A program made the position numbers and the translations under genes. From contig WTGO01000024.1 of the NCBI GenBank assembly GCA_011523515.1, forward strand, positions 1 to 64,000: a stretch of DNA of 64,000 nt, given 5' to 3'. This document shows, piece by piece, positions 1-64,000 of this stretch. Origin of the DNA: Chloroflexota bacterium. GTDB lineage: Bacteria > Chloroflexota > Anaerolineae > Aggregatilineales > Phototrophicaceae. The notes under the pieces are model-generated. The model did not search any database and was not told the DNA's origin. It saw nothing but the letters and a program-made list of their open reading frames with translations. Numbering within the stretch: position 1 is the first letter of the stretch; each line of letters begins with the position of its first letter.

Positions 1-16
1 TGTCAATTCTACCGGG

Positions 17-1774
17 CTACATACCAGCCTTGGTGATCTCCTGGAAGAATTGATGCGTCGATTGCCACCAGGTAGCCGGGTGGTTCCAGTTATTCTCGGA
101 CGTGGGCCAGCCTTCCCAGTAGGTGCTGTTGAAGGGGATCAGCTTGGTCGCCTGGTTCAAGGGGATGAAGGGCAGGTCTTGGTAGAGGTAGCCATAGGCT
201 TCTACGACCAAGTCGATGGCGTCCGGATGACCCAGAGGCAATGAACCCAGTTGACCGACCAGCTCGCTGTACGCTTCGTTGTTCATGCCATCCCAGCGGA
301 CATGGTTGCTGCCCGAGGAGCGCTCGCCAACAGGGACCCACCAGCGGGCGGTGTAGCGATCCAGCGACGCCCAGGGCTCGTTGATGGAGCCGCAAGCATC
401 CCAGTCTGTCGTGGATTCGTAGTTGCCGAAGCGCTTGTTGTCGCCCCAGGTGGCGCCGGCGATAACCGCGGCCGATGCCTCGATGCCGAAGGTCTGCAGC
501 TGCTCAACCAGGTTGGTGGTGATGCGGCGTTTTTCGATGAAGCCTTCATGGACCTGGATTTCCAGGCTCAGGGCTTCGCCGTCACCGTCGACCCAGCGGC
601 CGTCGTCATTGCGCGAGTAGCCGTTATTCTCCAACAGCGCGGCGGCTGCGTCGAGATCAGCTTCGGTGTTGAAGCTCATGCCGGCGTCTTCGATGGCGTC
701 GATGTAGGGGAACATGCCACCGTACTCAACATAGAGCGTACGCGAGGGGATGGTGACGCCTTCGTAAGCAATGTCGATGACTTGCTGACGGCTGATGGCG
801 TGGTTGATCGCCCAGCGCATTTCGGCGTTGTCCCAAGGCGCGACTTGCGTCTGGAAGGACAGCTGCCGCGGGCAGGGATCCAGCCAAACGAAGGGCATGC
901 CTTCGACCCAGGCGAAGATGTTGTCGTTGGCGGCCTGCATCGCCTCGAAGGCGCCCAAGGTGACGTCCATGATGCTGTCAAGTTCGTTGTTGACGGCCAT
1001 GGTGGTGCGGATCTGATCGTTGCCAGTCACGACCCAGATGGCGCGCTGCGGTTCAGGCAGCTTGAAGACGCCCGTCTTGGAACCCCACCAATCATCGTTG
1101 CGGTCATAGACCCAAGTGGTCTCGTTAGCCGAGGTGATGACGTAGGGACCGGTGCCGAGCGGCCAACCTTGCTCGGGATCGAAGAACTTGAAGGTGAAGG
1201 GATCCTTGTCAGCCCAGACATGCTCGGGGAGCAGATTGATGCCGCCCCAAATGCGGACGGACCAGAAGTCCAGCTGGAAGCGCGGGTTCGGGTTCGTCAG
1301 GTTGAATTGAACCGTCAGATCGTCGACCTTTTCGACGCTTTCGATCCAGGTGTGAACATTGCCGGCATAGCTGAGCGACTGCGTTTCGTCATCCAGCAGC
1401 AATTGAACGGTGAAGACGACATCGTCAGCGTTGAAGGCTTCGCCATCGGACCATTCCGCGCCTTCGCGCAAGTTCAGGGTCCAGACATCGAGCGCGTCGT
1501 TGGCTTCCATGCTCTCGGCCAGCCAGGGCATGATCTCGCCGGTCTCATAGTTCAGAATGAAGAGCGGCTCGGCAACGGCTTGATGCAAGCCCTTGTTGCG
1601 ATGGTTGTTGGGCAGCAGGAAGTTCATCTGGTCGAAGTTGGCGACAGCGCCGGCGGGACCGTCAATATCGAAAATGACGGTATCTTCACGAGCGACGTCC
1701 TGGGCGACAGCGGTGAAGCTGAGCGCCGCGAAGACGACAACGAGAAGAACGAGAAGAAGTGCTCTTGCTTTCAT
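17..1774 (-). CDS. ABC transporter family-5 solute-binding protein
   Basis: Extracytoplasmic binding protein of the dipeptide/oligopeptide/nickel type (SBP_bac_5), which hands substrate to a membrane permease. The 585-residue product starts with a classic export signal (about residues 1-25, basic MKAR then a long hydrophobic core ending in TAVAQD). The body has the usual family features: an N-terminal 'LHQAVAEPLF' lobe segment, 'WTLNLREGAEWSDGEAFNADDVVFTVQLL' split here only for orientation, and a late 'RWAINHAISRQQVIDIAYEG' helix. Length is normal. No permease genes are visible beside it; they may lie beyond the left edge. The repressor gene 135 bp upstream is on the same strand and is the likely regulator. 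Substrate is unknown; sugar oligomers are as plausible as peptides. Confidence 0.88.
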   Translation of the reverse strand: MKARALLLVLLVVVFAALSFTAVAQDVAREDTVIFDIDGPAGAVANFDQMNFLLPNNHRNKGLHQAVAEPLFILNYETGEIMPWLAESMEANDALDVWTLNLREGAEWSDGEAFNADDVVFTVQLLLDDETQSLSYAGNVHTWIESVEKVDDLTVQFNLTNPNPRFQLDFWSVRIWGGINLLPEHVWADKDPFTFKFFDPEQGWPLGTGPYVITSANETTWVYDRNDDWWGSKTGVFKLPEPQRAIWVVTGNDQIRTTMAVNNELDSIMDVTLGAFEAMQAANDNIFAWVEGMPFVWLDPCPRQLSFQTQVAPWDNAEMRWAINHAISRQQVIDIAYEGVTIPSRTLYVEYGGMFPYIDAIEDAGMSFNTEADLDAAAALLENNGYSRNDDGRWVDGDGEALSLEIQVHEGFIEKRRITTNLVEQLQTFGIEASAAVIAGATWGDNKRFGNYESTTDWDACGSINEPWASLDRYTARWWVPVGERSSGSNHVRWDGMNNEAYSELVGQLGSLPLGHPDAIDLVVEAYGYLYQDLPFIPLNQATKLIPFNSTYWEGWPTSENNWNHPATWWQSTHQFFQEITKAGM

Positions 1775-1909
1775 TGTGTAGTACTCCTACAGCTATTGAA
1801 TAGATGGGTTGCGTTTTGCCGACTCCAGTATTGGTTTGCCATTCACTGCTGAATGACGGGCGCGCCAGCGACGCCCGGGACTGCCAATGCTAATGCGCTT
1901 CAGCTTCCG

Positions 1910-3112
1910 TCAATAAGCCCTCCCTCTCCAGGTCGATACCAATCTACCGGCGTCCACCAGGGGCGCCGCAGTTGACGCGCGAATGCGCAGGCGAGTTGGA
2001 ACCTTACAAGCGCGGGGTGGTGAATCGTCGCCATCCAGGCGTTCGAGCAAGTGCTTTGAAGCGGACGCGCCCAATTCATAAGCATTTTGCGCGACAGTCG
2101 TCAGCGGGACGCCGATATGCGACGCCATGCTGATATCATCAAAGCCGACCACCGACACTTGATCCGGCACAGAGATGCCGATTTCACTCAAGGCGCTGAT
2201 GGTAATGATGGCGAGAATGTCGTTGATGCAGGCGATCGCCGTCGGTTTGGTTTCGACCGCGTTCAGCAGCTGCACGACTTGCTCAGTGATCTGCTGGCTC
2301 TTTTCCCCCACCAGCGAATAGATGTCCGTCTCATGGAACTCCGCTCGCTCCGGCGGATCAAGCTTCCAGGGGGCATATACCGGCAAGCCATGCGCTTGCG
2401 CCGCGGCGGCATAACCGCGATGACGCTCGTCGATGGCGCGCAGACCGCTGATATTGGGCATCAGCTGCACAATATGCTCATGCCCTAGCGCAATCAGGTG
2501 CGAGACCACGTCGAATGCGCCGCCGAAGTTGTCGCTGGCGACGTAATCGGCCTTGATGTCTTCTATGAGGCGGTCGATGAAAACTATCGGGATTCCGCGC
2601 CGCTGAAATTCCTCCAGCGCCGCGGCAGTGTCCGGCGACGGTCTCGCGCTGGCCCAAATGATCAAGCCAGCGACATTTTCATCCAGCAGCTGCTGCAGGA
2701 TGGCCGTCTCTTCGGCCGGCGTGGTCGCATTGCTGAAGACAACTTGATAACCGGCCGAGCGCAATTCCGTCTCGGCGCTGCTTAGCATGATGCTGTGAAT
2801 TTCATTGTGGAAACTGTGTGTGATATAACCGATGGTGCGGCGCGCGGCATGGTCTTGCGACTGGTGGGCGACGAAGGTGCCGCGTCCCGCTGTGCGCTGA
2901 ATCAAGCCTTCGACCTCAAGCCGCTGCAAGGCAATGCGCACGGTAGTACGGCTGATATCAAGATGCCGCGAGAGCTGCGTTTCGGTGGGGATGCGCTCGC
3001 CATCTTGCCAGCGCCCGGAGACAATCAGTCGCCGCAATTGATTGTGCAGCTGGACGTGTAGAGAAATATAGCTGTTGTGATCCAGACGGATCTTGGCAAG
3101 TTTGTCGCGCAT
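1910..3112 (-). CDS. GntR-HTH / LacI-effector hybrid transcriptional repressor (AraR-like)
   Basis: DNA-binding regulator of 400 residues. Residues about 12-75 form a GntR-type winged helix (for example 'RIPTETQLSRHLDISRTTVR' and 'QRTAGRGTFV'). The rest is a periplasmic-binding-protein-like effector domain as in LacI proteins ('TIGYITHSF', 'VSVVGFDDISMASHIGVPLT'). This architecture is that of AraR, which senses a sugar. The open frame extends upstream to 3439, but the ATG at 3112 gives the normal GntR N terminus (MRDKLAKI), and the extra upstream residues look non-coding. A perfect 9-bp inverted repeat 35 bp upstream is probably its own operator. It lies directly upstream of the solute-binding gene on the same strand, so it probably controls that transporter. 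The effector is unknown. Confidence 0.87.
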   Translation of the reverse strand: MRDKLAKIRLDHNSYISLHVQLHNQLRRLIVSGRWQDGERIPTETQLSRHLDISRTTVRIALQRLEVEGLIQRTAGRGTFVAHQSQDHAARRTIGYITHSFHNEIHSIMLSSAETELRSAGYQVVFSNATTPAEETAILQQLLDENVAGLIIWASARPSPDTAAALEEFQRRGIPIVFIDRLIEDIKADYVASDNFGGAFDVVSHLIALGHEHIVQLMPNISGLRAIDERHRGYAAAAQAHGLPVYAPWKLDPPERAEFHETDIYSLVGEKSQQITEQVVQLLNAVETKPTAIACINDILAIITISALSEIGISVPDQVSVVGFDDISMASHIGVPLTTVAQNAYELGASASKHLLERLDGDDSPPRACKVPTRLRIRASTAAPLVDAGRLVSTWRGRAY

Positions 3113-3147
3113 AAAGACCGCGTCGGTCCGTAAAAAGCTCTTTAGAT

Positions 3148-3169
3148 TTGTACATAAATGTATGTACAA
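3148..3169. promoter_or_regulatory. Palindromic operator upstream of the GntR/LacI repressor
   Basis: Perfect inverted repeat TTGTACATA-AATG-TATGTACAA (9-bp arms, 4-bp spacer), 35 bp upstream of the repressor start. The TTGTAC/GTACAA arms resemble operators known for AraR-type GntR/LacI hybrids. Autoregulation is inferred from position; binding is not shown. Confidence 0.6.
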
Positions 3170-3422
3170 TGCGCGAATATAGCACGGACGAATGCAAGTT
3201 GCAACAGCGGAAAAACTACAGCAGCGACACTGGCGCTCTGATCCCGCTTGAAGTCCGCTGTCCTGGACGGCAGGCTCTTTATTATCAAACCGCCATTTAC
3301 GATAGCCGAGGGCGTATGATATTTTGCGTGAGCGCGGGAGCCATTCTCGCTGCCGCCAAGTGACTGTGATATGATTCTGATCGTCATCGGCCGGGCCTAT
3401 TTCTGGAAGACCTGAGAAACCT

Positions 3423-3809
3423 GTGGAAGCCACTCGCAATCAAACGGGCTGCTTGAAGACAACCCTCATTATGGTCGGTAGCGCGTTCGCGTTCATTTGC
3501 CTGATATTGCTGCTCGCCGACATCAAATGCGCCTACGATATCGAGAATTGGTGGGCGCCGCTTTACCCCAATGGCAAGACGGTCGAAGTGGAATACGACC
3601 TATTCCGCGCGCGCGCCTTGGGCGTGACCAAGTTGATCATGGAGTCTCCCGATGATGTCGAAACCGTGAAACAGTTCTACCGGGAAAAGCGCCTGGCGAC
3701 GCTTCGAGAGGGGAAGACTCGCGGCCTGGCCTGGTCCGAGTCCTTCGTTATGCCGCTGGAAAACGGCGAGGGCAGCCGCATCGTGCTGACCAGCGCCTGC
3801 GGCACCTAA
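3423..3809 (+). CDS. Small membrane-anchored protein of unknown function
   Basis: A 128-residue protein I do not recognise. Residues about 12-33 form one transmembrane segment ('TLIMVGSAFAFICLILLLAD'). The rest is a soluble charged domain that contains two cysteines flanking the membrane exit and the C terminus. Codon use resembles its neighbours, and there is no competing gene on the other strand once the repressor is trimmed to 3112. The start is GTG at 3423; an internal ATG at 3471 would keep most of the membrane segment and is an alternative. It ends 20 bp before the isomerase gene, so the two could be co-transcribed. Confidence 0.6.
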   Translation: MEATRNQTGCLKTTLIMVGSAFAFICLILLLADIKCAYDIENWWAPLYPNGKTVEVEYDLFRARALGVTKLIMESPDDVETVKQFYREKRLATLREGKTRGLAWSESFVMPLENGEGSRIVLTSACGT

Positions 3810-3829
3810 GCGCAGACCGGGGCGCTTGT

Positions 3830-4717
3830 ATGAAGATTTCCGCCTTTCCCAAGTGTTATCTCGATGACATCGCCGGCGACCGCGCGATGTCAGTCTTTGA
3901 CTGGATTGAAATGGCCAAGTCCCTGCCCGCCGAAGGGCTGGAGATGTACGAGGGCTTTTTCACCAGTCTCGACGACAGCTACATATTAGAAGTGCGCGAC
4001 GCCATCGCTGCTGCCGGCTTCGCGATGCCCATGCTTTGCTGCTCGCCCAACTTCACCCACCCCGAAGCCGACGAGCGTAAACGCGCCGTCGAACACGAAG
4101 CCAAGATGATCCGCGTGACCAAACTGCTGGGCGGCGAGGGCGCCGTCTGCCGCGTGCTCAGCGGGCAGCGTTACCCGGATGTCAGCCGCGAGCAGGGCTT
4201 GGAGTGGGTGATCGAGTGCATTGAGCAGGTGCTGCCGGTCGCGCGCGAACAGGGCATCGTCCTGGGGCTGGAGAATCACTACAAAGACGGCTTCTGGCGC
4301 TATCCCGAATTCGCCCAGAAGATGGATGTCTTCCTCGAATTGCTGGACGCGATTTCCGAGCGCGAGTATTTCGGCGTGCAGTACGACCCGTCAAACGCCA
4401 TCGTCGCCGGCGATGATCCGCTTGAATTGCTGCAGGCGGTGAAGCGCCGCGTGGTCAGCATGCACGCCAGCGACCGCTTCCTGACTGAGGGTTATACGCT
4501 CGACGACCTGCGCGACAGCGACGGCACGATCGGTTATTCGCCGGCGCTGCAGCACGGCGTGACCGGCCAGGGCCTAAACGATTTCGACAAGATCTTCGAG
4601 ACCCTGAGCGAGGTCGGGTTCGCCGGCTGGGTCAGCATCGAAGACGGCATGAACGGCATGGGTGAAATGCGCGAATCGCTGGAGTTCTTGCATTTGATGC
4701 GCGACCGCTATTTCTGA
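3830..4717 (+). CDS. Sugar phosphate isomerase/epimerase (TIM barrel, xylose-isomerase-like)
   Basis: AP-endonuclease-2/xylose-isomerase-like TIM barrel of 295 residues, a family of metal-dependent ketose epimerases and isomerases. Metal ligands expected for the fold are visible: Glu in 'LGLENHY', Asp in 'QYDPSNAI', His in 'SMHASDRF' and Glu in 'SIEDGMNG'. The protein is full length and the ATG at 3830 is the only sensible start. It stands close to an alcohol dehydrogenase and a hexulose-phosphate-synthase-like gene, suggesting a small sugar or polyol catabolic set, although a Uma2 gene interrupts it. Substrate cannot be read from sequence. Confidence 0.85.
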   Translation: MKISAFPKCYLDDIAGDRAMSVFDWIEMAKSLPAEGLEMYEGFFTSLDDSYILEVRDAIAAAGFAMPMLCCSPNFTHPEADERKRAVEHEAKMIRVTKLLGGEGAVCRVLSGQRYPDVSREQGLEWVIECIEQVLPVAREQGIVLGLENHYKDGFWRYPEFAQKMDVFLELLDAISEREYFGVQYDPSNAIVAGDDPLELLQAVKRRVVSMHASDRFLTEGYTLDDLRDSDGTIGYSPALQHGVTGQGLNDFDKIFETLSEVGFAGWVSIEDGMNGMGEMRESLEFLHLMRDRYF

Positions 4718-4816
4718 GCGCCGGTATGAAACCGGGACGCCCTCATTCGTGTCATGCGGCACTGTTGAGGCATGTGCTATACTCGGCATACTTAGGCGTT
4801 AAGCAAAGAGTACACG

Positions 4817-5392
4817 ATGGCGATTCAAGAAAAACTCTACACAGTCGACGATGTCTGGGAACTTTCGCGTCGCCCGGAAAACGACAGCAAATACTTCTAT
4901 CTCATAGCCGGGGAGTTGTTTTGCGATATGCCACCAGGTGGAGAGCACGGATACTTGGCCGGCGAATTGATCTTTCGCTTGAAATCCTTCGCCGCTGGCA
5001 AAGACTTGGGCCAGTTCACTGTCGAAACTGGCTATTATCCCCCCGATAGTCGCCACACGGTGCTCGCGCCCGATGTAGCCTACATCAGCAAAGCCAAGGC
5101 CCCACAGCCATTTCCAAAAAAGTTCGTGCCGATGATGCCTGACTTGGCTGTTGAAATCGTATCTCCAACGGATTCGCTCCAGGACGTTCGCCGCAAAGCC
5201 GCCGTCTATCTCGCCAACGGAACAACTCTGGTCTGGATCGTCTTGCCTTATGAGCAAGGCGTCGACGTCTGCCGCGCGAGCGAAGGCGCCGGGCTGAATA
5301 TCGAGTTCGTCAACCGCGAAGGCAGCTTGTCAGGCGAGGAGATTTTGCCCGGCTTCAAATTGGCGCTTAAGCTGCTGTTCCCCGACAACTGA
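4817..5392 (+). CDS. Uma2 family putative endonuclease (DUF820)
   Basis: A 191-residue PD-(D/E)XK-fold protein of the Uma2/DUF820 family, which is greatly expanded in Chloroflexota and Cyanobacteria. Family landmarks: 'YTVDDVWELS' at the N terminus, 'PDLAVEIVSPTDS' carrying the acidic residues, and 'VRRKAAVYLANGTTLVWIV' with the basic element. Its biological role is not known in general; the members are usually solitary genes scattered among unrelated operons, as here. A TATACT hexamer lies about 40 bp upstream of the start, but no good -35 was found. Confidence 0.9.
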   Translation: MAIQEKLYTVDDVWELSRRPENDSKYFYLIAGELFCDMPPGGEHGYLAGELIFRLKSFAAGKDLGQFTVETGYYPPDSRHTVLAPDVAYISKAKAPQPFPKKFVPMMPDLAVEIVSPTDSLQDVRRKAAVYLANGTTLVWIVLPYEQGVDVCRASEGAGLNIEFVNREGSLSGEEILPGFKLALKLLFPDN

Positions 5393-5463
5393 TCGCCCCT
5401 CCGCTAAGACCGCGGACTCGAAACAAGGGCTCCGTAATTCTAAACAATTGAAGGCTCTTCTAA

Positions 5464-6507
5464 ATGGACGCTCTCATAAAATACGGACGCGAAGACAAGA
5501 ATGTCGAACTTCGCGATATCCCGCAACCGCGCGACCCGGCGCCGGGCCAAGTCGTCGTGGAAGTCGGCGCGGCCGGCGTCTGCGGCAGCGACCTGCATAT
5601 GTGGCGCGATCATCAGAGCTGGACGATCAAATTGCCGCTGGTATTGGGGCACGAGTTCTGTGGCGCGGTCGCGGCTGTCGGCGCTGATGTCACCGGCTTC
5701 AAGGTCGGCGATCGCGTGGCGGTGGAGACGGCCGCCGAAATCTGCGGCAACTGCGCCTACTGTCATTCCGGCGACTACAATCAGTGCCCGCACCGGCTGG
5801 GCTACGGCGCGCTTTACGATGGCGCCTTCACGCAATACGTGACCGCCCGGCAGCAAATCCTGCACCATATTCCGGACAATGTCACATTCGAGCAAGCCTC
5901 GCTGACCGAGCCCATCTGCGTCGCCTACAACGCCCTGGTCGAGAAGACGCCGGTCGTGCGGCCGGGCGATACGGTGGTGATTCAGGGACCGGGCCCCATC
6001 GGCATGATGGCGCTCTTCGTGGCTGTGCTGCGCGGCGCGTCCGAGATCGTCATGCTGGGCACGCGCCACGATAGCAAGCGGCTCGCGATCGCGGCCGAAA
6101 TCGGCGCGACTCAGACGCTGAACATCGACGAAGCCGACCCGGTCGAATTGGCGCGCTCGCTGGGCGATGGCTACGGCGCCGACCTGGTCGTCGATTGCAG
6201 CGGCGTCAGCATCGCCTTGCAATCCGCGCTGGAGATGGTGCGGCCCAACGGCACGATCACCAAGATCGGCTGGGGACCGCAGCCCCTGGACTTCAACCTC
6301 GATCCGCTGGTGCAGAAAGGGGTGACGCTGCAGGGCTGCTTCAGCCATCTCTACGATACCTGGGAGCGGGCGCTGAACTTGCTGTCGACCGGGCAGATCG
6401 ACCTCGCGCCCATCATCGGCGGGGTCTATCCGCTGGCGGATTGGGAAGCGGCCTTCGAGCAGATGGAGTCCGGCGAGAATGTGAAGTCTGTTCTCGTGCC
6501 GGCCTAA
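5464..6507 (+). CDS. Zinc-dependent alcohol dehydrogenase (sorbitol/threonine dehydrogenase-like)
   Basis: Medium-chain dehydrogenase of 347 residues that probably oxidises a secondary alcohol of a polyol or sugar with NAD. Catalytic zinc ligands are seen in 'CGSDLHMW' and 'GHEFCGAV'. The structural zinc site has four cysteines in 'CGNCAYCHSGDYNQC'. The Rossmann nucleotide motif is 'IQGPGPIGMMALF'. The C terminus ('GQIDLAPIIGGVYPLADWEAAFEQM') is typical of the sorbitol dehydrogenase branch. With the upstream isomerase and the downstream hexulose-phosphate-synthase-like gene it may form a short polyol pathway; the actual substrate is not determinable. Confidence 0.9.
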   Translation: MDALIKYGREDKNVELRDIPQPRDPAPGQVVVEVGAAGVCGSDLHMWRDHQSWTIKLPLVLGHEFCGAVAAVGADVTGFKVGDRVAVETAAEICGNCAYCHSGDYNQCPHRLGYGALYDGAFTQYVTARQQILHHIPDNVTFEQASLTEPICVAYNALVEKTPVVRPGDTVVIQGPGPIGMMALFVAVLRGASEIVMLGTRHDSKRLAIAAEIGATQTLNIDEADPVELARSLGDGYGADLVVDCSGVSIALQSALEMVRPNGTITKIGWGPQPLDFNLDPLVQKGVTLQGCFSHLYDTWERALNLLSTGQIDLAPIIGGVYPLADWEAAFEQMESGENVKSVLVPA

Positions 6508-6617
6508 TTATGGGTTTGCCTATCACGCGGACGAAGTAGGGGCGACCCTTGGATCGCCCATCTGCAAAACAGGTACCGGTCGGGTGACGTTAGGGTCGTC
6601 CGCAAATGCCGCGAATT

Positions 6618-6660
6618 AGTTCCCTTCCCTGTTGCTTCGGGGAGGGGTTAGAGGAGGGGT
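6618..6660 (-). repeat. C/G-rich dispersed intergenic repeat, copy 1
   Basis: Read on the minus strand this stretch is CCCCTCCTCTAACCCCTCCCC, then an 8-10 nt loop region, then AGGGAAGGGAA. The same pyrimidine-block / loop / purine-block design occurs at 38060-38101 and 47248-47288. Here it abuts the hexulose-phosphate-synthase-like gene and supplies a GAGGAGGGG stretch that looks like a ribosome binding site. Confidence 0.6.
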
Positions 6661-7333
6661 AGAAATCGACGCCAAAATCCAAATCTCAATTGATGTCATC
6701 GACCTGCAGGAAGCCCTTGACCTCGCCCGCGCCTCGGTCAAAGCCGGCGTGGACTGGCTCGAGGTCGGCACGCCGCTGCTGCTCGCCGAGGGCCTGCACG
6801 CCGTGCGCGCCTTCCGCGCCGAGTTCCCTGACACACCCATCGTGGTCGACCTCAAGACCATGGACGGCGCCGGCCTGGAAGCCGAGATGATGTTCAAAGC
6901 CGGCGGCGACATGGTGGTCGTCATGGGCCAGGCGCACGATGCCAGCATCATCGAGCAGGTCAAGATGGCGCGGCGCTACGGCAAGCAGGTGATGTGCGAT
7001 GTCATGCTCTGCCCCGACAAGCCCGGCCGCGCGCGCCAGGCGCAGGACATGGGCGTCGACTATATCATCGTGCACACCGGCTTCGACGAGCGCAATATGA
7101 TCCCCGGGCTCAGCCCGCTCGATGATCTCGAGGACGTGCTGGCCGCGGTCGATATCCCCGTGCAAGCGGTCGGCGGACTCAGCGTGCCGCAGGCGATTGA
7201 GACCCTCGCCCTGGGCGCGGAGATAGTCGTCTTCGGCGCGCCGCTGGTGATCAGCGGGCAAGAATTCAAGGCGGCCGACCCCAACTTCGACCGGCAGCTG
7301 CGCGAGATCGTGGCCGAAGTGCGCGGCGCCTAA
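6632..7333 (+). CDS. 3-hexulose-6-phosphate synthase-like / OMP-decarboxylase suprafamily enzyme
   Basis: TIM-barrel enzyme of the orotidine-5'-phosphate decarboxylase suprafamily, closest in style to 3-hexulose-6-phosphate synthase or 3-keto-L-gulonate-6-phosphate decarboxylase. The suprafamily active-site motif D-x-K-x-x-D is intact ('VVDLKTMDG'). Also visible are 'DWLEVGTPLLLAEG' near the N terminus and 'YIIVHTGFDER'. No partner 6-phospho-3-hexuloisomerase gene lies nearby, so formaldehyde fixation is not assured. The start is uncertain. The open frame begins at TTG 6632 inside a repeat. The codon ideally spaced after the AGGAGG at 6652-6657 is ATC (6665), not a standard start, and no ATG or GTG occurs before the first barrel strand. 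Confidence 0.82.
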   Translation: MLRGGVRGGVEIDAKIQISIDVIDLQEALDLARASVKAGVDWLEVGTPLLLAEGLHAVRAFRAEFPDTPIVVDLKTMDGAGLEAEMMFKAGGDMVVVMGQAHDASIIEQVKMARRYGKQVMCDVMLCPDKPGRARQAQDMGVDYIIVHTGFDERNMIPGLSPLDDLEDVLAAVDIPVQAVGGLSVPQAIETLALGAEIVVFGAPLVISGQEFKAADPNFDRQLREIVAEVRGA

Positions 7334-7422
7334 ATCGGCGTCCGTAGCTTTCCTAGCGCCGCAGTGTTGTAGTTCACAGCAGTTTGTGAAAAATTACGCA
7401 TAGGCTCGCGGCGAGCCTTGTA

Positions 7423-7451
7423 TTGAGTTGTGCGGGCTTCAGGCGTATACT
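7423..7451 (+). promoter_or_regulatory. Sigma70-type promoter of the first acyl-CoA-dehydrogenase-like gene
   Basis: TTGAGT (7423-7428), 17-bp spacer, TATACT (7446-7451), 41 bp before the ATG at 7493. The hexamers and spacing match the housekeeping consensus well. Confidence 0.55.
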
Positions 7452-7492
7452 TACGCGCTTGTAATGCGCAGCGACCATTTGAGACCGCCTGT

Positions 7493-9055
7493 ATGTTTCT
7501 AAACGACCCTGACTTTGGCGAGATCGTCGACTTTGACCAGTTGCGGCTGTCGATCCGCCATCTCTATGACGCCCTGCTGCCCGACTTCAACATGCACAAG
7601 TCGCTGCAAGTCGGCGCCGAGCTCTACGGCGACGACCCCAGCGCCATGATCGCGGCCGGCGCCAGCATGCTGGCCTGGATGACGATCATCGCCGCCGGTG
7701 AAGACGAAATCGCCGAGGAGCTGAAGGACAGTCTCTTCACCCTGGGCTGGACGGAAGAAGAAATCGGCTCCGACCTGTTAAGCGCCAGTACCGTGGCCAC
7801 GCCGGCTAACAACGACCCCGCTTGCGTCGATTATCATCTCAAGGGGCGCAAGTGGCTGATCAACAATTCCCACCATGCCGATTATCACACCATCGTGGCC
7901 AAAGTGGACGCCGAATCCAGCGGGCCGCGCTCGCTCTCAATCTTCCTGGTGCCGCAGAGCAGCTGCAAGAATTGGCAGCGCCTGGAGACCCACGTGCTGC
8001 GGCGCATGGTGCTGACATCCTTCGACATCGACGGGCCGGGTCGCTTGCTGGGCAAGGTCGGCCACGGCCTGCAAATCCTGCAGCGCATGGCTATGCCCAG
8101 CAAATATCAGTGCGCCTATGTCGGCATCAAGCTGCTCAACGAAGCCATCCCGGCCAGCATCGAGCACTTGTCCAAGAAGCGCATTTTCAATGAGAATCCC
8201 ATCAATTTCAGCAATGTCTTGCGCCAGATGTACAACCTCGTCCTGCAAGCGGCCGTGCTGAACTTCATCTATTATCGCGCGCTGGCTTTCAGCGCCGGCA
8301 ACTTCCTGCAATTTCACGGCGTCATGCTCAAATCCTGGCTGCTGCTGCGCGCCAACGAGCTGTTGGGCCAGAACCTGCTGGTGGTCGGCTCGAAGGGCTT
8401 CCTGTTGGATTCGGTCATCGGCCGCAACGCCATCGATTCTTTTGTGCTGCCGGTATTCGACGGTCATTACACCATCAACACGCTGATGACCGCCAAGCAC
8501 GTCAAGCGCTACCTGGGAGCCGAGCGCCGCGCCAGCGTCGCCGAGCGCCTGGCGACGCTGCGGCATGGCGTCACCGCATCGCGCTCAGGCGACCCCATCC
8601 GCGCCAACTCGCGCCAGTTGCGCAACCCCGATTTCTTCGACTACGCCGGCTACATCGAAGACCTCGACTTGCCCATCGACCTGGACGCTCGCGGCTTGGT
8701 GGCGGCGATGCAAGCGCTGGCCGACGAGCTCAACGAACGTGGTTTATCGCAGGACCCGGAGCATCGCTACAAGCTGGGCACGCTGCTGCATTGGATGGAG
8801 GCGCTACTGGCGGCCTGCGAGATGTGGAAAGCGGCCGAGGAGCCGGAGTTCCTCAACGCGATCGTGATGCAGTACAACGCCTTCGCCAACCAATTCAATC
8901 AGGTGATCAGCGAGAGCGCGCTGAGTACGCCTTTCCTGGAGCAGATGCGGCAGCAGCCGCTGCGCCGCGTCGAGCAGCCGCGGGCCTTCCTGCTGCGCTT
9001 GTTCCAGCTGGCTCAGCAATTCGCCTCCCCGCGCGAGGCTGCTGTGGCGAAGTAG
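7493..9055 (+). CDS. Acyl-CoA dehydrogenase family protein with altered catalytic position (paralogue 1)
   Basis: Flavoprotein of the acyl-CoA dehydrogenase fold, 520 residues, longer than the usual 380-400 because of an extra C-terminal helical region. The family flavin-loop signature is clear ('FTLGWTEEEIGSDLLSAS', equivalent to TEPxAGSD), as is 'KWLINNSHHADYH' matching the WITN strand. Where classical members have Y-E-G-T with the catalytic Glu, this protein has 'VFDGHYTINTL', i.e. Asp; the alternative Glu site used by isovaleryl-CoA dehydrogenase reads LQRM, also lacking Glu. The ATG at 7493 was chosen because it aligns with the start of the paralogue at 9984; the frame is open from 7430. 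The reaction is unknown; an oxidase or atypical dehydrogenase is possible. Confidence 0.82.
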   Translation: MFLNDPDFGEIVDFDQLRLSIRHLYDALLPDFNMHKSLQVGAELYGDDPSAMIAAGASMLAWMTIIAAGEDEIAEELKDSLFTLGWTEEEIGSDLLSASTVATPANNDPACVDYHLKGRKWLINNSHHADYHTIVAKVDAESSGPRSLSIFLVPQSSCKNWQRLETHVLRRMVLTSFDIDGPGRLLGKVGHGLQILQRMAMPSKYQCAYVGIKLLNEAIPASIEHLSKKRIFNENPINFSNVLRQMYNLVLQAAVLNFIYYRALAFSAGNFLQFHGVMLKSWLLLRANELLGQNLLVVGSKGFLLDSVIGRNAIDSFVLPVFDGHYTINTLMTAKHVKRYLGAERRASVAERLATLRHGVTASRSGDPIRANSRQLRNPDFFDYAGYIEDLDLPIDLDARGLVAAMQALADELNERGLSQDPEHRYKLGTLLHWMEALLAACEMWKAAEEPEFLNAIVMQYNAFANQFNQVISESALSTPFLEQMRQQPLRRVEQPRAFLLRLFQLAQQFASPREAAVAK

Positions 9056-9067
9056 GTTGTTGATTTG

Positions 9068-9087
9068 AACCACAGAGAACACAGAGA
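9068..9087 (+). repeat. CCACAGAG-type intergenic repeat, left copy
   Basis: Contains ACCACAGAGAACACAGAGA. Seventeen bases recur in inverted orientation at 9871-9887, so the two copies bracket the decayed stretch between the acyl-CoA-dehydrogenase-like genes. Same family as the elements near 13.1, 24.7, 26.6 and 31.0 kb. Confidence 0.65.
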
Positions 9088-9104
9088 CAGAAAAGGGAGA
9101 CACA

Positions 9105-9374
9105 ATGGATAAGACGATTATTGTGGAATTGCGACTTGCGATGGACAAATGGAAGGACTTGGATTCTCGCTGGTAAATGGAATACAATCAGCTTAAGGAG
9201 TTAGAATCACTCCAATCTCAAACCGTAGTAGCCCTTTCTGCTGAACAATACAGTGAAATTGCCAACGCAGTAAATGAAAAACGCAAGGTCTATGACGAAG
9301 TAAATCTTGAGATTCACTAAGCTGAATGGCTCGTGTTGGTACTCGTAGAAGAGCTTTTGGAGTCTTTACCGTAA
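9105..9374 (+). pseudogene. Possible decayed small gene with two in-frame stops
   Basis: One reading frame runs from the ATG at 9105 to TAA at 9372-9374 but is interrupted by TAA at 9174-9176 and 9318-9320. The middle piece (ATG at 9177) encodes 47 residues with a plausible helical character ('MEYNQLKELESLQSQTVVAL'). Base composition is clearly more AT-rich than the flanking genes, which fits relic or foreign DNA. I recognise no family. It could equally be non-coding sequence with a chance open frame. Confidence 0.25.
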
Positions 9375-9423
9375 GTGGTATATCCAAAGCAATAAAATAA
9401 GACTCCCCGTTCTGCATTCAGTC

Positions 9424-9480
9424 ATAGACGCGCAATTCGGCGACAATGTCGATTTCCTCCGCGATGGTATAAGCAGCATG
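9424..9480 (+). pseudogene. Remnant of a third acyl-CoA-dehydrogenase-like gene copy
   Basis: Translates as 'DAQFGDNVDFLRDGIS', matching the N terminus of the intact downstream gene ('DAQFGDILDYQRLRDGMS') with a two-residue deletion. At the DNA level GACGC-CAATTCGGCGACA is shared. The similarity ends after about 50 bp, and the frame runs into TGA within 20 codons. It indicates that the tandem array once contained another copy or that a copy was partially deleted. Confidence 0.5.
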
Positions 9481-9574
9481 GTTGGCTGCGCCGGGGTTCA
9501 GCGCTCAACAGGCAACTTGACAAATTGACCGAGCAATTCGTTAATCATTGCGGCTGACAGACGAGGAGTATTCA

Positions 9575-9763
9575 ATGGCGAGTGGCGGGCAGACGCTTAC
9601 TGAACGCATGGCCAGAATCGAATCTTCCATCGAAACAGAACGTCCGCATCTGGCGACGAAAGCTGACTTGCAAAAGCTCAAAGGCGATCTAACATTTGGA
9701 ATGATCGTCATTAGCGCCGCTTTGCTTGGCCTCATTAAGATAATCCCCCCATTTCGGGTCTAA
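9575..9763 (+). CDS. Small coiled-coil protein with C-terminal membrane anchor
   Basis: A 62-residue protein: a helical region with heptad-like spacing ('TERMARIESSIETERPHLATK'), a K-A-D-L-x-x-L-K segment, then one transmembrane helix (about residues 41-58) and a short basic tail. The ATG at 9575 follows AGGAG by six bases, so translation is likely; the frame is open from 9548. It resembles small DUF1640-like coiled-coil membrane proteins. Function unknown. A similar-sized protein with the reverse topology (anchor first) is encoded at 49099. Confidence 0.55.
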   Translation: MASGGQTLTERMARIESSIETERPHLATKADLQKLKGDLTFGMIVISAALLGLIKIIPPFRV

Positions 9764-9870
9764 TCGCTTTGGAATAAAAATCGCTTCACGCACGCGCAGA
9801 AGCGCAACGGGTCGCGGCCCGGTTTACTGCTGGTTGCCGCCCATTTGAAGATCAGCAAATGAGAATAGAT

Positions 9871-9909
9871 TCTCTGTGTTCTCTGTGTATACTCGGTGTC
9901 CTCTGTGGT
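9871..9909 (-). repeat. CCACAGAG-type intergenic repeat, right copy (compound)
   Basis: Three imperfect units of C-T-C-T-G-T-G-T in tandem; on the minus strand they read as ACCACAGAGGACACCGAGTA followed by ACACAGAGAACACAGAGA. Bases 9871-9887 are the exact reverse complement of part of the copy at 9068-9087. It ends about 75 bp before the next gene. Confidence 0.65.
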
Positions 9910-9983
9910 AAGAACTGTAGGACGTTTGCTAAGGGGAGAATTTCCACGGTTTCGGCGACGCCCGCATAATAGCCCGAGCAGCA

Positions 9984-11528
9984 ATGAACACCATCAAAGA
10001 CGCCCAATTCGGCGACATCCTCGACTACCAGCGCCTGCGCGACGGCATGAGCCGCGTGCTCGACCACGTCTACCCCACTTTCAACCTGATGGGCTCCATG
10101 CTGGAAGCCACACGCCTCTTCCACAACAACCCCAGCTACATGACCGCCTGCGCCGCCAGCGGACTCGCTTACATGATGCTGGTCGCCGCCGAAGAAGACG
10201 AACTGGCCGCGAAGCTCAAAGGCCAAATCTTCACGCTCAGCTGGACGGAAGAGCATACCGGCACCGACCTGCTGAGCGTCAAAACGCGCGCCACCCCTGA
10301 CCCGGCCGACCCAGCTGGCAAGCGTTACCACATCCAAGGCCAGAAGTGGCTGATCAACAACTCATACCACGCCGATTATCACTCGGTCATCGCCAAGGTC
10401 GATCCCGACGCCGATGGTCCGCGCTCGTTGTCGATCTTCGCCGTGCCGCATAGCAGCACCAAGAATTGGCAGCGGCTGGACACGCATGTGCTGCGCAGCA
10501 TGGTGCTGACGAAATTCGACATCGACGGGCCGGGCACGCTGATCGGCCAAGTGGGACGCGGCCTGGAAATCTTGCAGCGGATGGCGCTGCCGTCCAAGTA
10601 TCACTGCTCGTACATGGGCGTGAAGATGGTGGACGACTCGCTGCCCGCCGCCATCGAGCATCTATCCAGCAAGAATATCTTCGGCGGCAATCCGATTCAG
10701 TTCAGCAATGTCTTTCGCCAACTCTACAATCTGACGCAGCAGGCGGCGCTGATCAACTTCACTTTCTTCCGCGCGTTGGCCTTCAGCGACAGTCCCTTCC
10801 TGCAATTCCACGGCATCATGCTCAAGTCCTGGCTGCTGCTGAAATGCAACGAAATCCTGTCGCAGAATCTGCTGGTGACCGGCTCCAAGGGCTTCCTCAA
10901 AGAATCAAATATCGGCGGCAACGCCATCGATTCCTTCGTCTTCCCGGTCTTTGACGGCCACTACACGCTCAATACGCTGCTGACTTACAAACACATGCAG
11001 CGCTACCTGGGCGCGACGGCGCCGGGCGATATCGAGGAGCGCATCGGCGTGCTCCGTCAGAACGCCTATGTGCCTCTGGAAGGCAAGCAGATTTTCAACA
11101 ACAGCCGCGAGACGCGCCGCCCGCCTTTTTTCGATTACGCCGATTACATTTCCCGCTGCGCCCTGCCGATTGACCTGGACGCCGGGCTGCTGGTCAAGTC
11201 AAGCGCGGGCATCATAGACGCCATTCAAGCGCTCGGCGCCGCCAACGAACCGGAATACCGCTACAAGATCGGCATGCTCGCGCACAACCTCGAGGCGCTG
11301 CTCTCCGCGGTCGAGCTCTGGAAAGTCACCGCCAACGACCACTATCTCAACGCCATCATCATGCAGTACAACGAGGTCGGCAAGCTGATCAATCGCATCA
11401 TCAGCGAGGGCGCGCTGCCGGTCGACTTCATCCGCCCGCTGCGACAGCTCCCCCTGCCCCGTCCCGATGCCCCGCGCGATTTCCTGCTCGGCCTGCTCGA
11501 TGTCAAAGGCCAGATTCGCGGAATTTGA
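9984..11528 (+). CDS. Acyl-CoA dehydrogenase family protein with altered catalytic position (paralogue 2)
   Basis: Paralogue of the gene at 7493, 514 residues, collinear along its whole length ('DAQFGDILDYQRLRDG', 'FTLSWTEEHTGTDLLSV', 'KWLINNSYHADYHSV'). It carries the same replacement of the catalytic Glu by Asp ('VFDGHYTLNTLL') and the same long C-terminal helical region, so both features are conserved rather than random decay. That points to selected function: either a dehydrogenase using Asp as base or another flavin reaction. The two proteins may form a heteromer. Substrate unknown; no CoA ligase or ETF gene is visible nearby. Confidence 0.83.
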   Translation: MNTIKDAQFGDILDYQRLRDGMSRVLDHVYPTFNLMGSMLEATRLFHNNPSYMTACAASGLAYMMLVAAEEDELAAKLKGQIFTLSWTEEHTGTDLLSVKTRATPDPADPAGKRYHIQGQKWLINNSYHADYHSVIAKVDPDADGPRSLSIFAVPHSSTKNWQRLDTHVLRSMVLTKFDIDGPGTLIGQVGRGLEILQRMALPSKYHCSYMGVKMVDDSLPAAIEHLSSKNIFGGNPIQFSNVFRQLYNLTQQAALINFTFFRALAFSDSPFLQFHGIMLKSWLLLKCNEILSQNLLVTGSKGFLKESNIGGNAIDSFVFPVFDGHYTLNTLLTYKHMQRYLGATAPGDIEERIGVLRQNAYVPLEGKQIFNNSRETRRPPFFDYADYISRCALPIDLDAGLLVKSSAGIIDAIQALGAANEPEYRYKIGMLAHNLEALLSAVELWKVTANDHYLNAIIMQYNEVGKLINRIISEGALPVDFIRPLRQLPLPRPDAPRDFLLGLLDVKGQIRGI

Positions 11529-11675
11529 ACTTCCGGTGAATATCGCGGGCACTGGACGCCTCTACAGTTTCAGCCACGGTGGCTTCGTCGGGCGATATTG
11601 AAAACTCGATGTCATCAATGTCATCGGTGGTAAAATTATCCTTCCTTGCTTGGCCAAGAGACGAGAACACGCGAA

Positions 11676-12836
11676 ATGACCGAACTGCTCGCCCTCCTCA
11701 CTGACCTGGTCGCCATTGACTCGGTCAATCCCGATCTCGTGCCCGGCGGCGCGGGCGAAGCGGCCATGGCCGAGTACATCGCAGCTTGGGGCCGCGCCAA
11801 CGGCCTGGAGACGCACGTCCAGGCAGCCGGCGCCGGCCGCCCCAACGTCATCTTGATCGCGCGGGGCAGATCTGCAGTGTCTACGCGCGGCGGCGGCCGC
11901 TCGCTGATGCTCAACGCCCATACCGATACCGTCGGCGTCGAGGGCATGGACTCGCCCTTCAGGCCCGCTATCCGCGACGGCCGCGTATATGGCCGCGGCG
12001 CCTATGACATGAAAAGCGGGCTGGCCGCATGTATGCTGGCGCTCAAAGCCGCGCGGGATATGGATTTAGCGGGCGATGTCGTGCTCAGCGCCGTGGTCGA
12101 TGAGGAGTACGGCAGTATCGGCACGGAGGCGCTGCTGGCGGAATGGGAGCGCTGGCCCGCTGATGCCGTGCTAATCGCCGAGCCGACCGAATTGGCCATC
12201 AGCATCGCCCATCGCGGCTTCGTCTGGCTGGAGATCAAGACCTTTGGCGTGGCGGCGCACGGCTCGCGCCCGCATCTCGGCGTCGACGCCATCGCCAAAA
12301 TGGGACAAGTGCTGGTCGCCCTGGACGCCCACGACCGCCAGATGCGCGCGTCCCCGACCTATGACTTGCTGGGCAGCGGCTCGCTGCACGCCTCGATCAT
12401 CAGCGGCGGCGAGGAGATTTCGATGTACCCGGCGCATTGCAAGCTGCTGGTCGAACGGCGTACGCTGCCCGGCGAGACCGCTGAGAGCGTCGCTGCCGAG
12501 ACGCAAATCATCCTGGACGAGATCGCTGCTGCCGACCCCGACTTCAAGGCACAGGCGCGCGCCACTTTCGCGCGCAGCGCTTACAGCATTGACGCGGATC
12601 ACCTGCTGGTGCGGCAACTCAAGCGCGCTGCCGAAGCGCGGCTGGGCAGCGCCGTAAATTTGGTCGGCAGCAGCTGGTGGATGGATTCGGCGCTATTCGG
12701 CGAGAAAGGCGTGCCAACGGTCGTGCTGGGACCGGCCGGGACAGGCGCTCACGCGCGCGAGGAATGGGTCGATTTGGCCTCGGTCGAGCAATGCCGCGCG
12801 ATCTATACCGACCTCATCGCCGCGATCTGCGGCTAA
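11676..12836 (+). CDS. M20 family metallopeptidase / ArgE-DapE type deacylase
   Basis: Zinc amidohydrolase of 386 residues that cleaves an N-acyl amino acid or small peptide in the cytoplasm. Zinc ligands and catalytic residues are in order: His in 'LNAHTDTVG', bridging Asp in 'GRGAYDMKSG', Glu-Glu in 'VVDEEYGS', Glu in 'IAEPTE' and His in 'GTGAHAREEW'. The dimerisation insert starts near 'AHRGFVWLEIKTFGVAAHGS'. The start is set at ATG 11676 (MTELLALL) rather than the upstream in-frame codon at 11646, because homologues begin with this helix. Whether it is acetylornithine deacetylase, desuccinylase or a general peptidase cannot be told. Confidence 0.88.
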   Translation: MTELLALLTDLVAIDSVNPDLVPGGAGEAAMAEYIAAWGRANGLETHVQAAGAGRPNVILIARGRSAVSTRGGGRSLMLNAHTDTVGVEGMDSPFRPAIRDGRVYGRGAYDMKSGLAACMLALKAARDMDLAGDVVLSAVVDEEYGSIGTEALLAEWERWPADAVLIAEPTELAISIAHRGFVWLEIKTFGVAAHGSRPHLGVDAIAKMGQVLVALDAHDRQMRASPTYDLLGSGSLHASIISGGEEISMYPAHCKLLVERRTLPGETAESVAAETQIILDEIAAADPDFKAQARATFARSAYSIDADHLLVRQLKRAAEARLGSAVNLVGSSWWMDSALFGEKGVPTVVLGPAGTGAHAREEWVDLASVEQCRAIYTDLIAAICG

Positions 12837-13167
12837 GCATTTGCCCAACGGTCGCGCTAGCGCTATAGCCACAAATGTCAAATTAGCCGCAGAGGGGCGC
12901 GTAGACACAGCCCTTCGACACAGATTAGTATTGAGGGCACTAAGGATTGTTTATTGTTTCAACGCTCACACAATGTATGCCACAGCTCTTCTTTAGGCGT
13001 TTCGCTGCCAAGATCATTATAAAAGGCTTTACTCGTTTTCCTCTTGTTTTACTCTGTGTACTCGGTGGCAAATCGTTTTCATTACATACTTGCACTTGCT
13101 TCTGTGTAGACGGGCAGTCTCTACGCGCCCCTCTGTGGCAAAATCTTCTCAATTTTATGGGAAGCGT
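12837..13167. repeat. Intergenic region with inverted CCACAGAG-type repeats
   Basis: No gene is seen between the convergent peptidase and ychF genes. The ends carry an inverted pair: CAGAGGGGCGCGTAG at 12890-12904 and its exact complement at 13121-13135. A second unit, ACTCTGTGTACTCGGTGGCA, lies at 13051-13070, followed by TTTTCATTACATACTTGCAC, which recurs in variant form near 31017 and, inverted, near 26521. The pair could fold into a long stem and might help terminate both convergent transcripts. Confidence 0.55.
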
Positions 13168-14268
13168 TTAGACATTAAATCGAAACAGGATCACATCGCC
13201 GTCTTGCACGATGTAGTCCCGTCCTTCGACCTGCAGCAGTCCGGCGGACTTGATGGCATTGCGATCTTGGTGCTGCTCGAAGACCGCGAAGGGGATGACC
13301 TCGGCGCGGATGAAACCCCGCTCCATGTCCGTGTGCACCACGCCGGCGGCTTGCGGCGCCGTCCAGCCGCGGCGAATGGTCCAGGCGCGCGCTTCCTTCT
13401 CGTTGAAAGTGAAGTAGCTGATCAAACTCAACAGGCGATAACTTTCGCGAATTAACCGCTCCAGGCTGCTTTCGCGCAAGCCGTAGAGACTGCGATATTC
13501 TTGGCGTTCCTCATCGCCCAACCCGGCCAGCTCTTGTTCCAGTTCCGCGCATACGGCGATCAGCTGCGCGCCGTCGGCGGCGGCCAGCTGTTGGGCTGAC
13601 TCCAAGTAGGCATTGCCGGCATTCAAGCCCGCTTCACCGATATTGGCGACATAGATGATCGGCTTGGCGGTGAGAAAGCGCATGTCGAAATCAAGCGCGA
13701 TGAAGGCCGGATGCCCCCGCTCGGCGAAGTTTCGCAGCGGCTCGCCCTGCGCCAGGAAGGCTTCGACTTGCCGCGCCATCTCCAGCTGCGCCTGCAGCTT
13801 GCTGTCGCCCTTGACCTCGCGTTCCAGCTTCTCCAGCCGGCGCTCCAATTGCTGCAGGTCGGCCAGGGCCAGCTCGGTATTGATGACGGCGATGTCGTCA
13901 TCCGGCTGTGGCTTGGCGTTGACATGCGCGACATTCTCGTCATCGAAGCAACGCACTACATGGGCGATGGCGTCAACATGGCGGATGCGGCCCAGGAATT
14001 GATTGCCCAAGCCCTCGCCTTTATGCGCGCCCTTAACCAGTCCGGCGACATCGACGAAATCGACGCGCGTCTGGATCGCCTCGGGTACGCCGACCCAGCC
14101 CTGCAGGCGTGTCAGTCGGTCGTCAGGCAGCGGCACGACCGCGTGGTTGGCTTCGATGGTGCTGAAGGGGTAGTTGGCGGCTACCGCGTTCTGCTCGCGC
14201 GTTAAGGCGTTGAACAAGGTGCTCTTGCCGACATTGGGCAGGCCAACGATGCCAATACTCAAACTCAT
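13168..14268 (-). CDS. ychF: Ribosome-binding ATPase YchF (OLA1 family)
   Basis: Universally conserved P-loop NTPase of 366 residues that binds ribosomes and prefers ATP. The P-loop is 'GLPNVGKSTLFNAL' at the N terminus, the switch region contains 'DFVDVAGLVKGAHKGEGLGN', and the NxxE element that replaces NKxD is present ('VANIGEAG'). The C terminus is the TGS-like domain ('AWTIRRGWTAPQAAGVVH', ending 'GDVILFRFNV'). ATG 14268 gives the standard N terminus MSLSIGIVGLPN; the frame is open from 14304. It is a housekeeping gene unrelated to its neighbours. Confidence 0.97.
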   Translation of the reverse strand: MSLSIGIVGLPNVGKSTLFNALTREQNAVAANYPFSTIEANHAVVPLPDDRLTRLQGWVGVPEAIQTRVDFVDVAGLVKGAHKGEGLGNQFLGRIRHVDAIAHVVRCFDDENVAHVNAKPQPDDDIAVINTELALADLQQLERRLEKLEREVKGDSKLQAQLEMARQVEAFLAQGEPLRNFAERGHPAFIALDFDMRFLTAKPIIYVANIGEAGLNAGNAYLESAQQLAAADGAQLIAVCAELEQELAGLGDEERQEYRSLYGLRESSLERLIRESYRLLSLISYFTFNEKEARAWTIRRGWTAPQAAGVVHTDMERGFIRAEVIPFAVFEQHQDRNAIKSAGLLQVEGRDYIVQDGDVILFRFNV

Positions 14269-14435
14269 GGCGTTCCCTCGCTGCGTCGCTCGTATCCGGC
14301 GCATTCACTCCGGCGCCCGATTGTACGCGACCAGTATCTTACCATTTGGCGACTATTTGGAGAGTCGAAGTCTGAATAAGTCATATTGACATCAGACGAA
14401 ATGAAACAGGCTATGCAAGTGGCAGTGCGAAGTCT

Positions 14436-15485
14436 CTAGGACGCCGCTACGTTCTTGCCCGCGGCTGCTTTGGGAGCGGCCGGTCCCGCCCGCCCGCGGT
14501 AACGCGATTTTTGCGCGTCGATAATCAGCGCCACCAGGATAATCAGTCCACGCACGGCGTTGACCCAGAGCGGATCGACATTCATCAGGTTCAGGGCGTT
14601 ATTGACCATGGCCAGGAAGAGCACGCCGGCAAAGGCGCCGATAATCGAGCCTTCACCGCCTTTCAGGCTGACGCCGCCGATGACGGCCGCCGCCACCACA
14701 TTCAGCGTCAGCCCGATGCCCAGATTGGGCACCGACGTCTCCAGCCGGCCCAGCAGCATCCAGCCCGCCAGCGCCGCCAGAAAACCGCTGGCGGTATACA
14801 CCAGGATCACAGTGCGGGCTGGGCTAAAGCCAGAGGCGCGGGCCGCGTCTTCGTTGGCGCCTACCGCGTAGACTTTGCGGCCGAATTGCATGCGGCTCAT
14901 GACAAAGCCGAAGACCAGGTAAAGGCCGATGGTGGCGATTACCGAGACCGGTATGCCGGCCACGCGGCCGCCGCCCAGCCAGTTAAAAGCCGCCGGCGTC
15001 CCGGGCATGATGGCGCCCTCGCTGATCGCCAGCGCCAGACCGCGCAAGACCAACTGCATCGCCAGCGTGACGATGAAGAAATTCATATTCAGCTTCATAA
15101 TCATGAAGCCGTTGACGAAGCCGATCAGCGCGCCCAAAAGCAGAATCAGCGGGATGACAATCAGCGGGTCCAGCTCGACGCCCAGGCCGCCCGCTTGCGC
15201 CAGATCCGTCTCGCGATAAGGCAGCATCAGCCAGGCCGCCACCACCGCCACCAAGGACACGGTACCCTCGGCCGACAGATCGAGCTTGCGCGCCATCAAA
15301 CACAGCGCCTGCCCGATGACCATCACGCCCAGCACGCTGCCGGTGATGAGAATGTTGGCGATATTGGCCAGGCCCAGGTAGCCCTTGATGGTCAGGCCGA
15401 AGACGACAACCGTGAATGCCAGCACGACCCAGATAAAATGGCGTGACAGAAATTCGAGCAGGTCGTGACGGTTAAGCGTCCGCAT
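14436..15485 (-). CDS. Sugar ABC transporter permease (RbsC/BPD_transp_2 type)
   Basis: Polytopic inner-membrane permease of 349 residues with about eight to ten hydrophobic helices, of the ribose/autoinducer-2/xylose type. Characteristic stretches are 'LDLSAEGTVSLVAVVAAW' and 'FGRKVYAVGANEDAARASG', the cytoplasmic loop that meets the ATPase. It is the last gene of the four-gene operon, and its start overlaps the ATPase stop by 14 bp, indicating translational coupling. It pairs with the permease at 17003 to make a heterodimeric channel. Confidence 0.93.
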   Translation of the reverse strand: MRTLNRHDLLEFLSRHFIWVVLAFTVVVFGLTIKGYLGLANIANILITGSVLGVMVIGQALCLMARKLDLSAEGTVSLVAVVAAWLMLPYRETDLAQAGGLGVELDPLIVIPLILLLGALIGFVNGFMIMKLNMNFFIVTLAMQLVLRGLALAISEGAIMPGTPAAFNWLGGGRVAGIPVSVIATIGLYLVFGFVMSRMQFGRKVYAVGANEDAARASGFSPARTVILVYTASGFLAALAGWMLLGRLETSVPNLGIGLTLNVVAAAVIGGVSLKGGEGSIIGAFAGVLFLAMVNNALNLMNVDPLWVNAVRGLIILVALIIDAQKSRYRGRAGPAAPKAAAGKNVAAS

Positions 15486-17010
15486 CGACCGGTCCCCCCT
15501 CGATGGCCAGCAGGATATCCTCCGGCTTCATGTCGGCGGCGGCGCGCGAGAACTCCTGCGTGATGCTGCCCTCGTACATGACCAGAATGCGGTCGCAGAG
15601 TCCAATCAGCTCGCGCACTTCGCTGGAGATGATCATGGTGGCCACGCCCTGCGCGCTGAGATCGTTGATGATATTGAAAATATCGACCTTGGCTTGCACA
15701 TCGACGCCTTGCGTCGGCTCGTGCAGGATCAGCACGGTGGGCTGGGTCGCGGCCAGCTTGGCGAAGACCACTTTCTGCTGATTGCCGCCGCTGAGCAGCA
15801 GGGTCTGCTGTTCGGGGCCGGGCGTGACGATGCCCAATTTGTCGATGTATTCTTCCGTCAGCGCCTGCTCGTCCTTACGCAGCAAGACGCCCAGCCGCCC
15901 CACCAGCCGATCGAGAACGGAATAGGTGACGTTCTCGCGTACGCTGCGCAGTTGCACCAGTCCGTAACGGTGGCGGTCTTGCGGCAGGTAAGCCACACCG
16001 GCGTCAAAGGCGCCTTTGGGGCTGTCGGGGCGGTAGGCCGCGCCGTCCACAAAGACCTCGCCGGCGCCCATGCGCTCCAGGCCGAATAGCCCCTGCGCCA
16101 ACTCGTCCACGCCGCTGCCCTGCAAACCGGATACGCCGACCACTTCGCCACCCCGCAAGGCGAAATCGACGTGTTCGTAAGCGCCGCGCCGCGACAGGTC
16201 TTTCACCTCAAAAACGACCTCTGCGCCGGCGCTGCTTTCGCGTTCGTATTCCTTGACGCCGCCGCCAACCATCATGTGAATCAGGTCCGGTACGTCAATC
16301 TCGTTGATCTCGCGCGTGCCGACGATGCGTCCATCGCGCATGACTGTGACACGGTCGCAGATCTCAAACACTTCTTCCAAATGATGCGAAATATAGATGA
16401 AGGCCACGCCTTGCTCTTGCTGCGCGCGTACAAAACTGAAGAGCAAGTCGATATCGACGCGGGACAGGGCGGCGGTCGGCTCGTCGAGGATGATGAGGCG
16501 CGCGTTATTGAACAGGGCTTTGGCGATGGCCAGCATGGTGCGCTCGGCCACGCTCAGCCCTTCCACCAGCTGCCGCACATCCAGCGTCAGCCCCAGCCGC
16601 GACAGGCGCTCCTGCGAATCCGCGTAAGAGGCTTTCCAATCCACCAGGCCGAAGCGATTCTTGGGCAGATTGCCCACCAGGATATTCTCGGCCACGGTCA
16701 GCGTATTCAGCAAGTTGATATGCTGCGGCACGTAGGAAATGCCGGCATCAAGCATAGTCTGCGGGCTGGCATCCACCAGCTCGCGGCCATCCATGGCGAC
16801 GCTGCCGCTGTCGGCGTCGCGGATGCCCATCAAGACGCCCATCAGCGTCGATTTGCCGGCGCCGTTCTTGCCCACCAGCCCGTGAATTTCGCCGCGGCGC
16901 ACCGAAAAGTCGGCCTCTTCCAGCGCTTGCACGCCGGGATAGGATTTGCTGATCCCGCGCATACCGAGCAGGATCTCATCACTCCGCTTCAACTTAAGCG
17001 CCTCAACCAT
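15472..17010 (-). CDS. Sugar ABC transporter ATP-binding protein (RbsA/MglA type, double NBD)
   Basis: Double ABC ATPase of 512 residues energising the ribose-type importer. The first domain has a full Walker A ('GKNGAGKST'), signature ('GLSVAERTMLAIAKAL') and Walker B ('LIILDEPTAAL'). In the second, the Walker A is degenerate as usual for this family ('LQGSGVDELAQG'), the signature is good ('LSGGNQQKVVFAKL'), and Walker B reads 'VLILHEPTQGVDV' with His where Asp is normally found. Expected family asymmetry therefore extends to the magnesium-binding Asp of the second site. It overlaps the neighbouring permease genes by 8 and 14 bp. Confidence 0.94.
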   Translation of the reverse strand: MVEALKLKRSDEILLGMRGISKSYPGVQALEEADFSVRRGEIHGLVGKNGAGKSTLMGVLMGIRDADSGSVAMDGRELVDASPQTMLDAGISYVPQHINLLNTLTVAENILVGNLPKNRFGLVDWKASYADSQERLSRLGLTLDVRQLVEGLSVAERTMLAIAKALFNNARLIILDEPTAALSRVDIDLLFSFVRAQQEQGVAFIYISHHLEEVFEICDRVTVMRDGRIVGTREINEIDVPDLIHMMVGGGVKEYERESSAGAEVVFEVKDLSRRGAYEHVDFALRGGEVVGVSGLQGSGVDELAQGLFGLERMGAGEVFVDGAAYRPDSPKGAFDAGVAYLPQDRHRYGLVQLRSVRENVTYSVLDRLVGRLGVLLRKDEQALTEEYIDKLGIVTPGPEQQTLLLSGGNQQKVVFAKLAATQPTVLILHEPTQGVDVQAKVDIFNIINDLSAQGVATMIISSEVRELIGLCDRILVMYEGSITQEFSRAAADMKPEDILLAIEGGPVDADA

Positions 17011-18082
17011 CGCTGTGTTCCTTGTCCTTCAGGCCCACTGTGGTATCCGCCAGCGCCAATCGCAGCTGCGCATTGTGCTGATAGCGGACGCGCAGCGCGT
17101 CCAGCAATACGGCGAAAAGCAGCAGCAAGCCGCGGCTGACGTCGATCCAGAAGGGCGAGACGCCCATGATATTCAAGCCGGTGTCGAGAATCGACCAGAG
17201 CAGAACGCCGCCGAAGGCGCCGATGATATTGCCGCGCCCGCCGTAGATACTCATGCCGCCGATGATGGCCGCGCCATGAACGGCGAAGATCAAGTTGGCG
17301 CCCAATGTCGGCGTGGCGGCATTCAAGCGCCCCGCCTGCAGCAATCCAGCGAAGGCCGCGCAGACGCCGGCGATGATGTACACGATGATGACCACGCGAT
17401 CGACATTGATGCCGGCCGCGCGCGCCGCGTCGGCGTCCGCGCCAACGGCGTACATGTTGCGGCCGAATTGCGTATAACGCGTATGGATGTGACCGACCAG
17501 AAAGGCCAGGATTACAAAGATGCCGGCCACCGAGAGCACGAAATTGCCGTTGTCGGTGACAATGCGCGTCAGCGTGCCGCCGCCGAGCCAGGTGAATTCC
17601 TTGGGAAAAAACGAGATGCTGGTGCCGGGCGAGATGCCGTAAGTGGCGCCGCGCAGCACAAAGAGCATGGCGATGGTCACCAGCAGGTTGTTGACGCCGA
17701 CTTTGGTGATCAGCACGCCGTTGAACAAGCCGATCAGCCCGCCCAGGACCAGCATTAGCAAGATCACCAGCAGCGGGTGCAACTGCCAGCCCAGGCCGCC
17801 GGCCTCGGTCGTCACCAGCATCAGCGCGGCGAACATGGCGGTCAAACCCAAGGTCGACTCCACGGACAGGTCAAAGTTGCCGGTGATGAAGGTGTAAGCC
17901 TGGCTCAGCACCAGCATGCCAAAGGCGGCTGAGCGCAGAAGGATGTTGCCCAGGTTGTAGGGGGACAGAAAGCGATCGGACAGCAGCGAGAAGGCGATGA
18001 AGGCGGCGAGCACAAACAGCCAAATCAGGTTGTCAACCATCAGGGTGACCAAGCGATTCGGCTCCGCCCGCTTCATCGGCAC
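17003..18082 (-). CDS. Sugar ABC transporter permease (RbsC type), first of pair
   Basis: Integral membrane permease of 359 residues, same family as the protein at 14436 ('NFDLSVESTLGLTAMFAALM', 'FGRNMYAVGADADAARAAG'). It follows the double binding-protein gene after a 278-bp gap that contains a stem-loop, and overlaps the ATPase gene by 8 bp. The gap and hairpin would let the binding protein be made in excess over the membrane parts. Confidence 0.93.
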   Translation of the reverse strand: MPMKRAEPNRLVTLMVDNLIWLFVLAAFIAFSLLSDRFLSPYNLGNILLRSAAFGMLVLSQAYTFITGNFDLSVESTLGLTAMFAALMLVTTEAGGLGWQLHPLLVILLMLVLGGLIGLFNGVLITKVGVNNLLVTIAMLFVLRGATYGISPGTSISFFPKEFTWLGGGTLTRIVTDNGNFVLSVAGIFVILAFLVGHIHTRYTQFGRNMYAVGADADAARAAGINVDRVVIIVYIIAGVCAAFAGLLQAGRLNAATPTLGANLIFAVHGAAIIGGMSIYGGRGNIIGAFGGVLLWSILDTGLNIMGVSPFWIDVSRGLLLLFAVLLDALRVRYQHNAQLRLALADTTVGLKDKEHSDG

Positions 18083-18301
18083 GTTCCCGCTACGTGGCGG
18101 TCCAGTGGCTTATGCAATGCAAATAAGAGGAGTTTGCTCATGAGTTCGCTATAAGTTCAATTTTGGCAGCGCCATCAGAGACTAATGATAAACCTTCAAG
18201 CGTATGTCAACAAATAAAGGACCTTCGCGCATCATTCTTCAGGCTTCGCAATGATGGTCGGTCCCTGTCCTGGAAACTTGACCAGCACCCGGCAAGTGTG
18301 A

Positions 18302-18328
18302 CGGGAGCGACTGCAAAAGCCGCTCCCG
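18302..18328 (-). terminator. Intercistronic stem-loop between binding-protein and permease genes
   Basis: Perfect 8-bp inverted repeat CGGGAGCG / CGCTCCCG with an 11-nt loop, 33 bp beyond the stop of the binding-protein gene. It lacks a following U-run on the transcribed strand, so it is more likely an mRNA-stabilising or partial-attenuation hairpin than a full terminator. The rest of 18083-18360 shows no gene. Confidence 0.45.
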
Positions 18329-18360
18329 CCCTGCTTACCTCATTCGATGCAACGCAGCCC

Positions 18361-20385
18361 TTATTCGGCCTGGTTGCCCCAAAGCGCGTCACTGGTGACG
18401 TTGTCGGGGCTCACACTGGTGGTGGCCAGGTTGAGCATGTAACCCGTGTCGCCGTCGGTGATGCTGGCCGGCGACCAGGGCGCGCCTTCCTGGATGACAT
18501 CGCCGGTCTCGATCATCATGCCTTGCAGCTCCATGTTGATCCAGTCGGTGATGATGCCGAAGTCGGGCAGCGGCTGGCTCGAGGCCTGGTCGGAAGTCCC
18601 AGCGCGGATCGACGCCAAGGCGTCCGGGCAGCCGTCAACGCCCAGCAGGAAGATGTGGCCCTCTTCGCCACGCATCGCCAACTGACCTATCTGATCCAGC
18701 GCCGCCGTCACCACCTTGGTGCCCACGCAATCCGAGTGCATGTAGATGGCGTCCAGCTCGGTGCTTGAGGCGACATCCAGCGTCATCTGGCTGAAGTTCT
18801 CCGCGCGCCACTCGGTCGGCCGGCTGATGACCTCAATATCAGGGTAGTCCGCGAGGTAATCGTTGAAGCCGCCGCCGCGCAGCTGCGCCACATTCTGGCC
18901 CAGGTCGCCTTGCAATTCGAGCACAGTGCCGGTCGCCGAGCCGTAGCGCTCGGTCAGCAGCGTCACCAAACCGGCCGCGGCCTGCGCGCCGGCCATGTAG
19001 TTGTCCGACTGCACCGTCATATTGATCTCGCAGCCCAGCGGCGCGCGATCGATGGTGTAGAAGGGAATGCCAGCGTCTGAGGCGCGTTGCACCGAGGAGC
19101 AGATGGCCTGGCTGTCAACCGGCACGACCACGATGGCGTCCACGCCCTGCGAGATGAAGTTGTCGATCTGATTGGCTTGGGCTTCGGCGTCAAAGTTGGC
19201 GTTGGAGGCGATGACCTCCCAGCCTTTGGCTTCCGCCGCGTTGACCAGGCCGCTCATGATCACGCCCTGACCGCCGCTCAGTTCGGGCGCGCCGTAACCG
19301 ATGACCACGCCTTCCATGACCGGCGCCATCATCTCTTCTTCTTCGGCCTGCGCTTCGCCGCCGCCGGCCTGATTGCCCCAGAGGGCGTCACTGACGACAT
19401 TGTCAGGATTGACGCTGGTGGTGGCCAGATTCAGCATGTAACCGGTGTCGCCATCGGTGATGCTGGCCGGCGACCAGGGCGCGCCTTCCTGGATAACATC
19501 ACCGGTCTCGATCATCTCACCGGCCATTTCCATCTCGATCCAGTCGGTGATGATGCCGAAGTCGGGCAGCGGCTGGCTCGAGGCCTGGTCGGAAGTCCCA
19601 GCGCGGATCGACGCCAAGGCGTCCGGGCAGCCGTCAACGCCCAGCAGGAAGATGTGGCCCTCTTCGCCACGCATCGCCAACTGACCTATCTGATCCAGCG
19701 CCGCCGTCACCACCTTGGTGCCCACGCAATCCGAGTGCATGTAGATGGCGTCTAGCTCGGTGCTTGAGGCGACGTCCAGCGTCATCTGGCTGAAGTTCTC
19801 CGCGCGCCACTCGGTCGGACGGCTGATGATCTCGATATCCGGGTAATCCGCCAGATAATCGTTGAAGCCGCCGCCGCGCAACTGCGCCACGTTCTGGCCC
19901 AGGTCGCCCTGCAACTCCAGCACGGTGCCGGTCGCCGAACCGTAACGCTCGGTCAGCAATGCCACCAAGCCTTCCGCGGCCTGCGCGCCGGCCATGTAGT
20001 TGTCCGACTGCACCGTCATATTGATCTCGCAGCCCAGCGGCGCGCGATCGATGGTGTAGAAGGGAATGCCAGCGTCTGAGGCGCGTTGCACCGAGGAGCA
20101 GATGGCCTGGCTGTCAACCGGCACGACCACGATGGCGTCCACGCCCTGCGAGATGAAGTTGTCGATCTGATTGGCTTGGGCTTCGGCGTCAAAGTTGGCG
20201 TTGGAGGCGATGACCTCCCAGCCTTTGGCTTCCGCCGCGTTGACCAGGCCGCTCATGATCACGCCCTGACCGCCACTCAGTTCGGGCGCGCCGTAACCGA
20301 TGGTCACCGAATCTTGGGCCGCCGCTGAAAACGCCAGCAAGCCCAGTAAACCCAGAAGTAACAGAATAGATATTATCCTGCGCAT
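18361..20385 (-). CDS. Tandem-fused double sugar-binding protein (two Peripla_BP_4 domains)
   Basis: Exported binding protein of 674 residues, twice normal length. A signal peptide (residues 1-24, ending SAAAQ) precedes domain 1 (from 'VTIGYGAPELSGGQG', about residue 27). An acidic linker of about 20 residues with 'GEAQAEEEEMMAPVMEG' leads to domain 2, which begins again with 'VVIGYGAPELSGGQG' at about residue 360. The domains are almost identical: equivalent positions are 999 bp (333 codons) apart and long DNA tracts match exactly, interrupted by mainly synonymous changes. Each half alone would be a complete ribose-type binding protein. ATG 20385 is chosen because it opens directly into the signal peptide. 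The ligand is unknown but presumably the same for both halves. Confidence 0.93.
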   Translation of the reverse strand: MRRIISILLLLGLLGLLAFSAAAQDSVTIGYGAPELSGGQGVIMSGLVNAAEAKGWEVIASNANFDAEAQANQIDNFISQGVDAIVVVPVDSQAICSSVQRASDAGIPFYTIDRAPLGCEINMTVQSDNYMAGAQAAEGLVALLTERYGSATGTVLELQGDLGQNVAQLRGGGFNDYLADYPDIEIISRPTEWRAENFSQMTLDVASSTELDAIYMHSDCVGTKVVTAALDQIGQLAMRGEEGHIFLLGVDGCPDALASIRAGTSDQASSQPLPDFGIITDWIEMEMAGEMIETGDVIQEGAPWSPASITDGDTGYMLNLATTSVNPDNVVSDALWGNQAGGGEAQAEEEEMMAPVMEGVVIGYGAPELSGGQGVIMSGLVNAAEAKGWEVIASNANFDAEAQANQIDNFISQGVDAIVVVPVDSQAICSSVQRASDAGIPFYTIDRAPLGCEINMTVQSDNYMAGAQAAAGLVTLLTERYGSATGTVLELQGDLGQNVAQLRGGGFNDYLADYPDIEVISRPTEWRAENFSQMTLDVASSTELDAIYMHSDCVGTKVVTAALDQIGQLAMRGEEGHIFLLGVDGCPDALASIRAGTSDQASSQPLPDFGIITDWINMELQGMMIETGDVIQEGAPWSPASITDGDTGYMLNLATTSVSPDNVTSDALWGNQAE

Positions 20386-20549
20386 GATTCGCAAATCCTT
20401 TCTTTTAGCTGAGATATGCACGATTTAGGTGTTGCTGCAAACAATCGATCTCAGACGCTCACCCTCCTTCCGCCCACGGTATTGGCCTGTGCCGGCTGGG
20501 ACGACCAGTGTAACCAACATTGCTGTCTAGACCAATTTAGCGCATCTTC

Positions 20550-20561
20550 TGACATATGTCA
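20550..20561. promoter_or_regulatory. Palindrome TGACATATGTCA (candidate operator)
   Basis: Perfect 12-bp palindrome in the divergent region between the double binding-protein gene and the cyclase gene. A second palindrome of the same TGACA-N2-TGTCA design is centred 14 bp away, and a third lies upstream of the ula-type transporter at 58716. The regulator is not identified. Confidence 0.5.
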
Positions 20562-20577
20562 ATTGACAAATGTCAAT
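20562..20577. promoter_or_regulatory. Palindrome ATTGACA-AA-TGTCAAT (candidate operator)
   Basis: Seven-base arms around AA, adjacent to the palindrome at 20550. Two sites in tandem, 66-93 bp before the cyclase start and 165-192 bp before the binding-protein start, suggest control of one or both divergent units. Confidence 0.5.
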
Positions 20578-20642
20578 AGCTTGCATAAGATTAAACGGTA
20601 TCGTCTTGGGATTGCCGGTTGCCAATCAGCAAAAGGGATTGC

Positions 20643-21380
20643 ATGAAGCACGTGATGAAGAGCGCCTTGTCTATTGATTTGAGCAGCGCGATTGAACTCT
20701 CGCACAGTTTGGATCCGGCGCGCGAAGAATACCGCATGGAGCTGGACACGCGCTTCACGGAAGAATGGCCGCAGTTCGCGAAGTACAAGCGCGAGGACGA
20801 CGCCTGGTACATCATTTCCGAGATCGTGATGAATACCCACTGCGGCACGCATATCGAGTTCCCCTATCATCATATCAAGGGCGGGCAAGACAGCGCGGAA
20901 TATCCGCTGTCGCAGCTCATCGGCGAGAGCGTGGTCGTCGATATTTCGCGCTGGCGCGGCAACAACAGCAGGATCACGCTGGCTGACTTGCAGTCGGCCG
21001 CGGGCGGTCTGATCCGGCGCGGCGATATGGTCTTTTTCTACACCGGCAATGACACCTATTATTACAGCGAGCGGCAGCACGACCGTCCCTGGTTTACGAC
21101 GGACTGCATCGCTTGGCTGGCACGGGATATGGGCATCAAGCTGATGGGGGTGGACACCTCCGGCCATGAGGTGCGCGCCGAAGACGGCTCTCCCCAGCCG
21201 GGCCAACCGAATCATGAGCTGCTACTCGGCGAAGGCGTCGCCTTAATCGAATATCTCGCCAACCTCGACCGGCTGCTGGGCAAGCGCTTCGTGGCATTTG
21301 TGCTGCCTGTGATGATCAAGGGGGCGGAGGCATTTCCGGTGCGCGTCGTGGCCTTTGAGAAGCTGAACGGCGATGCCTGA
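20643..21380 (+). CDS. Cyclase family protein (kynurenine formamidase-like metal hydrolase)
   Basis: Metal-dependent hydrolase of 245 residues in the cyclase/arylformamidase family, which opens amide or lactone-type bonds. The family metal site H-x-G-T-H-x-[DE]-x-P-x-H is present as 'HCGTHIEFPYH' (Glu variant). Also visible are 'ELSHSLDP' near the N terminus and 'KLMGVDTSGHEV'. ATG 20643 follows AAAGGGA; the frame is open from 20619, and ATG 20655 is another option. It is 15 bp upstream of the E1-alpha gene, so the two are probably co-transcribed, which suggests it produces a 2-oxoacid precursor or works in the same catabolic route. Confidence 0.87.
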   Translation: MKHVMKSALSIDLSSAIELSHSLDPAREEYRMELDTRFTEEWPQFAKYKREDDAWYIISEIVMNTHCGTHIEFPYHHIKGGQDSAEYPLSQLIGESVVVDISRWRGNNSRITLADLQSAAGGLIRRGDMVFFYTGNDTYYYSERQHDRPWFTTDCIAWLARDMGIKLMGVDTSGHEVRAEDGSPQPGQPNHELLLGEGVALIEYLANLDRLLGKRFVAFVLPVMIKGAEAFPVRVVAFEKLNGDA

Positions 21381-21395
21381 CAAAGGAGAAACAAG

Positions 21396-22403
21396 TTGAA
21401 TACAGCGACTGAAATACTGCGCGGTCCGGTGGATTGCGCCGGGCGCGATCCCGAGCTGCTGCGGCGCATGTTCCGCAAAATGCTCGAAGCGCGCGAATTC
21501 GAAGAGCAGCTCTATTACCTGTTCTTGACGACCGCCATGCCGGGCACGATGCATCAAGCGGTCGGGCAAGAAGCGGTGGCGGTCGGCGTCGTCAGCGCGC
21601 TCAAGCCGGACGATACCATCACCAGCACGCACCGCGGACACGCGCACTGCGTAGCCAAAGATGTGCCGCTGAATGACATGATGGCGGAGATGTTCGCCAA
21701 GCGCGAAGGCAGCTGCCGCGGCATGGGCGGCTCAATGCACTTGACCGATTTCGACAAGGGCATGTTGGGCGCCTTCGCCATCGTCGGCTCGGGCATTCCC
21801 ATCGCCACCGGCGCCGCCCTTTCAGCGCGAGTACGGGGCAGCGGCCAAGTCGCCGTCAGCTTTTTTGGCGATGGCGCCGTCAATGAAGGCATCTTCCACG
21901 AGGCGCTGAATATGGCCTCGCTTTGGAACTTGCCGGCCATCTATATCATCGAAAACAACCAGTACGCGCTTTCCATGACCGTGGCTGAATCCTCGGCCCT
22001 GCCCGATTTGGCGGCGCGCGCCGGCGCGTACAATATGCCCGGCCTGCGTGTGGACGGCAACGATGTGCTGGCCGTTTACCAAGCCACGAGCGAAGCCGTC
22101 GAGCGTGCGCGCGACGGCCAGGGGCCGACGCTGATTGAAGCGCTGACTTATCGCATACGCGGCCACGCCCGCTTTGAAGCCGCCGGTTACCGCCCGGCGG
22201 AAGAGGTCGAGGCCTGGAAAGCGGCCGACCCCATCGAGCGCTTGGCCGCCGGCATGCTGGCGCAGGGAATCGCCACGGAAGACGAACTGAATCAAATCCG
22301 CGCGCAAGCCGAAGCGGCCGTCGAAGACGCTATTGCCTACGCGGAAAGCTGTACTGATGTGGGCGCCGAAGATTACCTGGCCTACATCACGGCGGAAAAT
22401 TAG
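21396..22403 (+). CDS. 2-oxoacid dehydrogenase E1 component, alpha subunit (pyruvate/acetoin type)
   Basis: Thiamine-diphosphate-dependent E1 alpha, 335 residues. The ThDP motif is 'FFGDGAVNEGIFHEALNMAS' ending in 'ENNQYALS'. The His-Arg-Gly-His element ('THRGHAHCVAKD') and 'GSCRGMGGSMHLTD' are typical of acetoin/pyruvate dehydrogenases. The beta subunit follows 9 bp downstream and E2 after that, giving a cyclase-E1a-E1b-E2 operon. The sequence does not tell pyruvate from acetoin or a branched oxoacid as substrate. Confidence 0.95.
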   Translation: MNTATEILRGPVDCAGRDPELLRRMFRKMLEAREFEEQLYYLFLTTAMPGTMHQAVGQEAVAVGVVSALKPDDTITSTHRGHAHCVAKDVPLNDMMAEMFAKREGSCRGMGGSMHLTDFDKGMLGAFAIVGSGIPIATGAALSARVRGSGQVAVSFFGDGAVNEGIFHEALNMASLWNLPAIYIIENNQYALSMTVAESSALPDLAARAGAYNMPGLRVDGNDVLAVYQATSEAVERARDGQGPTLIEALTYRIRGHARFEAAGYRPAEEVEAWKAADPIERLAAGMLAQGIATEDELNQIRAQAEAAVEDAIAYAESCTDVGAEDYLAYITAEN

Positions 22404-22412
22404 GAGCGCGCA

Positions 22413-23438
22413 ATGCGAGAAATTGGACTGGCGGCAGCCGTACGCGAAGGCATGGTGCAAGCAATGCGAGCCGATCCAGCGGTGATCGTGCTCGGTGAAG
22501 ACGTGGGCAAGTTCGGCGGCGCCTTTCACGTCACCCACGATATGCTGGACGAATTCGGCCCCGACCGCGTTTGGGATACGCCCATCTCCGAAGCCGGCTT
22601 CACTGGTTTGGGCATCGGCGCCGCGCTGACGGGATTGCGACCCATCGTCGAATATCAATATCTCGACTTCATCTACTGCGCCATGGACCAGGTGGTGAAT
22701 CAGGCGGCCAAAATCCACTTGATGTCCGGCGGGCGCGCCAGAGTGCCTTTGGTGCTGCGCGGCCCGCAAGGCGCCACCGGCCGCGGCGCGCAGCACTCGC
22801 AGAGCATTGAAGCCTACTTCATGCACACGCCGGGCATAAAAGTAGTCGCGCCGTCCACACCTTACGACGCCAAGGGTTTGATCATCAGCGCCATCCGCGA
22901 CGACAATCCCGTACTCTTCGTCGAGCACAAGCTGCTCTACGGCGCGGCCTCGCCGGGCGGCGGCAAAGCACTCTCTGACAGCGCCATTCAAGCCATCGGC
23001 ATGGATGTGCCCGAAGAACCCTACGCTATTCCCTTGGGCTCAGCCGATGTCAAACGGCCGGGCGAAGATGTGACTGTTATTGCCACGCTGCTGATGCTGC
23101 ACCGGGCGCTGGCGGTGGCCGAGGAGCTGGAGGCGGAAGGCGTATCGGTCGAAGTCATTGACCCGCGCTCGCTGGTTCCGCTCGATGTCGACACCATCGC
23201 CGCTTCCATCGCCAAGACCAACCGCGTGGTAGTCGTATCGGAAGATGTGTCGCGCGCCGGGGTCGCGGCCGAGCTGGTGGCGACCATCAACGATCATTGC
23301 TTCTATGACCTGGAAGCGCCGGTGCAGCGGGTCGCCGCCGCCAATACGCCCATCCCCTTTGGTCCCGCTTCGGAGCGCCACGTTATCCCGCAGGTCGACG
23401 ATATTCGCGCCGCCGTGCTGCGCGCGCTGTCGGACTAG
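22413..23438 (+). CDS. 2-oxoacid dehydrogenase E1 component, beta subunit
   Basis: E1 beta of 341 residues ('VIVLGEDVGKFGGAFHVTHD', 'DTPISEAGFTGLGIGAALTG', 'GATGRGAQHSQSIEAYFMH'). It forms the alpha2-beta2 heterotetramer with the preceding product and contributes the transketolase-like pyrimidine-binding domain plus a C-terminal domain ('VIDPRSLVPLDVDTIAASIA'). Spacing to E1 alpha and E2 is 9 bp on each side, so expression is coupled. Confidence 0.95.
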   Translation: MREIGLAAAVREGMVQAMRADPAVIVLGEDVGKFGGAFHVTHDMLDEFGPDRVWDTPISEAGFTGLGIGAALTGLRPIVEYQYLDFIYCAMDQVVNQAAKIHLMSGGRARVPLVLRGPQGATGRGAQHSQSIEAYFMHTPGIKVVAPSTPYDAKGLIISAIRDDNPVLFVEHKLLYGAASPGGGKALSDSAIQAIGMDVPEEPYAIPLGSADVKRPGEDVTVIATLLMLHRALAVAEELEAEGVSVEVIDPRSLVPLDVDTIAASIAKTNRVVVVSEDVSRAGVAAELVATINDHCFYDLEAPVQRVAAANTPIPFGPASERHVIPQVDDIRAAVLRALSD

Positions 23439-23447
23439 GAGGGCGCT

Positions 23448-24617
23448 ATGGCCACCGAGGTCAGATTGCCGCATCTGGGCGAGTCGATCGATTCAGCGCT
23501 GATCGTGGAGTGGCATAAACAAGTCGGCGACAAGGTCAAGCGCGGCGACGAATTGGCGGATCTCGAGACGGATAAAGCGACCCTGCCGCTGGAAGCGCCG
23601 AAGAATGGCGTATTGCTGGCTATCGTGGCGGCGGAGGGTGAGACGGTCTCCATCGGCGACCTGCTCTCGGTCATCGGGCGCGAAGGCGAGTCTTGGTCGG
23701 CAACCGCATCCGACGAGCCGGAAGCGCGTCCTCCGACCGCCGCGCCTGCACCAGCCGCAGCGACCGTCCGCGCGCGCGCGGCGCCGAAACCGGCCTACAA
23801 AATATCGCCGCTCGCCCGGCGCAAAGCCAAAGAATTGAGCGTGGATCTGGCGTCAGTGACGCCCGCGGACGGCGTCAAAATCAGCGGCGCCGATGTCGAG
23901 GCGCAGGCGCGCACGTCGGCAGCGCAGCCGGGTCAGCGCCGTGTCGAACTCAGCCGGGCCAAGCGGCTTACCGGCCAGCGCATGCTGCAGAGCGCGCGCG
24001 ACGTGCCGCAATTCTCGCTGACGATTGACGCCGATATTGAGCCAGTTCTGGCGGTTCGCGCAGACATGAAAGCGCGTGGCATTGACCCCAGCCTGACAGC
24101 GATTTGCATCCACCTGACTGCCATGACACTGCGCAGCCACCCCCTGCTCAACGCCCGCTTTGAAAAGGATGGCATCACCGCCTTGGACTCGATTCATATT
24201 GGCGTGGCCACGGCGGCGGACGACGGCTTGCGCGTGCCCGTGATCCACGACGCCGACCAGCTGAGCTTGGCACAACTCAACAGCGCGCTGGCCGATCTGA
24301 CGAGCAAAGCGCGCGAAAACCGGCTCAGCCCGGCTGATATCGCCGGCGGCACTTTCACCATCAGCAACTTGGGCATGAGTGGCATCACGCAATTCACCCC
24401 GCTGGTCAATCCGCCGCAATCGGCGATTCTGGGCGTGGCGGCGCCGCGGCCTATCATGCTGCCCGGCGAAAACGGGACGATGAAGCCGGCTCAACTGCTG
24501 GCGCTGACCGTCGCCTGCGACCATCGCGTCGTCGATGGCGCCGACGCCGCGCTCTTCTTGCGCGATTTGAAAGCTGCCTTTGAATCATTTGCCATTGAAC
24601 CCAGTGAGTGCAAGTAA
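23448..24617 (+). CDS. Dihydrolipoamide acyltransferase (E2) of the 2-oxoacid dehydrogenase complex
   Basis: E2 core protein of 389 residues. One lipoyl domain (residues about 2-77) carries the modified lysine in 'DLETDKATLPLEAP'. An Ala/Pro-rich hinge leads to the peripheral-subunit-binding domain ('SPLARRKAKELSVDLASVTP', about 121-155). The acyltransferase domain ends with the catalytic His of 'CDHRVVDGADAALFLRDL'. No dihydrolipoamide dehydrogenase gene follows, so E3 must be supplied from elsewhere on the chromosome. Confidence 0.95.
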   Translation: MATEVRLPHLGESIDSALIVEWHKQVGDKVKRGDELADLETDKATLPLEAPKNGVLLAIVAAEGETVSIGDLLSVIGREGESWSATASDEPEARPPTAAPAPAAATVRARAAPKPAYKISPLARRKAKELSVDLASVTPADGVKISGADVEAQARTSAAQPGQRRVELSRAKRLTGQRMLQSARDVPQFSLTIDADIEPVLAVRADMKARGIDPSLTAICIHLTAMTLRSHPLLNARFEKDGITALDSIHIGVATAADDGLRVPVIHDADQLSLAQLNSALADLTSKARENRLSPADIAGGTFTISNLGMSGITQFTPLVNPPQSAILGVAAPRPIMLPGENGTMKPAQLLALTVACDHRVVDGADAALFLRDLKAAFESFAIEPSECK

Positions 24618-24631
24618 ATCATGAAAAAGAA

Positions 24632-24806
24632 TTTCCACCGAGTACATGGATTAAACAAGAGCACACCGAGTAAAGCTGTTAAGAAGTATTTTGGCGGCGA
24701 AAGTCGGTCAAGAGGAAGCGGTATACATTGCCTGGGCGTCCAGGCATTAACATATCCTCTGTGTACTCAGAATGACTCTGTGTACTCTGTGGCAAAAGAG
24801 CATTCG
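24632..24806. repeat. CCACAGAG-type repeat cluster between E2 and the cupin gene
   Basis: Contains CACCGAGTAC and CACACCGAGTAAAGC units on the left, and inverted CTCTGTGTACTC and CTCTGTGTACTCTGTGGCA units on the right (about 24755-24797), so the region can fold back. The short open frame across it (from 24621) is repeat-derived and not regarded as a gene. Confidence 0.6.
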
Positions 24807-24865
24807 TTTTCTTTCAGGCGGGAATCGCATTACATAATTGGAACCACTCCTGAGTTGGAGCAGAC

Positions 24866-25444
24866 ATGCTAAACGAGAACGATTACCCCGTCAGCGTCCA
24901 ATTCGACTTCACCAACGGCAAATTCGAGCCGGTGAAGATTCGCGACGACCGCAACCTGAGCGACTTGCAGATGATGTTTCACGACCAGGTGATTGTGCAA
25001 GGTATTCTGGCTGAGACCAATCCGCTGATATACGAGATTTGGTACCATCCTTTTGAAACCAGCAAGAGCGACATGGCGCTGGGCGTGACGCGCTTGCTGC
25101 CCGGCAAAGTCGGCGACGAATACCACATGACCAAGGGCCATATTCACGAGCGCGATGACCAGCCGGAAATCTACTTCTGCGTTCAGGGCGAGGGCTATCT
25201 GCTGCTGCAAACCATCGAGGGCGAGTTCCGCGCCGAGCGCTGGACGGCAGGCACGATATCGCATATTCCGCCGATGTGGGCGCACCGCGTCGTCAACACC
25301 GGCGACGAGCTGCTGGTCTTCGTGGCGTCATACCATTTGAGCGCCGGACACGACTACGCTCCTATCATCGAAAAAGGCTTCCGCAAGCTGCTGGTGGAGC
25401 GCGCGGGCCAGCCGACCTTTGTGGAAAGCCCGCGCTGGTCCTAG
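24866..25444 (+). CDS. Cupin-type glucose-6-phosphate isomerase (archaeal/PgiA family)
   Basis: Single-cupin isomerase of 192 residues, the metal-dependent type known mainly from archaea. The two cupin motifs are clear: 'KGHIHERDDQPEIYFCVQGEG' supplies the His-His-Glu ligands, and 'IPPMWAHRVVNTGDE' supplies the last His. The pre-cupin strand 'LPGKVGDEYHMTKGH' is typical. It sits 43 bp before a ROK-family sugar kinase, which together would phosphorylate glucose and convert it to fructose 6-phosphate. Confidence 0.88.
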   Translation: MLNENDYPVSVQFDFTNGKFEPVKIRDDRNLSDLQMMFHDQVIVQGILAETNPLIYEIWYHPFETSKSDMALGVTRLLPGKVGDEYHMTKGHIHERDDQPEIYFCVQGEGYLLLQTIEGEFRAERWTAGTISHIPPMWAHRVVNTGDELLVFVASYHLSAGHDYAPIIEKGFRKLLVERAGQPTFVESPRWS

Positions 25445-25487
25445 CGCCAGGCGCGCAGCTGAACGTCCTCGAGATGAGGCGAATCTA

Positions 25488-26519
25488 ATGAGCGCAGCGT
25501 CAGACGATCCCGTACTTGCCGTCGATATCGGCGGCACCAGCCTGCGCCTCGGCTTGATCAACGCCGGCGGCCAGCTCATTGGCGAGATCGCGCGCTACGA
25601 TGTGCCCTTCGGCGCTGACGGGGCGGGTGATCTCGATGGTATCCTGTCGATCATGGCGGCGCATGTCGGGCGGGCGCGGGGCGCCATCTCAGGCGAGCTG
25701 CAGATCGGCATCAGTTTATGCGGCAACGTCGATCTGGAGACGGGCGATGCCGTCCTGGTTCCCAATCTGGGCTGGCGCAACCTGCCCTTCGGCAAGCTGG
25801 TCAGCCGGCGCTTTCAGTTACCTGTCTGCGTCGCCACCGATGTGCGGCAAGCCGTGCTGGCGGAAGCGGTCTGGGGCCATGGGGCGGACGAACGCAACTT
25901 CGCCTGGGCCACGGTCGGCACCGGTTATGGCGGCTACCTGTTCTTGAACGGCCAGCTCTACGGCGGCGCGCATGGCTTCGCCGGAAATTTCGGCCACACG
26001 ACTTACGACGAAATCAATGGGCATCCTTGCGGCTGCGGCAGGCGCGGCTGCTTCGAAACCTTCGTGGCCGGGCCGGCCATCGCCCACGCCGGGCAACAGG
26101 CCCGCGAAGCCGGGCGCAGCCTCATCTTGTCGTCGCTGGCGATCGATGGCGCGGTCAGCACGCGCGCTGTGTTCCAGGCGATCGAGTTGGGCGACCCGGT
26201 CGCTACGCAAATCGTCGCTGACGCCATCCGCTTGATCTGCATAAACCTGGGCGGCGTCGTTAATCTGCTCGATATCAAGCTGATCGTCATGGGTGGCGGG
26301 GTTACCAAGGCGGCGCCCTGGCTGGTCGAGCGCGTTAACGACGAGATTCGCGCCTATCTGATGACCGCCGAAGCCCAGACTGAATTGCGCGTCGTGCGCG
26401 AATCCACCGCCAACGCGGCGCTTTGGGGCGCGGCGGCCCATAGTTTCGCGGCCGCGGGAATCCTGCCGGGCGATATGTTGGAAGCCGGGCTGACACACCG
26501 CGCGATCCGCGCCTATTGA
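25488..26519 (+). CDS. ROK family sugar kinase (glucokinase-like)
   Basis: Actin-fold ROK protein of 343 residues. The phosphate loop is 'AVDIGGTSLRLGLI', the ROK zinc site is 'HPCGCGRRGCFET', and 'GTGYGGYLFLNGQL' with the downstream 'GNFGHTTYDE' contains the sugar-binding Glu/His region. There is no N-terminal helix-turn-helix, so it is a kinase rather than a NagC-type repressor. ATG 25488 gives the proper N terminus (MSAASDDPVLAVDIGG); the longer frame from 25419 overlaps the isomerase gene. Confidence 0.9.
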   Translation: MSAASDDPVLAVDIGGTSLRLGLINAGGQLIGEIARYDVPFGADGAGDLDGILSIMAAHVGRARGAISGELQIGISLCGNVDLETGDAVLVPNLGWRNLPFGKLVSRRFQLPVCVATDVRQAVLAEAVWGHGADERNFAWATVGTGYGGYLFLNGQLYGGAHGFAGNFGHTTYDEINGHPCGCGRRGCFETFVAGPAIAHAGQQAREAGRSLILSSLAIDGAVSTRAVFQAIELGDPVATQIVADAIRLICINLGGVVNLLDIKLIVMGGGVTKAAPWLVERVNDEIRAYLMTAEAQTELRVVRESTANAALWGAAAHSFAAAGILPGDMLEAGLTHRAIRAY

Positions 26520-26553
26520 CCAGAAGTATGTGCATGTAAGCAATGAAAATAGA

Positions 26554-26655
26554 TTTGCCACAGAGTACACAGAGGCGAAAGACAAGAGAAGGGTGGCGGC
26601 GTATGTTGTATGCGCGTCGACGCCATATCAATTCCTCTGTGTACTCTGTGGCAAA
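26554..26655. repeat. Perfect 22-bp inverted repeat (CCACAGAG family)
   Basis: Arms at 26554-26575 and 26634-26655 are exact reverse complements (TTTGCCACAGAGTACACAGA plus GG), separated by 58 bp. The segment just before it (26521-26549) is an inverted relative of the CATTACATACTTGCACTTGC sequence near 13.08 kb. This is the best-preserved copy of the family in the window; it sits between the ROK kinase and SorC regulator genes and could act as a hairpin in RNA. Confidence 0.75.
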
Positions 26656-26721
26656 AGGGCATTCAGTTTCTCAGATTCAGGAGTTGCATGACTTGCCTAC
26701 GTTTACTGAGGCGCGTTATTG

Positions 26722-27687
26722 ATGTCGAACCTGCCCACTGACCAACTGGCGACCTTGGTGCAGATCGCCAATATGTATTACAAGGACAACTTGTCACAGC
26801 AAGAGATCGCCAATCAATTGGGTGTCTCGCGCTCCCTGATCGCCACCTACCTGCAGCGCGCCCGCGATCAGCAAGTGGTGCGCATCGAGATTGCCGACCC
26901 CCGCGATGATTCGGCGCATCTGGCGCTGGAGTTGAGCCGGCGTTTCAGCATCGAACAAGCGGTTCTCGTGCCCTATGGCCACAAGTCGGACGAATTGACC
27001 CGCCGCGCGGTCGCCGCCGAAGCGGCCAAGTTCATCGAGTCGCGCATGAAGGACGGCGATGTGCTGGGCATCGGCTGGGGCCGCACCACATCGCGTATGG
27101 TCGATCTGCTGGCGCCAACTCGCTCGCTGGCGGTTGATGTGGCGCCGCTCTTGGGCGAAAGCGGCCACGAAAGCACTTATTCGCAGATGAATCACCTGAT
27201 CCTGCGCACGGCGCAGCGCTTCGGCGGGCGGCCGCACTTCTTGCTGGCGCCGATGGTGGTCGGATCGCCGGAATTGCGGCAACTGCTTTGGCAGGACGAG
27301 GTGGTGCGCGGCGTGGCTAGCCAATGGGACCGTATGACCATCGCTTGTTTTGGCATCGGCGTACTGCCGCCGACCACGGGCATGATCGCCTACATCGGCG
27401 ATGCCTATACGCCCATGCTCATGTCCAAAGGCGCCGTCGGCGATGTCTGCGTCCATCCCTTCAATCAGCGCGGCGTAATACTGGAGACGCCGCTGACGGA
27501 TTGCATGATCGGCGTGGGGGTCAAGCAATTGAAGCGGACGCCTTGCCGCATCGCTGTCGCTTCCGGCATATCAAAAGCCAATGCCGTCATCGGCGCGCTG
27601 CGCACCGGGCTGATCACCCGCCTTTTCGTCGATACGCAATTGGCGACGGCGGTCATTGCAGGCAGTAGCGCGGCTGACCTGGCGTAA
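26722..27687 (+). CDS. SorC/DeoR-type sugar-binding transcriptional regulator
   Basis: Regulator of 321 residues. The N-terminal helix-turn-helix is 'NLSQQEIANQLGVSRSLIAT' (about residues 23-42). The rest is the SorC sugar-phosphate-binding domain ('VLGIGWGRTTSRMVDLL', 'FGIGVLPPTTGMIAYIGDAY', 'AVASGISKANAVIGALRTGL'). ATG 26722 is preferred over the adjacent TTG at 26719. It follows the isomerase/ROK-kinase pair and probably responds to a phosphorylated sugar. It is a distant paralogue of the regulator at 60093. Confidence 0.9.
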   Translation: MSNLPTDQLATLVQIANMYYKDNLSQQEIANQLGVSRSLIATYLQRARDQQVVRIEIADPRDDSAHLALELSRRFSIEQAVLVPYGHKSDELTRRAVAAEAAKFIESRMKDGDVLGIGWGRTTSRMVDLLAPTRSLAVDVAPLLGESGHESTYSQMNHLILRTAQRFGGRPHFLLAPMVVGSPELRQLLWQDEVVRGVASQWDRMTIACFGIGVLPPTTGMIAYIGDAYTPMLMSKGAVGDVCVHPFNQRGVILETPLTDCMIGVGVKQLKRTPCRIAVASGISKANAVIGALRTGLITRLFVDTQLATAVIAGSSAADLA

Positions 27688-27706
27688 GGCCGCCTGCGGT
27701 ACGCGC

Positions 27707-28486
27707 TTACAGCAGGCTGGAGAGCAACCCGCCATCGACGCGATAGTAGCCGCCGGTCATGAAGGAGGCGTCATCGCTGGCCAGGAAAAGCACCAGCTTG
27801 GCCACCTCTTCCGGTTGGCCGACGCGCCCGATGGGATGCAACGCGCCCCAATCTTCGATCATCCGCGCCGGATTATCGGGCCCGAAGAGGTCTGCGGCCT
27901 CATCAAGCATGGGCGTATGTATCGAGCCGGGGGCGATGCAATTGCAGCGGATGTTCTCGGCGGCGTGGTCGAGCGCGACAGTCGTGGTGAAGCTGGTGAC
28001 AGCGCCCTTGGAAGCCGCGTAGGCCGCGACCGTCCGCTGCGAAGCTACCGCCTGCGCTGACGAGGTATTGATGATGGCGCCGCCGCCGCGCTTGCGCATC
28101 TCCGGGATGCTGTACTTGCAGGTGAGGAAGGTGGCGCGCAGGTTGATGTTGATCTGGTAATCCCAGTCTTCGACCGGCTGATCCACCACGGTGCCGTAAC
28201 GCACGACGCCGGCATTATTGTGCAGGATGTCGATGCCGCCGAATTCGACGACCGTTTCCGCCACCACGCGCTTGACGTAGGCTTCGTCCGCGATGTCGCC
28301 TTCGACAAACAGGGCCCGACCACCGGCATTTTCGATCAGCTGCCGCGTTTCTCCTCCAGCAGCCGAATCTATGTCGGCGATTGTCACCGCCGCGCCCTCA
28401 GCGGCGAATGCCAGCGCACAGGCGCGTCCGATGCCCTTGCCCGCTCCGGTTACAATGGCGACTTTGCCTTCAAATCGATTCGTCAT
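27707..28486 (-). CDS. Short-chain dehydrogenase/reductase (SDR)
   Basis: Classical SDR of 259 residues using NAD(P). Cofactor motif 'VTGAGKGIGRACAL', structural 'LHNNAGVV', catalytic Ser in 'INTSSAQAV' and Tyr-Lys in 'YAASKGAV', followed by 'RCNCIAPGSIHTPM'. An Asp at the end of the second strand ('TIADID') favours NAD. It points toward the SorC gene and is 90 bp from the mutarotase-like gene on the same strand, so these two may be co-transcribed in sugar oxidation. Substrate unknown. Confidence 0.92.
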   Translation of the reverse strand: MTNRFEGKVAIVTGAGKGIGRACALAFAAEGAAVTIADIDSAAGGETRQLIENAGGRALFVEGDIADEAYVKRVVAETVVEFGGIDILHNNAGVVRYGTVVDQPVEDWDYQININLRATFLTCKYSIPEMRKRGGGAIINTSSAQAVASQRTVAAYAASKGAVTSFTTTVALDHAAENIRCNCIAPGSIHTPMLDEAADLFGPDNPARMIEDWGALHPIGRVGQPEEVAKLVLFLASDDASFMTGGYYRVDGGLLSSLL

Positions 28487-28576
28487 AGTCTCCGCCTGAT
28501 CTGCTTCCCTGGTCGTTTTCGGTCCAGGCGCCGGCTTGCGCCGACGTCCAGTTCGCCAGCGCCGGGCGCAGGCGCG

Positions 28577-29623
28577 TTACTTCGTATGCACCGTCCCATC
28601 CGAGTCGATCTGGCGCACGCCCCGGTCCGATTCGTAGAACACGGCTTTCATCTCGACTGCTCTTGACTCGCCCGGCTGCAATGTCATATGCGTGCCGGTC
28701 TTCTCCATTACCGCAGTCAAGCCTTGACCGGGTATGGACGACGCCGGCTCGATCGCCATGACGTAGGAACACTTGTAAAAGGGAAAGCCCGGCGAGGCGT
28801 TGAGTTCCTGCCAGAACCAGGCGAAGGGAAATACGCTTTCGTCCCAGGCCAGCCCGACGCCCAGACCCAATTCCGTATTGGTAATGGCATACCAGCCTGA
28901 AGCAAAGTCCTGGAAATACGCCAGGATGTCACGCGCCTGGTTGGGCCCGGGCACTCGGGACATATCGACATCGCCCGCCAGCGGCCACCGGTAGCTTTGG
29001 TCGCGAGTCAGCGGATTGGCAAAGCCGGTGTAGCGATCATCGGCGACGAAGCGGGCGGCGCCTATGTCAATGACACAGCGCTTGCTCAGGAATGAGGCGC
29101 CATAAGCCGGATGATGGCTCCACATGCAATCCATCGCTTCGCCGGCGTGGTTGGTGATGCTTTCGCGAATATGCAAAATCGGGCTGCCTGCTTCGACGCG
29201 CAGCCAGCGCTCGATGGTAAAGGGACTGCGCGACAGCCGCGCCTGCAGTTTCACTTCCAGCGAGCTACCCGCCTGGCTGACGATTTCGTAATCCCAAGCA
29301 GTCATCGAGGCTTCGCCGTGGTAGCCCAGGGTGACTCCCTTGTACATATTCGCATCGCCGCCGTTGGGAAATATCACCTGCCAGCCGCCGGCGTAGGCTT
29401 CCAGCCAGGCCGTGGCCGAGTCAGAAGCGGAGTCAAAGCCACGAGCCTGCTCTTTGATGCCCCAGGGCGATTTCCACAGCACATCGACGCCTTTGGCTTT
29501 GTATTCCAGCGCGTAAATGTCAGCGCCCTTGTCCAACAAGACAATGGTGGCCAGCTGATCATTCTCGATTCTCAGCGCGGTCAAGCTGCGGCCGAGTACA
29601 AATTCTGTCGCTTTGCAATTCAT
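28577..29623 (-). CDS. Galactose-mutarotase-like / DUF4432 family protein
   Basis: Beta-sandwich protein of 348 residues of the aldose 1-epimerase superfamily ('LLDKGADIYALEYKAKGVDV', 'GGWQVIFPNGGDA', 'WSHHPAYGASFL', 'ELNASPGFPFYKCSY'). Members bind sugars; some interconvert anomers and others act on unusual carbohydrates. A His pair in 'MWSHHPAYG' is in the position of the catalytic His. It belongs with the SDR downstream. Exact function is unknown. Confidence 0.82.
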   Translation of the reverse strand: MNCKATEFVLGRSLTALRIENDQLATIVLLDKGADIYALEYKAKGVDVLWKSPWGIKEQARGFDSASDSATAWLEAYAGGWQVIFPNGGDANMYKGVTLGYHGEASMTAWDYEIVSQAGSSLEVKLQARLSRSPFTIERWLRVEAGSPILHIRESITNHAGEAMDCMWSHHPAYGASFLSKRCVIDIGAARFVADDRYTGFANPLTRDQSYRWPLAGDVDMSRVPGPNQARDILAYFQDFASGWYAITNTELGLGVGLAWDESVFPFAWFWQELNASPGFPFYKCSYVMAIEPASSIPGQGLTAVMEKTGTHMTLQPGESRAVEMKAVFYESDRGVRQIDSDGTVHTK

Positions 29624-29754
29624 TCGCTTCTCTTCCTAAGAAACTCGCGTACGCTGCCCACTGCAGTTGCCGCGAGAATCAAACAACTATGGCAGTTATC
29701 GCGGACGATGTCAAAAGCTCGCCTGCTTCCCGCCCACAGGATTGCGTCAGCTTG

Positions 29755-29783
29755 TTGAAGGCAACCGCATAGTGACGTATACT
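29755..29783 (+). promoter_or_regulatory. Sigma70-type promoter upstream of the PhyH gene
   Basis: TTGAAG (29755-29760), 17-bp spacer, TATACT (29778-29783), about 150 bp before the ATG at 29936. It lies in the region between divergent genes. The long leader contains no other recognised element. Confidence 0.5.
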
Positions 29784-29935
29784 AGGCTCAGTTGATGCAA
29801 TGACTTGGCCGAATTGCCCGCGGGCACGGTGTCAGCGCGCCTGTCACTATGCCACTGCAGCCCGGCCGGCCGTGACAGCAAAAGAGCGTTGCCATTTCTA
29901 CTCAAACCATAATAGATCTGAATAAAGGTCCAAAT

Positions 29936-30892
29936 ATGTTAACGCCTCAGCAGCTAGACGACTTTAATGAAAATGGATTCCTGGCCGTCGACGGCTTGCT
30001 CGACTACGATCTGGATATCGCGCCGGTGATCGCCGAGTATCAGCAGCTGCTCGACGAATTATGCGCGCAGTGGGTCGCCGAAGGGCGCCTGCCGGAGACG
30101 TACAGCCACCTGCCCTTCGAGCGGCGGCTGGTCGAAGTCTACCGCGCGGGCCTGGACTACTCGCAGGCCATAGACATCGCCTTGCCCAACGCCAAGATTT
30201 ATGCAGACACGCCCATCAATGTCGGGCCGGCAGTCTTTGACTTGCTCAAGAGCCCGCGCATGTTGTCCGCGGTCGAGTCGCTAATTGGCGGTGAAATATA
30301 TTCCAATCCAATTCAGCATGTCCGAATCAAGGCGCCCAAGAAATATATTGAAGAGAAAGACAAGTACAGTTCGCTGCTCGATAAAACCCATTGGCACCAG
30401 GATGTCGGCGTGGGCCTGGAAGAGGCGGACGATACCCAGCTGGTGACGGCCTGGGTCGCGGTCACCGAAGCCACAGTCGAAAACGGCTGCCTGCAGGTCG
30501 TGCCCAAGAGCCATCGCGAAGGTTTGGCCCTGCACTGTACACCGGGGCAGCTCGGCATACCGGAACAGCTCATCGAACTGGAAGAAGCCGTCCCGGCGCC
30601 ATTGAAAGCTGGCGGTGTGCTCTTCTTCGACCCTCTGTGCAAGCACGCCTCGCTTGAGAACCATAGCGACGAGTTCCGCTGGAGCTTTGACCTGCGCTAC
30701 AATCCCATCGGCCAGCCAACCGGCCGCCCGCACTTTCCCGGCTTCGTCGCGCAGAGCCGCCTGAATCCCGATTCGGTGCTGGACGACTGGCGCGAGTGGG
30801 CGCAAATGTGGCTCGACGCCCGTGACCGACTGGCCGCCCTGGATGCCGTGAAGGTTCACCGCTGGGATGACGACGATCCGATGTGCGCGTAA
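29936..30892 (+). CDS. Phytanoyl-CoA dioxygenase (PhyH) family oxygenase
   Basis: Fe(II)/2-oxoglutarate dioxygenase of 318 residues. The facial triad is visible: 'HWHQDVG' gives His-x-Asp, and the distal His is in 'FFDPLCKHASLEN', followed by the oxoglutarate-binding Arg in 'RWSFDLRY'. PhyH relatives in bacteria hydroxylate many small molecules (amino acids, betaines, antibiotics), so lipid metabolism should not be assumed. It opens a same-strand series of genes for amino-acid-like substrates (29936-36345). Confidence 0.9.
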   Translation: MLTPQQLDDFNENGFLAVDGLLDYDLDIAPVIAEYQQLLDELCAQWVAEGRLPETYSHLPFERRLVEVYRAGLDYSQAIDIALPNAKIYADTPINVGPAVFDLLKSPRMLSAVESLIGGEIYSNPIQHVRIKAPKKYIEEKDKYSSLLDKTHWHQDVGVGLEEADDTQLVTAWVAVTEATVENGCLQVVPKSHREGLALHCTPGQLGIPEQLIELEEAVPAPLKAGGVLFFDPLCKHASLENHSDEFRWSFDLRYNPIGQPTGRPHFPGFVAQSRLNPDSVLDDWREWAQMWLDARDRLAALDAVKVHRWDDDDPMCA

Positions 30893-31000
30893 CAGCGGCG
30901 GAAGCGCTGAGATCCAAAGTTAATCTGAGAACCGCCCAGCAAAGCAGGACAACTCTGCGCCCTCAGTAAGCGCAAGCAAGTCATGCAACTCCTGTATTTG

Positions 31001-31066
31001 CACAGTGGCAAGTCTTTTTTCATTACACACCTGCGCTTACTTCTGTACCTCTGTTTTGAAAAATGC
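31001..31066. repeat. Dispersed repeat unit in the PhyH / PLP-enzyme gap
   Basis: GTGGCAAGTCTTTTTTCATT and the following ACACACCTGCGCTTACTTCT parallel the sequence at 13065-13105 with scattered substitutions, and end in a CTCTGTTTTG unit. The remainder of the 299-bp gap (30893-31191) holds no gene that I can support. Confidence 0.5.
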
Positions 31067-31191
31067 TGTGAGGCGCTTGCCGGATGACCAAATCCGCGGT
31101 TCTCGCCACTCCCGCCACCGGCTATTGCTAGCGAACACTTCTCTCGCGAATTACAATTGGCAAGATATTCATCAAGCTGGCGCTGAATGCT

Positions 31192-32406
31192 ATGTTTCAG
31201 ATGGTATGCCTGACCTGTGGCCAAGTCTGCGGAGATTTGAGCGCGGCCAATTGCGCGCATGACGGCGGCGTCCTGGATGTACGCTACGCTACAGACGACT
31301 TCCCGCTGCAACCGCATCTGCCCGGTATTTGGCGCTACGCCGCCCGCCTGCCGCTGACCGACCCCAAGCATATCGTCAGCCTGGGCGAAGGCGACACGCC
31401 GATGACGCCGTCAGCGCAGCTGGGCGCGGAAATCGATTTGCCGCAACTCTTTTTCAAGAATGAAGGCCTCAACCCGACCGGCTCCTACAAAGACCGCATC
31501 GCCTCGGTCGGCATCAGCTATCTGCGGCAGTTGGGTCGGCGGGCCTGGTCAGCGACTTCGTCGGGCAATGCCGGCGCCTCGCTCGCTGCCTATGGCGGGC
31601 GCGCCGGGATGGACGGTTATCTCTTCACGCTGGAAAAAGCGCCGCGGGCCAAGATTGCGCAGATCATGTCTTACGGTCCGCAGGTAATGTCCGTCAAGCG
31701 CCTGGGCTATGACCCGGCCGCCGAAGCAGCCACCTGGGCCAATATCGCGGCCTTGTGCGACGCCAATGACTGGCTCATGCTCATCACCGCGCGCAGCAAC
31801 AGTCCGCACGCCATGGAAGGCGCCAAGACCATCGCTTATGAAATCTGCCAGCAGCTGGACGGCGAAGCGCCCGATGTCGTCTATGCGCCCGTCGGCGGCG
31901 GCGGCTTGCTGAGCTCGATCTGGAAGGGCTTCAGAGAGTGGCGCGCGGCCGGACGCATCGACCGCCTGCCGCGTATGGTCGCCGTGCAGCCGCTGGGCTG
32001 CGACCCGATAACTCAAGCCTGGCAGGCGGACCGTCCCGTACAGCAACTGGACGATTGCGCCAGCGCTGTTTCCGGCATCATCCTGACATCGCCGCCGGAT
32101 GGCGACCTGGTATTGGATGACCTGCATGAGTCGGACGGCTGGGCGCTGTCCATCGCCGACGAGGTCACTTACCAGGCGCAATCCGAGTTGGCCAGCCGCG
32201 AAGGCCTATTCGTCGAGCCGGCGGCGGCGGTCGTCTGGGCGGCGGCCCGCGCCGATCGGCAGAGTGGACGTCTGCAAGGCGATGAGATGGTCGTCGCCCT
32301 CTTGACAGGTATCGGCTTCAAAGACAGCGTGGCCGTGCAAAAGATGAGCGACGACAAGCCGCTGCCCCTGATCGAAGCCAGCGATATTCTGCATATCGCG
32401 CCCTAG
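31192..32406 (+). CDS. Threonine-synthase-like PLP-dependent enzyme
   Basis: Fold-type II PLP enzyme of 404 residues. A threonine-synthase-type N-terminal zinc-ribbon remnant is present ('MVCLTCGQVCGDLSAANC'), followed by the PLP lysine in 'NPTGSYKDRIAS', 'SATSSGNAGASLAAYGGRAG' for phosphate/substrate binding and the glycine loop 'PVGGGGLLSSIW'. Threonine synthase, diaminopropionate lyase-like and threonine dehydratase activities are all possible. The surroundings (M14 deacylase, M81 peptidase, aminotransferase) favour a catabolic role over threonine biosynthesis. It ends 19 bp before the next gene. Confidence 0.88.
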   Translation: MFQMVCLTCGQVCGDLSAANCAHDGGVLDVRYATDDFPLQPHLPGIWRYAARLPLTDPKHIVSLGEGDTPMTPSAQLGAEIDLPQLFFKNEGLNPTGSYKDRIASVGISYLRQLGRRAWSATSSGNAGASLAAYGGRAGMDGYLFTLEKAPRAKIAQIMSYGPQVMSVKRLGYDPAAEAATWANIAALCDANDWLMLITARSNSPHAMEGAKTIAYEICQQLDGEAPDVVYAPVGGGGLLSSIWKGFREWRAAGRIDRLPRMVAVQPLGCDPITQAWQADRPVQQLDDCASAVSGIILTSPPDGDLVLDDLHESDGWALSIADEVTYQAQSELASREGLFVEPAAAVVWAAARADRQSGRLQGDEMVVALLTGIGFKDSVAVQKMSDDKPLPLIEASDILHIAP

Positions 32407-32425
32407 CAATGCCCGAGCGAAACCA

Positions 32426-33418
32426 ATGACGCACATACGCGATTTTGAACTCGACTCCCTGCCGCGCGCTGGCAAGCAATCCGCCTGGCTGGACTTCGCG
32501 GCGCGGACCGGCGGCGGCCATTGGCGGCTGCCGCTTTTGACCGTAATCGGCGCTGAAGCTGGACCGACTCTGCTGGTCCTCGCCGGGGTGCACGGCGATG
32601 AATACGAGGGGATCGCCGCCATCCCGCAAGTCTTCCGCGAGACTGAGCCGCAGAAACTGCGCGGCAGGCTGATCATGGTTCCGGTTTGCAATGCGCCCGC
32701 CTACGAAGCGGCGCAACGCAGCAGCCCCATCGACGGCCTGAACCTGGCGCGCGTTTTTCCCGGCGACATCGACGGCACAGTCACGCGACAGATCGCCGGC
32801 TGGCTCTGCCAGAGACTGCTGCCTCACGCCGACTTTTTGATCGATCTGCATACGGGCGGGCTCGCCTATGAAATACCCCTGCTCATCGGTTATATCCACG
32901 ACGATGGCGCCTTGGGCCAAGCCTCGCTTGCGGCGGCGGCGGCCTTTGGCGCGCCGGTGCTCTGGGGGCATCCGATGCCGATGCCGAGCGGGCGCAGCGT
33001 CTCGGCTGCGACAGCGCTGGGCATCCCCTCGCTCTATACCGAAGCCCCCGGCGGCAGCGGTTGCGATCCGGATGTGGTCGCCTGTTTTCGCGCTGGCGTC
33101 ATCAACGTCATGACGCATTTGGGCATGATCAGCGGCGACCTGAATCAGCGCCAGGTTACACATCACCTGGTCGGCGATGGCAATTTGGATACAGTCATTC
33201 ACACGCCCGTCGCCGGCTTCTTCCAGCGCGAAGTGTCTTTGCTGCAGAGCGTCAAAGCCGGGCAGCGACTCGGCGCCATCCTCGATGCCAATGGCAACGA
33301 GCAGGCGCGGATCGAAGCCGATCAGGACGGCCTGACCATCATGCTGCGCGATTTGCCGCGCGTTGCAGCCGGCGACGGCATCGCGCATATCACGCAGCTA
33401 TATCGCCGAGGGGCGTAA
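32426..33418 (+). CDS. M14/AstE-AspA type succinylglutamate desuccinylase-aspartoacylase family protein
   Basis: Zinc carboxypeptidase-fold deacylase of 330 residues. Zinc ligands lie in 'VLAGVHGDEYEGIAAI' (His, Glu) and 'LIDLHTGG' (His). The likely general base Glu is in 'YTEAPGGSGCDP'. The C-terminal beta domain ('VAGFFQREVSLLQSVKAGQR') is typical. Such enzymes remove N-acyl groups from amino acids, for example ectoine-derived or acetyl-amino acids. It is spaced 20 bp from the M81 gene. Confidence 0.88.
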   Translation: MTHIRDFELDSLPRAGKQSAWLDFAARTGGGHWRLPLLTVIGAEAGPTLLVLAGVHGDEYEGIAAIPQVFRETEPQKLRGRLIMVPVCNAPAYEAAQRSSPIDGLNLARVFPGDIDGTVTRQIAGWLCQRLLPHADFLIDLHTGGLAYEIPLLIGYIHDDGALGQASLAAAAAFGAPVLWGHPMPMPSGRSVSAATALGIPSLYTEAPGGSGCDPDVVACFRAGVINVMTHLGMISGDLNQRQVTHHLVGDGNLDTVIHTPVAGFFQREVSLLQSVKAGQRLGAILDANGNEQARIEADQDGLTIMLRDLPRVAAGDGIAHITQLYRRGA

Positions 33419-33438
33419 GAGTCGAGGCGCGCAGCAGC

Positions 33439-34938
33439 ATGTCCAGTGACAGCGCAAGGTCTCAGCCGCGCATCGCCCTCGGCGGCATCCTGCACGAAAC
33501 CCACACCTTCATGGAGCAAGCGACGACTCTGGCCGAATTCGAGGCGCAGTCGCTGCACTCCGGAGCGGACATGATCAGCGCCATGCGCGGCTCTCGTTCC
33601 GGCATCGGCGGCATGATCGACCGCGCGACCGCACTGGGCTGGCAGCTGCTGCCGACGCTATACGCCGCGGCCATGCCCGGCGGCGCCGTCACGGCGGCGG
33701 CCTACGGTGAACTCCTGAGTGAATTGCGCGCCCGGCTGGAGCAATCCATGCCGGTCGATGGCGTGCTGCTGGCGCTGCACGGCGCGATGGTGGCCGAGGG
33801 CGAGTTGGACGCCGAGGGCGATATCGTGGCGCAGGTACGCGCGCTTGTGGGAGAATCCGTGCTTATCGTCGTCCTGCTCGACATGCACGGCAATATCAGC
33901 CAGCGCTTGGTCGAACTCGCGGATGTGCTGCTGGCTTACGACACCAACCCGCATATTGACACTTACGCGCGCGGCGTGGAAGCGGCTGCGATAATGGCGC
34001 GCTTGCTGCGGCGAGAACTGCGGCCGACGCCGGCATACGCCCGCCCGGCCCTGCTCTTGCCGGCGCAGAGCACAGGCACGGAAACCGCCCCCCTCGCGCA
34101 GGTTCATAAGCGCGCCGCGGAAATCAAAGCGCGGGACGACGTCATCTGCATCGCCGTGATGGCCGGCTTCGCCTATGCCGACACGCCCTTCACCGGGCCG
34201 AGCATCATCGTCACCACGAACGAGCAGCCGGAGCTGGCAGCCGCTTGCGCCGACGAATTGAGCGCGATCCTGTTCGAGCAGCGCCACCACGCCTCCCCCG
34301 GCTACCTCGCTCCGGCCGAGGCAGTCAAGCTGGCAGCCAGCCATGACCGGGGCCCGGTCATCCTGGTTGATTCGGCGGACAATATCGGCGGCGGCACGCC
34401 GGGCGACGGCGCCGACGCGCTAGCTGCCATGCTGGCCCACGGCGTCGACGAAGGCACAATCGTGCTGGCAGATGCGGAGGCGGTCGACATCTGTTGGCGC
34501 GCGGGACAAGCGGCGGAGGTCACGCTGACTGTCGGCGCCAAAGTCGATAGCTGGCACGGGCAGCCGGTGACCGTGAGCGGCAAGGTGCACGCCCTGTCGG
34601 ACGGGGCATTCGAGTGTGAAGTTCCTGACAATCACTTCGCGTCGTTCTACGGCAGCACAGTCCACATGGGCCGGTCTGTTTGGCTGCGCGTCGCCGGTGT
34701 GAACCTCCTCTTAACCGAGCGCAAGACGCCGCCGCTGGATCTGGCCCAACTGCGTCACATCGGTATCATCCCCGAGACACAGCGCATGATCGTCGTCAAA
34801 TCCGCCGTCGCCTACCGCGCCGCCTACATGCCCATCGCATCCGCAGCCATCGAGATGGATACCGCCGGCTTGTGCAGCGCCAATCTGTCGCGCTTTCCCT
34901 ATCGTCATATTCAACGTCCGGTTTATCCGCTGGACTGA
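33439..34938 (+). CDS. M81 family metallopeptidase (MlrC / microcystinase C-like)
   Basis: Metallopeptidase of 499 residues. The N-terminal domain begins 'RIALGGILHETHTF' (family HETNTF), with 'LLALHGAMVAEGELDAEGD' and 'LDMHGNIS' carrying metal ligands. The C-terminal MlrC domain contains 'LVDSADNIGGGTPGDGADAL'. ATG 33439 gives the usual start; the longer open frame back to 33061 is a shadow of the preceding gene. MlrC cleaves linearised microcystin, but most family members occur in amino-acid or opine catabolism clusters, and the context here fits that. Confidence 0.9.
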   Translation: MSSDSARSQPRIALGGILHETHTFMEQATTLAEFEAQSLHSGADMISAMRGSRSGIGGMIDRATALGWQLLPTLYAAAMPGGAVTAAAYGELLSELRARLEQSMPVDGVLLALHGAMVAEGELDAEGDIVAQVRALVGESVLIVVLLDMHGNISQRLVELADVLLAYDTNPHIDTYARGVEAAAIMARLLRRELRPTPAYARPALLLPAQSTGTETAPLAQVHKRAAEIKARDDVICIAVMAGFAYADTPFTGPSIIVTTNEQPELAAACADELSAILFEQRHHASPGYLAPAEAVKLAASHDRGPVILVDSADNIGGGTPGDGADALAAMLAHGVDEGTIVLADAEAVDICWRAGQAAEVTLTVGAKVDSWHGQPVTVSGKVHALSDGAFECEVPDNHFASFYGSTVHMGRSVWLRVAGVNLLLTERKTPPLDLAQLRHIGIIPETQRMIVVKSAVAYRAAYMPIASAAIEMDTAGLCSANLSRFPYRHIQRPVYPLD

Positions 34939-34969
34939 TTCGAGCCGCGCAACATTACACGCATAGAAT

Positions 34970-34998
34970 TTGCCGCATCAAGCTGTTCCCGCTATAGT
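34970..34998 (+). promoter_or_regulatory. Sigma70-type promoter upstream of the aminotransferase
   Basis: TTGCCG (34970-34975), 17-bp spacer, TATAGT (34993-34998), 57 bp before the chosen ATG at 35056. The gap after the M81 gene is 117 bp, so the aminotransferase may start a new transcript. Confidence 0.45.
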
Positions 34999-35055
34999 AT
35001 CCCTCGATATAGAAATTGCTTCTGATTATCCAAAAGTTGTTTGAATCGCAGGCTT

Positions 35056-36345
35056 ATGTCGCGTTATCAGCGGTCAGCCGAGCTATTCCAGCGGGCACAG
35101 GCGTCGCTTGCGGGCGGGGTCAGCAGCAACGTGCGCGCATTAGCGCAGCCCCCGCTTTACTTCCGCAGCGCCGCAGGCACGCAACTAGTCGACGCCGACG
35201 AAAACACCTATCTCGATTTCACGCTGTCACAGGGTCCGATGTTGCTGGGGCACAGCCCGCCGGCAGTGCTCGAATTCGTCTCGCGGACGCTGCGCGACGG
35301 CCAGCTCTATGGCGCGCAACATGAACTGGAGATCGAACTGGCTGAGCAATTCCAGCGTCATGTGCCCTGCGCCGAATTGGCGCGTTTTTGCAATTCCGGC
35401 TTCGAAGCGGCGCATGCGGCCATACGAGTGGCGCGGGCAGCGACCGGGCGCGCCAAAATCTTGCGTTTCGAAGGCCATTATCACGGCTGGTATGACGAAG
35501 CGCTCGTCAGCGCCGCGCCGTCTCTGGAGCAAGCGGGACCTGGCGACGCGCCTACGCCGGTCCTGGGCTCGGCTGGACAACTGGCGAGCGCCAGCGCCGA
35601 TGTCATAGTGCTGCCCTGGAATGATGCCGACTTGCTGCGGGGTACGCTCGAGCGACAGGGCAGCGAGATTGCCGCCGTCATCATGGAACCGGTCATGTGC
35701 AACAACGCCTGCATACCGCCTCAACCGGGTTTCCTGCAGGCGACGCGCGACTTTTGCACCGAACACGGCGTCGTGCTTGTCTTTGACGAAGTAATCACCG
35801 GCTTTCGCCTGGACCTGGGCGGGGCGCAAAGCTACTTCGGCGTCACGCCGGACCTGGCGACATTTGGCAAGGCGATGGCCAACGGCTTCCCGATTGCCTG
35901 CCTGGCCGGGGCGCGCCGCCTGATGCAGCCCATCGCCGATCTGCAAGTCAACCATTCGGGCACCTACAACAGCAATGTGATGGTCACAGCCGCGGCGTAC
36001 GCGACAATCCGAGAATTGGAGCGCCTGGACTACGGGAGCATCCACGGGCTGGGCGAGACGCTGATGAGCGGCTTGCGCCAGCGGGCGGCAAAAGCGGGCC
36101 GGTCAGTTCTGGTACAGGGCTTCGGTCCCGTCTTCCATCTTGCCTTCACCCAGCGCGAATCGATCGGCGATTACCGCGACTGCCTGGAGATCGACAAAGC
36201 GCGCAACAGCGAGTTTGTGGACGCCATGCTGGACCGCGGCATTAGGCTGCTGTCGCGGGGACTCTGGTACTTGTCAGCCGCCCACACTGAAGCCGATATA
36301 CAGTGCGCGCTGGATGCCGCCGAAGACATTTGGAGCGCCGGTTAA
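35056..36345 (+). CDS. Class III aminotransferase, glutamate-1-semialdehyde aminomutase-like
   Basis: PLP aminotransferase of 429 residues. N terminus 'FQRAQASLAGGVSSNVRAL' and 'YLDFTLSQGPMLLGHSPP' are typical of the GSA-aminomutase branch. Asp of the PLP ring pair is in 'VLVFDEVITGFR' and the Schiff-base lysine in 'ATFGKAMANGFPIA'. The genuine hemL product normally lies with haem genes; this context suggests a catabolic omega-transaminase. ATG 35056 is preferred to TTG 35041. Confidence 0.9.
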   Translation: MSRYQRSAELFQRAQASLAGGVSSNVRALAQPPLYFRSAAGTQLVDADENTYLDFTLSQGPMLLGHSPPAVLEFVSRTLRDGQLYGAQHELEIELAEQFQRHVPCAELARFCNSGFEAAHAAIRVARAATGRAKILRFEGHYHGWYDEALVSAAPSLEQAGPGDAPTPVLGSAGQLASASADVIVLPWNDADLLRGTLERQGSEIAAVIMEPVMCNNACIPPQPGFLQATRDFCTEHGVVLVFDEVITGFRLDLGGAQSYFGVTPDLATFGKAMANGFPIACLAGARRLMQPIADLQVNHSGTYNSNVMVTAAAYATIRELERLDYGSIHGLGETLMSGLRQRAAKAGRSVLVQGFGPVFHLAFTQRESIGDYRDCLEIDKARNSEFVDAMLDRGIRLLSRGLWYLSAAHTEADIQCALDAAEDIWSAG

Positions 36346-36498
36346 TGCCAGCAAATCCTTGCTGTGAGTATGCGCCGGGATTGACGCGGGAGGAGTTGCC
36401 GATGCCCTAGAAGCGGCGGACGGAAACTGATTTATTCATTAGATGGAGAAACTAGTACGAATCGCAAGCATGAACAAGAGATTCGCCAAACGTCCCGC

Positions 36499-38050
36499 AT
36501 GTTGGCGCGCAATTCGCTTTCGCGCCGCCGCTTTCTGCAGACCATGCTGACAACCGGCGCCGGCGCGCTCGTCTATTCGGCAAGCCCGTTTGGCATCGGT
36601 GGTCGCGCAGGGCGGGTCGTCCGCCACGATCGACATCGCCAATAGTTTCGGTCGCTTGAACCCGGTGCTTTCCACAGCCATCGGCGAGCTGACGGTCAAT
36701 AACGCGGTCTTCAACAAAGTGCCGGATCTGTTGGCCGGGCCGCCCACACAAGTGGATGAACTGACCTGGACCGTGGAATTCCGCCAGGGCGTGATGTTCC
36801 ACGACGGCGCCGAGATGAAGGCATCCGACTTCGCATTCACCGTGGGCCTGATTCAGAATCCGGAAACCGCGTCGCTCTTCGCCAACTTTTTGACGCCCAT
36901 AGACGGGGCGGAAGCAACGGGTGACTACTCCGCCACCATCCATCTCAACCAACCTTTTGGTCTCTTGCCGGAGCGCCTTTTCGTGATGTCGGTCCTGCCC
37001 GAAGCGACCTTCAACGACAAAGGCATGGATCGCTTCAATCTGGAACCGATCGGTACGGGTCCATTCGCTTTCCAAAACATGATCGCGCAAGACCGCGTCG
37101 AACTCTCGCGCAACGCTGATTACTTCGTCGAGGGCTTGCCGCTGTTGGACAGTCTGACCTATCGCGAAGTGCCGGAAGCCAGCGTGCGCATGGCGAATCT
37201 CGTTGCCAGCCAATCCGATGTCATGGAGCAGGTCCCGCCCGAGAGTTTCGACATCTTTGCCCGCGCGCCGGGCATCATCGCCGGCTCCGGCCCCAGCACG
37301 CGCCGCGCTTTCATCGCCTTTAACTGCACCAAGCCGCCGCTGGACGATGCGCGTGTGCGCCAGGCGCTTTCCTACGCCATCGACCGCCAAGCGATTATCG
37401 ACACGGTATTAAGCGGCAAGGGCCTGTCCGGAAACGGCTCCAGCATTCCGCCCTCAATGGACAATTACAACGCCAATGCCGACAAGTACAATTACGACCC
37501 GGATATGGCGCGGGCGCTGCTGAGTGAAGCCGGCGCCGAGGGCATCAAGCTCGAACTGATGGCCGGCTCGCTCAAATTCCTGGCCGATACCGTCACCTTG
37601 ATCAAACCAATGGTGGAAGCGGTCGGCATTGAGACCGAAATCCGTCTGATTGAAGTCGAAGCCGGTTATCAATTCGTCTTCGACCGCACCTTCGATACCT
37701 ACACAACCTGGGGCAATACCAGCGCCCTAGGCAGCGACATTGACATTCATACGCGCTGGATTTACGGACCCTTCATCGGCCGCGGCGATACGCTCTTTGG
37801 CTGGGGACCGCACAATGGCGATATCTTTGAAGAGACGCACCAGACGATGAATGCCGCCGCCGCCAGCGCCAGCGCCGACGCCGACGAGCGCCGCGCCGGC
37901 TACGACCAGGTGCAAGCGACTGTCGTGGACGAAGCGGTAGAGTTTGTCTTGTACTGGCCCGATAATCTGGGCGCCTGGCGCGACGACATTTCCGGCTACG
38001 CGCCGCCGATCGACGATGTGATTGACGCGTCCGAAATCGCCAAGGGCTAA
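36499..38050 (+). pseudogene. Family-5 ABC solute-binding protein with apparent frameshift in its Tat leader
   Basis: Mature part (frame of 36590-38050, 486 codons) is a good SBP_bac_5 protein ('WTVEFRQGVMFHDGAEMKAS', 'ALSYAIDRQAIIDTVLSGKG'). Its leader is in a different frame: the ATG at 36499 starts 'MLARNSLSRRRFLQTMLTTG', a twin-arginine signal running on to 'YSASPFG' near 36590. A single-base slip around 36575-36600 therefore separates leader from mature protein. Upstream of 36499 the leader frame stays open and resembles the N terminus of the paralogue at 41526, but it has no clear start. It may be a sequencing or assembly error, since the permeases downstream are intact, or a recent inactivation. 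Confidence 0.7.
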
Positions 38051-38059
38051 GCAGAATTC

Positions 38060-38101
38060 ACCCCTCACCCCAACCCCTCTCCCACAAGGGGAGAGGGGCT
38101 C
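38060..38101 (+). repeat. C/G-rich dispersed repeat, copy 2, with strong hairpin
   Basis: Ten-base arms CCCCTCTCCC (38074-38083) and GGGAGAGGGG (38089-38098) pair perfectly around a five-base loop, preceded by CACCCCTCACCCCAA. It lies just after the stop of the binding-protein gene and before the permease, the same relative position as the hairpin at 18302. It may protect the upstream mRNA or reduce read-through. Confidence 0.65.
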
Positions 38102-38212
38102 TAGCGCGAATAGCTGGCGATGAACCCGACTAAGCAGGCTCTTCTGGTAATGGAGACTATGGCGCCCTCTACTGCAAGCGCGAGACATTCAGGGCTGGGG
38201 GAGAAGTAAGGC

Positions 38213-39160
38213 ATGGCTCGATTCATCGCGCGGAGGCTGCTTTTTTCGCTTCCGGTTCTCTTCGGCGTAACGGTCCTTATCTATATCTTGCTCTGGTTCG
38301 CGCCGGGCGATCCCGCGCTATCCAGCCTGGGCATTTACGCCACGCCGGAGCAATTGGAGACGCTGCGGCGGCAGCTTGATCTCGACAAGCCGATTTATGT
38401 GCTCTATGTGCGCTGGCTGGGCCAGATCGTCCGCGGCGATTTCGGCGTATCCCTCATCACCAAGGAATACGTTGGCACGCTGATCGGTCACAGCCTGTCA
38501 ATTACCGCGCAGTTGACCGCAGTCTCGATGGTGATGGTGTTGCTGATCGCTTTTCCCACCGGCATCATCTCGGCCATCAAGCGCAATAGCATCAGCGATA
38601 TGCTGAGCCGCGTATTCTCGCTGCTGGGCATTTCCATGCCTAACTTCTGGCTGGCGCTGCTCTTCATTACTTTCATCGCCGTCGGTTTGGGTTGGTTCCC
38701 GCCCGGTGGTTATGTGTCGCCGGACAAGGGCATTGGTCCCTGGCTGCAATCGCTGTTTCTGCCCTCGCTATCGATTGCGGCGGCGCCGGCCTCCGCGCTC
38801 TCGCGTATGGCGCGCGCCAGCATGCTCGATGTGCTGAGCAAGGACTACATTCGCACCGCCCGCGCCAAAGGTCAGCGAGAACGCTGGGTCATCTTGCGGC
38901 ATGCGCTGCGCAATTCGATGATGGCGCCGCTGACCATCATCGGCATGCAGGTCGGTTACTTGATGGGCGGCGCGATCATCGTCGAGGTCATTTTCTTCTT
39001 TCCGGGCATGGGCCGCCTGCTGCTGGAAGCCGGTATCGACCAGGATTACTCGGTCGTGCAGGGCGTGGCGGTGGTATCGGCCGTGGCCTTCATCCTGGTC
39101 AACATGGCGATCGATTTTCTCTACACGCTGATCGACCCGCGCATTCGGGACTGGCAGTAA
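38213..39160 (+). CDS. Peptide-type ABC transporter permease (DppB-like), system 1
   Basis: Inner-membrane permease of 315 residues with six predicted helices. 'MARFIARRLLFSLPVLFGVTV' is the typical first segment, and the 'DYIRTARAKGQRERWVILRH' loop docks with the ATPase. It precedes the DppC-like gene by 11 bp. The ATPases for this system are not adjacent and may be those at 45215-47174. Confidence 0.94.
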   Translation: MARFIARRLLFSLPVLFGVTVLIYILLWFAPGDPALSSLGIYATPEQLETLRRQLDLDKPIYVLYVRWLGQIVRGDFGVSLITKEYVGTLIGHSLSITAQLTAVSMVMVLLIAFPTGIISAIKRNSISDMLSRVFSLLGISMPNFWLALLFITFIAVGLGWFPPGGYVSPDKGIGPWLQSLFLPSLSIAAAPASALSRMARASMLDVLSKDYIRTARAKGQRERWVILRHALRNSMMAPLTIIGMQVGYLMGGAIIVEVIFFFPGMGRLLLEAGIDQDYSVVQGVAVVSAVAFILVNMAIDFLYTLIDPRIRDWQ

Positions 39161-39171
39161 AGGGGCGCGCA

Positions 39172-40017
39172 GTGGCGAGACTGTGGTGGCTGCGAAACGA
39201 CCCTCTGGCGCTGATCGGGCTTGTCGTCTTGACAATCCTGGCCGTCAGCGCGGTTTTCGCCGGGCAAATCTCGCCCTTCGACCCGACCGAGCAGCACCTG
39301 TCGGACAACTTGCAGCCGCCCAGCGAGACCTACCGCTTCGGCACGGATCAATTCGGGCGCGACATCCTCAGTCGCGTGATCCACGGAACGCAGATATCGC
39401 TCGGCCTGGGTTCGCTGGCGGTGATCCTGGCGGTGACGGTCGGCACGACGATAGGTTTGGCCGCCGGTTACATTGGCGGTCGCGTCGATGAAATCATCAT
39501 GCGCGTGATCGATATTTTCTTCGCCTTCCCGCCCATCGTGCTGGCGATTTTCTTGATGGCGACCCTGGGGCCGAGCTTGCTCAATGTGGTCATCGTGGTC
39601 GCGCTGGTCACGATCCCGCAGTTCACGCGTATCGCGCGCAGCGTCGCCATCAGCGAGCGCAACCAGGATTATGTGCTCGCGGCGCGGGCGATGGGCTCGT
39701 CAACCGCGGCGATTCTGCGCCGGCATTTGCTGGTCAACGCCTTCCCGCCATTGGCCGTGCAAGTCACTGTGCTACTGGCGGACGCCATTCTTATCGAGGC
39801 GTCGCTGAGCTTTCTGGGCATCGGCGTACGCCCGCCGACGCCGACCTGGGGCGGCATCCTCAGCGCGGGACGAGACTACGTATTCACCGGGTTCTGGTGG
39901 TTCACGGTTTTCCCGGGCCTGGCGATTTTTCTCGCGGTCTTCTCGTTGAACGTCTTGGGCGACGGCTTGCGCGACTTTATCGATCCGACAACTCGCCCGC
40001 AGGGCGCTGGAAAGTAG
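39172..40017 (+). CDS. Peptide-type ABC transporter permease (DppC-like), system 1
   Basis: Permease of 281 residues ('NDPLALIGLVVLTILAVSAV', 'TDQFGRDILSRVIHGTQISL', 'YVLAARAMGSSTAAILRRHL'). The GTG at 39172 follows AAAGGGG and opens the correct N terminus; the frame extends far upstream to 38692 only as a shadow of the DppB-like gene. It forms a heterodimer with the preceding product. Confidence 0.93.
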   Translation: MARLWWLRNDPLALIGLVVLTILAVSAVFAGQISPFDPTEQHLSDNLQPPSETYRFGTDQFGRDILSRVIHGTQISLGLGSLAVILAVTVGTTIGLAAGYIGGRVDEIIMRVIDIFFAFPPIVLAIFLMATLGPSLLNVVIVVALVTIPQFTRIARSVAISERNQDYVLAARAMGSSTAAILRRHLLVNAFPPLAVQVTVLLADAILIEASLSFLGIGVRPPTPTWGGILSAGRDYVFTGFWWFTVFPGLAIFLAVFSLNVLGDGLRDFIDPTTRPQGAGK

Positions 40018-40067
40018 CGGCGCGACAACTGTCAGCTTGGCAAATCATTTGAAGGGAGCGACAACTT

Positions 40068-41090
40068 ATGAAGGTACTTGTCTCCGGCGTCACCGGACGG
40101 GTCGGCGCAAACCTCGCGCGCCAGCTGATGAGCCGCGGCCACGATGTTCGCGGGCTCGTGATGCCCGGCGACCCCAAAGCGGAAAAAGCGGTAAATCTTG
40201 GCGTGGAAGTCGTGGAGGCCGATGTTGGCGATTCGGATCGTGTGCGCGCGGCAGCGGACGGCGTCGATATCGTCATTCATCAGGCGGCGCAGATTCTGGA
40301 AGGAATCTACCCGTCTGAGCGTATGCTTGAAATCAATACCCAGTCCACGATCAGCTTGCTCGAGGGCGCGCTGGCGTCCTCAACGCCGGTCAAGCGTTTC
40401 TTGCTGGCCAGCACCGACCAGACCTACCAGCCCTTCGTCACTCATCAGGTCACCTTCTACGAAGACTCGCCGCAGCAGCCCGCCGACATTTACGCGCTGA
40501 CCAAGCTGCTTTCCGAAAATGTTTGCCGCGCTTATATGGCCGAGTACGGCCTGCCCGTCACAATTCTGCGCTATAGTTCAATCCTGGCCGCCAACGAAGT
40601 GCTCGGCGTGCTCAATCCTGTGTGGCTGAATTACTTCGTTGAGTTGGCGGTGGCAAAGAATCGCATTCCCTGGTTTGGCGCGGAGCATGTAGACGAAGCG
40701 CAAGCGATTATCGCGGACTTGTTGGAGACGCCTGACGCAGTCTGCGCCGTCACCGACCCGAACGGCAAATCCTGGGCCCTGGCTTTCACGGACGTGCGCG
40801 ATGTCGTGGCCGGCACGCTGCTGGCGCTGGAGAGCGATACCGCCATCGGCGAAGCTTTTAACATGGTGAGTCCGGTCCCGGTCGCGTACACCGCGGCTGC
40901 TCGTCTCATTGCCGACTGTACTGACCGTCCCTACCGCGATGTCAAGATGCCTTTCTATTGGGGACCGCATGTCTCCAACTCAAAAGCGCGCTCTATGCTG
41001 GGATACAATCCGCAGTACAGCTTCGACAAGATGGTGGAAACCGCCCTGGCGCACCAGCGCGGCGAAGCCATTGACCAGATCCCTAACTAG
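40068..41090 (+). CDS. NAD-dependent epimerase/dehydratase (extended SDR)
   Basis: Rossmann enzyme of 340 residues. The cofactor motif 'VSGVTGRVGANLARQL' opens the protein and the active-site Tyr-Lys pair is in 'DIYALTKLLSE', with Ser/Thr in 'LLASTDQTYQP'. These enzymes epimerise, dehydrate or reduce nucleotide sugars or hydroxy-acyl substrates. It is 50 bp after the DppC-like gene and probably acts on the imported compound. Substrate unknown. Confidence 0.88.
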   Translation: MKVLVSGVTGRVGANLARQLMSRGHDVRGLVMPGDPKAEKAVNLGVEVVEADVGDSDRVRAAADGVDIVIHQAAQILEGIYPSERMLEINTQSTISLLEGALASSTPVKRFLLASTDQTYQPFVTHQVTFYEDSPQQPADIYALTKLLSENVCRAYMAEYGLPVTILRYSSILAANEVLGVLNPVWLNYFVELAVAKNRIPWFGAEHVDEAQAIIADLLETPDAVCAVTDPNGKSWALAFTDVRDVVAGTLLALESDTAIGEAFNMVSPVPVAYTAAARLIADCTDRPYRDVKMPFYWGPHVSNSKARSMLGYNPQYSFDKMVETALAHQRGEAIDQIPN

Positions 41091-41525
41091 GGGCCGCGCC
41101 CGCAGCAGATCTCGCGCGCAGAATCAGATGCGGCAAGCAGCGTGACTCCGTCGACCGTCCGGCGTTGAACCAGAGTGCTGAGCGAGCAGCTGCGCAGCAG
41201 GCAGACGCGCGAGGGCATCGCTATGCCGGACTGCACTGGCATTTTGTTTTCACAATTCGTAACCTGCCGGCGCCCGGCTATTCCGTCGGCGTCGAATACC
41301 TTCTGCTCTTGCATCAGCCGGTTCCAATAACTGCGCTACGCGATTGACCCGCTGGGCTCGGTTTTGTCCTTGTTGGATTTCCAGCCAAGTCTTGTCATTG
41401 ATCAGCGTCACCGGCGCATCGCTGGCGATTTTGACAATCAATTGCAAGTTCGTTAGGCTATCTGGAGTGTCAGGCGCTCGATGACACCGCGCAATAGAGT
41501 TAAATTGAATAGGAGGCTTCTAAAG
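41091..41525. other. Intergenic region; no intact gene, possible regulator remnant
   Basis: No convincing gene on either strand. On the minus strand around 41100-41160 one frame reads 'RCLPHLILRARSAAG', reminiscent of the C-terminal end of LacI-type regulators, but the rest of that frame has stops, so at most it is a decayed fragment. The right end holds AGGAGG at 41511-41516, nine bases before the ATG of the next binding protein. Confidence 0.3.
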
Positions 41526-43133
41526 ATGAGTTTGCAAAAGGAACAAGTCCACGACTTCATTAAGAAGTATAACGAAGGACGCATCTCGCGCCGGCAATTC
41601 TTGCGGGCGGTCACAACCGTTGGCGGCGTCGCTGTAGCGCAGTCGATGATGCCCGGCTTCAGGCTGGCGACCGCGCTGGCGCAGGGTACGCCTGCGCAAG
41701 GCGGCACGCTCGTCGCCGCCACAATCGACAAGCCGGTCAACATGGACCCGGCCTTCGCCGAGCTGTATTCGTCGATGCAGGTGTACCAGAACGTATTCTC
41801 CAAGCTGGTTTACCTGGATCGGAACAATAATGTAACGCCGGGTTTGGCGCATTCCTGGCAGCAGCTTGATGACTCTACCTGGGAGTTCCAGATCGCCGAC
41901 AATGCTTACTTTCACAATGACGAGCATTGCACCGCCGCCGATGTCGTCTACACGTTTGACCGGCTTTTCGACCCCGAACTTGGCGCGCCGAATTCCGTGT
42001 TTTTGACGCCAATCGAGGGCGTCGAAGCAGTCGACGACTATACGGTCCGCATCAACACCAAACCGAACTGGGGCGGGCTGCTGGAGGCCTTGGGCGCGGT
42101 AGTGGAAGTAGTCAATCAAAAGGGCATTGAGGAGAACGACCCCAAGTTGGCGCCCATCGGCACAGGTCCTTTCAAGTTTGTGCAGTGGGTCAAAGACGAC
42201 TTTATCGAGCTCGAGCGTTGGGACAAGTACCATAAGCCCAATCAGCCCTATTTGGACAAGGTTATCTTTCGCGCCATCTCGGATGACACGGTGCGCTTGA
42301 CCGGCCTGCAAACCGGCGAACTCAACTGGATCGAACAGGTGCCGCTGCATCGGGCCGACGAACTGCGCGCAAGCGCTGATGTCAAAGCGAATCCGGATGG
42401 AGAGTTCTTCCCGGATATGTTTTTGATCAACTGCTCCAAGCCGCCATTTGACAAAGTGGAAGTGCGGCAGGCGCTGCAGTGGGCGCTGCACCGCGAATCG
42501 ATAGCCAATCTGGTTTGGTTCGGCCAGGCCGTGCCATCAGCGGAGCCCGTGTCGCCTTCAAATCCCTGGTACTCGGGGGGCAATGTCTATGAAGGCGGCC
42601 CCAACATCGACAAAGCGAAGGCGCTCTTGGCGCAAGCCGGTTACGAGGACGGGCTGACCATCCGCTACGCCGCGCAGCCGCAGGTGCCGACCCAGCCGCT
42701 GGTGGGCCAACTCCTGGAACAGCAGCTTGCGCCAGCCGGCTTCCGCGTTGAAGTCGAGTCCTTTGAATCGGCGCGCTGGTTCGAGGAGCTATTCACCCTG
42801 AATTACGAGATCACCGGCACCTACTGGAGCGCTACCGCCGATCCGGGCGAGCACTGCCTGTACCCGCTCTCCCACTCGGCCTCACCCTGGAATTTCTCCG
42901 CCTTCCGAGACGCGCCCGAGCTGGACAAGGCGCTGGAAGACTTCCGCTTCACACTCGATCCGGAAGCGCGCCAGCAGGCCTTCGCCAATGTCGTCAGACT
43001 CCACCAGGAGTACTCGCCGCAAGTGTTCCAGGTCAACTTCCGCCGCACATACTGGACGCAGCCGAATATTCACGGCGCGCAGACGCTGCCGACTTTGGAG
43101 CTGCGCATGGAAGACATCTGGATTGACGCCTGA
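41526..43133 (+). CDS. Family-5 ABC solute-binding protein with Tat signal, system 2
   Basis: Binding protein of 535 residues. A twin-arginine leader ('GRISRRQFLRAVTTVGGVAV') indicates export in folded form; it follows a 20-residue helical pre-sequence ('MSLQKEQVHDFIKKYNEG'). Family features include 'WEFQIADNAYFHNDEHCTAA' and 'ALQWALHRESIANLVWFG'. ATG 41526 is fixed by AGGAGG nine bases upstream. It is first in a complete five-gene transporter operon and is a paralogue of the frameshifted protein at 36499. Confidence 0.93.
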   Translation: MSLQKEQVHDFIKKYNEGRISRRQFLRAVTTVGGVAVAQSMMPGFRLATALAQGTPAQGGTLVAATIDKPVNMDPAFAELYSSMQVYQNVFSKLVYLDRNNNVTPGLAHSWQQLDDSTWEFQIADNAYFHNDEHCTAADVVYTFDRLFDPELGAPNSVFLTPIEGVEAVDDYTVRINTKPNWGGLLEALGAVVEVVNQKGIEENDPKLAPIGTGPFKFVQWVKDDFIELERWDKYHKPNQPYLDKVIFRAISDDTVRLTGLQTGELNWIEQVPLHRADELRASADVKANPDGEFFPDMFLINCSKPPFDKVEVRQALQWALHRESIANLVWFGQAVPSAEPVSPSNPWYSGGNVYEGGPNIDKAKALLAQAGYEDGLTIRYAAQPQVPTQPLVGQLLEQQLAPAGFRVEVESFESARWFEELFTLNYEITGTYWSATADPGEHCLYPLSHSASPWNFSAFRDAPELDKALEDFRFTLDPEARQQAFANVVRLHQEYSPQVFQVNFRRTYWTQPNIHGAQTLPTLELRMEDIWIDA

Positions 43134-43209
43134 TGCGATCGCTGGGCCGGGGCGTACACTGGCGCTCCGGCCCCTGTCCAACTGAGAGCCGCTCACCAGA
43201 GGCGCCACT

Positions 43210-44166
43210 ATGCGACTCTTGCGCTACATTGCGGGCCGCCTGTTACTGTTGCTGCCGGTCCTTTTCGGTACATCGGTACTAATATTCTTGCTCTTGCGGT
43301 TGATCCCGGGCGATCCGGCGCAGGTCATTCTCGGCTTGCGCGCGACGCCGGAACGGCTGGCCATCGTACGGACGGAACTGGGCCTGGATTTGCCGGTTCA
43401 TTTGCAATACGGACAGTGGTTGAGCAAACTTTTGCAGGGCGATCTGGGCAGGGATTTCCGCAGCAACGAAGCGGTGACGGCCCTGCTCGCTGTCCGTCTT
43501 CCGGTGACGATTCAACTCACGCTGATGTCACTGGCGCTGGCGGTTTTGATCGCCGTGCCATTGGGCGTTCGCGCGGCCACCCGGCCGGGCGGCATCGCCG
43601 ATCGTCTCTCGATGCTGCTGGGTCTGCTCGGCATTTCCATCCCCGACTTCTGGCTCGGTATTATGCTGATCCTGGTCTTCGCGCTGGCGCTGCGTATGTT
43701 TCCGTCTTCGGGCTATGTAAGGCTTGACGAAGACCTGCTGGGGAATTTGCGTTCGTTTTTCCTGCCAGCGCTGACCCTGGCGGTAGGGCTTTCGGCGGTG
43801 CTGGTGCGCGTAACGCGGTCGGCAGTGCTCGAGGTGCTTGAACTCGATTTTGTCAAATTCCTGCGCGCGAAAGGGCTGCGCGAGCGCCTGGTGATTTATC
43901 AGCATGTCTTGCGCAACGCCAGCATACCCATTGTGACGGTGATCGGGTTGCAATTCGGCTACTTGCTCGGCGGCGCGGTAATCGTGGAAGAGGTCTTCAG
44001 CCTGCCAGGCGTCGGCCGGCTGATCGTCAGCTACACGCTGGAACGCAATTATCCGGTGGTGCAAGCCGGTATGCTGGTGGTCGCCTGCCTGTTCATTTTG
44101 GTCAATCTGACGACAGACGTCATCTACGCGCTGTTGAATCCCAAGATTCGCGGAGCGGGATCATGA
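43210..44166 (+). CDS. Peptide-type ABC transporter permease (DppB-like), system 2
   Basis: Permease of 318 residues ('YIAGRLLLLLPVLFGTSVLI', 'DFVKFLRAKGLRERLVIYQH', 'GGAVIVEEVFSLPGVGRLIV'). It overlaps the next permease by four bases (ATGA), a standard sign of coupled translation. Confidence 0.95.
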   Translation: MRLLRYIAGRLLLLLPVLFGTSVLIFLLLRLIPGDPAQVILGLRATPERLAIVRTELGLDLPVHLQYGQWLSKLLQGDLGRDFRSNEAVTALLAVRLPVTIQLTLMSLALAVLIAVPLGVRAATRPGGIADRLSMLLGLLGISIPDFWLGIMLILVFALALRMFPSSGYVRLDEDLLGNLRSFFLPALTLAVGLSAVLVRVTRSAVLEVLELDFVKFLRAKGLRERLVIYQHVLRNASIPIVTVIGLQFGYLLGGAVIVEEVFSLPGVGRLIVSYTLERNYPVVQAGMLVVACLFILVNLTTDVIYALLNPKIRGAGS

Positions 44167-45038
44167 GCGCCGCGGCCGGGCAGGTCGCAAATCTGGCCGG
44201 ACGCCTGCGCGGCTGGTATCGCGCCAGCCGGTCGGCAGTCGTCGGCGGCGGGATTATCGTCGTGCTTGTCATTTTGACCGCTACCGTTTCGCTTTATTCG
44301 CCTTACAAGCCGGACGCGATGGATTTTATGGCGCCCTTAAGCGCGCCGTCGGGGGCGCATTTGCTGGGCACGGACAACTTCGGACGCGATATCCTGACGC
44401 GCGTACTCTACGGTTATCAGATCTCGCTGGCAGTGGCGCTGGGCTCAGTCGGCTTCGGCCTCGCGGTCGGCGTGAGCCTGGGATTGCTGGCCGGTTACTT
44501 CGGCGGCGCCGTCGACAACATCATCATGCGCCCGATGGATGTGCTGATGGCTTTTCCGGCGATCGTACTGGTAGTGGCATTGACCGGCTTCGTCGGGCGC
44601 GATGTGTCGGTGATGATCCTGGCGGTGGCAGTCGTTTATGTGCCGATCTTCGCGCGCGTCATGCGTGGCTCGACGCTGGAGGTGGTCAATGAACTCTTCG
44701 TTGAGGGCGCGCGGGCGCGTGGCGCTTCGCACCTGCGGCTGATGCTGCGCCATATCTTGCCCAATGCCATCGCGCCAGTTTTGATTCAGGCGTCCATCTT
44801 GATGGGCATCGCCATTTTGCTGGAATCCGCCTTGAGCTTCATCGGCCTGGGCACGCAGCCGCCTGATCCATCGCTGGGCTTGATGCTGTCCGAAGGGCGC
44901 TCGTTCATGTTGCAGGCGCCCTGGATGGTTATGGTGCCGGGCCTGGCGATTTCGATCGCCGTGCTGGGATTCAACCTGCTGGGCAATGGCTTGCAGGATC
45001 TTCTGAATCCCGCGAGTCGCTCGGCGGCTGCGAATTGA
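44163..45038 (+). CDS. Peptide-type ABC transporter permease (DppC-like), system 2
   Basis: Permease of 291 residues ('VVGGGIIVVLVILTATVSLY', 'LLGTDNFGRDILTRVLYGYQ', 'ELFVEGARARGASHLRLMLR'). The start overlaps the stop of the DppB-like gene. A 176-bp gap follows before the ATPase genes; no hairpin with a U-run is seen in it. Confidence 0.95.
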   Translation: MSAAAGQVANLAGRLRGWYRASRSAVVGGGIIVVLVILTATVSLYSPYKPDAMDFMAPLSAPSGAHLLGTDNFGRDILTRVLYGYQISLAVALGSVGFGLAVGVSLGLLAGYFGGAVDNIIMRPMDVLMAFPAIVLVVALTGFVGRDVSVMILAVAVVYVPIFARVMRGSTLEVVNELFVEGARARGASHLRLMLRHILPNAIAPVLIQASILMGIAILLESALSFIGLGTQPPDPSLGLMLSEGRSFMLQAPWMVMVPGLAISIAVLGFNLLGNGLQDLLNPASRSAAAN

Positions 45039-45214
45039 TGTGGCGGGGCGCGTTTGTCTATCCCATCCCCCGGCCCCTTCTCGCCATTTCTATGGCGAGC
45101 ATCCCGAAGCATCAGGCAAGGGGAGCGCTGTTAGCGGAACCTGGAGCAAGTCCAGAATTTACACCAGATATGAAGTTGATTTTCATTACATGATCGGGGC
45201 TGCTACCTAGAGGG

Positions 45215-46180
45215 ATGATGAATCTGCTAACCGTGCGGCATCTGACGACCGAATTCCGCAGCGACGCGCAATGGCTGGAGGCGGTGTCCGATGTCAGCTT
45301 TGACTTAAGACGGGGCGAAATCCTGGGCTTGGTCGGCGAATCGGGCTGCGGCAAATCCACCATCGCTTACAGCGTTATGCGGCTGCTGGCGCGCAATGCC
45401 CGTATCCGCGCGGGCGAGGTCTGGCTGGAAGATGTGAATCTGACGGAAGCCGATGAAGATACGCTGCAAGATTTGCGCGGCAGTCGCCTGTCAATGATCT
45501 TCCAGGATCCAATGACAGCGCTTGATTCGCTCTTCACGGTTGGACATCAAGTGATAGAGACTCTGCAGGAACACCTCAATCTCAATACGGCAGAGGCGAA
45601 GGAACGGGCGCTGGGACTGCTGCGACAAGTTGGAATTCCGGCGGCCGAAGAACGCTTGAATGCCTATCCCTATCAGTTCAGCGGCGGCATGTCGCAGCGC
45701 ATTGCCCTGGCCATCGCGATATCCTGTCATCCTCAAGTGCTAATCGCCGACGAGCCGACTACCGCGCTGGACGTGACGATCCAGGCGCAGATTCTACATC
45801 TGATCCGCCGATTGCTGGTCGAGGAGCAAGGTACAGGCGTGCTCTTAATCACGCATGATCTGGGAATCGTGGCGCAAGTCTGTGACCGTGTAGCGGTGAT
45901 GTACGCCGGCAAGATCGTCGAAACTGGAGATGTAAGCTCGATCTTCAGCAATCCGCTACATCCTTATACAAAAGCGCTGCTGAATTCGCTGCCGAGCCAA
46001 GGCATCGCTCGCGGTCAATTGGAGAATATTCAGGGCAGAGTTCCCAGCTTGGCGGATCGACCCCCGGGCTGTCATTTTCATCCGCGCTGCCCGCACGCCA
46101 AAGCCATCTGCCGCGACAAGGCGCCGCCCTTGCAACGCGTCTCCGACCAGCAGGAGGTAGCTTGTGTCCTCTACGACTAA
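45215..46180 (+). CDS. Peptide-type ABC transporter ATP-binding protein (DppD-like)
   Basis: ATPase of 321 residues with Walker A '[18 protein letters not shown]', signature '[17 protein letters not shown]', Walker B '[14 protein letters not shown]' and H-loop '[12 protein letters not shown]'. The C-terminal oligopeptide/dipeptide domain ends with Cys-rich '[20 protein letters not shown]', a probable iron-sulphur site as in DppD. Two adjacent ATGs (45215, 45218) are possible starts; both are very close to AGAGGG. Confidence 0.95.
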
Positions 46181-47174
46181 TGGATCCAAGCCTTTGTTGA
46201 GCGCCTGCGGCTTGAGCAAGTATTTCCCGCTGGAGTCGGGTCTGTTGGCCAGTTTGCGCGGGGCGGAAGCTGCCGCGGTCAAAGCGGTCGAATCGGTTTC
46301 GCTGGATGTATACGCCGGGCAGACGCTGGCGATCGTCGGCGAGTCCGGCTCCGGCAAGAGCACCCTGGGACGGCTGCTGCTGCGGCTCTTGCAGCCGACG
46401 GCGGGTGAAGTCCTGTTCAATGGCGACAATATCTTCGCCATGAATCGCGCCCAGCTGCGCGCATTTCGGCGGCAGGCGCAGATCATCCTGCAAGATCCCT
46501 ATGCCTCGCTGAATCCACGGATGCGCGTTGGGCAAATCATCCGCGAGCCGCTGGACATATTTCGCGAAGGCAACATGGCGGAGCGCGAGAAGCGCGTATA
46601 TGAGCTGCTCGACAGAGTCGGCCTGGCCAGTTCCCACGCCCGCGCCTATCCGGCCGAGTTGAGCGGCGGGCAGCGGCAGCGGGTCGGCATCGCGGCAGCG
46701 TTGGCGCTTTCGCCACAGCTTATCATCGCCGACGAACCCACCTCGTCACTGGATGTTTCGGTGCAGGCGCAAACGCTGAATCTGCTCTCCGAATTGCAGC
46801 GCGATTTCAATCTCACCTACGTATTCATTACCCATGACCTGGGCGTGGTGCAGCATTTCAGCGACCGCGTGGCGGTGATGTACCTGGGCAAGATTGTGGA
46901 AGAGGCGCCGACGGCAACGCTATTCAGGGCGCCGCAGCATCCCTATACACAAGTGCTTTTCTCGGCGATACCCCGCCCCGATCCGTCACGGCGAGTCAAT
47001 TGGGAACTGCCGCAGGGCGAGCCGCCGTCGCCGCTTTCGCCGCCGACAGGCTGTCATTTTCATCCGCGCTGCCCCCAAGCCATGACTGCCTGTTCGACCG
47101 TCGTACCGCGCCTGCAAGCGGCAGCGCCTGAGCGCCGGGTCGCCTGCCTCTTGTATGCGGACGCGGGAAATTAA
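46164..47174 (+). CDS. Peptide-type ABC transporter ATP-binding protein (DppF-like)
   Basis: Second ATPase, 336 residues: Walker A 'GESGSGKSTLGRLLLRLL', signature 'LSGGQRQRVGIAAALAL', Walker B 'LIIADEPTSSLDVS', and the C-terminal cysteine cluster '[14 protein letters not shown]'. The GTG at 46164 is six bases after a perfect AGGAGG (46152-46157) and overlaps the DppD-like gene by 17 bp. The pair may also energise transport system 1, which lacks ATPases. Confidence 0.95.
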   Translation: MSSTTNGSKPLLSACGLSKYFPLESGLLASLRGAEAAAVKAVESVSLDVYAGQTLAIVGESGSGKSTLGRLLLRLLQPTAGEVLFNGDNIFAMNRAQLRAFRRQAQIILQDPYASLNPRMRVGQIIREPLDIFREGNMAEREKRVYELLDRVGLASSHARAYPAELSGGQRQRVGIAAALALSPQLIIADEPTSSLDVSVQAQTLNLLSELQRDFNLTYVFITHDLGVVQHFSDRVAVMYLGKIVEEAPTATLFRAPQHPYTQVLFSAIPRPDPSRRVNWELPQGEPPSPLSPPTGCHFHPRCPQAMTACSTVVPRLQAAAPERRVACLLYADAGN

Positions 47175-47247
47175 CCAGCGAGGCCATCGAGCGATAGCTT
47201 GCCTTGGCCATGCGATTTCAGCGCATTTCACGTGCTATACTAAATGC

Positions 47248-47288
47248 GCCCCCACCCTAAATCCCTCCCCCACTAGGAGGGAGGGACT
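47248..47288 (+). repeat. C/G-rich dispersed repeat, copy 3
   Basis: CCCCCACCCTAAATCCCTCC, a short loop, then GGAGGGAGGGA; arms TCCCTCC and GGAGGGA pair. Same design as 6618-6660 and 38060-38101. It directly precedes the methyltransferase gene, separating it from the transporter operon. Confidence 0.6.
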
Positions 47289-47305
47289 TTGCTAAGGAAT
47301 AGACG

Positions 47306-49045
47306 ATGAACAACCGACTCTACTACGGTGACAACCTCGACATCCTGCGCAATCGAGAGTACTTCCCGGATGAGTGCGTCGACCTCATCTACCTCGACCC
47401 GCCTTTCAACAGCAACCGCAATTACAACGTGCTCTTCAAGTCGGAGAGCGGCGCGGACAGCCAGGCGCAGATCACGGCTTTCGAGGACACCTGGCACTGG
47501 GGCGAACTGGCCGAAGACACCTACCGCGACTTAATCACGGACGCGCCGGAGAAGGTGAGCACGGCAATTGAAGCGCTGCTGAATCTGATCGACCGCAATC
47601 AGATGATGGCTTATCTGGTGATGATGACGGCGCGTCTGGTCGAGCTGCGGCGGGTCTTGAAGCCGACGGGAAGTTTGTACCTGCACTGCGACCCGACGGC
47701 GAGTCATTACTTGAAGATCGTGCTTGACGCGATTTTTGGGCCAGAGAATTTTCGCAATGAAATAGTCTGGAAAAGAACGAGCGCGCACGATTTAAGTTCC
47801 AAGCAATGGTCTGCAATTCACGACGTTGTCTTGATGTATAGTCGAAGCTCGGACTGGTGCTGGAACGTAAACTACATGGAGTACGATGAGGAATACATTC
47901 GGACTGGTTTTAGGTATAAAGACGAAAAAGGTAACTACAGTGCGGATGCGATTACCGGTGGGAAAGCAGGTGGGGCGGAAGCCTACCAGCCTTGGCGAGG
48001 CCGAGAACCAAGTAGAGGGCGAGCTTGGGCATTGCCAGGATATAGACGGCTCCCAGATTGGCTTAAGCCTGAATTGCCAACAGAAAGTGAATGGGATGCT
48101 TTAGGTATCCATTCCAAATTGGATGTTTTGGATAGTCTTGGGATGATCCATTGGCCGGCAAAAGAAAACGGCCAGCCGCGCCTAAAACGTTATCTGGGAG
48201 ATGCTCGCGGACAAATTGCTGGCGATTTATGGACCGATATTAAGCCAATTGCCTCACACGCCAAAGAACGCCTCGGTTACCCCACGCAGAAGCCCGAAGC
48301 CCTGCTCGAGCGCATCATCCGCGCCTCGTCCAACGAAGGCGACATCGTCCTCGATCCTTTCTGCGGCTGCGGCACGGCCATCGCGGCGGCGCACAAGCTG
48401 GGCCGGCGCTGGATCGGCATCGACATCACCCACCTCAGCATCGCCCTGCAGAAGTACCGCTTGCAGGATATGTTTGAGTTGGTCTCGGGCGCGGACTACG
48501 AAGTCATCGGCGAGCCGACCACCGAAGCCGGCGCGCGCGAACTGGCGACCGATTCCGCCAACGAGGGCCGCTATCAATTTGAGTGGTGGGCGCTGTCGCT
48601 GGTGGGGGCGAAACCTGTGGGCGGGCAGGCCGGCTCCAGGCGCGGCAAGAAAGGCGCGGACAAGGGCATCGACGGCATCATCAACTTCTTCGAGCAAAGC
48701 GACAAGGGCAAGGCGAAAGCGCGCAAGGTGGTCGTTCAGGTCAAGTCGGGCGGCGTTAAGGCGGGCGACATCCGCGACTTGAAGGGCGTGCTGGAGCGGG
48801 AGAAAGCGGCTATCGGCGTCTTCATCACGCTGGAATTGCCGACCCAGCCGATGCTCAAGGAAGCGCTGCAAGCCGGCTATTACGAATCCGAGTTTTGGAA
48901 CAGGCGCTATCGCAAGCTGCAGATACTGTCGATTCGCGATTTGCTGGGCGGGGACGGCGTCGATATGCCGCCGCAGCACGGCACTTTCAAGCAGGCGGCG
49001 CGGCACAGAAGCGGTGACGGCAAGGCGCAGAAAGACTTGATTTGA
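47306..49045 (+). CDS. DNA methyltransferase (beta-class) fused to Mrr-like PD-(D/E)XK nuclease domain
   Basis: A 579-residue protein that appears to combine modification and cleavage. Methyltransferase motifs are in beta-class order: catalytic motif IV '[15 protein letters not shown]' at about residues 26-40, a target-recognition region (about 150-315), then AdoMet motif I '[15 protein letters not shown]' with 'RWIGIDITH' (about 349-375). Residues about 440-525 look like the catalytic core of Mrr-type restriction enzymes: '[13 protein letters not shown]' with the Asp and '[15 protein letters not shown]' with the Q-x-K. The recognition segment (about 47760-48250) is clearly more AT-rich than the flanks, suggesting replacement by transfer. 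No separate restriction or specificity gene is present. Target sequence unknown. Confidence 0.87.
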
Positions 49046-49098
49046 GCCTGTCTCCGCAGTATCATGGCATATATATCGGCATTTGAAGGAGCGATGCG

Positions 49099-49380
49099 GT
49101 GGACCAGAACGTGCAATTCGTCATCACAGTAGGCACCGTAATCGGCGTGTTCTTGTGGCTGCGGCATGACATCAACCTGTTGAATGCCAAGATTGACCGA
49201 GTATATGATGACCTCAACGCCAAGATTGATCGCGTGTCGGATGGCTTCAATGCACGGGTAGATGGCCTCAGCGCGAGACTCGACCGGACAGATGAAAATA
49301 TCTCCGCCTTGCGAGAAAGTTTGGGTTGGATGCGCGGACGCATGGGTTTCACCGAGCCAACGCAGTCCAGCGGCGAGTGA
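49099..49380 (+). CDS. Small membrane-anchored coiled-coil protein
   Basis: A 93-residue protein: an N-terminal transmembrane helix ('FVITVGTVIGVFLWLR'), then repeated heptads in which the unit 'LNAKIDRVYDDLNAKIDRVS' is nearly duplicated, so the coil probably grew by internal repetition. The GTG start lies seven bases after AAGGAG. Function unknown; many such proteins accompany Uma2-rich genomes. It could be co-transcribed with the methyltransferase 53 bp upstream. Confidence 0.65.
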   Translation: MDQNVQFVITVGTVIGVFLWLRHDINLLNAKIDRVYDDLNAKIDRVSDGFNARVDGLSARLDRTDENISALRESLGWMRGRMGFTEPTQSSGE

Positions 49381-49546
49381 CAGGCCGCTCAATCAAGGCC
49401 TCTATCCGCACTGATTCAGCGGGTCGCCAGTCCGACTGGCCTCACTTTTGACAACCTCACTCAAGTTCGATAGGCTACGCGCTGAGCGGCGCGAGGCGAA
49501 TGGTCCTTGTATTCGCGCGGCTATCAGATCGACAAGGAGACAAACC

Positions 49547-49765
49547 ATGGGCTATGGCAGAGCAAGTTCGGATGACGTCCTGGAGCCCGGCGTTATCCTG
49601 GCGCTGGCGAAGAAAATGGGGCTGCAAGTTTCAGCGGAAGAAGCCGACATGTTGACGGCATTGCTGATGAATCAACTGGCGGCCGTCGAAACCTTCGACG
49701 CCTTCGATTTGCAGGATACCGTACCGGCGACAATCTTTCGGCTGGAAGGAGCGAGCCATGACTGA
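49547..49765 (+). CDS. GatC/AtzG-like small amidase partner
   Basis: A 72-residue protein ending 8 bp inside the amidase gene. Its pattern 'LALAKKMGLQVSAEEADMLT' followed by a short helix and 'FDLQDTVPATIFRLEGAS' resembles GatC and AtzG, small subunits that wrap around GatA-type amidases and stabilise them. ATG 49547 has AAGGAG nine bases upstream; the longer frame from 49448 lacks support. Overlap with the amidase start strongly suggests an obligate pair. The homology is judged by eye. Confidence 0.65.
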   Translation: MGYGRASSDDVLEPGVILALAKKMGLQVSAEEADMLTALLMNQLAAVETFDAFDLQDTVPATIFRLEGASHD

Positions 49766-51173
49766 CTTGAATGACCTTTCGCTGAGTGAAGTCAGCGACC
49801 TGCTGGACGCGGGCGAGATCAGCGCCGTCGAGTTGGTGGAAGCGAATCTGCGCGCGATCGAAGCGACGGAACCTGTCATCCACGCCTACGCCAGGATCCT
49901 CGCCGATGAAGCGCTGGCCGCAGCCGGGCGGGCGGATGCCGAAATAGCGGCGGGGGATCGGCGCGGTCCCTTGCATGGCGTGCCCATAGGCATTAAGGAC
50001 AATATATATACTAGGGGCGTTGTAACCGAATCCGGTTCGCAGGTGATGGCGGGTTTTGTGCCGGACTATGACGCGACCTGCGTGAAAAATCTAAAGGCGG
50101 TGGGCGCGATCATTATGGGCAAGGTACAGTGCCACGAATTCGCGCTCGGCTCGAATGCGCCGCCTACCAGAAGTCCCTGGAATCTGGACGCTTATCCCGG
50201 CGGGTCCAGCATCGGCTCGGGCGCTGCGGTCACGAGTCGCTCGTCCTTCGGCGCGCTAGGCACCGATACCGGCGGCTCCATCCGCGTGCCCTCATCGATC
50301 AATAATCTGGTCGGCATGAAAGCGAGCTTCGGGCGGGTCAGCATCTACGGCGTGGTGCCGGTAGCCTGGTCGCTGGATCATGTCGGTCCCATGACGCGTC
50401 GAGTGAAGGACAATGCGCTGCTGCTGGCGGGTATGGCGGGCCACGATCCCAAGGATCCCACCAGCGCGAAAGAGCCCGTGCCCGATTATTGCGCCGATCT
50501 CGAAGCGGGCGTCGCCGGCTTGCGCATTGGCGTTGAGCGCGACTATTTCTTCTACGACGGCCTTCAGAGCGAGATCCGCGAGTCGGTCGAGGCGGTGATT
50601 GCCGAATATCAGCAGCTCGGGGCCGAGATTGTCGAGATCAGTTTGCCGGAATTGGAAATCACCCAGGATGCGCTCTTCACGATCGTACTCAGCGAATGCA
50701 GTACCTATCATCGCAAGTTGATCCGCGAAAGCAGCGACAAATACGACCCGGCAACACGCGCCATTGTGCAGCTGGGCGAGCTGGTTCCGGCGACGCATTA
50801 TCTGGCCGCGCAGCAAGCCCGATCGCTCTATCACAACGCGATCAACAGCGCCTTTAGCGCCCACCGGCTTAACGCCATGTTATGGCCGACCATGCCCATC
50901 GCGACCGCGCCCCTCGATCAGCTGTATGCCACGAGGGCGGACGGCTATCCCGATACGCCCGTCGGCTCGATGTGCCATCATACTTTCAACGCGAATCTGG
51001 CGGGCTTGCCTGCTTTGACCGTTCCCTGCGGGATCACCAGCGCCGGACTGCCCTTCGGCTTCCAATTGACTGGGCGCGCCTTCGACGAAGCGATGGTCTA
51101 CAGGATCGCATATGCCTACGAGCGAGAGCACGATTGGCATCTGCGCAAGGCGCCCGCGATTGAGGGCCTATAG
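49758..51173 (+). CDS. Amidase signature family enzyme (GatA/AtzE-like)
   Basis: Ser-cisSer-Lys amidohydrolase of 471 residues. The catalytic Lys is in 'VPIGIKDNIYTRGV', the cis-Ser in 'YPGGSSIGSGAAV' and the nucleophile Ser in 'GTDTGGSIRVPSS'. Because of the GatC-like small subunit it could be a GatA paralogue, but no gatB is adjacent, so hydrolysis of a small amide or ureido compound (as with AtzE) is more likely. It overlaps its partner by 8 bp. Confidence 0.93.
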   Translation: MTDLNDLSLSEVSDLLDAGEISAVELVEANLRAIEATEPVIHAYARILADEALAAAGRADAEIAAGDRRGPLHGVPIGIKDNIYTRGVVTESGSQVMAGFVPDYDATCVKNLKAVGAIIMGKVQCHEFALGSNAPPTRSPWNLDAYPGGSSIGSGAAVTSRSSFGALGTDTGGSIRVPSSINNLVGMKASFGRVSIYGVVPVAWSLDHVGPMTRRVKDNALLLAGMAGHDPKDPTSAKEPVPDYCADLEAGVAGLRIGVERDYFFYDGLQSEIRESVEAVIAEYQQLGAEIVEISLPELEITQDALFTIVLSECSTYHRKLIRESSDKYDPATRAIVQLGELVPATHYLAAQQARSLYHNAINSAFSAHRLNAMLWPTMPIATAPLDQLYATRADGYPDTPVGSMCHHTFNANLAGLPALTVPCGITSAGLPFGFQLTGRAFDEAMVYRIAYAYEREHDWHLRKAPAIEGL

Positions 51174-51658
51174 GGAAAACAGGCTTCAGCATCCTACATG
51201 CGGCGCGCCCGGAAGCCGGCACGATGTAAGGTCCTGGTTTATGCCCGTGGACGCTTTGATCGGGTGGCGCGAGCGTTGCGGCGAATGCAGCGGCGGCGGC
51301 CGTCTGCAAAAGCGCCTGAAGCCCGGCTCATGTCCGGAGTAACGTTCATCAAGAATTGTCGAAAGCTCAAGGAATGCGTGACCTTGCTTTCGTTGAGTGA
51401 GCGTGTACGCCCAAACTTCGCGCCAAGCGGGTAATGGACAAAGATTGCGATTTTACTGTGCAGTCGCGCTTATTGCGTACGACCACACATATAGCCTGAC
51501 ACTTTTTCCGCGCTTTGCGGCAGGATAGAGTGCAAGATACAGATGGAGAGCCAGCGCCTGGATGAAGCGACTATTTCGTCTTCAGGCGCGAAAGTGCGCG
51601 AAGTTGCTCAGCTAATTTCGGAGAAACCAGGCTACACGCTGGAAAGGCGCGAGCTGGC
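51174..51658. other. Intergenic region without a supported gene
   Basis: Contains only short open frames. One of 49 codons (51543-51692, plus strand) begins with ATG after no clear ribosome binding site and overlaps the end of the broken beta-helix gene. No repeat or RNA element recognised. Confidence 0.4.
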
Positions 51659-52720
51659 TTACGTTCCCGAGGTACAGGGCGCGGCTGGATCGTAGTTGTC
51701 GCCAAAGGTTCCGCTGGCGTCACCCGCAAGGTTGTCCCACACGCCATTTCCGCAAATGCTACCTTGTTCGTCGACCAGGATCTTGATACCGCCCGCTTGG
51801 TTGCCGTTGATCAGATTGCCGTAGACCTCGTTCTCGACGCCATATTGGATGCCGTCAACGAAGCGCCCGCCCAGCCGCACACCGGCGCCAACGCTGTCGT
51901 AAATCTCATTGTAGCGGATGATATTGCCTTTGCCGCGCGACACGATCCCGCCGGAATTGGGATCTTTCTGACCGGTGCGGATGTTGTATTCGATGATGTT
52001 GTACTCAGTGCCTTCTTTGGCTTCGACGCACTCGTTGCCCTGCGTGTCCATGAAGTTGTTATGGACCCAGTTGTACGCGGTGACGTCCGGCTCAATCGTC
52101 AAGTTGATATCCTACTGCTTGCATGGGGTACCGAGATAGACCGCCTCGCCGACGACACCATGGACGTCGAAGACGAAATCCCAGATGCCGCAATCATGAA
52201 AGCTGGAGCAGGCGATCTCAGTGTGTCGGGCGAAGTATTTGATGCGCAGGCATTCTTCGCCGGCGTTGCGGAAGGTAATGCCGAGGACGCGCAGGTTGTT
52301 GACGCCATCGCGCGCATCATAACCGATGACGTATAGCGGCTTCTCGCGAAATGCGCCCATGCGGTTGGGCTCGGCGTTGCGGCGCAGCCTGTCGATGGTG
52401 AAGCCGATCAGGCTGATATAGTCGTGATGCACCTGGAAAATGCGGTTGCTGGTTAAGCCATGCACGACTGCGTTGGCCGTGCCAGTGATCGTGATAGGGC
52501 GGCCGGGCTCGCCATCGCGCACCGTGAAAACGTCTTGATAATAATGCCCGGGCGCCAGGTGGGGTGAAGGTCTCGTGAAATGGCGTTTCGGTGATGTAGC
52601 CGACTTTTGAGGCGGCATAAGGCGCCGTCCCGTTACCGCCGCCACCAAAGCGCTGTCTGTCGTGTTCAAATGATGTCAGCAGATTCGCATTTTCCAGCGG
52701 CAGCCCAGCCAAGGTGACGA
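51659..52720 (-). pseudogene. Broken right-handed beta-helix (pectate-lyase-like) protein
   Basis: Parallel beta-helix repeats are evident ('YNIIEYNIRTGQKDPNSGGI', 'YVIGYDARDGVNNLRVLGIT', 'VFTVRDGEPGRPITITGTAN'). The reading frame is interrupted by an in-frame TAG at 52112-52114 ('YLGTPCKQ', stop, 'DINLTIEPDV'). A further frame change near 52560 separates the start of the helix from an N-terminal piece containing 'GNGTAPYAASKVGYITETPF'. Both halves otherwise read well, so inactivation is recent. Such proteins are usually secreted polysaccharide lyases or surface proteins. Sequencing error could explain one lesion but less easily two. Confidence 0.75.
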
Positions 52721-52894
52721 CACAGGCGCAGCGCCTCCAACGCCCGCGTCGTCGGGTTTGTGACGTCCGCAATCGAAGCCAACCGGATCAGCGTTTGACT
52801 TTGCGCTTCGCTGAAAACCAGCAGAATGTGAGTGGCCTAAGACCCGCGCTCCTCATCGTGCTGAGATTAGCATCGAGCCGGACTCGCCATGACC

Positions 52895-53860
52895 TCAGCG
52901 CACGATGTCGGCGTCGGGCCGGTCGAGCAGGTCCTCTAATTCGGCGCGAGTTACATACACGGCATCGCCATAGTGCGTGAGGCATAGCGCGGCAGTTAGA
53001 ACACCGTAGCGCAAGCCTTTGAATAGATCGCCCTGCAGCCAGCCGTGCAAAACACCCGCGACCATGGCGTCGCCGGCGCCGATGCGGTCGATTACCTGAA
53101 TGTTCTTGGCCGACTCGATACGCATGGACTGGCGATCCCAGGCGATGATGCCCTCGCTCCCCAGCGAAGTAACGATGGCGCTGGCCGCCGTTAAGTCACC
53201 GAGCTGACGGACGATGTCTTCGGGAGCGCCCGAAAACCCGTACATGCGCTCGGCATCGCCGCGGGCGAAGAACAGCAAATCGACCGCCCCCAGGAAGGGC
53301 GCGATCGCTTCAGCCGCCTCGTCCGTTGTCCAGATGCGGCTGCGATAATTCATATCAAAGCTGATGAGAATGCCGGCGGCTTTGGCCCGGTCGACCGCTT
53401 CGGCCAAAATGGCGTTTATCGACGGCGACAGCGGCACGCTCAAGCCGGAGATATGCAGCAGTCGCGTATCCAGCAGATACTCCCAGTCGATGTCATCGCG
53501 GGTCATGTTGACAAAGCAGGTGCCCTTACGATCGTAGTAGACCTGCGTGCCTTGGGGCGGTGTACCGAATTCAACATAGTAAATCGCCAGGCGCCCGTTT
53601 TCAGACCAGACCAGGGCCGACAGATCCAGCCCGGACTGCGCGTATTCGTTCGCGACTCGCCGTCCGAAAGGATTGCTGGGCAACGCGCTCACCCAGCCGC
53701 AACGCCAGCCCAAGCGCGCCAACAAACTCGTGACGTTCGCTTCGGTGCCGGTGACATTAACATCCAGCCGCGTTGCCCGTTCCAGATGCGCCCCCAAGGG
53801 CACACTGTATCGCAGTTGGCCTTCGCCGATTGTGGTCACATCAAAGCGCGGTATCGTCAA
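52895..53860 (-). CDS. PfkB family carbohydrate kinase in the ula-type operon
   Basis: Ribokinase-fold kinase of 321 residues. The C-terminal anion-hole/catalytic motif is 'DRIGAGDAMVAGVLHG' (Asp as base) and the N-terminal Gly-rich sugar-binding segment is in 'LDVNVTGTEANVTSLLARLG'. It is most like 2-keto-3-deoxygluconate kinases in layout. Its first 20 bp overlap the end of the UlaE-like gene, so it is part of the same transcript. In the absence of a PTS, this is the only candidate in the cluster for creating the phosphorylated substrate that UlaG-, UlaD- and UlaE-type enzymes need. The true substrate must be shown by experiment. Confidence 0.9.
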   Translation of the reverse strand: MTIPRFDVTTIGEGQLRYSVPLGAHLERATRLDVNVTGTEANVTSLLARLGWRCGWVSALPSNPFGRRVANEYAQSGLDLSALVWSENGRLAIYYVEFGTPPQGTQVYYDRKGTCFVNMTRDDIDWEYLLDTRLLHISGLSVPLSPSINAILAEAVDRAKAAGILISFDMNYRSRIWTTDEAAEAIAPFLGAVDLLFFARGDAERMYGFSGAPEDIVRQLGDLTAASAIVTSLGSEGIIAWDRQSMRIESAKNIQVIDRIGAGDAMVAGVLHGWLQGDLFKGLRYGVLTAALCLTHYGDAVYVTRAELEDLLDRPDADIVR

Positions 53861-54701
53861 TTAACCCACCTTCCAGCATCTTGCCAACGACCCATTGCCT
53901 CGCGGCTGCGATCAATTCCATCGAGTCGGGCCGATTGTCATTCCACATCTCAATCAGTACCGGCCCGCGAAAGCCGAGCTCCGCCAATTTGCGAAAGGCA
54001 GCGACAAAAGGAACGACCCCCTCGCCAAATGGCACCCGCCGCGGCTCGCCCGGTCGCGAATCTTTGACATGAACGCCGATGATGTGACCCTGCCCAATAC
54101 CCAGCTCGTCGCCAACATCGAATCCATGCGCGGCCAGGTTGCCGATATCAGGATAAATCTGAAACCATGGCGAATTCAACGCTTCGACATGGCGCATAGC
54201 GCGGCTGATCGAATCAACCACGTTGGCGCCCTCCATAGTTTCCACACCCAACATGACGCCGGCCTCGCTCGCCCACGGTATCCCCTGCGCCAATGACTCC
54301 AAATAGCGCCGCTCGCTGCCGGCGTCGCTAGCGCCATAATAATCATAATAGCCGGCGATCTGTATGATGCGGACGCCCAGGTCCAGGCTGAAGTCAATCG
54401 CCTTTTGCAGGAGATCCAAGCCCTTGCGCCTTGTAACCGGATCCGCGCTTCCCAGCGCCAGCGCTCGATGCGCGCTCAAGCACATCGTCATCAAGGGTAC
54501 GCCGCTTTTGTCGGTCGCATCACGCAAGCGCCTGCGCTCGGCTTTCGTCCAATCCAGGCGCGCCTGCCGTTCCGCGCTTTCGTCGCAGGAGAGCTCGACG
54601 AAGTCGAAGCCGACCTGCCGCGCCAGATCCAGCCGCTCATACCAGTCGATATCGAGTGGCAGAGCCTTTTCATAGATGCCAAGAGGAAGCGCTGTCGGCA
54701 T
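53841..54701 (-). CDS. ulaE: L-xylulose-5-phosphate 3-epimerase (UlaE/SgbU family)
   Basis: TIM-barrel epimerase of 286 residues that converts L-xylulose 5-phosphate to L-ribulose 5-phosphate. The N terminus 'LPLGIYEKALPLDIDWYERL' and the run 'VGFDFVELSCDES' match this family closely. The four metal ligands are visible: Glu in 'MLGVETMEG', Asp in 'QIYPDIGN', His in 'IIGVHVKDS' and Glu in 'VLIEMWNDN'. ATG 54701 is chosen over 54743 because homologues start at this helix and it leaves a 5-bp gap from the preceding decarboxylase gene. It overlaps the kinase gene. Confidence 0.92.
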   Translation of the reverse strand: MPTALPLGIYEKALPLDIDWYERLDLARQVGFDFVELSCDESAERQARLDWTKAERRRLRDATDKSGVPLMTMCLSAHRALALGSADPVTRRKGLDLLQKAIDFSLDLGVRIIQIAGYYDYYGASDAGSERRYLESLAQGIPWASEAGVMLGVETMEGANVVDSISRAMRHVEALNSPWFQIYPDIGNLAAHGFDVGDELGIGQGHIIGVHVKDSRPGEPRRVPFGEGVVPFVAAFRKLAELGFRGPVLIEMWNDNRPDSMELIAAARQWVVGKMLEGGLIDDTAL

Positions 54702-54706
54702 AGCTA

Positions 54707-55378
54707 TTATGAATTTTGCGCTGGTGCGGCGAAAGCGCTGCAAATCGCTCGCTGAAATGAAGCTGCCGCCCCCGCCGGGTTAGCAGCGTTGCGGATTGCA
54801 CGGCCGGAGATGAATATGTAGACGGGAATCCCGGCAAAGGTTGACACATCGTTGACGCCCACGCTTCCGGCTACGGTCACGCGGTATCCCATGTCCGCCA
54901 GTCGTCGGATATTGTCCAGATCCGCCCTGCCCCAAGCGAGCTCGCCCTGCGCCTCAGCATCGCGGCTGCGGTGGATGATGGCCTGGTCGATGCCGATCTC
55001 GCGCCAACGCGCGGCCTGCTGCCAGGTCCAGCCGTCACTCAACTCAATTTGCACATCGCCGCCCTGCTGCTGCGCCACATCGTAGACGACTTCCGCGGTT
55101 GACGGCGCCGCGCCGCTCACCACACTCACCCAATCCGCGCCAGCCTCAAACGCCATCTTGGCGATGATTCCACCCGCTTCGGCAATACGGACATCGGCCA
55201 GGATGGTCTTGTCCGGAAAGAGGCTGCGGATGACGCGAACCGCGCCCATGCCCTCGGACAAGCAGAGAATTGTGCCGACTTCAATGATATCGATATGAGG
55301 CGCCGCTTGCTGCAAGGGGGCGAGCGCGGAAGGCAGGTCAAAGGTATCCAGAGCAAGTTGCAGCAGCGGTTTCCGCAT
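54707..55378 (-). CDS. ulaD: 3-keto-L-gulonate-6-phosphate decarboxylase-like protein (UlaD/SgbH family), variant active site
   Basis: OMP-decarboxylase-suprafamily barrel of 223 residues, very similar to E. coli UlaD: 'HIDIIEVGTILCLSEGMGAV', 'GGDVQIELSDGWTWQQAARW', 'IIHRSRDAEAQGELAWGRAD', 'YIFISGRAIRNAANP'. The metal Glu and the His-Arg pair of the active site are kept. The hallmark D-x-K-x-x-D motif, however, reads 'LADVRIAEAG': Lys is replaced by Arg and the second Asp by Glu. The Lys is thought to stabilise the enediolate in this family, so activity may be changed. Neighbours (UlaG, UlaE, kinase, transporter) still argue for this pathway. It lies 6 bp after the permease gene. Confidence 0.88.
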   Translation of the reverse strand: MRKPLLQLALDTFDLPSALAPLQQAAPHIDIIEVGTILCLSEGMGAVRVIRSLFPDKTILADVRIAEAGGIIAKMAFEAGADWVSVVSGAAPSTAEVVYDVAQQQGGDVQIELSDGWTWQQAARWREIGIDQAIIHRSRDAEAQGELAWGRADLDNIRRLADMGYRVTVAGSVGVNDVSTFAGIPVYIFISGRAIRNAANPAGAAASFQRAICSAFAAPAQNS

Positions 55379-55384
55379 GGAGGC

Positions 55385-56296
55385 TTATCCCTTTACTGCG
55401 CCGGCCGTCATGCCGGCGATAATCTGCCGCGCCGCCACAAACGTCAGCACCAGCGGCGGTATGACGATCAGCGTGCCCATCGCCATGATGCGCCCCCACT
55501 GCACCCCCTGCTCGGTCAGGAAGAGCGTGATGCCGACCGGCAGGGTGCGGGTATTGCGGTCGGTCAATACCAGCGCCAGCAGAAATTCGTTCCAGGAAAT
55601 GCGGAAGGTGAATATCGCCGCCACCGCGAGGCCGGGCCGCATCAAAGGGAAGATGACCCGCGTGAAAATCTGCCACTGCGACGCGCCGTCAACGGTAGCC
55701 GCTTCTTCAATTTCGGTGGGGATCTGGCGCAGAAAGCCGATCAACAGCCAGATGGCAAAGGGCAAGTTCAGCGCGGTATAGAAGAGCGTCAAGCCAATGC
55801 GGCCGTCGACCAAACCTTCCGCGAACAAGTAGGGATCGGGATTCTCCAGCTCATACAAGAAGGGCGTGGCGTCGATCAGATCGAACAGAAACAATTCCCA
55901 GTTCAGCCACAATATGAAGATGGGAATGGCCAGAACAGCCGGCGGCACCATGCGAATGATCAGGGTGAAATACGCGATCGGCGATCGGCCCGGGAACTCC
56001 AGCCGCGCCAGCGCGTAAGCGGCCATCCCGGCGACCAGCAGCGACAGCACTGTCGACGCCAATGACACAATGATCGAATTGCGCAGGAAGAGATCGAATT
56101 TGTTTTCAAATACGTGCGTGTAGTTGTCGAAGGTAGGCTGGAATATCCACATCGACTCCCCGGACATGATGTCCACTTGCGTTTTGAACGACGTGACGAA
56201 CATCACGATGATCGGTCCCAAAGCGAGCAGCGCAAGAAATATCAAGACCGCATACTGCAGAACAGTCGACCGGTTTAGGCCATTGATCGCGTTCAT
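55385..56296 (-). CDS. Sugar ABC transporter permease (MalG-like, CUT1)
   Basis: Permease of 303 residues with six helices. The EAA loop 'EEAATVDGASQWQIFTRVIF' is standard for carbohydrate uptake type 1 systems. It follows the MalF-like gene by 24 bp and precedes the decarboxylase by 6 bp. No dedicated ATPase gene occurs in the operon; CUT1 systems often share a common MsmK/UgpC-type ATPase encoded elsewhere. Confidence 0.95.
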   Translation of the reverse strand: MNAINGLNRSTVLQYAVLIFLALLALGPIIVMFVTSFKTQVDIMSGESMWIFQPTFDNYTHVFENKFDLFLRNSIIVSLASTVLSLLVAGMAAYALARLEFPGRSPIAYFTLIIRMVPPAVLAIPIFILWLNWELFLFDLIDATPFLYELENPDPYLFAEGLVDGRIGLTLFYTALNLPFAIWLLIGFLRQIPTEIEEAATVDGASQWQIFTRVIFPLMRPGLAVAAIFTFRISWNEFLLALVLTDRNTRTLPVGITLFLTEQGVQWGRIMAMGTLIVIPPLVLTFVAARQIIAGMTAGAVKG

Positions 56297-56320
56297 AAAG
56301 CGAGCGCCATTTCACTCATG

Positions 56321-57217
56321 TCAGAAATCCGCTCTTTCTTTCAGGGGATTGGAAAACAGCAGCAGAATCAGACTGAGCACCAGCATGATGAACATGAGCA
56401 CGACAGCGATCGTCGAGGCATAGCCCAAGGTCTGCGAGGTAAAGGCCGTCTTGTAGATATGCAATGACAAGACCTGTGTGCTCCGTCCCGGGCCGCCGAA
56501 GGTCATGATGAAGATCACCTCCAGGGCGCGGAAGACATCGATGAGGCGCATCAGGATGGTCACCAGCAAGATAGACCGCAGCATCGGCACCTTGATGAGA
56601 AAGGTCATCTGCCACCAATTGGCGCCGTCGATGCGCGATGCCTCCAAGACTTCTGATGGCAGCGCCTGCAAGCCGGCCAGCAGGATGATGAAGATGAAGG
56701 GCGTCCACTGCCAGATATCGGTAATGACGATGGAGAAAAACGCCAAATCCGGGTTGCCGAGCCAAGTTTGAGCCGGTATGCCGATCAGCCCCAGATAGTG
56801 GTTGATCAGCCCGATACGACCATCGAGGAGATAGCGCCAGATCAAGCCAACCGCGACCGGCGACACCATCAGCGGCAAGATGAATATCGTCCGGAAGACC
56901 GCGGCGCCTTTGATCGGCTTCTCCAGAAGCAAGGCCAGGCCCATGCCGATCACCAGCTCGGCGACTAGAACGACGGCCGCAAAGCGCAGTGTGACGCCCA
57001 CCGACGAGCGCACATGATCATCATCCACCATGCGCTCATAATTCTCCACGCCCACGTAGTCGCGGTCCGACCAGCGTGAACCCATCGAGAGGCGATTGAA
57101 GCTGAGCTCAAAGGTGTTGATCAGCGGGACGACAAGACCAAGCAAGAATATGATGATCGCGGGCAGCAAGAATAAGGTTGCGATCCGTATCTGTCGTAGC
57201 TTGAATGAAGATTGCAT
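56321..57217 (-). CDS. Sugar ABC transporter permease (MalF-like, CUT1)
   Basis: Permease of 298 residues; first helix 'IATLFLLPAIIIFLLGLVVP', EAA loop 'LEASRIDGANWWQMTFLIKV'. It pairs with the MalG-like protein and lies 77 bp after the binding-protein gene. Part of the seven-gene ula-type operon. Confidence 0.95.
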   Translation of the reverse strand: MQSSFKLRQIRIATLFLLPAIIIFLLGLVVPLINTFELSFNRLSMGSRWSDRDYVGVENYERMVDDDHVRSSVGVTLRFAAVVLVAELVIGMGLALLLEKPIKGAAVFRTIFILPLMVSPVAVGLIWRYLLDGRIGLINHYLGLIGIPAQTWLGNPDLAFFSIVITDIWQWTPFIFIILLAGLQALPSEVLEASRIDGANWWQMTFLIKVPMLRSILLVTILMRLIDVFRALEVIFIMTFGGPGRSTQVLSLHIYKTAFTSQTLGYASTIAVVLMFIMLVLSLILLLFSNPLKERADF

Positions 57218-57294
57218 GTAAGTATCCAGAATAATGCGCTAGGTGGGGAGCCGCACTTCGGCCCCCCAATCGTTAGTCTAGCGCGTTTGCGGCG

Positions 57295-58665
57295 CTACAT
57301 ATCCATGCTGGACCAGCCGTAGTAACCGGCGCGTTCCATTTCGGCCCGCATCTCCTCGGCCGCTTGCGCCATAGCTTCTTCGGCGGTCATGTTGCCGGTG
57401 GCGAATTCCGACACATACACACCCAGGATCGGGGCATTCAGCGCGCCCCATTCGGGGATCAGCGGACGCCAGTTGGGGTTGGCGCATTCAAGCTGTTCCA
57501 CGACCACGGTGTATTCCGGAAACATCTCTTGCAGCTCGGGATCTTCCAGCGTGGACACGCGGCCCGGGTCAGCGCCGATCAGCGCCAGCTGACGGTCGAT
57601 ACGCGGGCTAGTCATCCACTGCATAAAGAGGAAGGCCGCTTCTTTGTTGGCGGAGTTGGAGGGGATGCCCATAGCGAAACCACCGGTCTCCGACAGACCA
57701 CACTCGGCATCGCCGACCTTGGGATGCAAGGCGTATCCGACCTTGCCGTCTATCAGCGACTGATTGGGATCGCGCGTCATGGCCGCAATCTTGTGCGAGT
57801 CGACGTAAATCGCCGAGTCGCCCTGCAGGAAGGCATTGGCCTGATCGCCGAAACCGTTCGCCTCGACGCCGGGCGGTGAATTCTCCATGATGGTCTTCAA
57901 GGCGCGCAGCGAAGCGATGGCTTCGGGCGATTCAACAGCGGGCTCCCAATTCTCGTCGAAGATCGTGCCGCCGTAGGGACTCAAATGCAGCAGCCAGCCG
58001 TGTACAATCTGGTGCCCGGCCGCGCCGCGGCTGGTCATGCCATAGACGCCATCAACATTTTCCGTGATGTAGGCCGCAGTTTCGAGCATATCGTCGTAGG
58101 TAACCGGCACGTCAAGCCCGTGTTCTTCGAAAATGTCCGCCCGGTAGGCCATGATGCTGGTCTCGGCGCCGAAAGGCAGGCCATACAGCGCTTGGGTCGG
58201 ACCTGGCAGGTAGGCGTTGGTGCCGCCGACGACGCCGCCCGTCTCGGTCCAGGCAGCCACCAGATCATCGGGGTTATAGCTGGGATCGGCCAGCGCGGGA
58301 TTGACGAAGAAATTGGCCAGCGGCTCGAGGTAGCCGTTGATGACGTATTCCGACTTGGTGAAGACGACCCAGGCGACCACATCATATTCACCCGTGCGCG
58401 GCTTCTGCAATTCGACTTCCTGCGCCGGCTTCATCGCCTGGTATTGCAGGAAATCGACCTCAACATTGATGCCGGTTTCCTCCTCAAATTGCGGAATGAG
58501 CGTAGCGGCCTGGTTAAAGTGGTAAAGCGATGGCCAACTGACGACGATCGTATCGCCGCGATAGGGGGCATACGGATCAAACGCGTCTTGCGCTTGCGCC
58601 GCGTTGCCGAATATCGCCGTCAACAGCAAGATGACAAGTACCAAAGTCGCAGTCCTCTTCTTCAT
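57295..58665 (-). CDS. Extracellular sugar-binding protein family 1 (CUT1)
   Basis: Exported binding protein of 456 residues. The signal peptide (about residues 1-25, 'MKKRTATLVLVILLLTAIFG' followed by NAAQAQ) precedes a typical SBP_bac_1 body ('LIPQFEEETGINVEVDFLQY', 'VDSHKIAAMTRDPNQSLIDG', 'FLFMQWMTSPRIDRQLALIG'). Two acidic C-terminal helices complete it. It delivers the substrate of the ula-type pathway; L-ascorbate or a related aldonolactone is inferred only from the enzymes around it. Confidence 0.94.
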   Translation of the reverse strand: MKKRTATLVLVILLLTAIFGNAAQAQDAFDPYAPYRGDTIVVSWPSLYHFNQAATLIPQFEEETGINVEVDFLQYQAMKPAQEVELQKPRTGEYDVVAWVVFTKSEYVINGYLEPLANFFVNPALADPSYNPDDLVAAWTETGGVVGGTNAYLPGPTQALYGLPFGAETSIMAYRADIFEEHGLDVPVTYDDMLETAAYITENVDGVYGMTSRGAAGHQIVHGWLLHLSPYGGTIFDENWEPAVESPEAIASLRALKTIMENSPPGVEANGFGDQANAFLQGDSAIYVDSHKIAAMTRDPNQSLIDGKVGYALHPKVGDAECGLSETGGFAMGIPSNSANKEAAFLFMQWMTSPRIDRQLALIGADPGRVSTLEDPELQEMFPEYTVVVEQLECANPNWRPLIPEWGALNAPILGVYVSEFATGNMTAEEAMAQAAEEMRAEMERAGYYGWSSMDM

Positions 58666-58715
58666 GTCAGTTCTCCTATCTAATATTAAGCGCTTGAGCC
58701 TTTACTAACGAAACT

Positions 58716-58727
58716 TGACAAGTGTCA
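58716..58727. promoter_or_regulatory. Palindrome TGACA-AG-TGTCA (candidate operator)
   Basis: Lies 51 bp upstream of the binding-protein start, in the 147-bp gap after the UlaG-like gene. Same arms and spacing as the pair at 20550-20577 upstream of the ribose-type transporter, suggesting one regulator acts on both transport operons. Confidence 0.45.
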
Positions 58728-58812
58728 GTACCCATTCCTTTCTCTTTGCCATTTCAGCAGCTTTAACATTCGCAATCCACCCTCCGCACGCCGCGCGCTT
58801 CAGTAAGCTTGG

Positions 58813-59874
58813 CTAAAGCATGGACTTGTAGGGCAAGTCCGGCTCGATTGCGAAGACATCTTCGAAACCGCGCCGATGGTTGTAGATGACCTTGTCTTTG
58901 TCCCCCGGATAAACGTATTTGCCGCCGACTTGCCAAATGAAGGGCTTGAATTTGTATTGCAAGCGATCTTTTCGCATCCCCCACAGGACCAGGATCTCGT
59001 TGGGATCTGCCTGGAAATTTGTCCAGATATCGTGATGAACCGGTATGACCACCTCACAGTTGAGACATTCCGCCATTCGCAGCAGATCCAGCGAGCCCAT
59101 CTTGTCAGTGATGCCGCGTGGATTGTCGCCAAAGTTGCCCAAGGCCACGTGTATGTCGTGATCGTTGCCGTGCTTGGCAAACCAGTTGGAGTAATGAGAA
59201 TCGGAGGCGTGATAGAGATTGCCGCCGCTGGTCTTGAAGAGGTAGTTCACCGCGCGTTCGTCCATCTCCTGCGGCATCTTGCCCTTGAGTATTATTTCGG
59301 GCGGCGCCGTGACCAATTCGGTTCGATCAAAAGAATCCAGCACAACAATATTGATGTCCCCGATCGTCACCTCGTCACCGGGCTTCACCACCATACAGCG
59401 CTCACGTGGCACCCCCCAACCCACCCACTTGTCGACGCAGGTTTGGGGCCCGATGAAGGGTACGGACGGGTCGCAGTTTTGCACGATAGCGGCGGCAACA
59501 TTGACATCAATGTGATCGCTGTGGTCATGCGTGGCCAAAATCGCGTCAACTTGGCGAATGGCGAAGGGATCGAGCGGCACGATGGCGTTGCGCAGATTCG
59601 GCTGCACCATCTGTACGCCGCTGGCGCGCTGGTGTTGATGGCGGTGGCGCATCCATGTCTCGGCTTGGGTCCGCTTGCCGGATTGCACCCAAAGATCGAT
59701 GCATAAGTGCGTACTGCCGGCCGACTTGAGCCAGATGCCGCAGCAACCGAGCCACCACATGGCAAAACTGCCCGGCGCTACCGCCTCCGCTTCAATCTCT
59801 TCATTGAGCCAGGTCCCCCATTCCGGGAAACTGCTCAATATCCAGGATTCTCGATTGATTTCGTCTATCCGCAT
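58813..59874 (-). CDS. ulaG: L-ascorbate-6-phosphate lactonase (UlaG family)
   Basis: Metallo-beta-lactamase-fold lactonase of 353 residues that opens L-ascorbate 6-phosphate to 3-keto-L-gulonate 6-phosphate in the cytoplasm. It matches E. coli UlaG nearly end to end, for example '[20 protein letters not shown]', '[19 protein letters not shown]', '[20 protein letters not shown]' and '[20 protein letters not shown]'. The metal site H-x-H-x-D-H is intact ('[10 protein letters not shown]'), and the distal His residues are in '[10 protein letters not shown]'. ATG 59874 gives the standard N terminus. It is the first gene of the minus-strand operon and faces the SorC regulator. Confidence 0.95.
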
Positions 59875-60069
59875 TCACACCCTGGGTTCAGATTTACTTG
59901 CGAGCGAAGCGCCACCACCCGCGTATCCTTCCAGCACTTCTGCTTTCAATATTAACGAGAAGCGCCATTCGCGCCACTAATCTGAGAAAATGTGCAGAAC
60001 TGCCTGGAAACTGCTACAATTGGCGGAAAATCACTAAATTCAAGTGAGAAAATTTCGCTAGCTTGCACA

Positions 60070-60081
60070 CAATTGCAATTG
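60070..60081. promoter_or_regulatory. Palindrome CAATTGCAATTG and TGAGAAAAT direct repeats upstream of the SorC gene
   Basis: The perfect 12-bp palindrome CAATTGCAATTG lies directly before the GGGAG ribosome binding site of the regulator. Two direct repeats of TGAGAAAAT (59983-59991 and 60045-60053) occur in the same divergent region. Any of these may be the site of SorC autoregulation and control of the ula-type operon. No factor is proven. Confidence 0.35.
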
Positions 60082-60092
60082 GGAGTGTACAT

Positions 60093-61058
60093 ATGGGTAT
60101 TCCCGCATTTGACAGCAATCGTCAAGCACTGTTGGAGGTCGCGCGGCTTTATTATGAACAGGACCTGACGCAGAGCGAGATTGGACGCCAGTTGAACCTG
60201 TCGCGCTCTACGGTTTCGCGCATGCTGCAGCGCGCTCGCGAAAGCGGCATCGTATCCATAACCGTCAACTACGATGTCGCGCGTGATCATGCTTTGGAAG
60301 AGACATTGAAGTCGGCGTTCGCCTTGCGAGAGGTCAGGGTGCTGAGCAGCGGCAAGCGCTCGCTCGACTCAATGCTAAACGGCATCGGCAAACTCGGCGC
60401 CAACCTGCTGGAAGCGTCCCTGGGCGACAACAGCACACTGGGCCTGTCTTATGGTCGCTCGCTGGCCAACACGGTTGAGCAGGTGCGGCCGCGACAGAGC
60501 GAGAGCCTTACGGTGGTGCCGGTCATCGGCGCCCTGGGTTCGGACAATCCGCTGATAGAGGGCATTGATCTGACCCGGCAGCTGGCGACCAAACTCGGGG
60601 CCAGGTATCGCTATCTGCATGCGCCCCTGCTGGTGGAAGACAGGCGGACGCGCGACCTTTTCCTGCAGGAGCCGACGGTCAGCGATGTATTGCAGATCGC
60701 GGCCAAAGCCAACACGGTTCTCATCGGCATCGGTTCATTGCAGGCGGAGTCGTCCGGAATCATTTGGACTGGTTACATCACTCGCAAAGAGCGGGATTGG
60801 CTGCATAATATCGGCGTAGTCGGGCATATGTGCGCGCAGTTTTTTGATGTTAGCGGGAAAATTCTTGACATCGGAATCAATCAAAGGTCGATCAGCATTG
60901 GTTTGGAGGCGCTCAGCCGGATCGACAATGTGATCGCCGTCGCCGGCACGACGGACAAAGCCAGCGCCATACTCGGCGCGCTGAACGGCGGCTACATAGA
61001 TTCCCTCGTCACGGACGACCGCGCCGCGCGTCAAGTACTTGAATTAATGAAGTTATGA
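60093..61058 (+). CDS. SorC family transcriptional regulator, divergent from the ula-type operon
   Basis: Regulator of 321 residues. Helix-turn-helix 'DLTQSEIGRQLNLSRSTVSR' (about residues 24-43) and a SorC effector domain ('LGLSYGRSLANTVEQVR', 'VVPVIGALGSDNPLIEGIDL', 'VIAVAGTTDKASAILGALNG'). ATG 60093 follows GGGAG; the upstream in-frame codon at 60063 is not preferred. The divergent arrangement with ulaG makes it the likely controller, in place of the DeoR-type UlaR used by enterobacteria. The effector is presumably a pathway sugar phosphate. Confidence 0.91.
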   Translation: MGIPAFDSNRQALLEVARLYYEQDLTQSEIGRQLNLSRSTVSRMLQRARESGIVSITVNYDVARDHALEETLKSAFALREVRVLSSGKRSLDSMLNGIGKLGANLLEASLGDNSTLGLSYGRSLANTVEQVRPRQSESLTVVPVIGALGSDNPLIEGIDLTRQLATKLGARYRYLHAPLLVEDRRTRDLFLQEPTVSDVLQIAAKANTVLIGIGSLQAESSGIIWTGYITRKERDWLHNIGVVGHMCAQFFDVSGKILDIGINQRSISIGLEALSRIDNVIAVAGTTDKASAILGALNGGYIDSLVTDDRAARQVLELMKL

Positions 61059-61161
61059 TCGCGCTCGCGGACGGGGTCACCGAAACAGCGCAGGCGCTCA
61101 GCGCCGCTTATTAGCCAAGCGCCCAAAGCAGAGATTCGCTTCTGCGCCGATTCCGGACAGA

Positions 61162-62052
61162 TCAGCTGTGGGCGGACTGGCGGTAGGCTGTGGGCGACAT
61201 GCCAATGACCTTGCGAAAGGCGCGTGAAAAGTAATACGGATCTTTGTAGCCCAGCTCCATGCCGATTTGACCAATACGAAGCTCTTGAAAGGCGAGCAGC
61301 ATGCAAGCGTGCTGCATTTTGAGCTGGATAAAATAATCCATTGGCGAATGGCCCGTCTGGTCTTTGAACAGACGAATGAAGTGCGATTTCGACAACTGCG
61401 AATGTTGCGCCATGGCATCCAGAGTCAGTTGACGGCTCATATTGTTGTGCAAGAACGAAATCGTATCATCAATACTTCGGAAACGGCTGCTGCGGAGCAA
61501 AGGAGAGAAGGCGCGGTTGCTGAAAAACAAGTAGCCGAGCAGATGATGCAGGGTCTGCGAAGCGTAGATCATTCGCTGCAAGAGAAAATTGGCGATGAAG
61601 GCATCGCGACAAGCGGCAAACAGCGCCTCCAACTCCGCCTTCATATCGGAATCAATCAAGAGCGTGTAGGCGCCCTTCTTCAGTAGATTGACATAATAAT
61701 CACCCGATGCGCCAACGAAGTGAACCCAGTGAATCGACCACGGATCATTTGACACTGCCCCGTAAACGTGCGGTTGTTGCCGCGGTATGATCAGCGCCTG
61801 ATTTGCAGACAGTCCGTGTCGATCGCCCGCAATCTCGAACCATCCTTTGCCATCTGTACAGTAAATCAGAATATGTTCAGGCGCGCCCGCCGGCCGTTCG
61901 CGATAATGGTAGCGAGCCGATGGAAACCAGCCGATATCCGTCGGCGACAAGGGGTTGACCAAAGGATGAGATCGCGCCTTCTCCAACAGCGGCCGCGGCA
62001 CCACATACATAATTTCGCCCGGAAAACCATCCATCAAGCGCAACGAATGCAT
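61162..62052 (-). CDS. AraC family transcriptional regulator
   Basis: Regulator of 296 residues with an N-terminal cupin sensor domain ('ERPAGAPEHILIYCTDGKGW', 'ANQALIIPRQQPHVYGA') and a C-terminal double helix-turn-helix ('LTLDAMAQHSQLSKSHFIRL', 'IGQIGMELGYKDPYYFSRAF', 'GMSPTAYRQS'). The start is set at ATG 62052 (MHSLRLMDG); the frame is open to 62100. It is divergent from the DUF5107 gene and probably controls it in response to a sugar. Confidence 0.9.
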   Translation of the reverse strand: MHSLRLMDGFPGEIMYVVPRPLLEKARSHPLVNPLSPTDIGWFPSARYHYRERPAGAPEHILIYCTDGKGWFEIAGDRHGLSANQALIIPRQQPHVYGAVSNDPWSIHWVHFVGASGDYYVNLLKKGAYTLLIDSDMKAELEALFAACRDAFIANFLLQRMIYASQTLHHLLGYLFFSNRAFSPLLRSSRFRSIDDTISFLHNNMSRQLTLDAMAQHSQLSKSHFIRLFKDQTGHSPMDYFIQLKMQHACMLLAFQELRIGQIGMELGYKDPYYFSRAFRKVIGMSPTAYRQSAHS

Positions 62053-62207
62053 AAGCGGTCTCTTTCGCGTCTGTATGCAAGTGACGGGCACTCTAAGCAT
62101 AACACAATGAGCATATTATCCATCATCAGCGTCAATAATCTATTGTGGCGCGGCAAAAGCGCATGTTATTCTTTAGCAAATAATTCAAGTTTTATTGGAG
62201 CTTAGAC

Positions 62208-64000
62208 TTGTTGCCCGATGATGCTGGCGTCACTGTACGCGTCGAAGACCGGGAAATCCCCACCTATGTTGCAGGCGTCCCGGACAAGAATCCGATGTTC
62301 TTGGAAAATCGGGTATATCAGGGCAGCAGCGGTGTCATCTATCCGCATCCCATTATCGAGCATGTCGCCGACGAAAAGTCGGACCTCAGCTACACGGCCA
62401 TCTTTCTCGAAAACAAATACCTCGAGCTCATGCTGCTTCCAGAGCTCGGCGGCCGCGTCCAGATGGCGCGGGACAAGACCAACGACTTTCACTTTGTCTA
62501 TTACAATCGCGTGATCAAGCCGGCGCTGGTCGGTTTGACTGGACCCTGGATCTCGGGCGGCATCGAATTCAATTGGCCACAGCATCATCGGCCCAGCACA
62601 TTCCAGCCGGTCGATTATCAAATTGATGAACACGCGGATGGCAGCAAGACCGTTTGGTTCAGCGAGATCGAGCGCATGTTCCGCACCAAGGGCATGGTCG
62701 GTTTCACGCTCTATCCCGATCGCGCTTATCTCGAACTCAGCGTGCAGCTATATAACCGGACGCCCTTCCCGCAATCCTTCCTCTGGTGGGCCAATCCGGC
62801 AGTTCATGTCAATGACAACTATCAGTCGGTGTTTCCGCCCGATGTGCGCGTTGTGATGGATCACGGCAAGCGCGATGTCATTGACTTCCCGATCGCCACC
62901 GGCCGCTACTACAAGCATGACTATTCACCCGGCGCCGATATCTCGCGTTACAAGAACATCCCGGTGCCTACCTCGTACATGGCCTATCATTCGGATTATG
63001 ACTTCCTCGGCAGCTACGATCATGGCCGGCGCGCGGGCATGCTGCACGTGGCCAACCACCACCACGCGCCGGGCAAAAAGCAATGGACCTGGGGCAATGG
63101 CGATTTCGGCCGCGCCTGGGATCGCCAGCTGACCGACGAGGATGGCCCTTATATCGAGCTCATGTGCGGCGCTTTCACGGACAACCAGCCCGACTTCAGC
63201 TGGCTGCAGCCGGGCGAAGAGAAGCGCTTTACCCAGGTGTTCATGCCCTACAAAGACATCGGACCGCCCAAGAACGCCAGCAAAGACGCGCTGATCAGTC
63301 TTGAAGTTGAAGACGACTGCGCGAGGATCGGCGTATACCTGACCTCGCGCCGTGAAGTGCATGTCATGTTGCACGAGAGGGGGAACTGCCTTTATTCGAA
63401 AGAGATGAAACTCTCGCCGGAGCAGCCGCTGCTCGAAACGATTTTTCTGCCGCCGGATGCCGATCCACGGCGACTGGACCTTAGCGTCTGGGATGATCAT
63501 CGGGTATTGGTCAGCTACGAGCCCGGGCGCGACAAAGCGCTGCCGGCGCCTGAACCGGCGGCAGCGGCCCTGCCGCCTGCCGAAATCGCGTCTAATGAAG
63601 CGCTCTATCTGAACGGATTGCACCTGGAGCAATACCGGCACGCCACCTACCAGCCCGAGCCCTACTATCTCGAAGCGCTGCGGCGCGATTCAGCCGACAG
63701 CCGCTGCAACATTCGGCTGGGATTGTTGCTGCTGCGGCGCGGCCAATTCACTCAGGCGGAAGCGTATTTCCGCGCTGCCACGGCCGGCTTGACGCGGCGC
63801 AATCCCAATCCTTATGAGGGCGAAGCCTTTTACAACTTGGGGCTGGCGCTCAAGTTTCAGGGTAAAGCGCAGCAAGGTATTGACGCCCTGTACAAGGCGA
63901 CCTGGAATGCCGCGTGGGCCAGCGCAGCCAGTTTTGAGCTGGCGTGCCTGCGCTGGCAGCAGCGGAATTTCGACGAGGCGCTGGAACTAATCGAGCGGGC
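62208..64000 (+). CDS. DUF5107 domain protein with C-terminal TPR repeats (partial, runs off the window)
   Basis: At least 597 residues, still open at the right edge. Residues about 40-370 form the DUF5107 region, a carbohydrate-binding mutarotase-like domain with highly conserved runs such as 'LPELGGRVQMARDKTNDFHF', 'GPWISGGIEFNWPQHHRPST' and 'HSDYDFLGSYDHGRRAGMLH'. The C-terminal part has tetratricopeptide repeats ('NIRLGLLLLRRGQFTQAEAY', 'AFYNLGLALKFQGKAQQGID'). The likely start is TTG 62208, seven bases after GGAG (62197-62200); no ATG fits before the domain. Function is unknown, but the family accompanies sugar catabolism. Confidence 0.85.
   Translation, partial: MLPDDAGVTVRVEDREIPTYVAGVPDKNPMFLENRVYQGSSGVIYPHPIIEHVADEKSDLSYTAIFLENKYLELMLLPELGGRVQMARDKTNDFHFVYYNRVIKPALVGLTGPWISGGIEFNWPQHHRPSTFQPVDYQIDEHADGSKTVWFSEIERMFRTKGMVGFTLYPDRAYLELSVQLYNRTPFPQSFLWWANPAVHVNDNYQSVFPPDVRVVMDHGKRDVIDFPIATGRYYKHDYSPGADISRYKNIPVPTSYMAYHSDYDFLGSYDHGRRAGMLHVANHHHAPGKKQWTWGNGDFGRAWDRQLTDEDGPYIELMCGAFTDNQPDFSWLQPGEEKRFTQVFMPYKDIGPPKNASKDALISLEVEDDCARIGVYLTSRREVHVMLHERGNCLYSKEMKLSPEQPLLETIFLPPDADPRRLDLSVWDDHRVLVSYEPGRDKALPAPEPAAAALPPAEIASNEALYLNGLHLEQYRHATYQPEPYYLEALRRDSADSRCNIRLGLLLLRRGQFTQAEAYFRAATAGLTRRNPNPYEGEAFYNLGLALKFQGKAQQGIDALYKATWNAAWASAASFELACLRWQQRNFDEALELIER

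What the first reader, a model, noticed from the sequence alone, without database searches (positions are those of the whole stretch)
52895..61058. PTS-free L-ascorbate-type (ula) operon with an ABC importer and a PfkB kinase
Seven consecutive minus-strand genes encode a UlaG-type lactonase, CUT1 binding protein, two permeases, UlaD- and UlaE-type enzymes and a PfkB kinase, with a divergent SorC regulator. Known phosphorylative ascorbate catabolism (UlaABC PTS, UlaG, UlaD, UlaE, UlaF, regulator UlaR) relies on the PTS to phosphorylate ascorbate during uptake. Here that step has no gene; instead ABC import would deliver free substrate and the kinase would have to phosphorylate it. This implies an L-ascorbate kinase or a kinase for a related lactone. 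UlaF (L-ribulose-5-phosphate 4-epimerase) and a transporter ATPase are missing from the window.
Basis: partly seen in the sequence, partly recalled or inferred. Interest (0 to 1): 0.8.

Follow-up and report, generated by a model that had tools for sequence, protein, structure and literature searches.

The report
PTS-free ascorbate operon with sugar kinase
An uncultured Chloroflexota bacterium carries what looks like a vitamin C (L-ascorbate) breakdown operon in which the usual transporter that phosphorylates its cargo is replaced by an ABC importer plus a separate sugar kinase, pointing to an unassayed kinase step and an unusual version of the pathway's decarboxylase.

Summary
In detail: ulaG-SBP-permease-permease-ulaD-ulaE-pfkB on the minus strand with a divergent SorC-family gene. 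The held genome (94.9% complete) has no UlaA-type EIIC and no HPr match. It has a UlaF-type 4-epimerase and MalK-type ATPases on other contigs. Eleven loci, including the window, share the kinase: ten with ABC permeases, one with an MFS transporter. Of ten genomes picked for carrying this UlaD, six have the kinase and no HPr, four have HPr and no kinase. So the kinase most likely supplies the phosphate that the PTS supplies elsewhere.
New: the decarboxylase reads D-x-R-x-x-E where KGPDC, HPS and OMPDC have D-x-K-x-x-D. This variant forms one clade (98/94) and also sits in a PTS operon with UlaG and an ascorbate EIIC, so it need not mark a different substrate. The kinase resembles 2-keto-3-deoxygluconate kinase, so it may act on L-ascorbate or, after lactone opening, on 3-keto-L-gulonate. 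That order is unresolved; no substrate is proven. New variant of a known pathway.

The parts
52895..53860 (-). PfkB-family sugar kinase, KdgK-like; proposed to phosphorylate O6 of L-ascorbate or 3-keto-L-gulonate
   Evidence: present in 11 of 11 non-PTS loci examined
53841..54743 (-). UlaE-type L-xylulose/L-ribulose 5-phosphate 3-epimerase
   Evidence: NF009688 333.6 bits vs cut-off 317
54707..55378 (-). [quoted passage not shown]
   Evidence: NF009832 257.2 vs 250, NF009831 229.1 vs 294; motif; trees
55385..56296 (-). CUT1 ABC permease 2
   Evidence: PF00528 55.1 bits
56321..57217 (-). CUT1 ABC permease 1
   Evidence: PF00528 55.9 bits
57295..58665 (-). ABC solute-binding protein
   Evidence: PF01547 126.6 bits
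58813..59874 (-). UlaG-type L-ascorbate 6-phosphate lactonase
   Evidence: NF008688 617.8 vs 306; 2wyl 578.2 bits
59983..59996 (-). candidate operator TGCACATTTTCTCA between ulaG and the sorC-type gene
   Evidence: exact in 6 and with one base changed in 2 of the 8 upstream regions aligned, window included; only site in the whole genome at up to 1 mismatch
60063..61058 (+). SorC-family regulator, divergent
   Evidence: PF04198 229.7 bits

Best explanation
This is a PTS-independent form of the phosphorylative L-ascorbate (ula) pathway. The ABC importer (with an ATPase encoded elsewhere) brings in unphosphorylated L-ascorbate or a near relative. The PfkB kinase adds the 6-phosphate that the UlaABC PTS adds in E. 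coli, UlaG opens the lactone, the variant UlaD decarboxylates 3-keto-L-gulonate 6-phosphate to L-xylulose 5-phosphate, UlaE makes L-ribulose 5-phosphate, and a UlaF/AraD-type enzyme encoded elsewhere makes D-xylulose 5-phosphate. I favour kinase before lactonase (about 0.5) over lactonase before kinase (about 0.3). Shown: genes, no HPr or UlaA match, kinase/HPr exclusion in the genomes examined, motif change. Inferred: every substrate and the order of steps.
For: UlaG, UlaE and UlaD family matches. No UlaA-type EIIC and no HPr match in the genome, while the same searches ring in 4 and 7 of 14 control genomes. Six kinase-type genomes: HPr in 0 of 6; four PTS-type genomes: HPr in 4 of 4, kinase at E 1e-25 in 0 of 4. 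The kinase gene is in 11 of 11 non-PTS loci, and in 0 of 70 mainly proteobacterial UlaD loci, 67 of which hold an EIIC match. Same UlaD clade in a PTS operon with UlaG (632.5 vs 306) and an ascorbate EIIC (403.5 vs 380). UlaF-type genes inside the kinase-type cluster in L042, L045, L046 and close by in L047. UlaG keeps, in all nine kinase-type rows, 113 of 129 columns that are invariant in 66 PTS-type UlaGs, and 8 of 9 such Lys/Arg, as expected if it still sees a phosphorylated lactone.
Against: No substrate is shown. UlaD lost two residues (K64, D67) common to KGPDC, HPS and OMPDC and misses its equivalog cut-off. The kinase resembles enzymes that act on open-chain keto acids, which argues against a lactone substrate. 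The kinase/PTS exclusion rests on one change on the UlaD tree and on genomes chosen for having this UlaD, two of them 80-83% complete. In the PTS-type loci L134-L136 there is no UlaG, and the two EIICs of L134 score below the ascorbate cut-off (348 and 356 vs 380); of the EIICs scanned only that of L126 meets it. No ulaF was found in L038-L041, L043, L044 and no ATPase is in the operon.
Confidence: 0.72

Rival explanations
1. Lactonase first: UlaG here opens free L-ascorbate to 3-keto-L-gulonate and the kinase is an ATP-dependent 3-keto-L-gulonate 6-kinase, a PfkB counterpart of the E. coli yia-pathway kinase LyxK.
Against: UlaG keeps nearly all columns invariant in PTS-type UlaGs; in L047 the lactonase slot holds a relative of phospho-furanose lactonase, a phospholactone family, though far below its cut-off (238 vs 630).
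Confidence: 0.3
2. The operon handles a different lactone or sugar acid (for example a gulonolactone-type or isoascorbate-type compound) and the altered UlaD has a new specificity.
For: K64R and D67E in every non-PTS member aligned and in all 120 listed of 845 database relatives, the window's own protein included; T169A in L009-L012 and the window, not in L013; kinase and binding protein meet no curated cut-off in NCBIfam.
Against: The same R/E motif occurs in operons with a PTS of ascorbate type, in L126 with UlaG too; UlaE and UlaF types fit L-xylulose 5-phosphate as product; KGPDC-type Glu112 and Arg139 are kept, unlike HPS.
Confidence: 0.2
3. The kinase is an ordinary 2-keto-3-deoxygluconate kinase that merely sits at the end of the operon.
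For: Family resemblance; where sources name the listed relatives, they say sugar kinase, 2-dehydro-3-deoxygluconokinase or hypothetical protein.
Against: The genome has another KdgK-like gene (36% identical, NF041332 284.7 bits against 241.4 for this one, both below 440). The kinase is tied to the operon in Chloroflexota, a Spirochaetes MAG and a Propionibacteriaceae MAG and absent where a PTS was found.
Confidence: 0.08

Closest known systems
E. coli ula regulon (UlaABC PTS, UlaG, UlaD, UlaE, UlaF, UlaR)
   Same: UlaG, UlaD-, UlaE-type enzymes; UlaF-type enzyme in the genome
   Different: No PTS; ABC importer and PfkB kinase instead; SorC-type instead of DeoR-type regulator; UlaD motif R/E instead of K/D. 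[quoted passage not shown]
E. coli yiaKLMNOPQRS (YiaMNO importer, LyxK, SgbH, SgbU, SgbE)
   Same: PTS-free uptake and a kinase ahead of a KGPDC, 3-epimerase and 4-epimerase (passages of PMC6958661)
   Different: There a TRAP-type importer, a reductase YiaK and an FGGY-family kinase (these labels recalled), no lactonase; here ABC importer, UlaG, PfkB kinase, no reductase in the operon
Non-phosphorylative L-ascorbate pathway with a COG4948 enzyme (Stack 2020, cited in PMC10444878; original not held; 'non-phosphorylative' recalled)
   Same: L-ascorbate breakdown; reported nearly complete in the cultured Chloroflexota (SAR202) strain JH545, whose growth ascorbate enhanced (passages)
   Different: Different enzymes; none of the nine proteins scanned here matches an enolase-superfamily model

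Membership tests
ula L-ascorbate pathway (E. coli type) | UlaG lactonase | tested here: met
   617.8 vs 306 bits
ula L-ascorbate pathway (E. coli type) | UlaABC PTS phosphorylating on uptake | tested here: not met
   no EIIC-GAT and no HPr match in the 94.9% complete genome; controls ring
ula L-ascorbate pathway (E. coli type) | UlaE 3-epimerase | tested here: met
   333.6 vs 317 bits
ula L-ascorbate pathway (E. coli type) | UlaF 4-epimerase | tested here: met
   G000:C99, subfamily NF005123 343.9 vs 251 (equivalog NF009691, also L-ribulose-5-phosphate 4-epimerase, 121 vs 489 not met); beside an araA-like gene, not in the operon
ula L-ascorbate pathway (E. coli type) | DeoR-type regulator UlaR | tested here: not met
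   SorC type (PF04198) instead
[quoted passage not shown]
   subfamily NF009832 met, equivalog NF009831 not met
[quoted passage not shown]
   17 of 24 positions identical to E. coli; changed 63, 64, 67, 87, 88, 114, 169; E33, D62, E112, H136, R139, R192 kept
[quoted passage not shown]
   -
2-keto-3-deoxygluconate kinase (KdgK) | curated equivalog models | tested here: not met
   NF041332 241.4 vs 440, NF040938 126.7 vs 400, NF052444 69 vs 400
PfkB kinase family | PF00294 and GAGD motif | tested here: met
   128 vs 25.8 bits; G261-D264 invariant in 11 rows
yia/sgb kinase-type pathway | FGGY kinase, TRAP importer, YiaK reductase in the operon | tested here: not met
   operon holds PfkB, ABC and no reductase; rest of genome not searched for them
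COG4948 ascorbate pathway | enolase-superfamily enzyme in the operon | tested here: not met
   none among nine proteins scanned; rest of genome not searched for it

The most novel reading that the evidence does not exclude
The kinase is an ATP-dependent L-ascorbate 6-kinase: a PfkB enzyme that took over the phosphorylation done by the ascorbate PTS, working with a KGPDC clade that replaced the catalytic Lys-Asp pair of the OMP-decarboxylase suprafamily motif by Arg-Glu.
Probability: 0.4. Interest if true: 0.65.

Novelty: new variant of a known kind. Interest (0 to 1): 0.52.

Why it matters
It would give bacteria without a PTS a phosphorylative route for vitamin C, assign a role to kinases now labelled only as sugar kinase or KDG kinase (903 relatives at E 1e-60 among the 7,998 candidates scored, of which 120 are listed; how many sit in ula operons was not examined), and offer a natural Lys-to-Arg, Asp-to-Glu variant of a motif shared by KGPDC, HPS and OMPDC (Table 1 passage of PMC5980557), which can be tested directly for mechanism.

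Tried and rejected
R/E motif as a mark of a non-ascorbate substrate tied to the kinase: weakened, because four PTS-type loci carry it too (L126, L134-L136).

UlaG residues as a test of step order: inconclusive to mildly in favour of kinase first. The first version of that count wrongly put L127, a kinase-type locus, among the PTS rows; one search leaves it out and is the one used. The single fixed difference, position 190 (Ala in 9 of 9 kinase-type rows; Leu in 65, Thr in L126), is read after that correction.

Phosphotriesterase-type lactonase of L047 compared with four PTS-type ones: 14 of 26 invariant Lys/Arg kept; inconclusive.

Operator search elsewhere in the genome for regulon members: only the one site. 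By itself one match in the window is near chance at up to 2 mismatches (expected 0.39); the case rests on conservation.

Kinase model: AlphaFold pLDDT 75.8 on 11 sequences, low at residues 101-109 beside the recalled substrate residues; used only to confirm KdgK-like kin, no substrate inferred from it.

Literature: searches that could have shown such an operon in print showed none in the titles and abstract starts listed; two searches found no paper at all, one search listed 15 of 4,713. The library misses most subscription papers, and two key papers on ascorbate pathways (PMC7059403, PMC2566198) are not held.
Full report
Observation. The seven minus-strand genes and the divergent regulator are present at the stated coordinates. 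Curated models name UlaG (617.8 bits, cut-off 306) and a UlaE-type 3-epimerase (333.6, cut-off 317) firmly. UlaD passes the KGPDC subfamily model (257.2, cut-off 250) and fails the UlaD equivalog (229.1, cut-off 294). The kinase matches PfkB (PF00294) but meets no curated sugar-kinase cut-off.

Genome. The window is part of a 66,883-base contig of a 4.15 Mb assembly, 94.9% complete. Most named records with close copies of the operon are Chloroflexota MAGs. The genome has no UlaA-type EIIC match and no HPr match; the same searches ring in 4 and 7 of 14 control genomes. Three genes with the MalK-type domain lie on other contigs; one (61.5 bits) stands among unrelated genes, one beside a permease-like gene, and the third is only just over the cut-off (29.8 vs 27) (neighbours judged by eye). 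The first could serve the importer. Of seven class II aldolase genes the best match to the UlaF genes of related loci was scanned: it is an L-ribulose 5-phosphate 4-epimerase (343.9, cut-off 251), next to a gene that reads as L-arabinose isomerase by eye. A ulaF missing from the operon is therefore no obstacle.

Distribution. Five of 33 same-genus genomes carry a close UlaD; of 27 family and order relatives one has a weak match (E 1.4e-6) and none a close one. Of 400 genomes drawn from the phylum two had a UlaD match at E 1e-40, the window's own and G350. The named scan kept 80 of 132 loci. Ten of them (L038-L047) carry ulaD, ulaE and the kinase: five (L038-L041, L044) that by identity and coordinates are the five same-genus genomes, L043, L045 and L046 from other Chloroflexota, L042 from a Spirochaetes MAG and L047 from a Propionibacteriaceae MAG. 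Nine of the ten, like the window, have ABC permeases; L045 is cut by its contig end before the binding protein and ulaG; L047 has an MFS transporter and a phosphotriesterase-type lactonase instead. The other 70 loci, mostly Vibrionaceae, Pasteurellaceae and Enterobacterales, show an EIIC match in 67, the kinase in none and the ABC permease in none.

Kinase against PTS. PTS-type operons with the same UlaD clade exist in another family of the class: 5 of 147 genomes of that family matched at E 1e-40; four have the R/E motif and the fifth (G517) is a distant protein (35%) with the usual lysine and no ula enzyme or PTS gene near it. L134-L136 have two EIICs, EIIA, ulaD, ulaE and ulaF, no kinase and no UlaG, with a phosphotriesterase-type lactonase instead; L126 has UlaG, EIIA and EIIC but ends soon after ulaD, so kinase absence was checked genome-wide. 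HPr is present in 4 of 4 PTS-type genomes and 0 of 6 kinase-type genomes; the kinase at E 1e-25 is in 0 of 4 and 6 of 6. These ten were chosen for having this UlaD; G003 and G567 are only 83% and 80% complete. On the UlaD tree the two contexts need one change (12 rows), so this is a clean switch, not many independent ones.

Altered UlaD. In the aligned set every non-PTS member reads D-V-R-I-A-E-A-G where E. coli has D-A-K-I-A-D-A-G. All 120 listed of 845 database relatives, the window's own included, have R and E. Of the 93 new proteins listed in the second search (120 listed of 481), 71 match the R/E pattern directly; two more (P0193, P0205) show it on reading the sequence, one (P0181) has R with K in place of E, and 19 have K/D. 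Against the KGPDC signature of PMC5980557 (passages read) the window matches E. coli at 17 of 24 positions; Glu33, Asp62, Glu112, His136, Arg139 and Arg192 are kept, Lys64 and Asp67 are not. Two relatives (L045, L047) also have Lys for His136. On a tree of 57 rows that I picked, R/E members form one clade (98/94), divided into a branch with the three PTS-type loci (10 rows, 100/99) and a branch with all eight kinase-type rows (20 rows, 98/97); 19 of the 30 R/E rows are proteins of unknown context. Without the eight motif columns, on 39 rows and by a quick search, the R/E clade remains (SH-aLRT 95). Both trees flag long branches, L047 among them. Because L126 holds UlaG (632.5, cut-off 306) and an EIIC above the ascorbate cut-off (403.5, cut-off 380), the R/E form most likely still serves ascorbate; against this, the two EIICs of L134 fall short (348 and 356).

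Regulation. Between ulaG and the sorC-type gene, 8 of the 8 Chloroflexota regions aligned hold the 14-base word TGCACATTTTCTCA (6) or a form with one base changed (L041, L046). Five of the eight are of the window's genus besides the window, so kinship explains part of this. The degenerate form TGCACATWTTCYCA occurs in 8 of the 137 loci then held, all kinase-type and all in that place, L127 being a second copy of L041's region; L042, L047 and the PTS-type loci lack it. In the window's genome it is the only site with up to one mismatch. It is a candidate operator.

Known and new. The 2011 UlaG survey (PMC3219644: abstract, passages and section 9) found the ulaABCDEF unit in all cases examined. 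The nearest kinase-based precedent is the E. coli yia operon (passages of PMC6958661). A cultured marine Chloroflexota strain is reported to have a different, COG4948-type ascorbate pathway (passages of PMC10444878). The sponge Chloroflexi paper's main text does not contain the word ascorbate (PMC6306507, term search). I saw no print report of an ABC-plus-PfkB ula operon (listings only). I file it as a new variant of a known pathway.

Noticed in passing
window 6632-7333 (+), with 5464-6507 and 3830-4717: A second OMP-decarboxylase-fold protein with an HPS-like motif (DLKTMD) behind an alcohol-dehydrogenase-like gene and near a TIM-barrel isomerase-like gene (by eye); another sugar gene cluster.
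   Followed up: no
window 51659-52772 (-): Beta-helix-like reading frames (by eye) spread over overlapping frames just downstream of the operon, possibly a broken gene or an assembly fault.
   Followed up: no
L126:143-1120, L134:11326-12291, L135:6096-7061, L136:6117-7082, L047:9001-9990: Relatives of phospho-furanose lactonase (L126 and L047 scanned, below cut-off) stand in the lactonase slot of R/E-type ula clusters; L126 has both this and UlaG.
   Followed up: partly
window 7430-9055 and 9984-11528 (+): Two tandem paralogues of 541 and 514 residues that look like acyl-CoA dehydrogenases (by eye).
   Followed up: no
L045:1912-2574 and L047:10001-10657: In these two R/E UlaDs the signature residue His136 is Lys, a further change.
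   Followed up: no
L043 and L046: HAD-type sugar phosphatase gene between ulaE and pfkB (hexitol-phosphatase-like in L043, below cut-off), in L046 also a uroporphyrinogen-decarboxylase-like gene (by eye); both loci have two binding-protein copies.
   Followed up: partly
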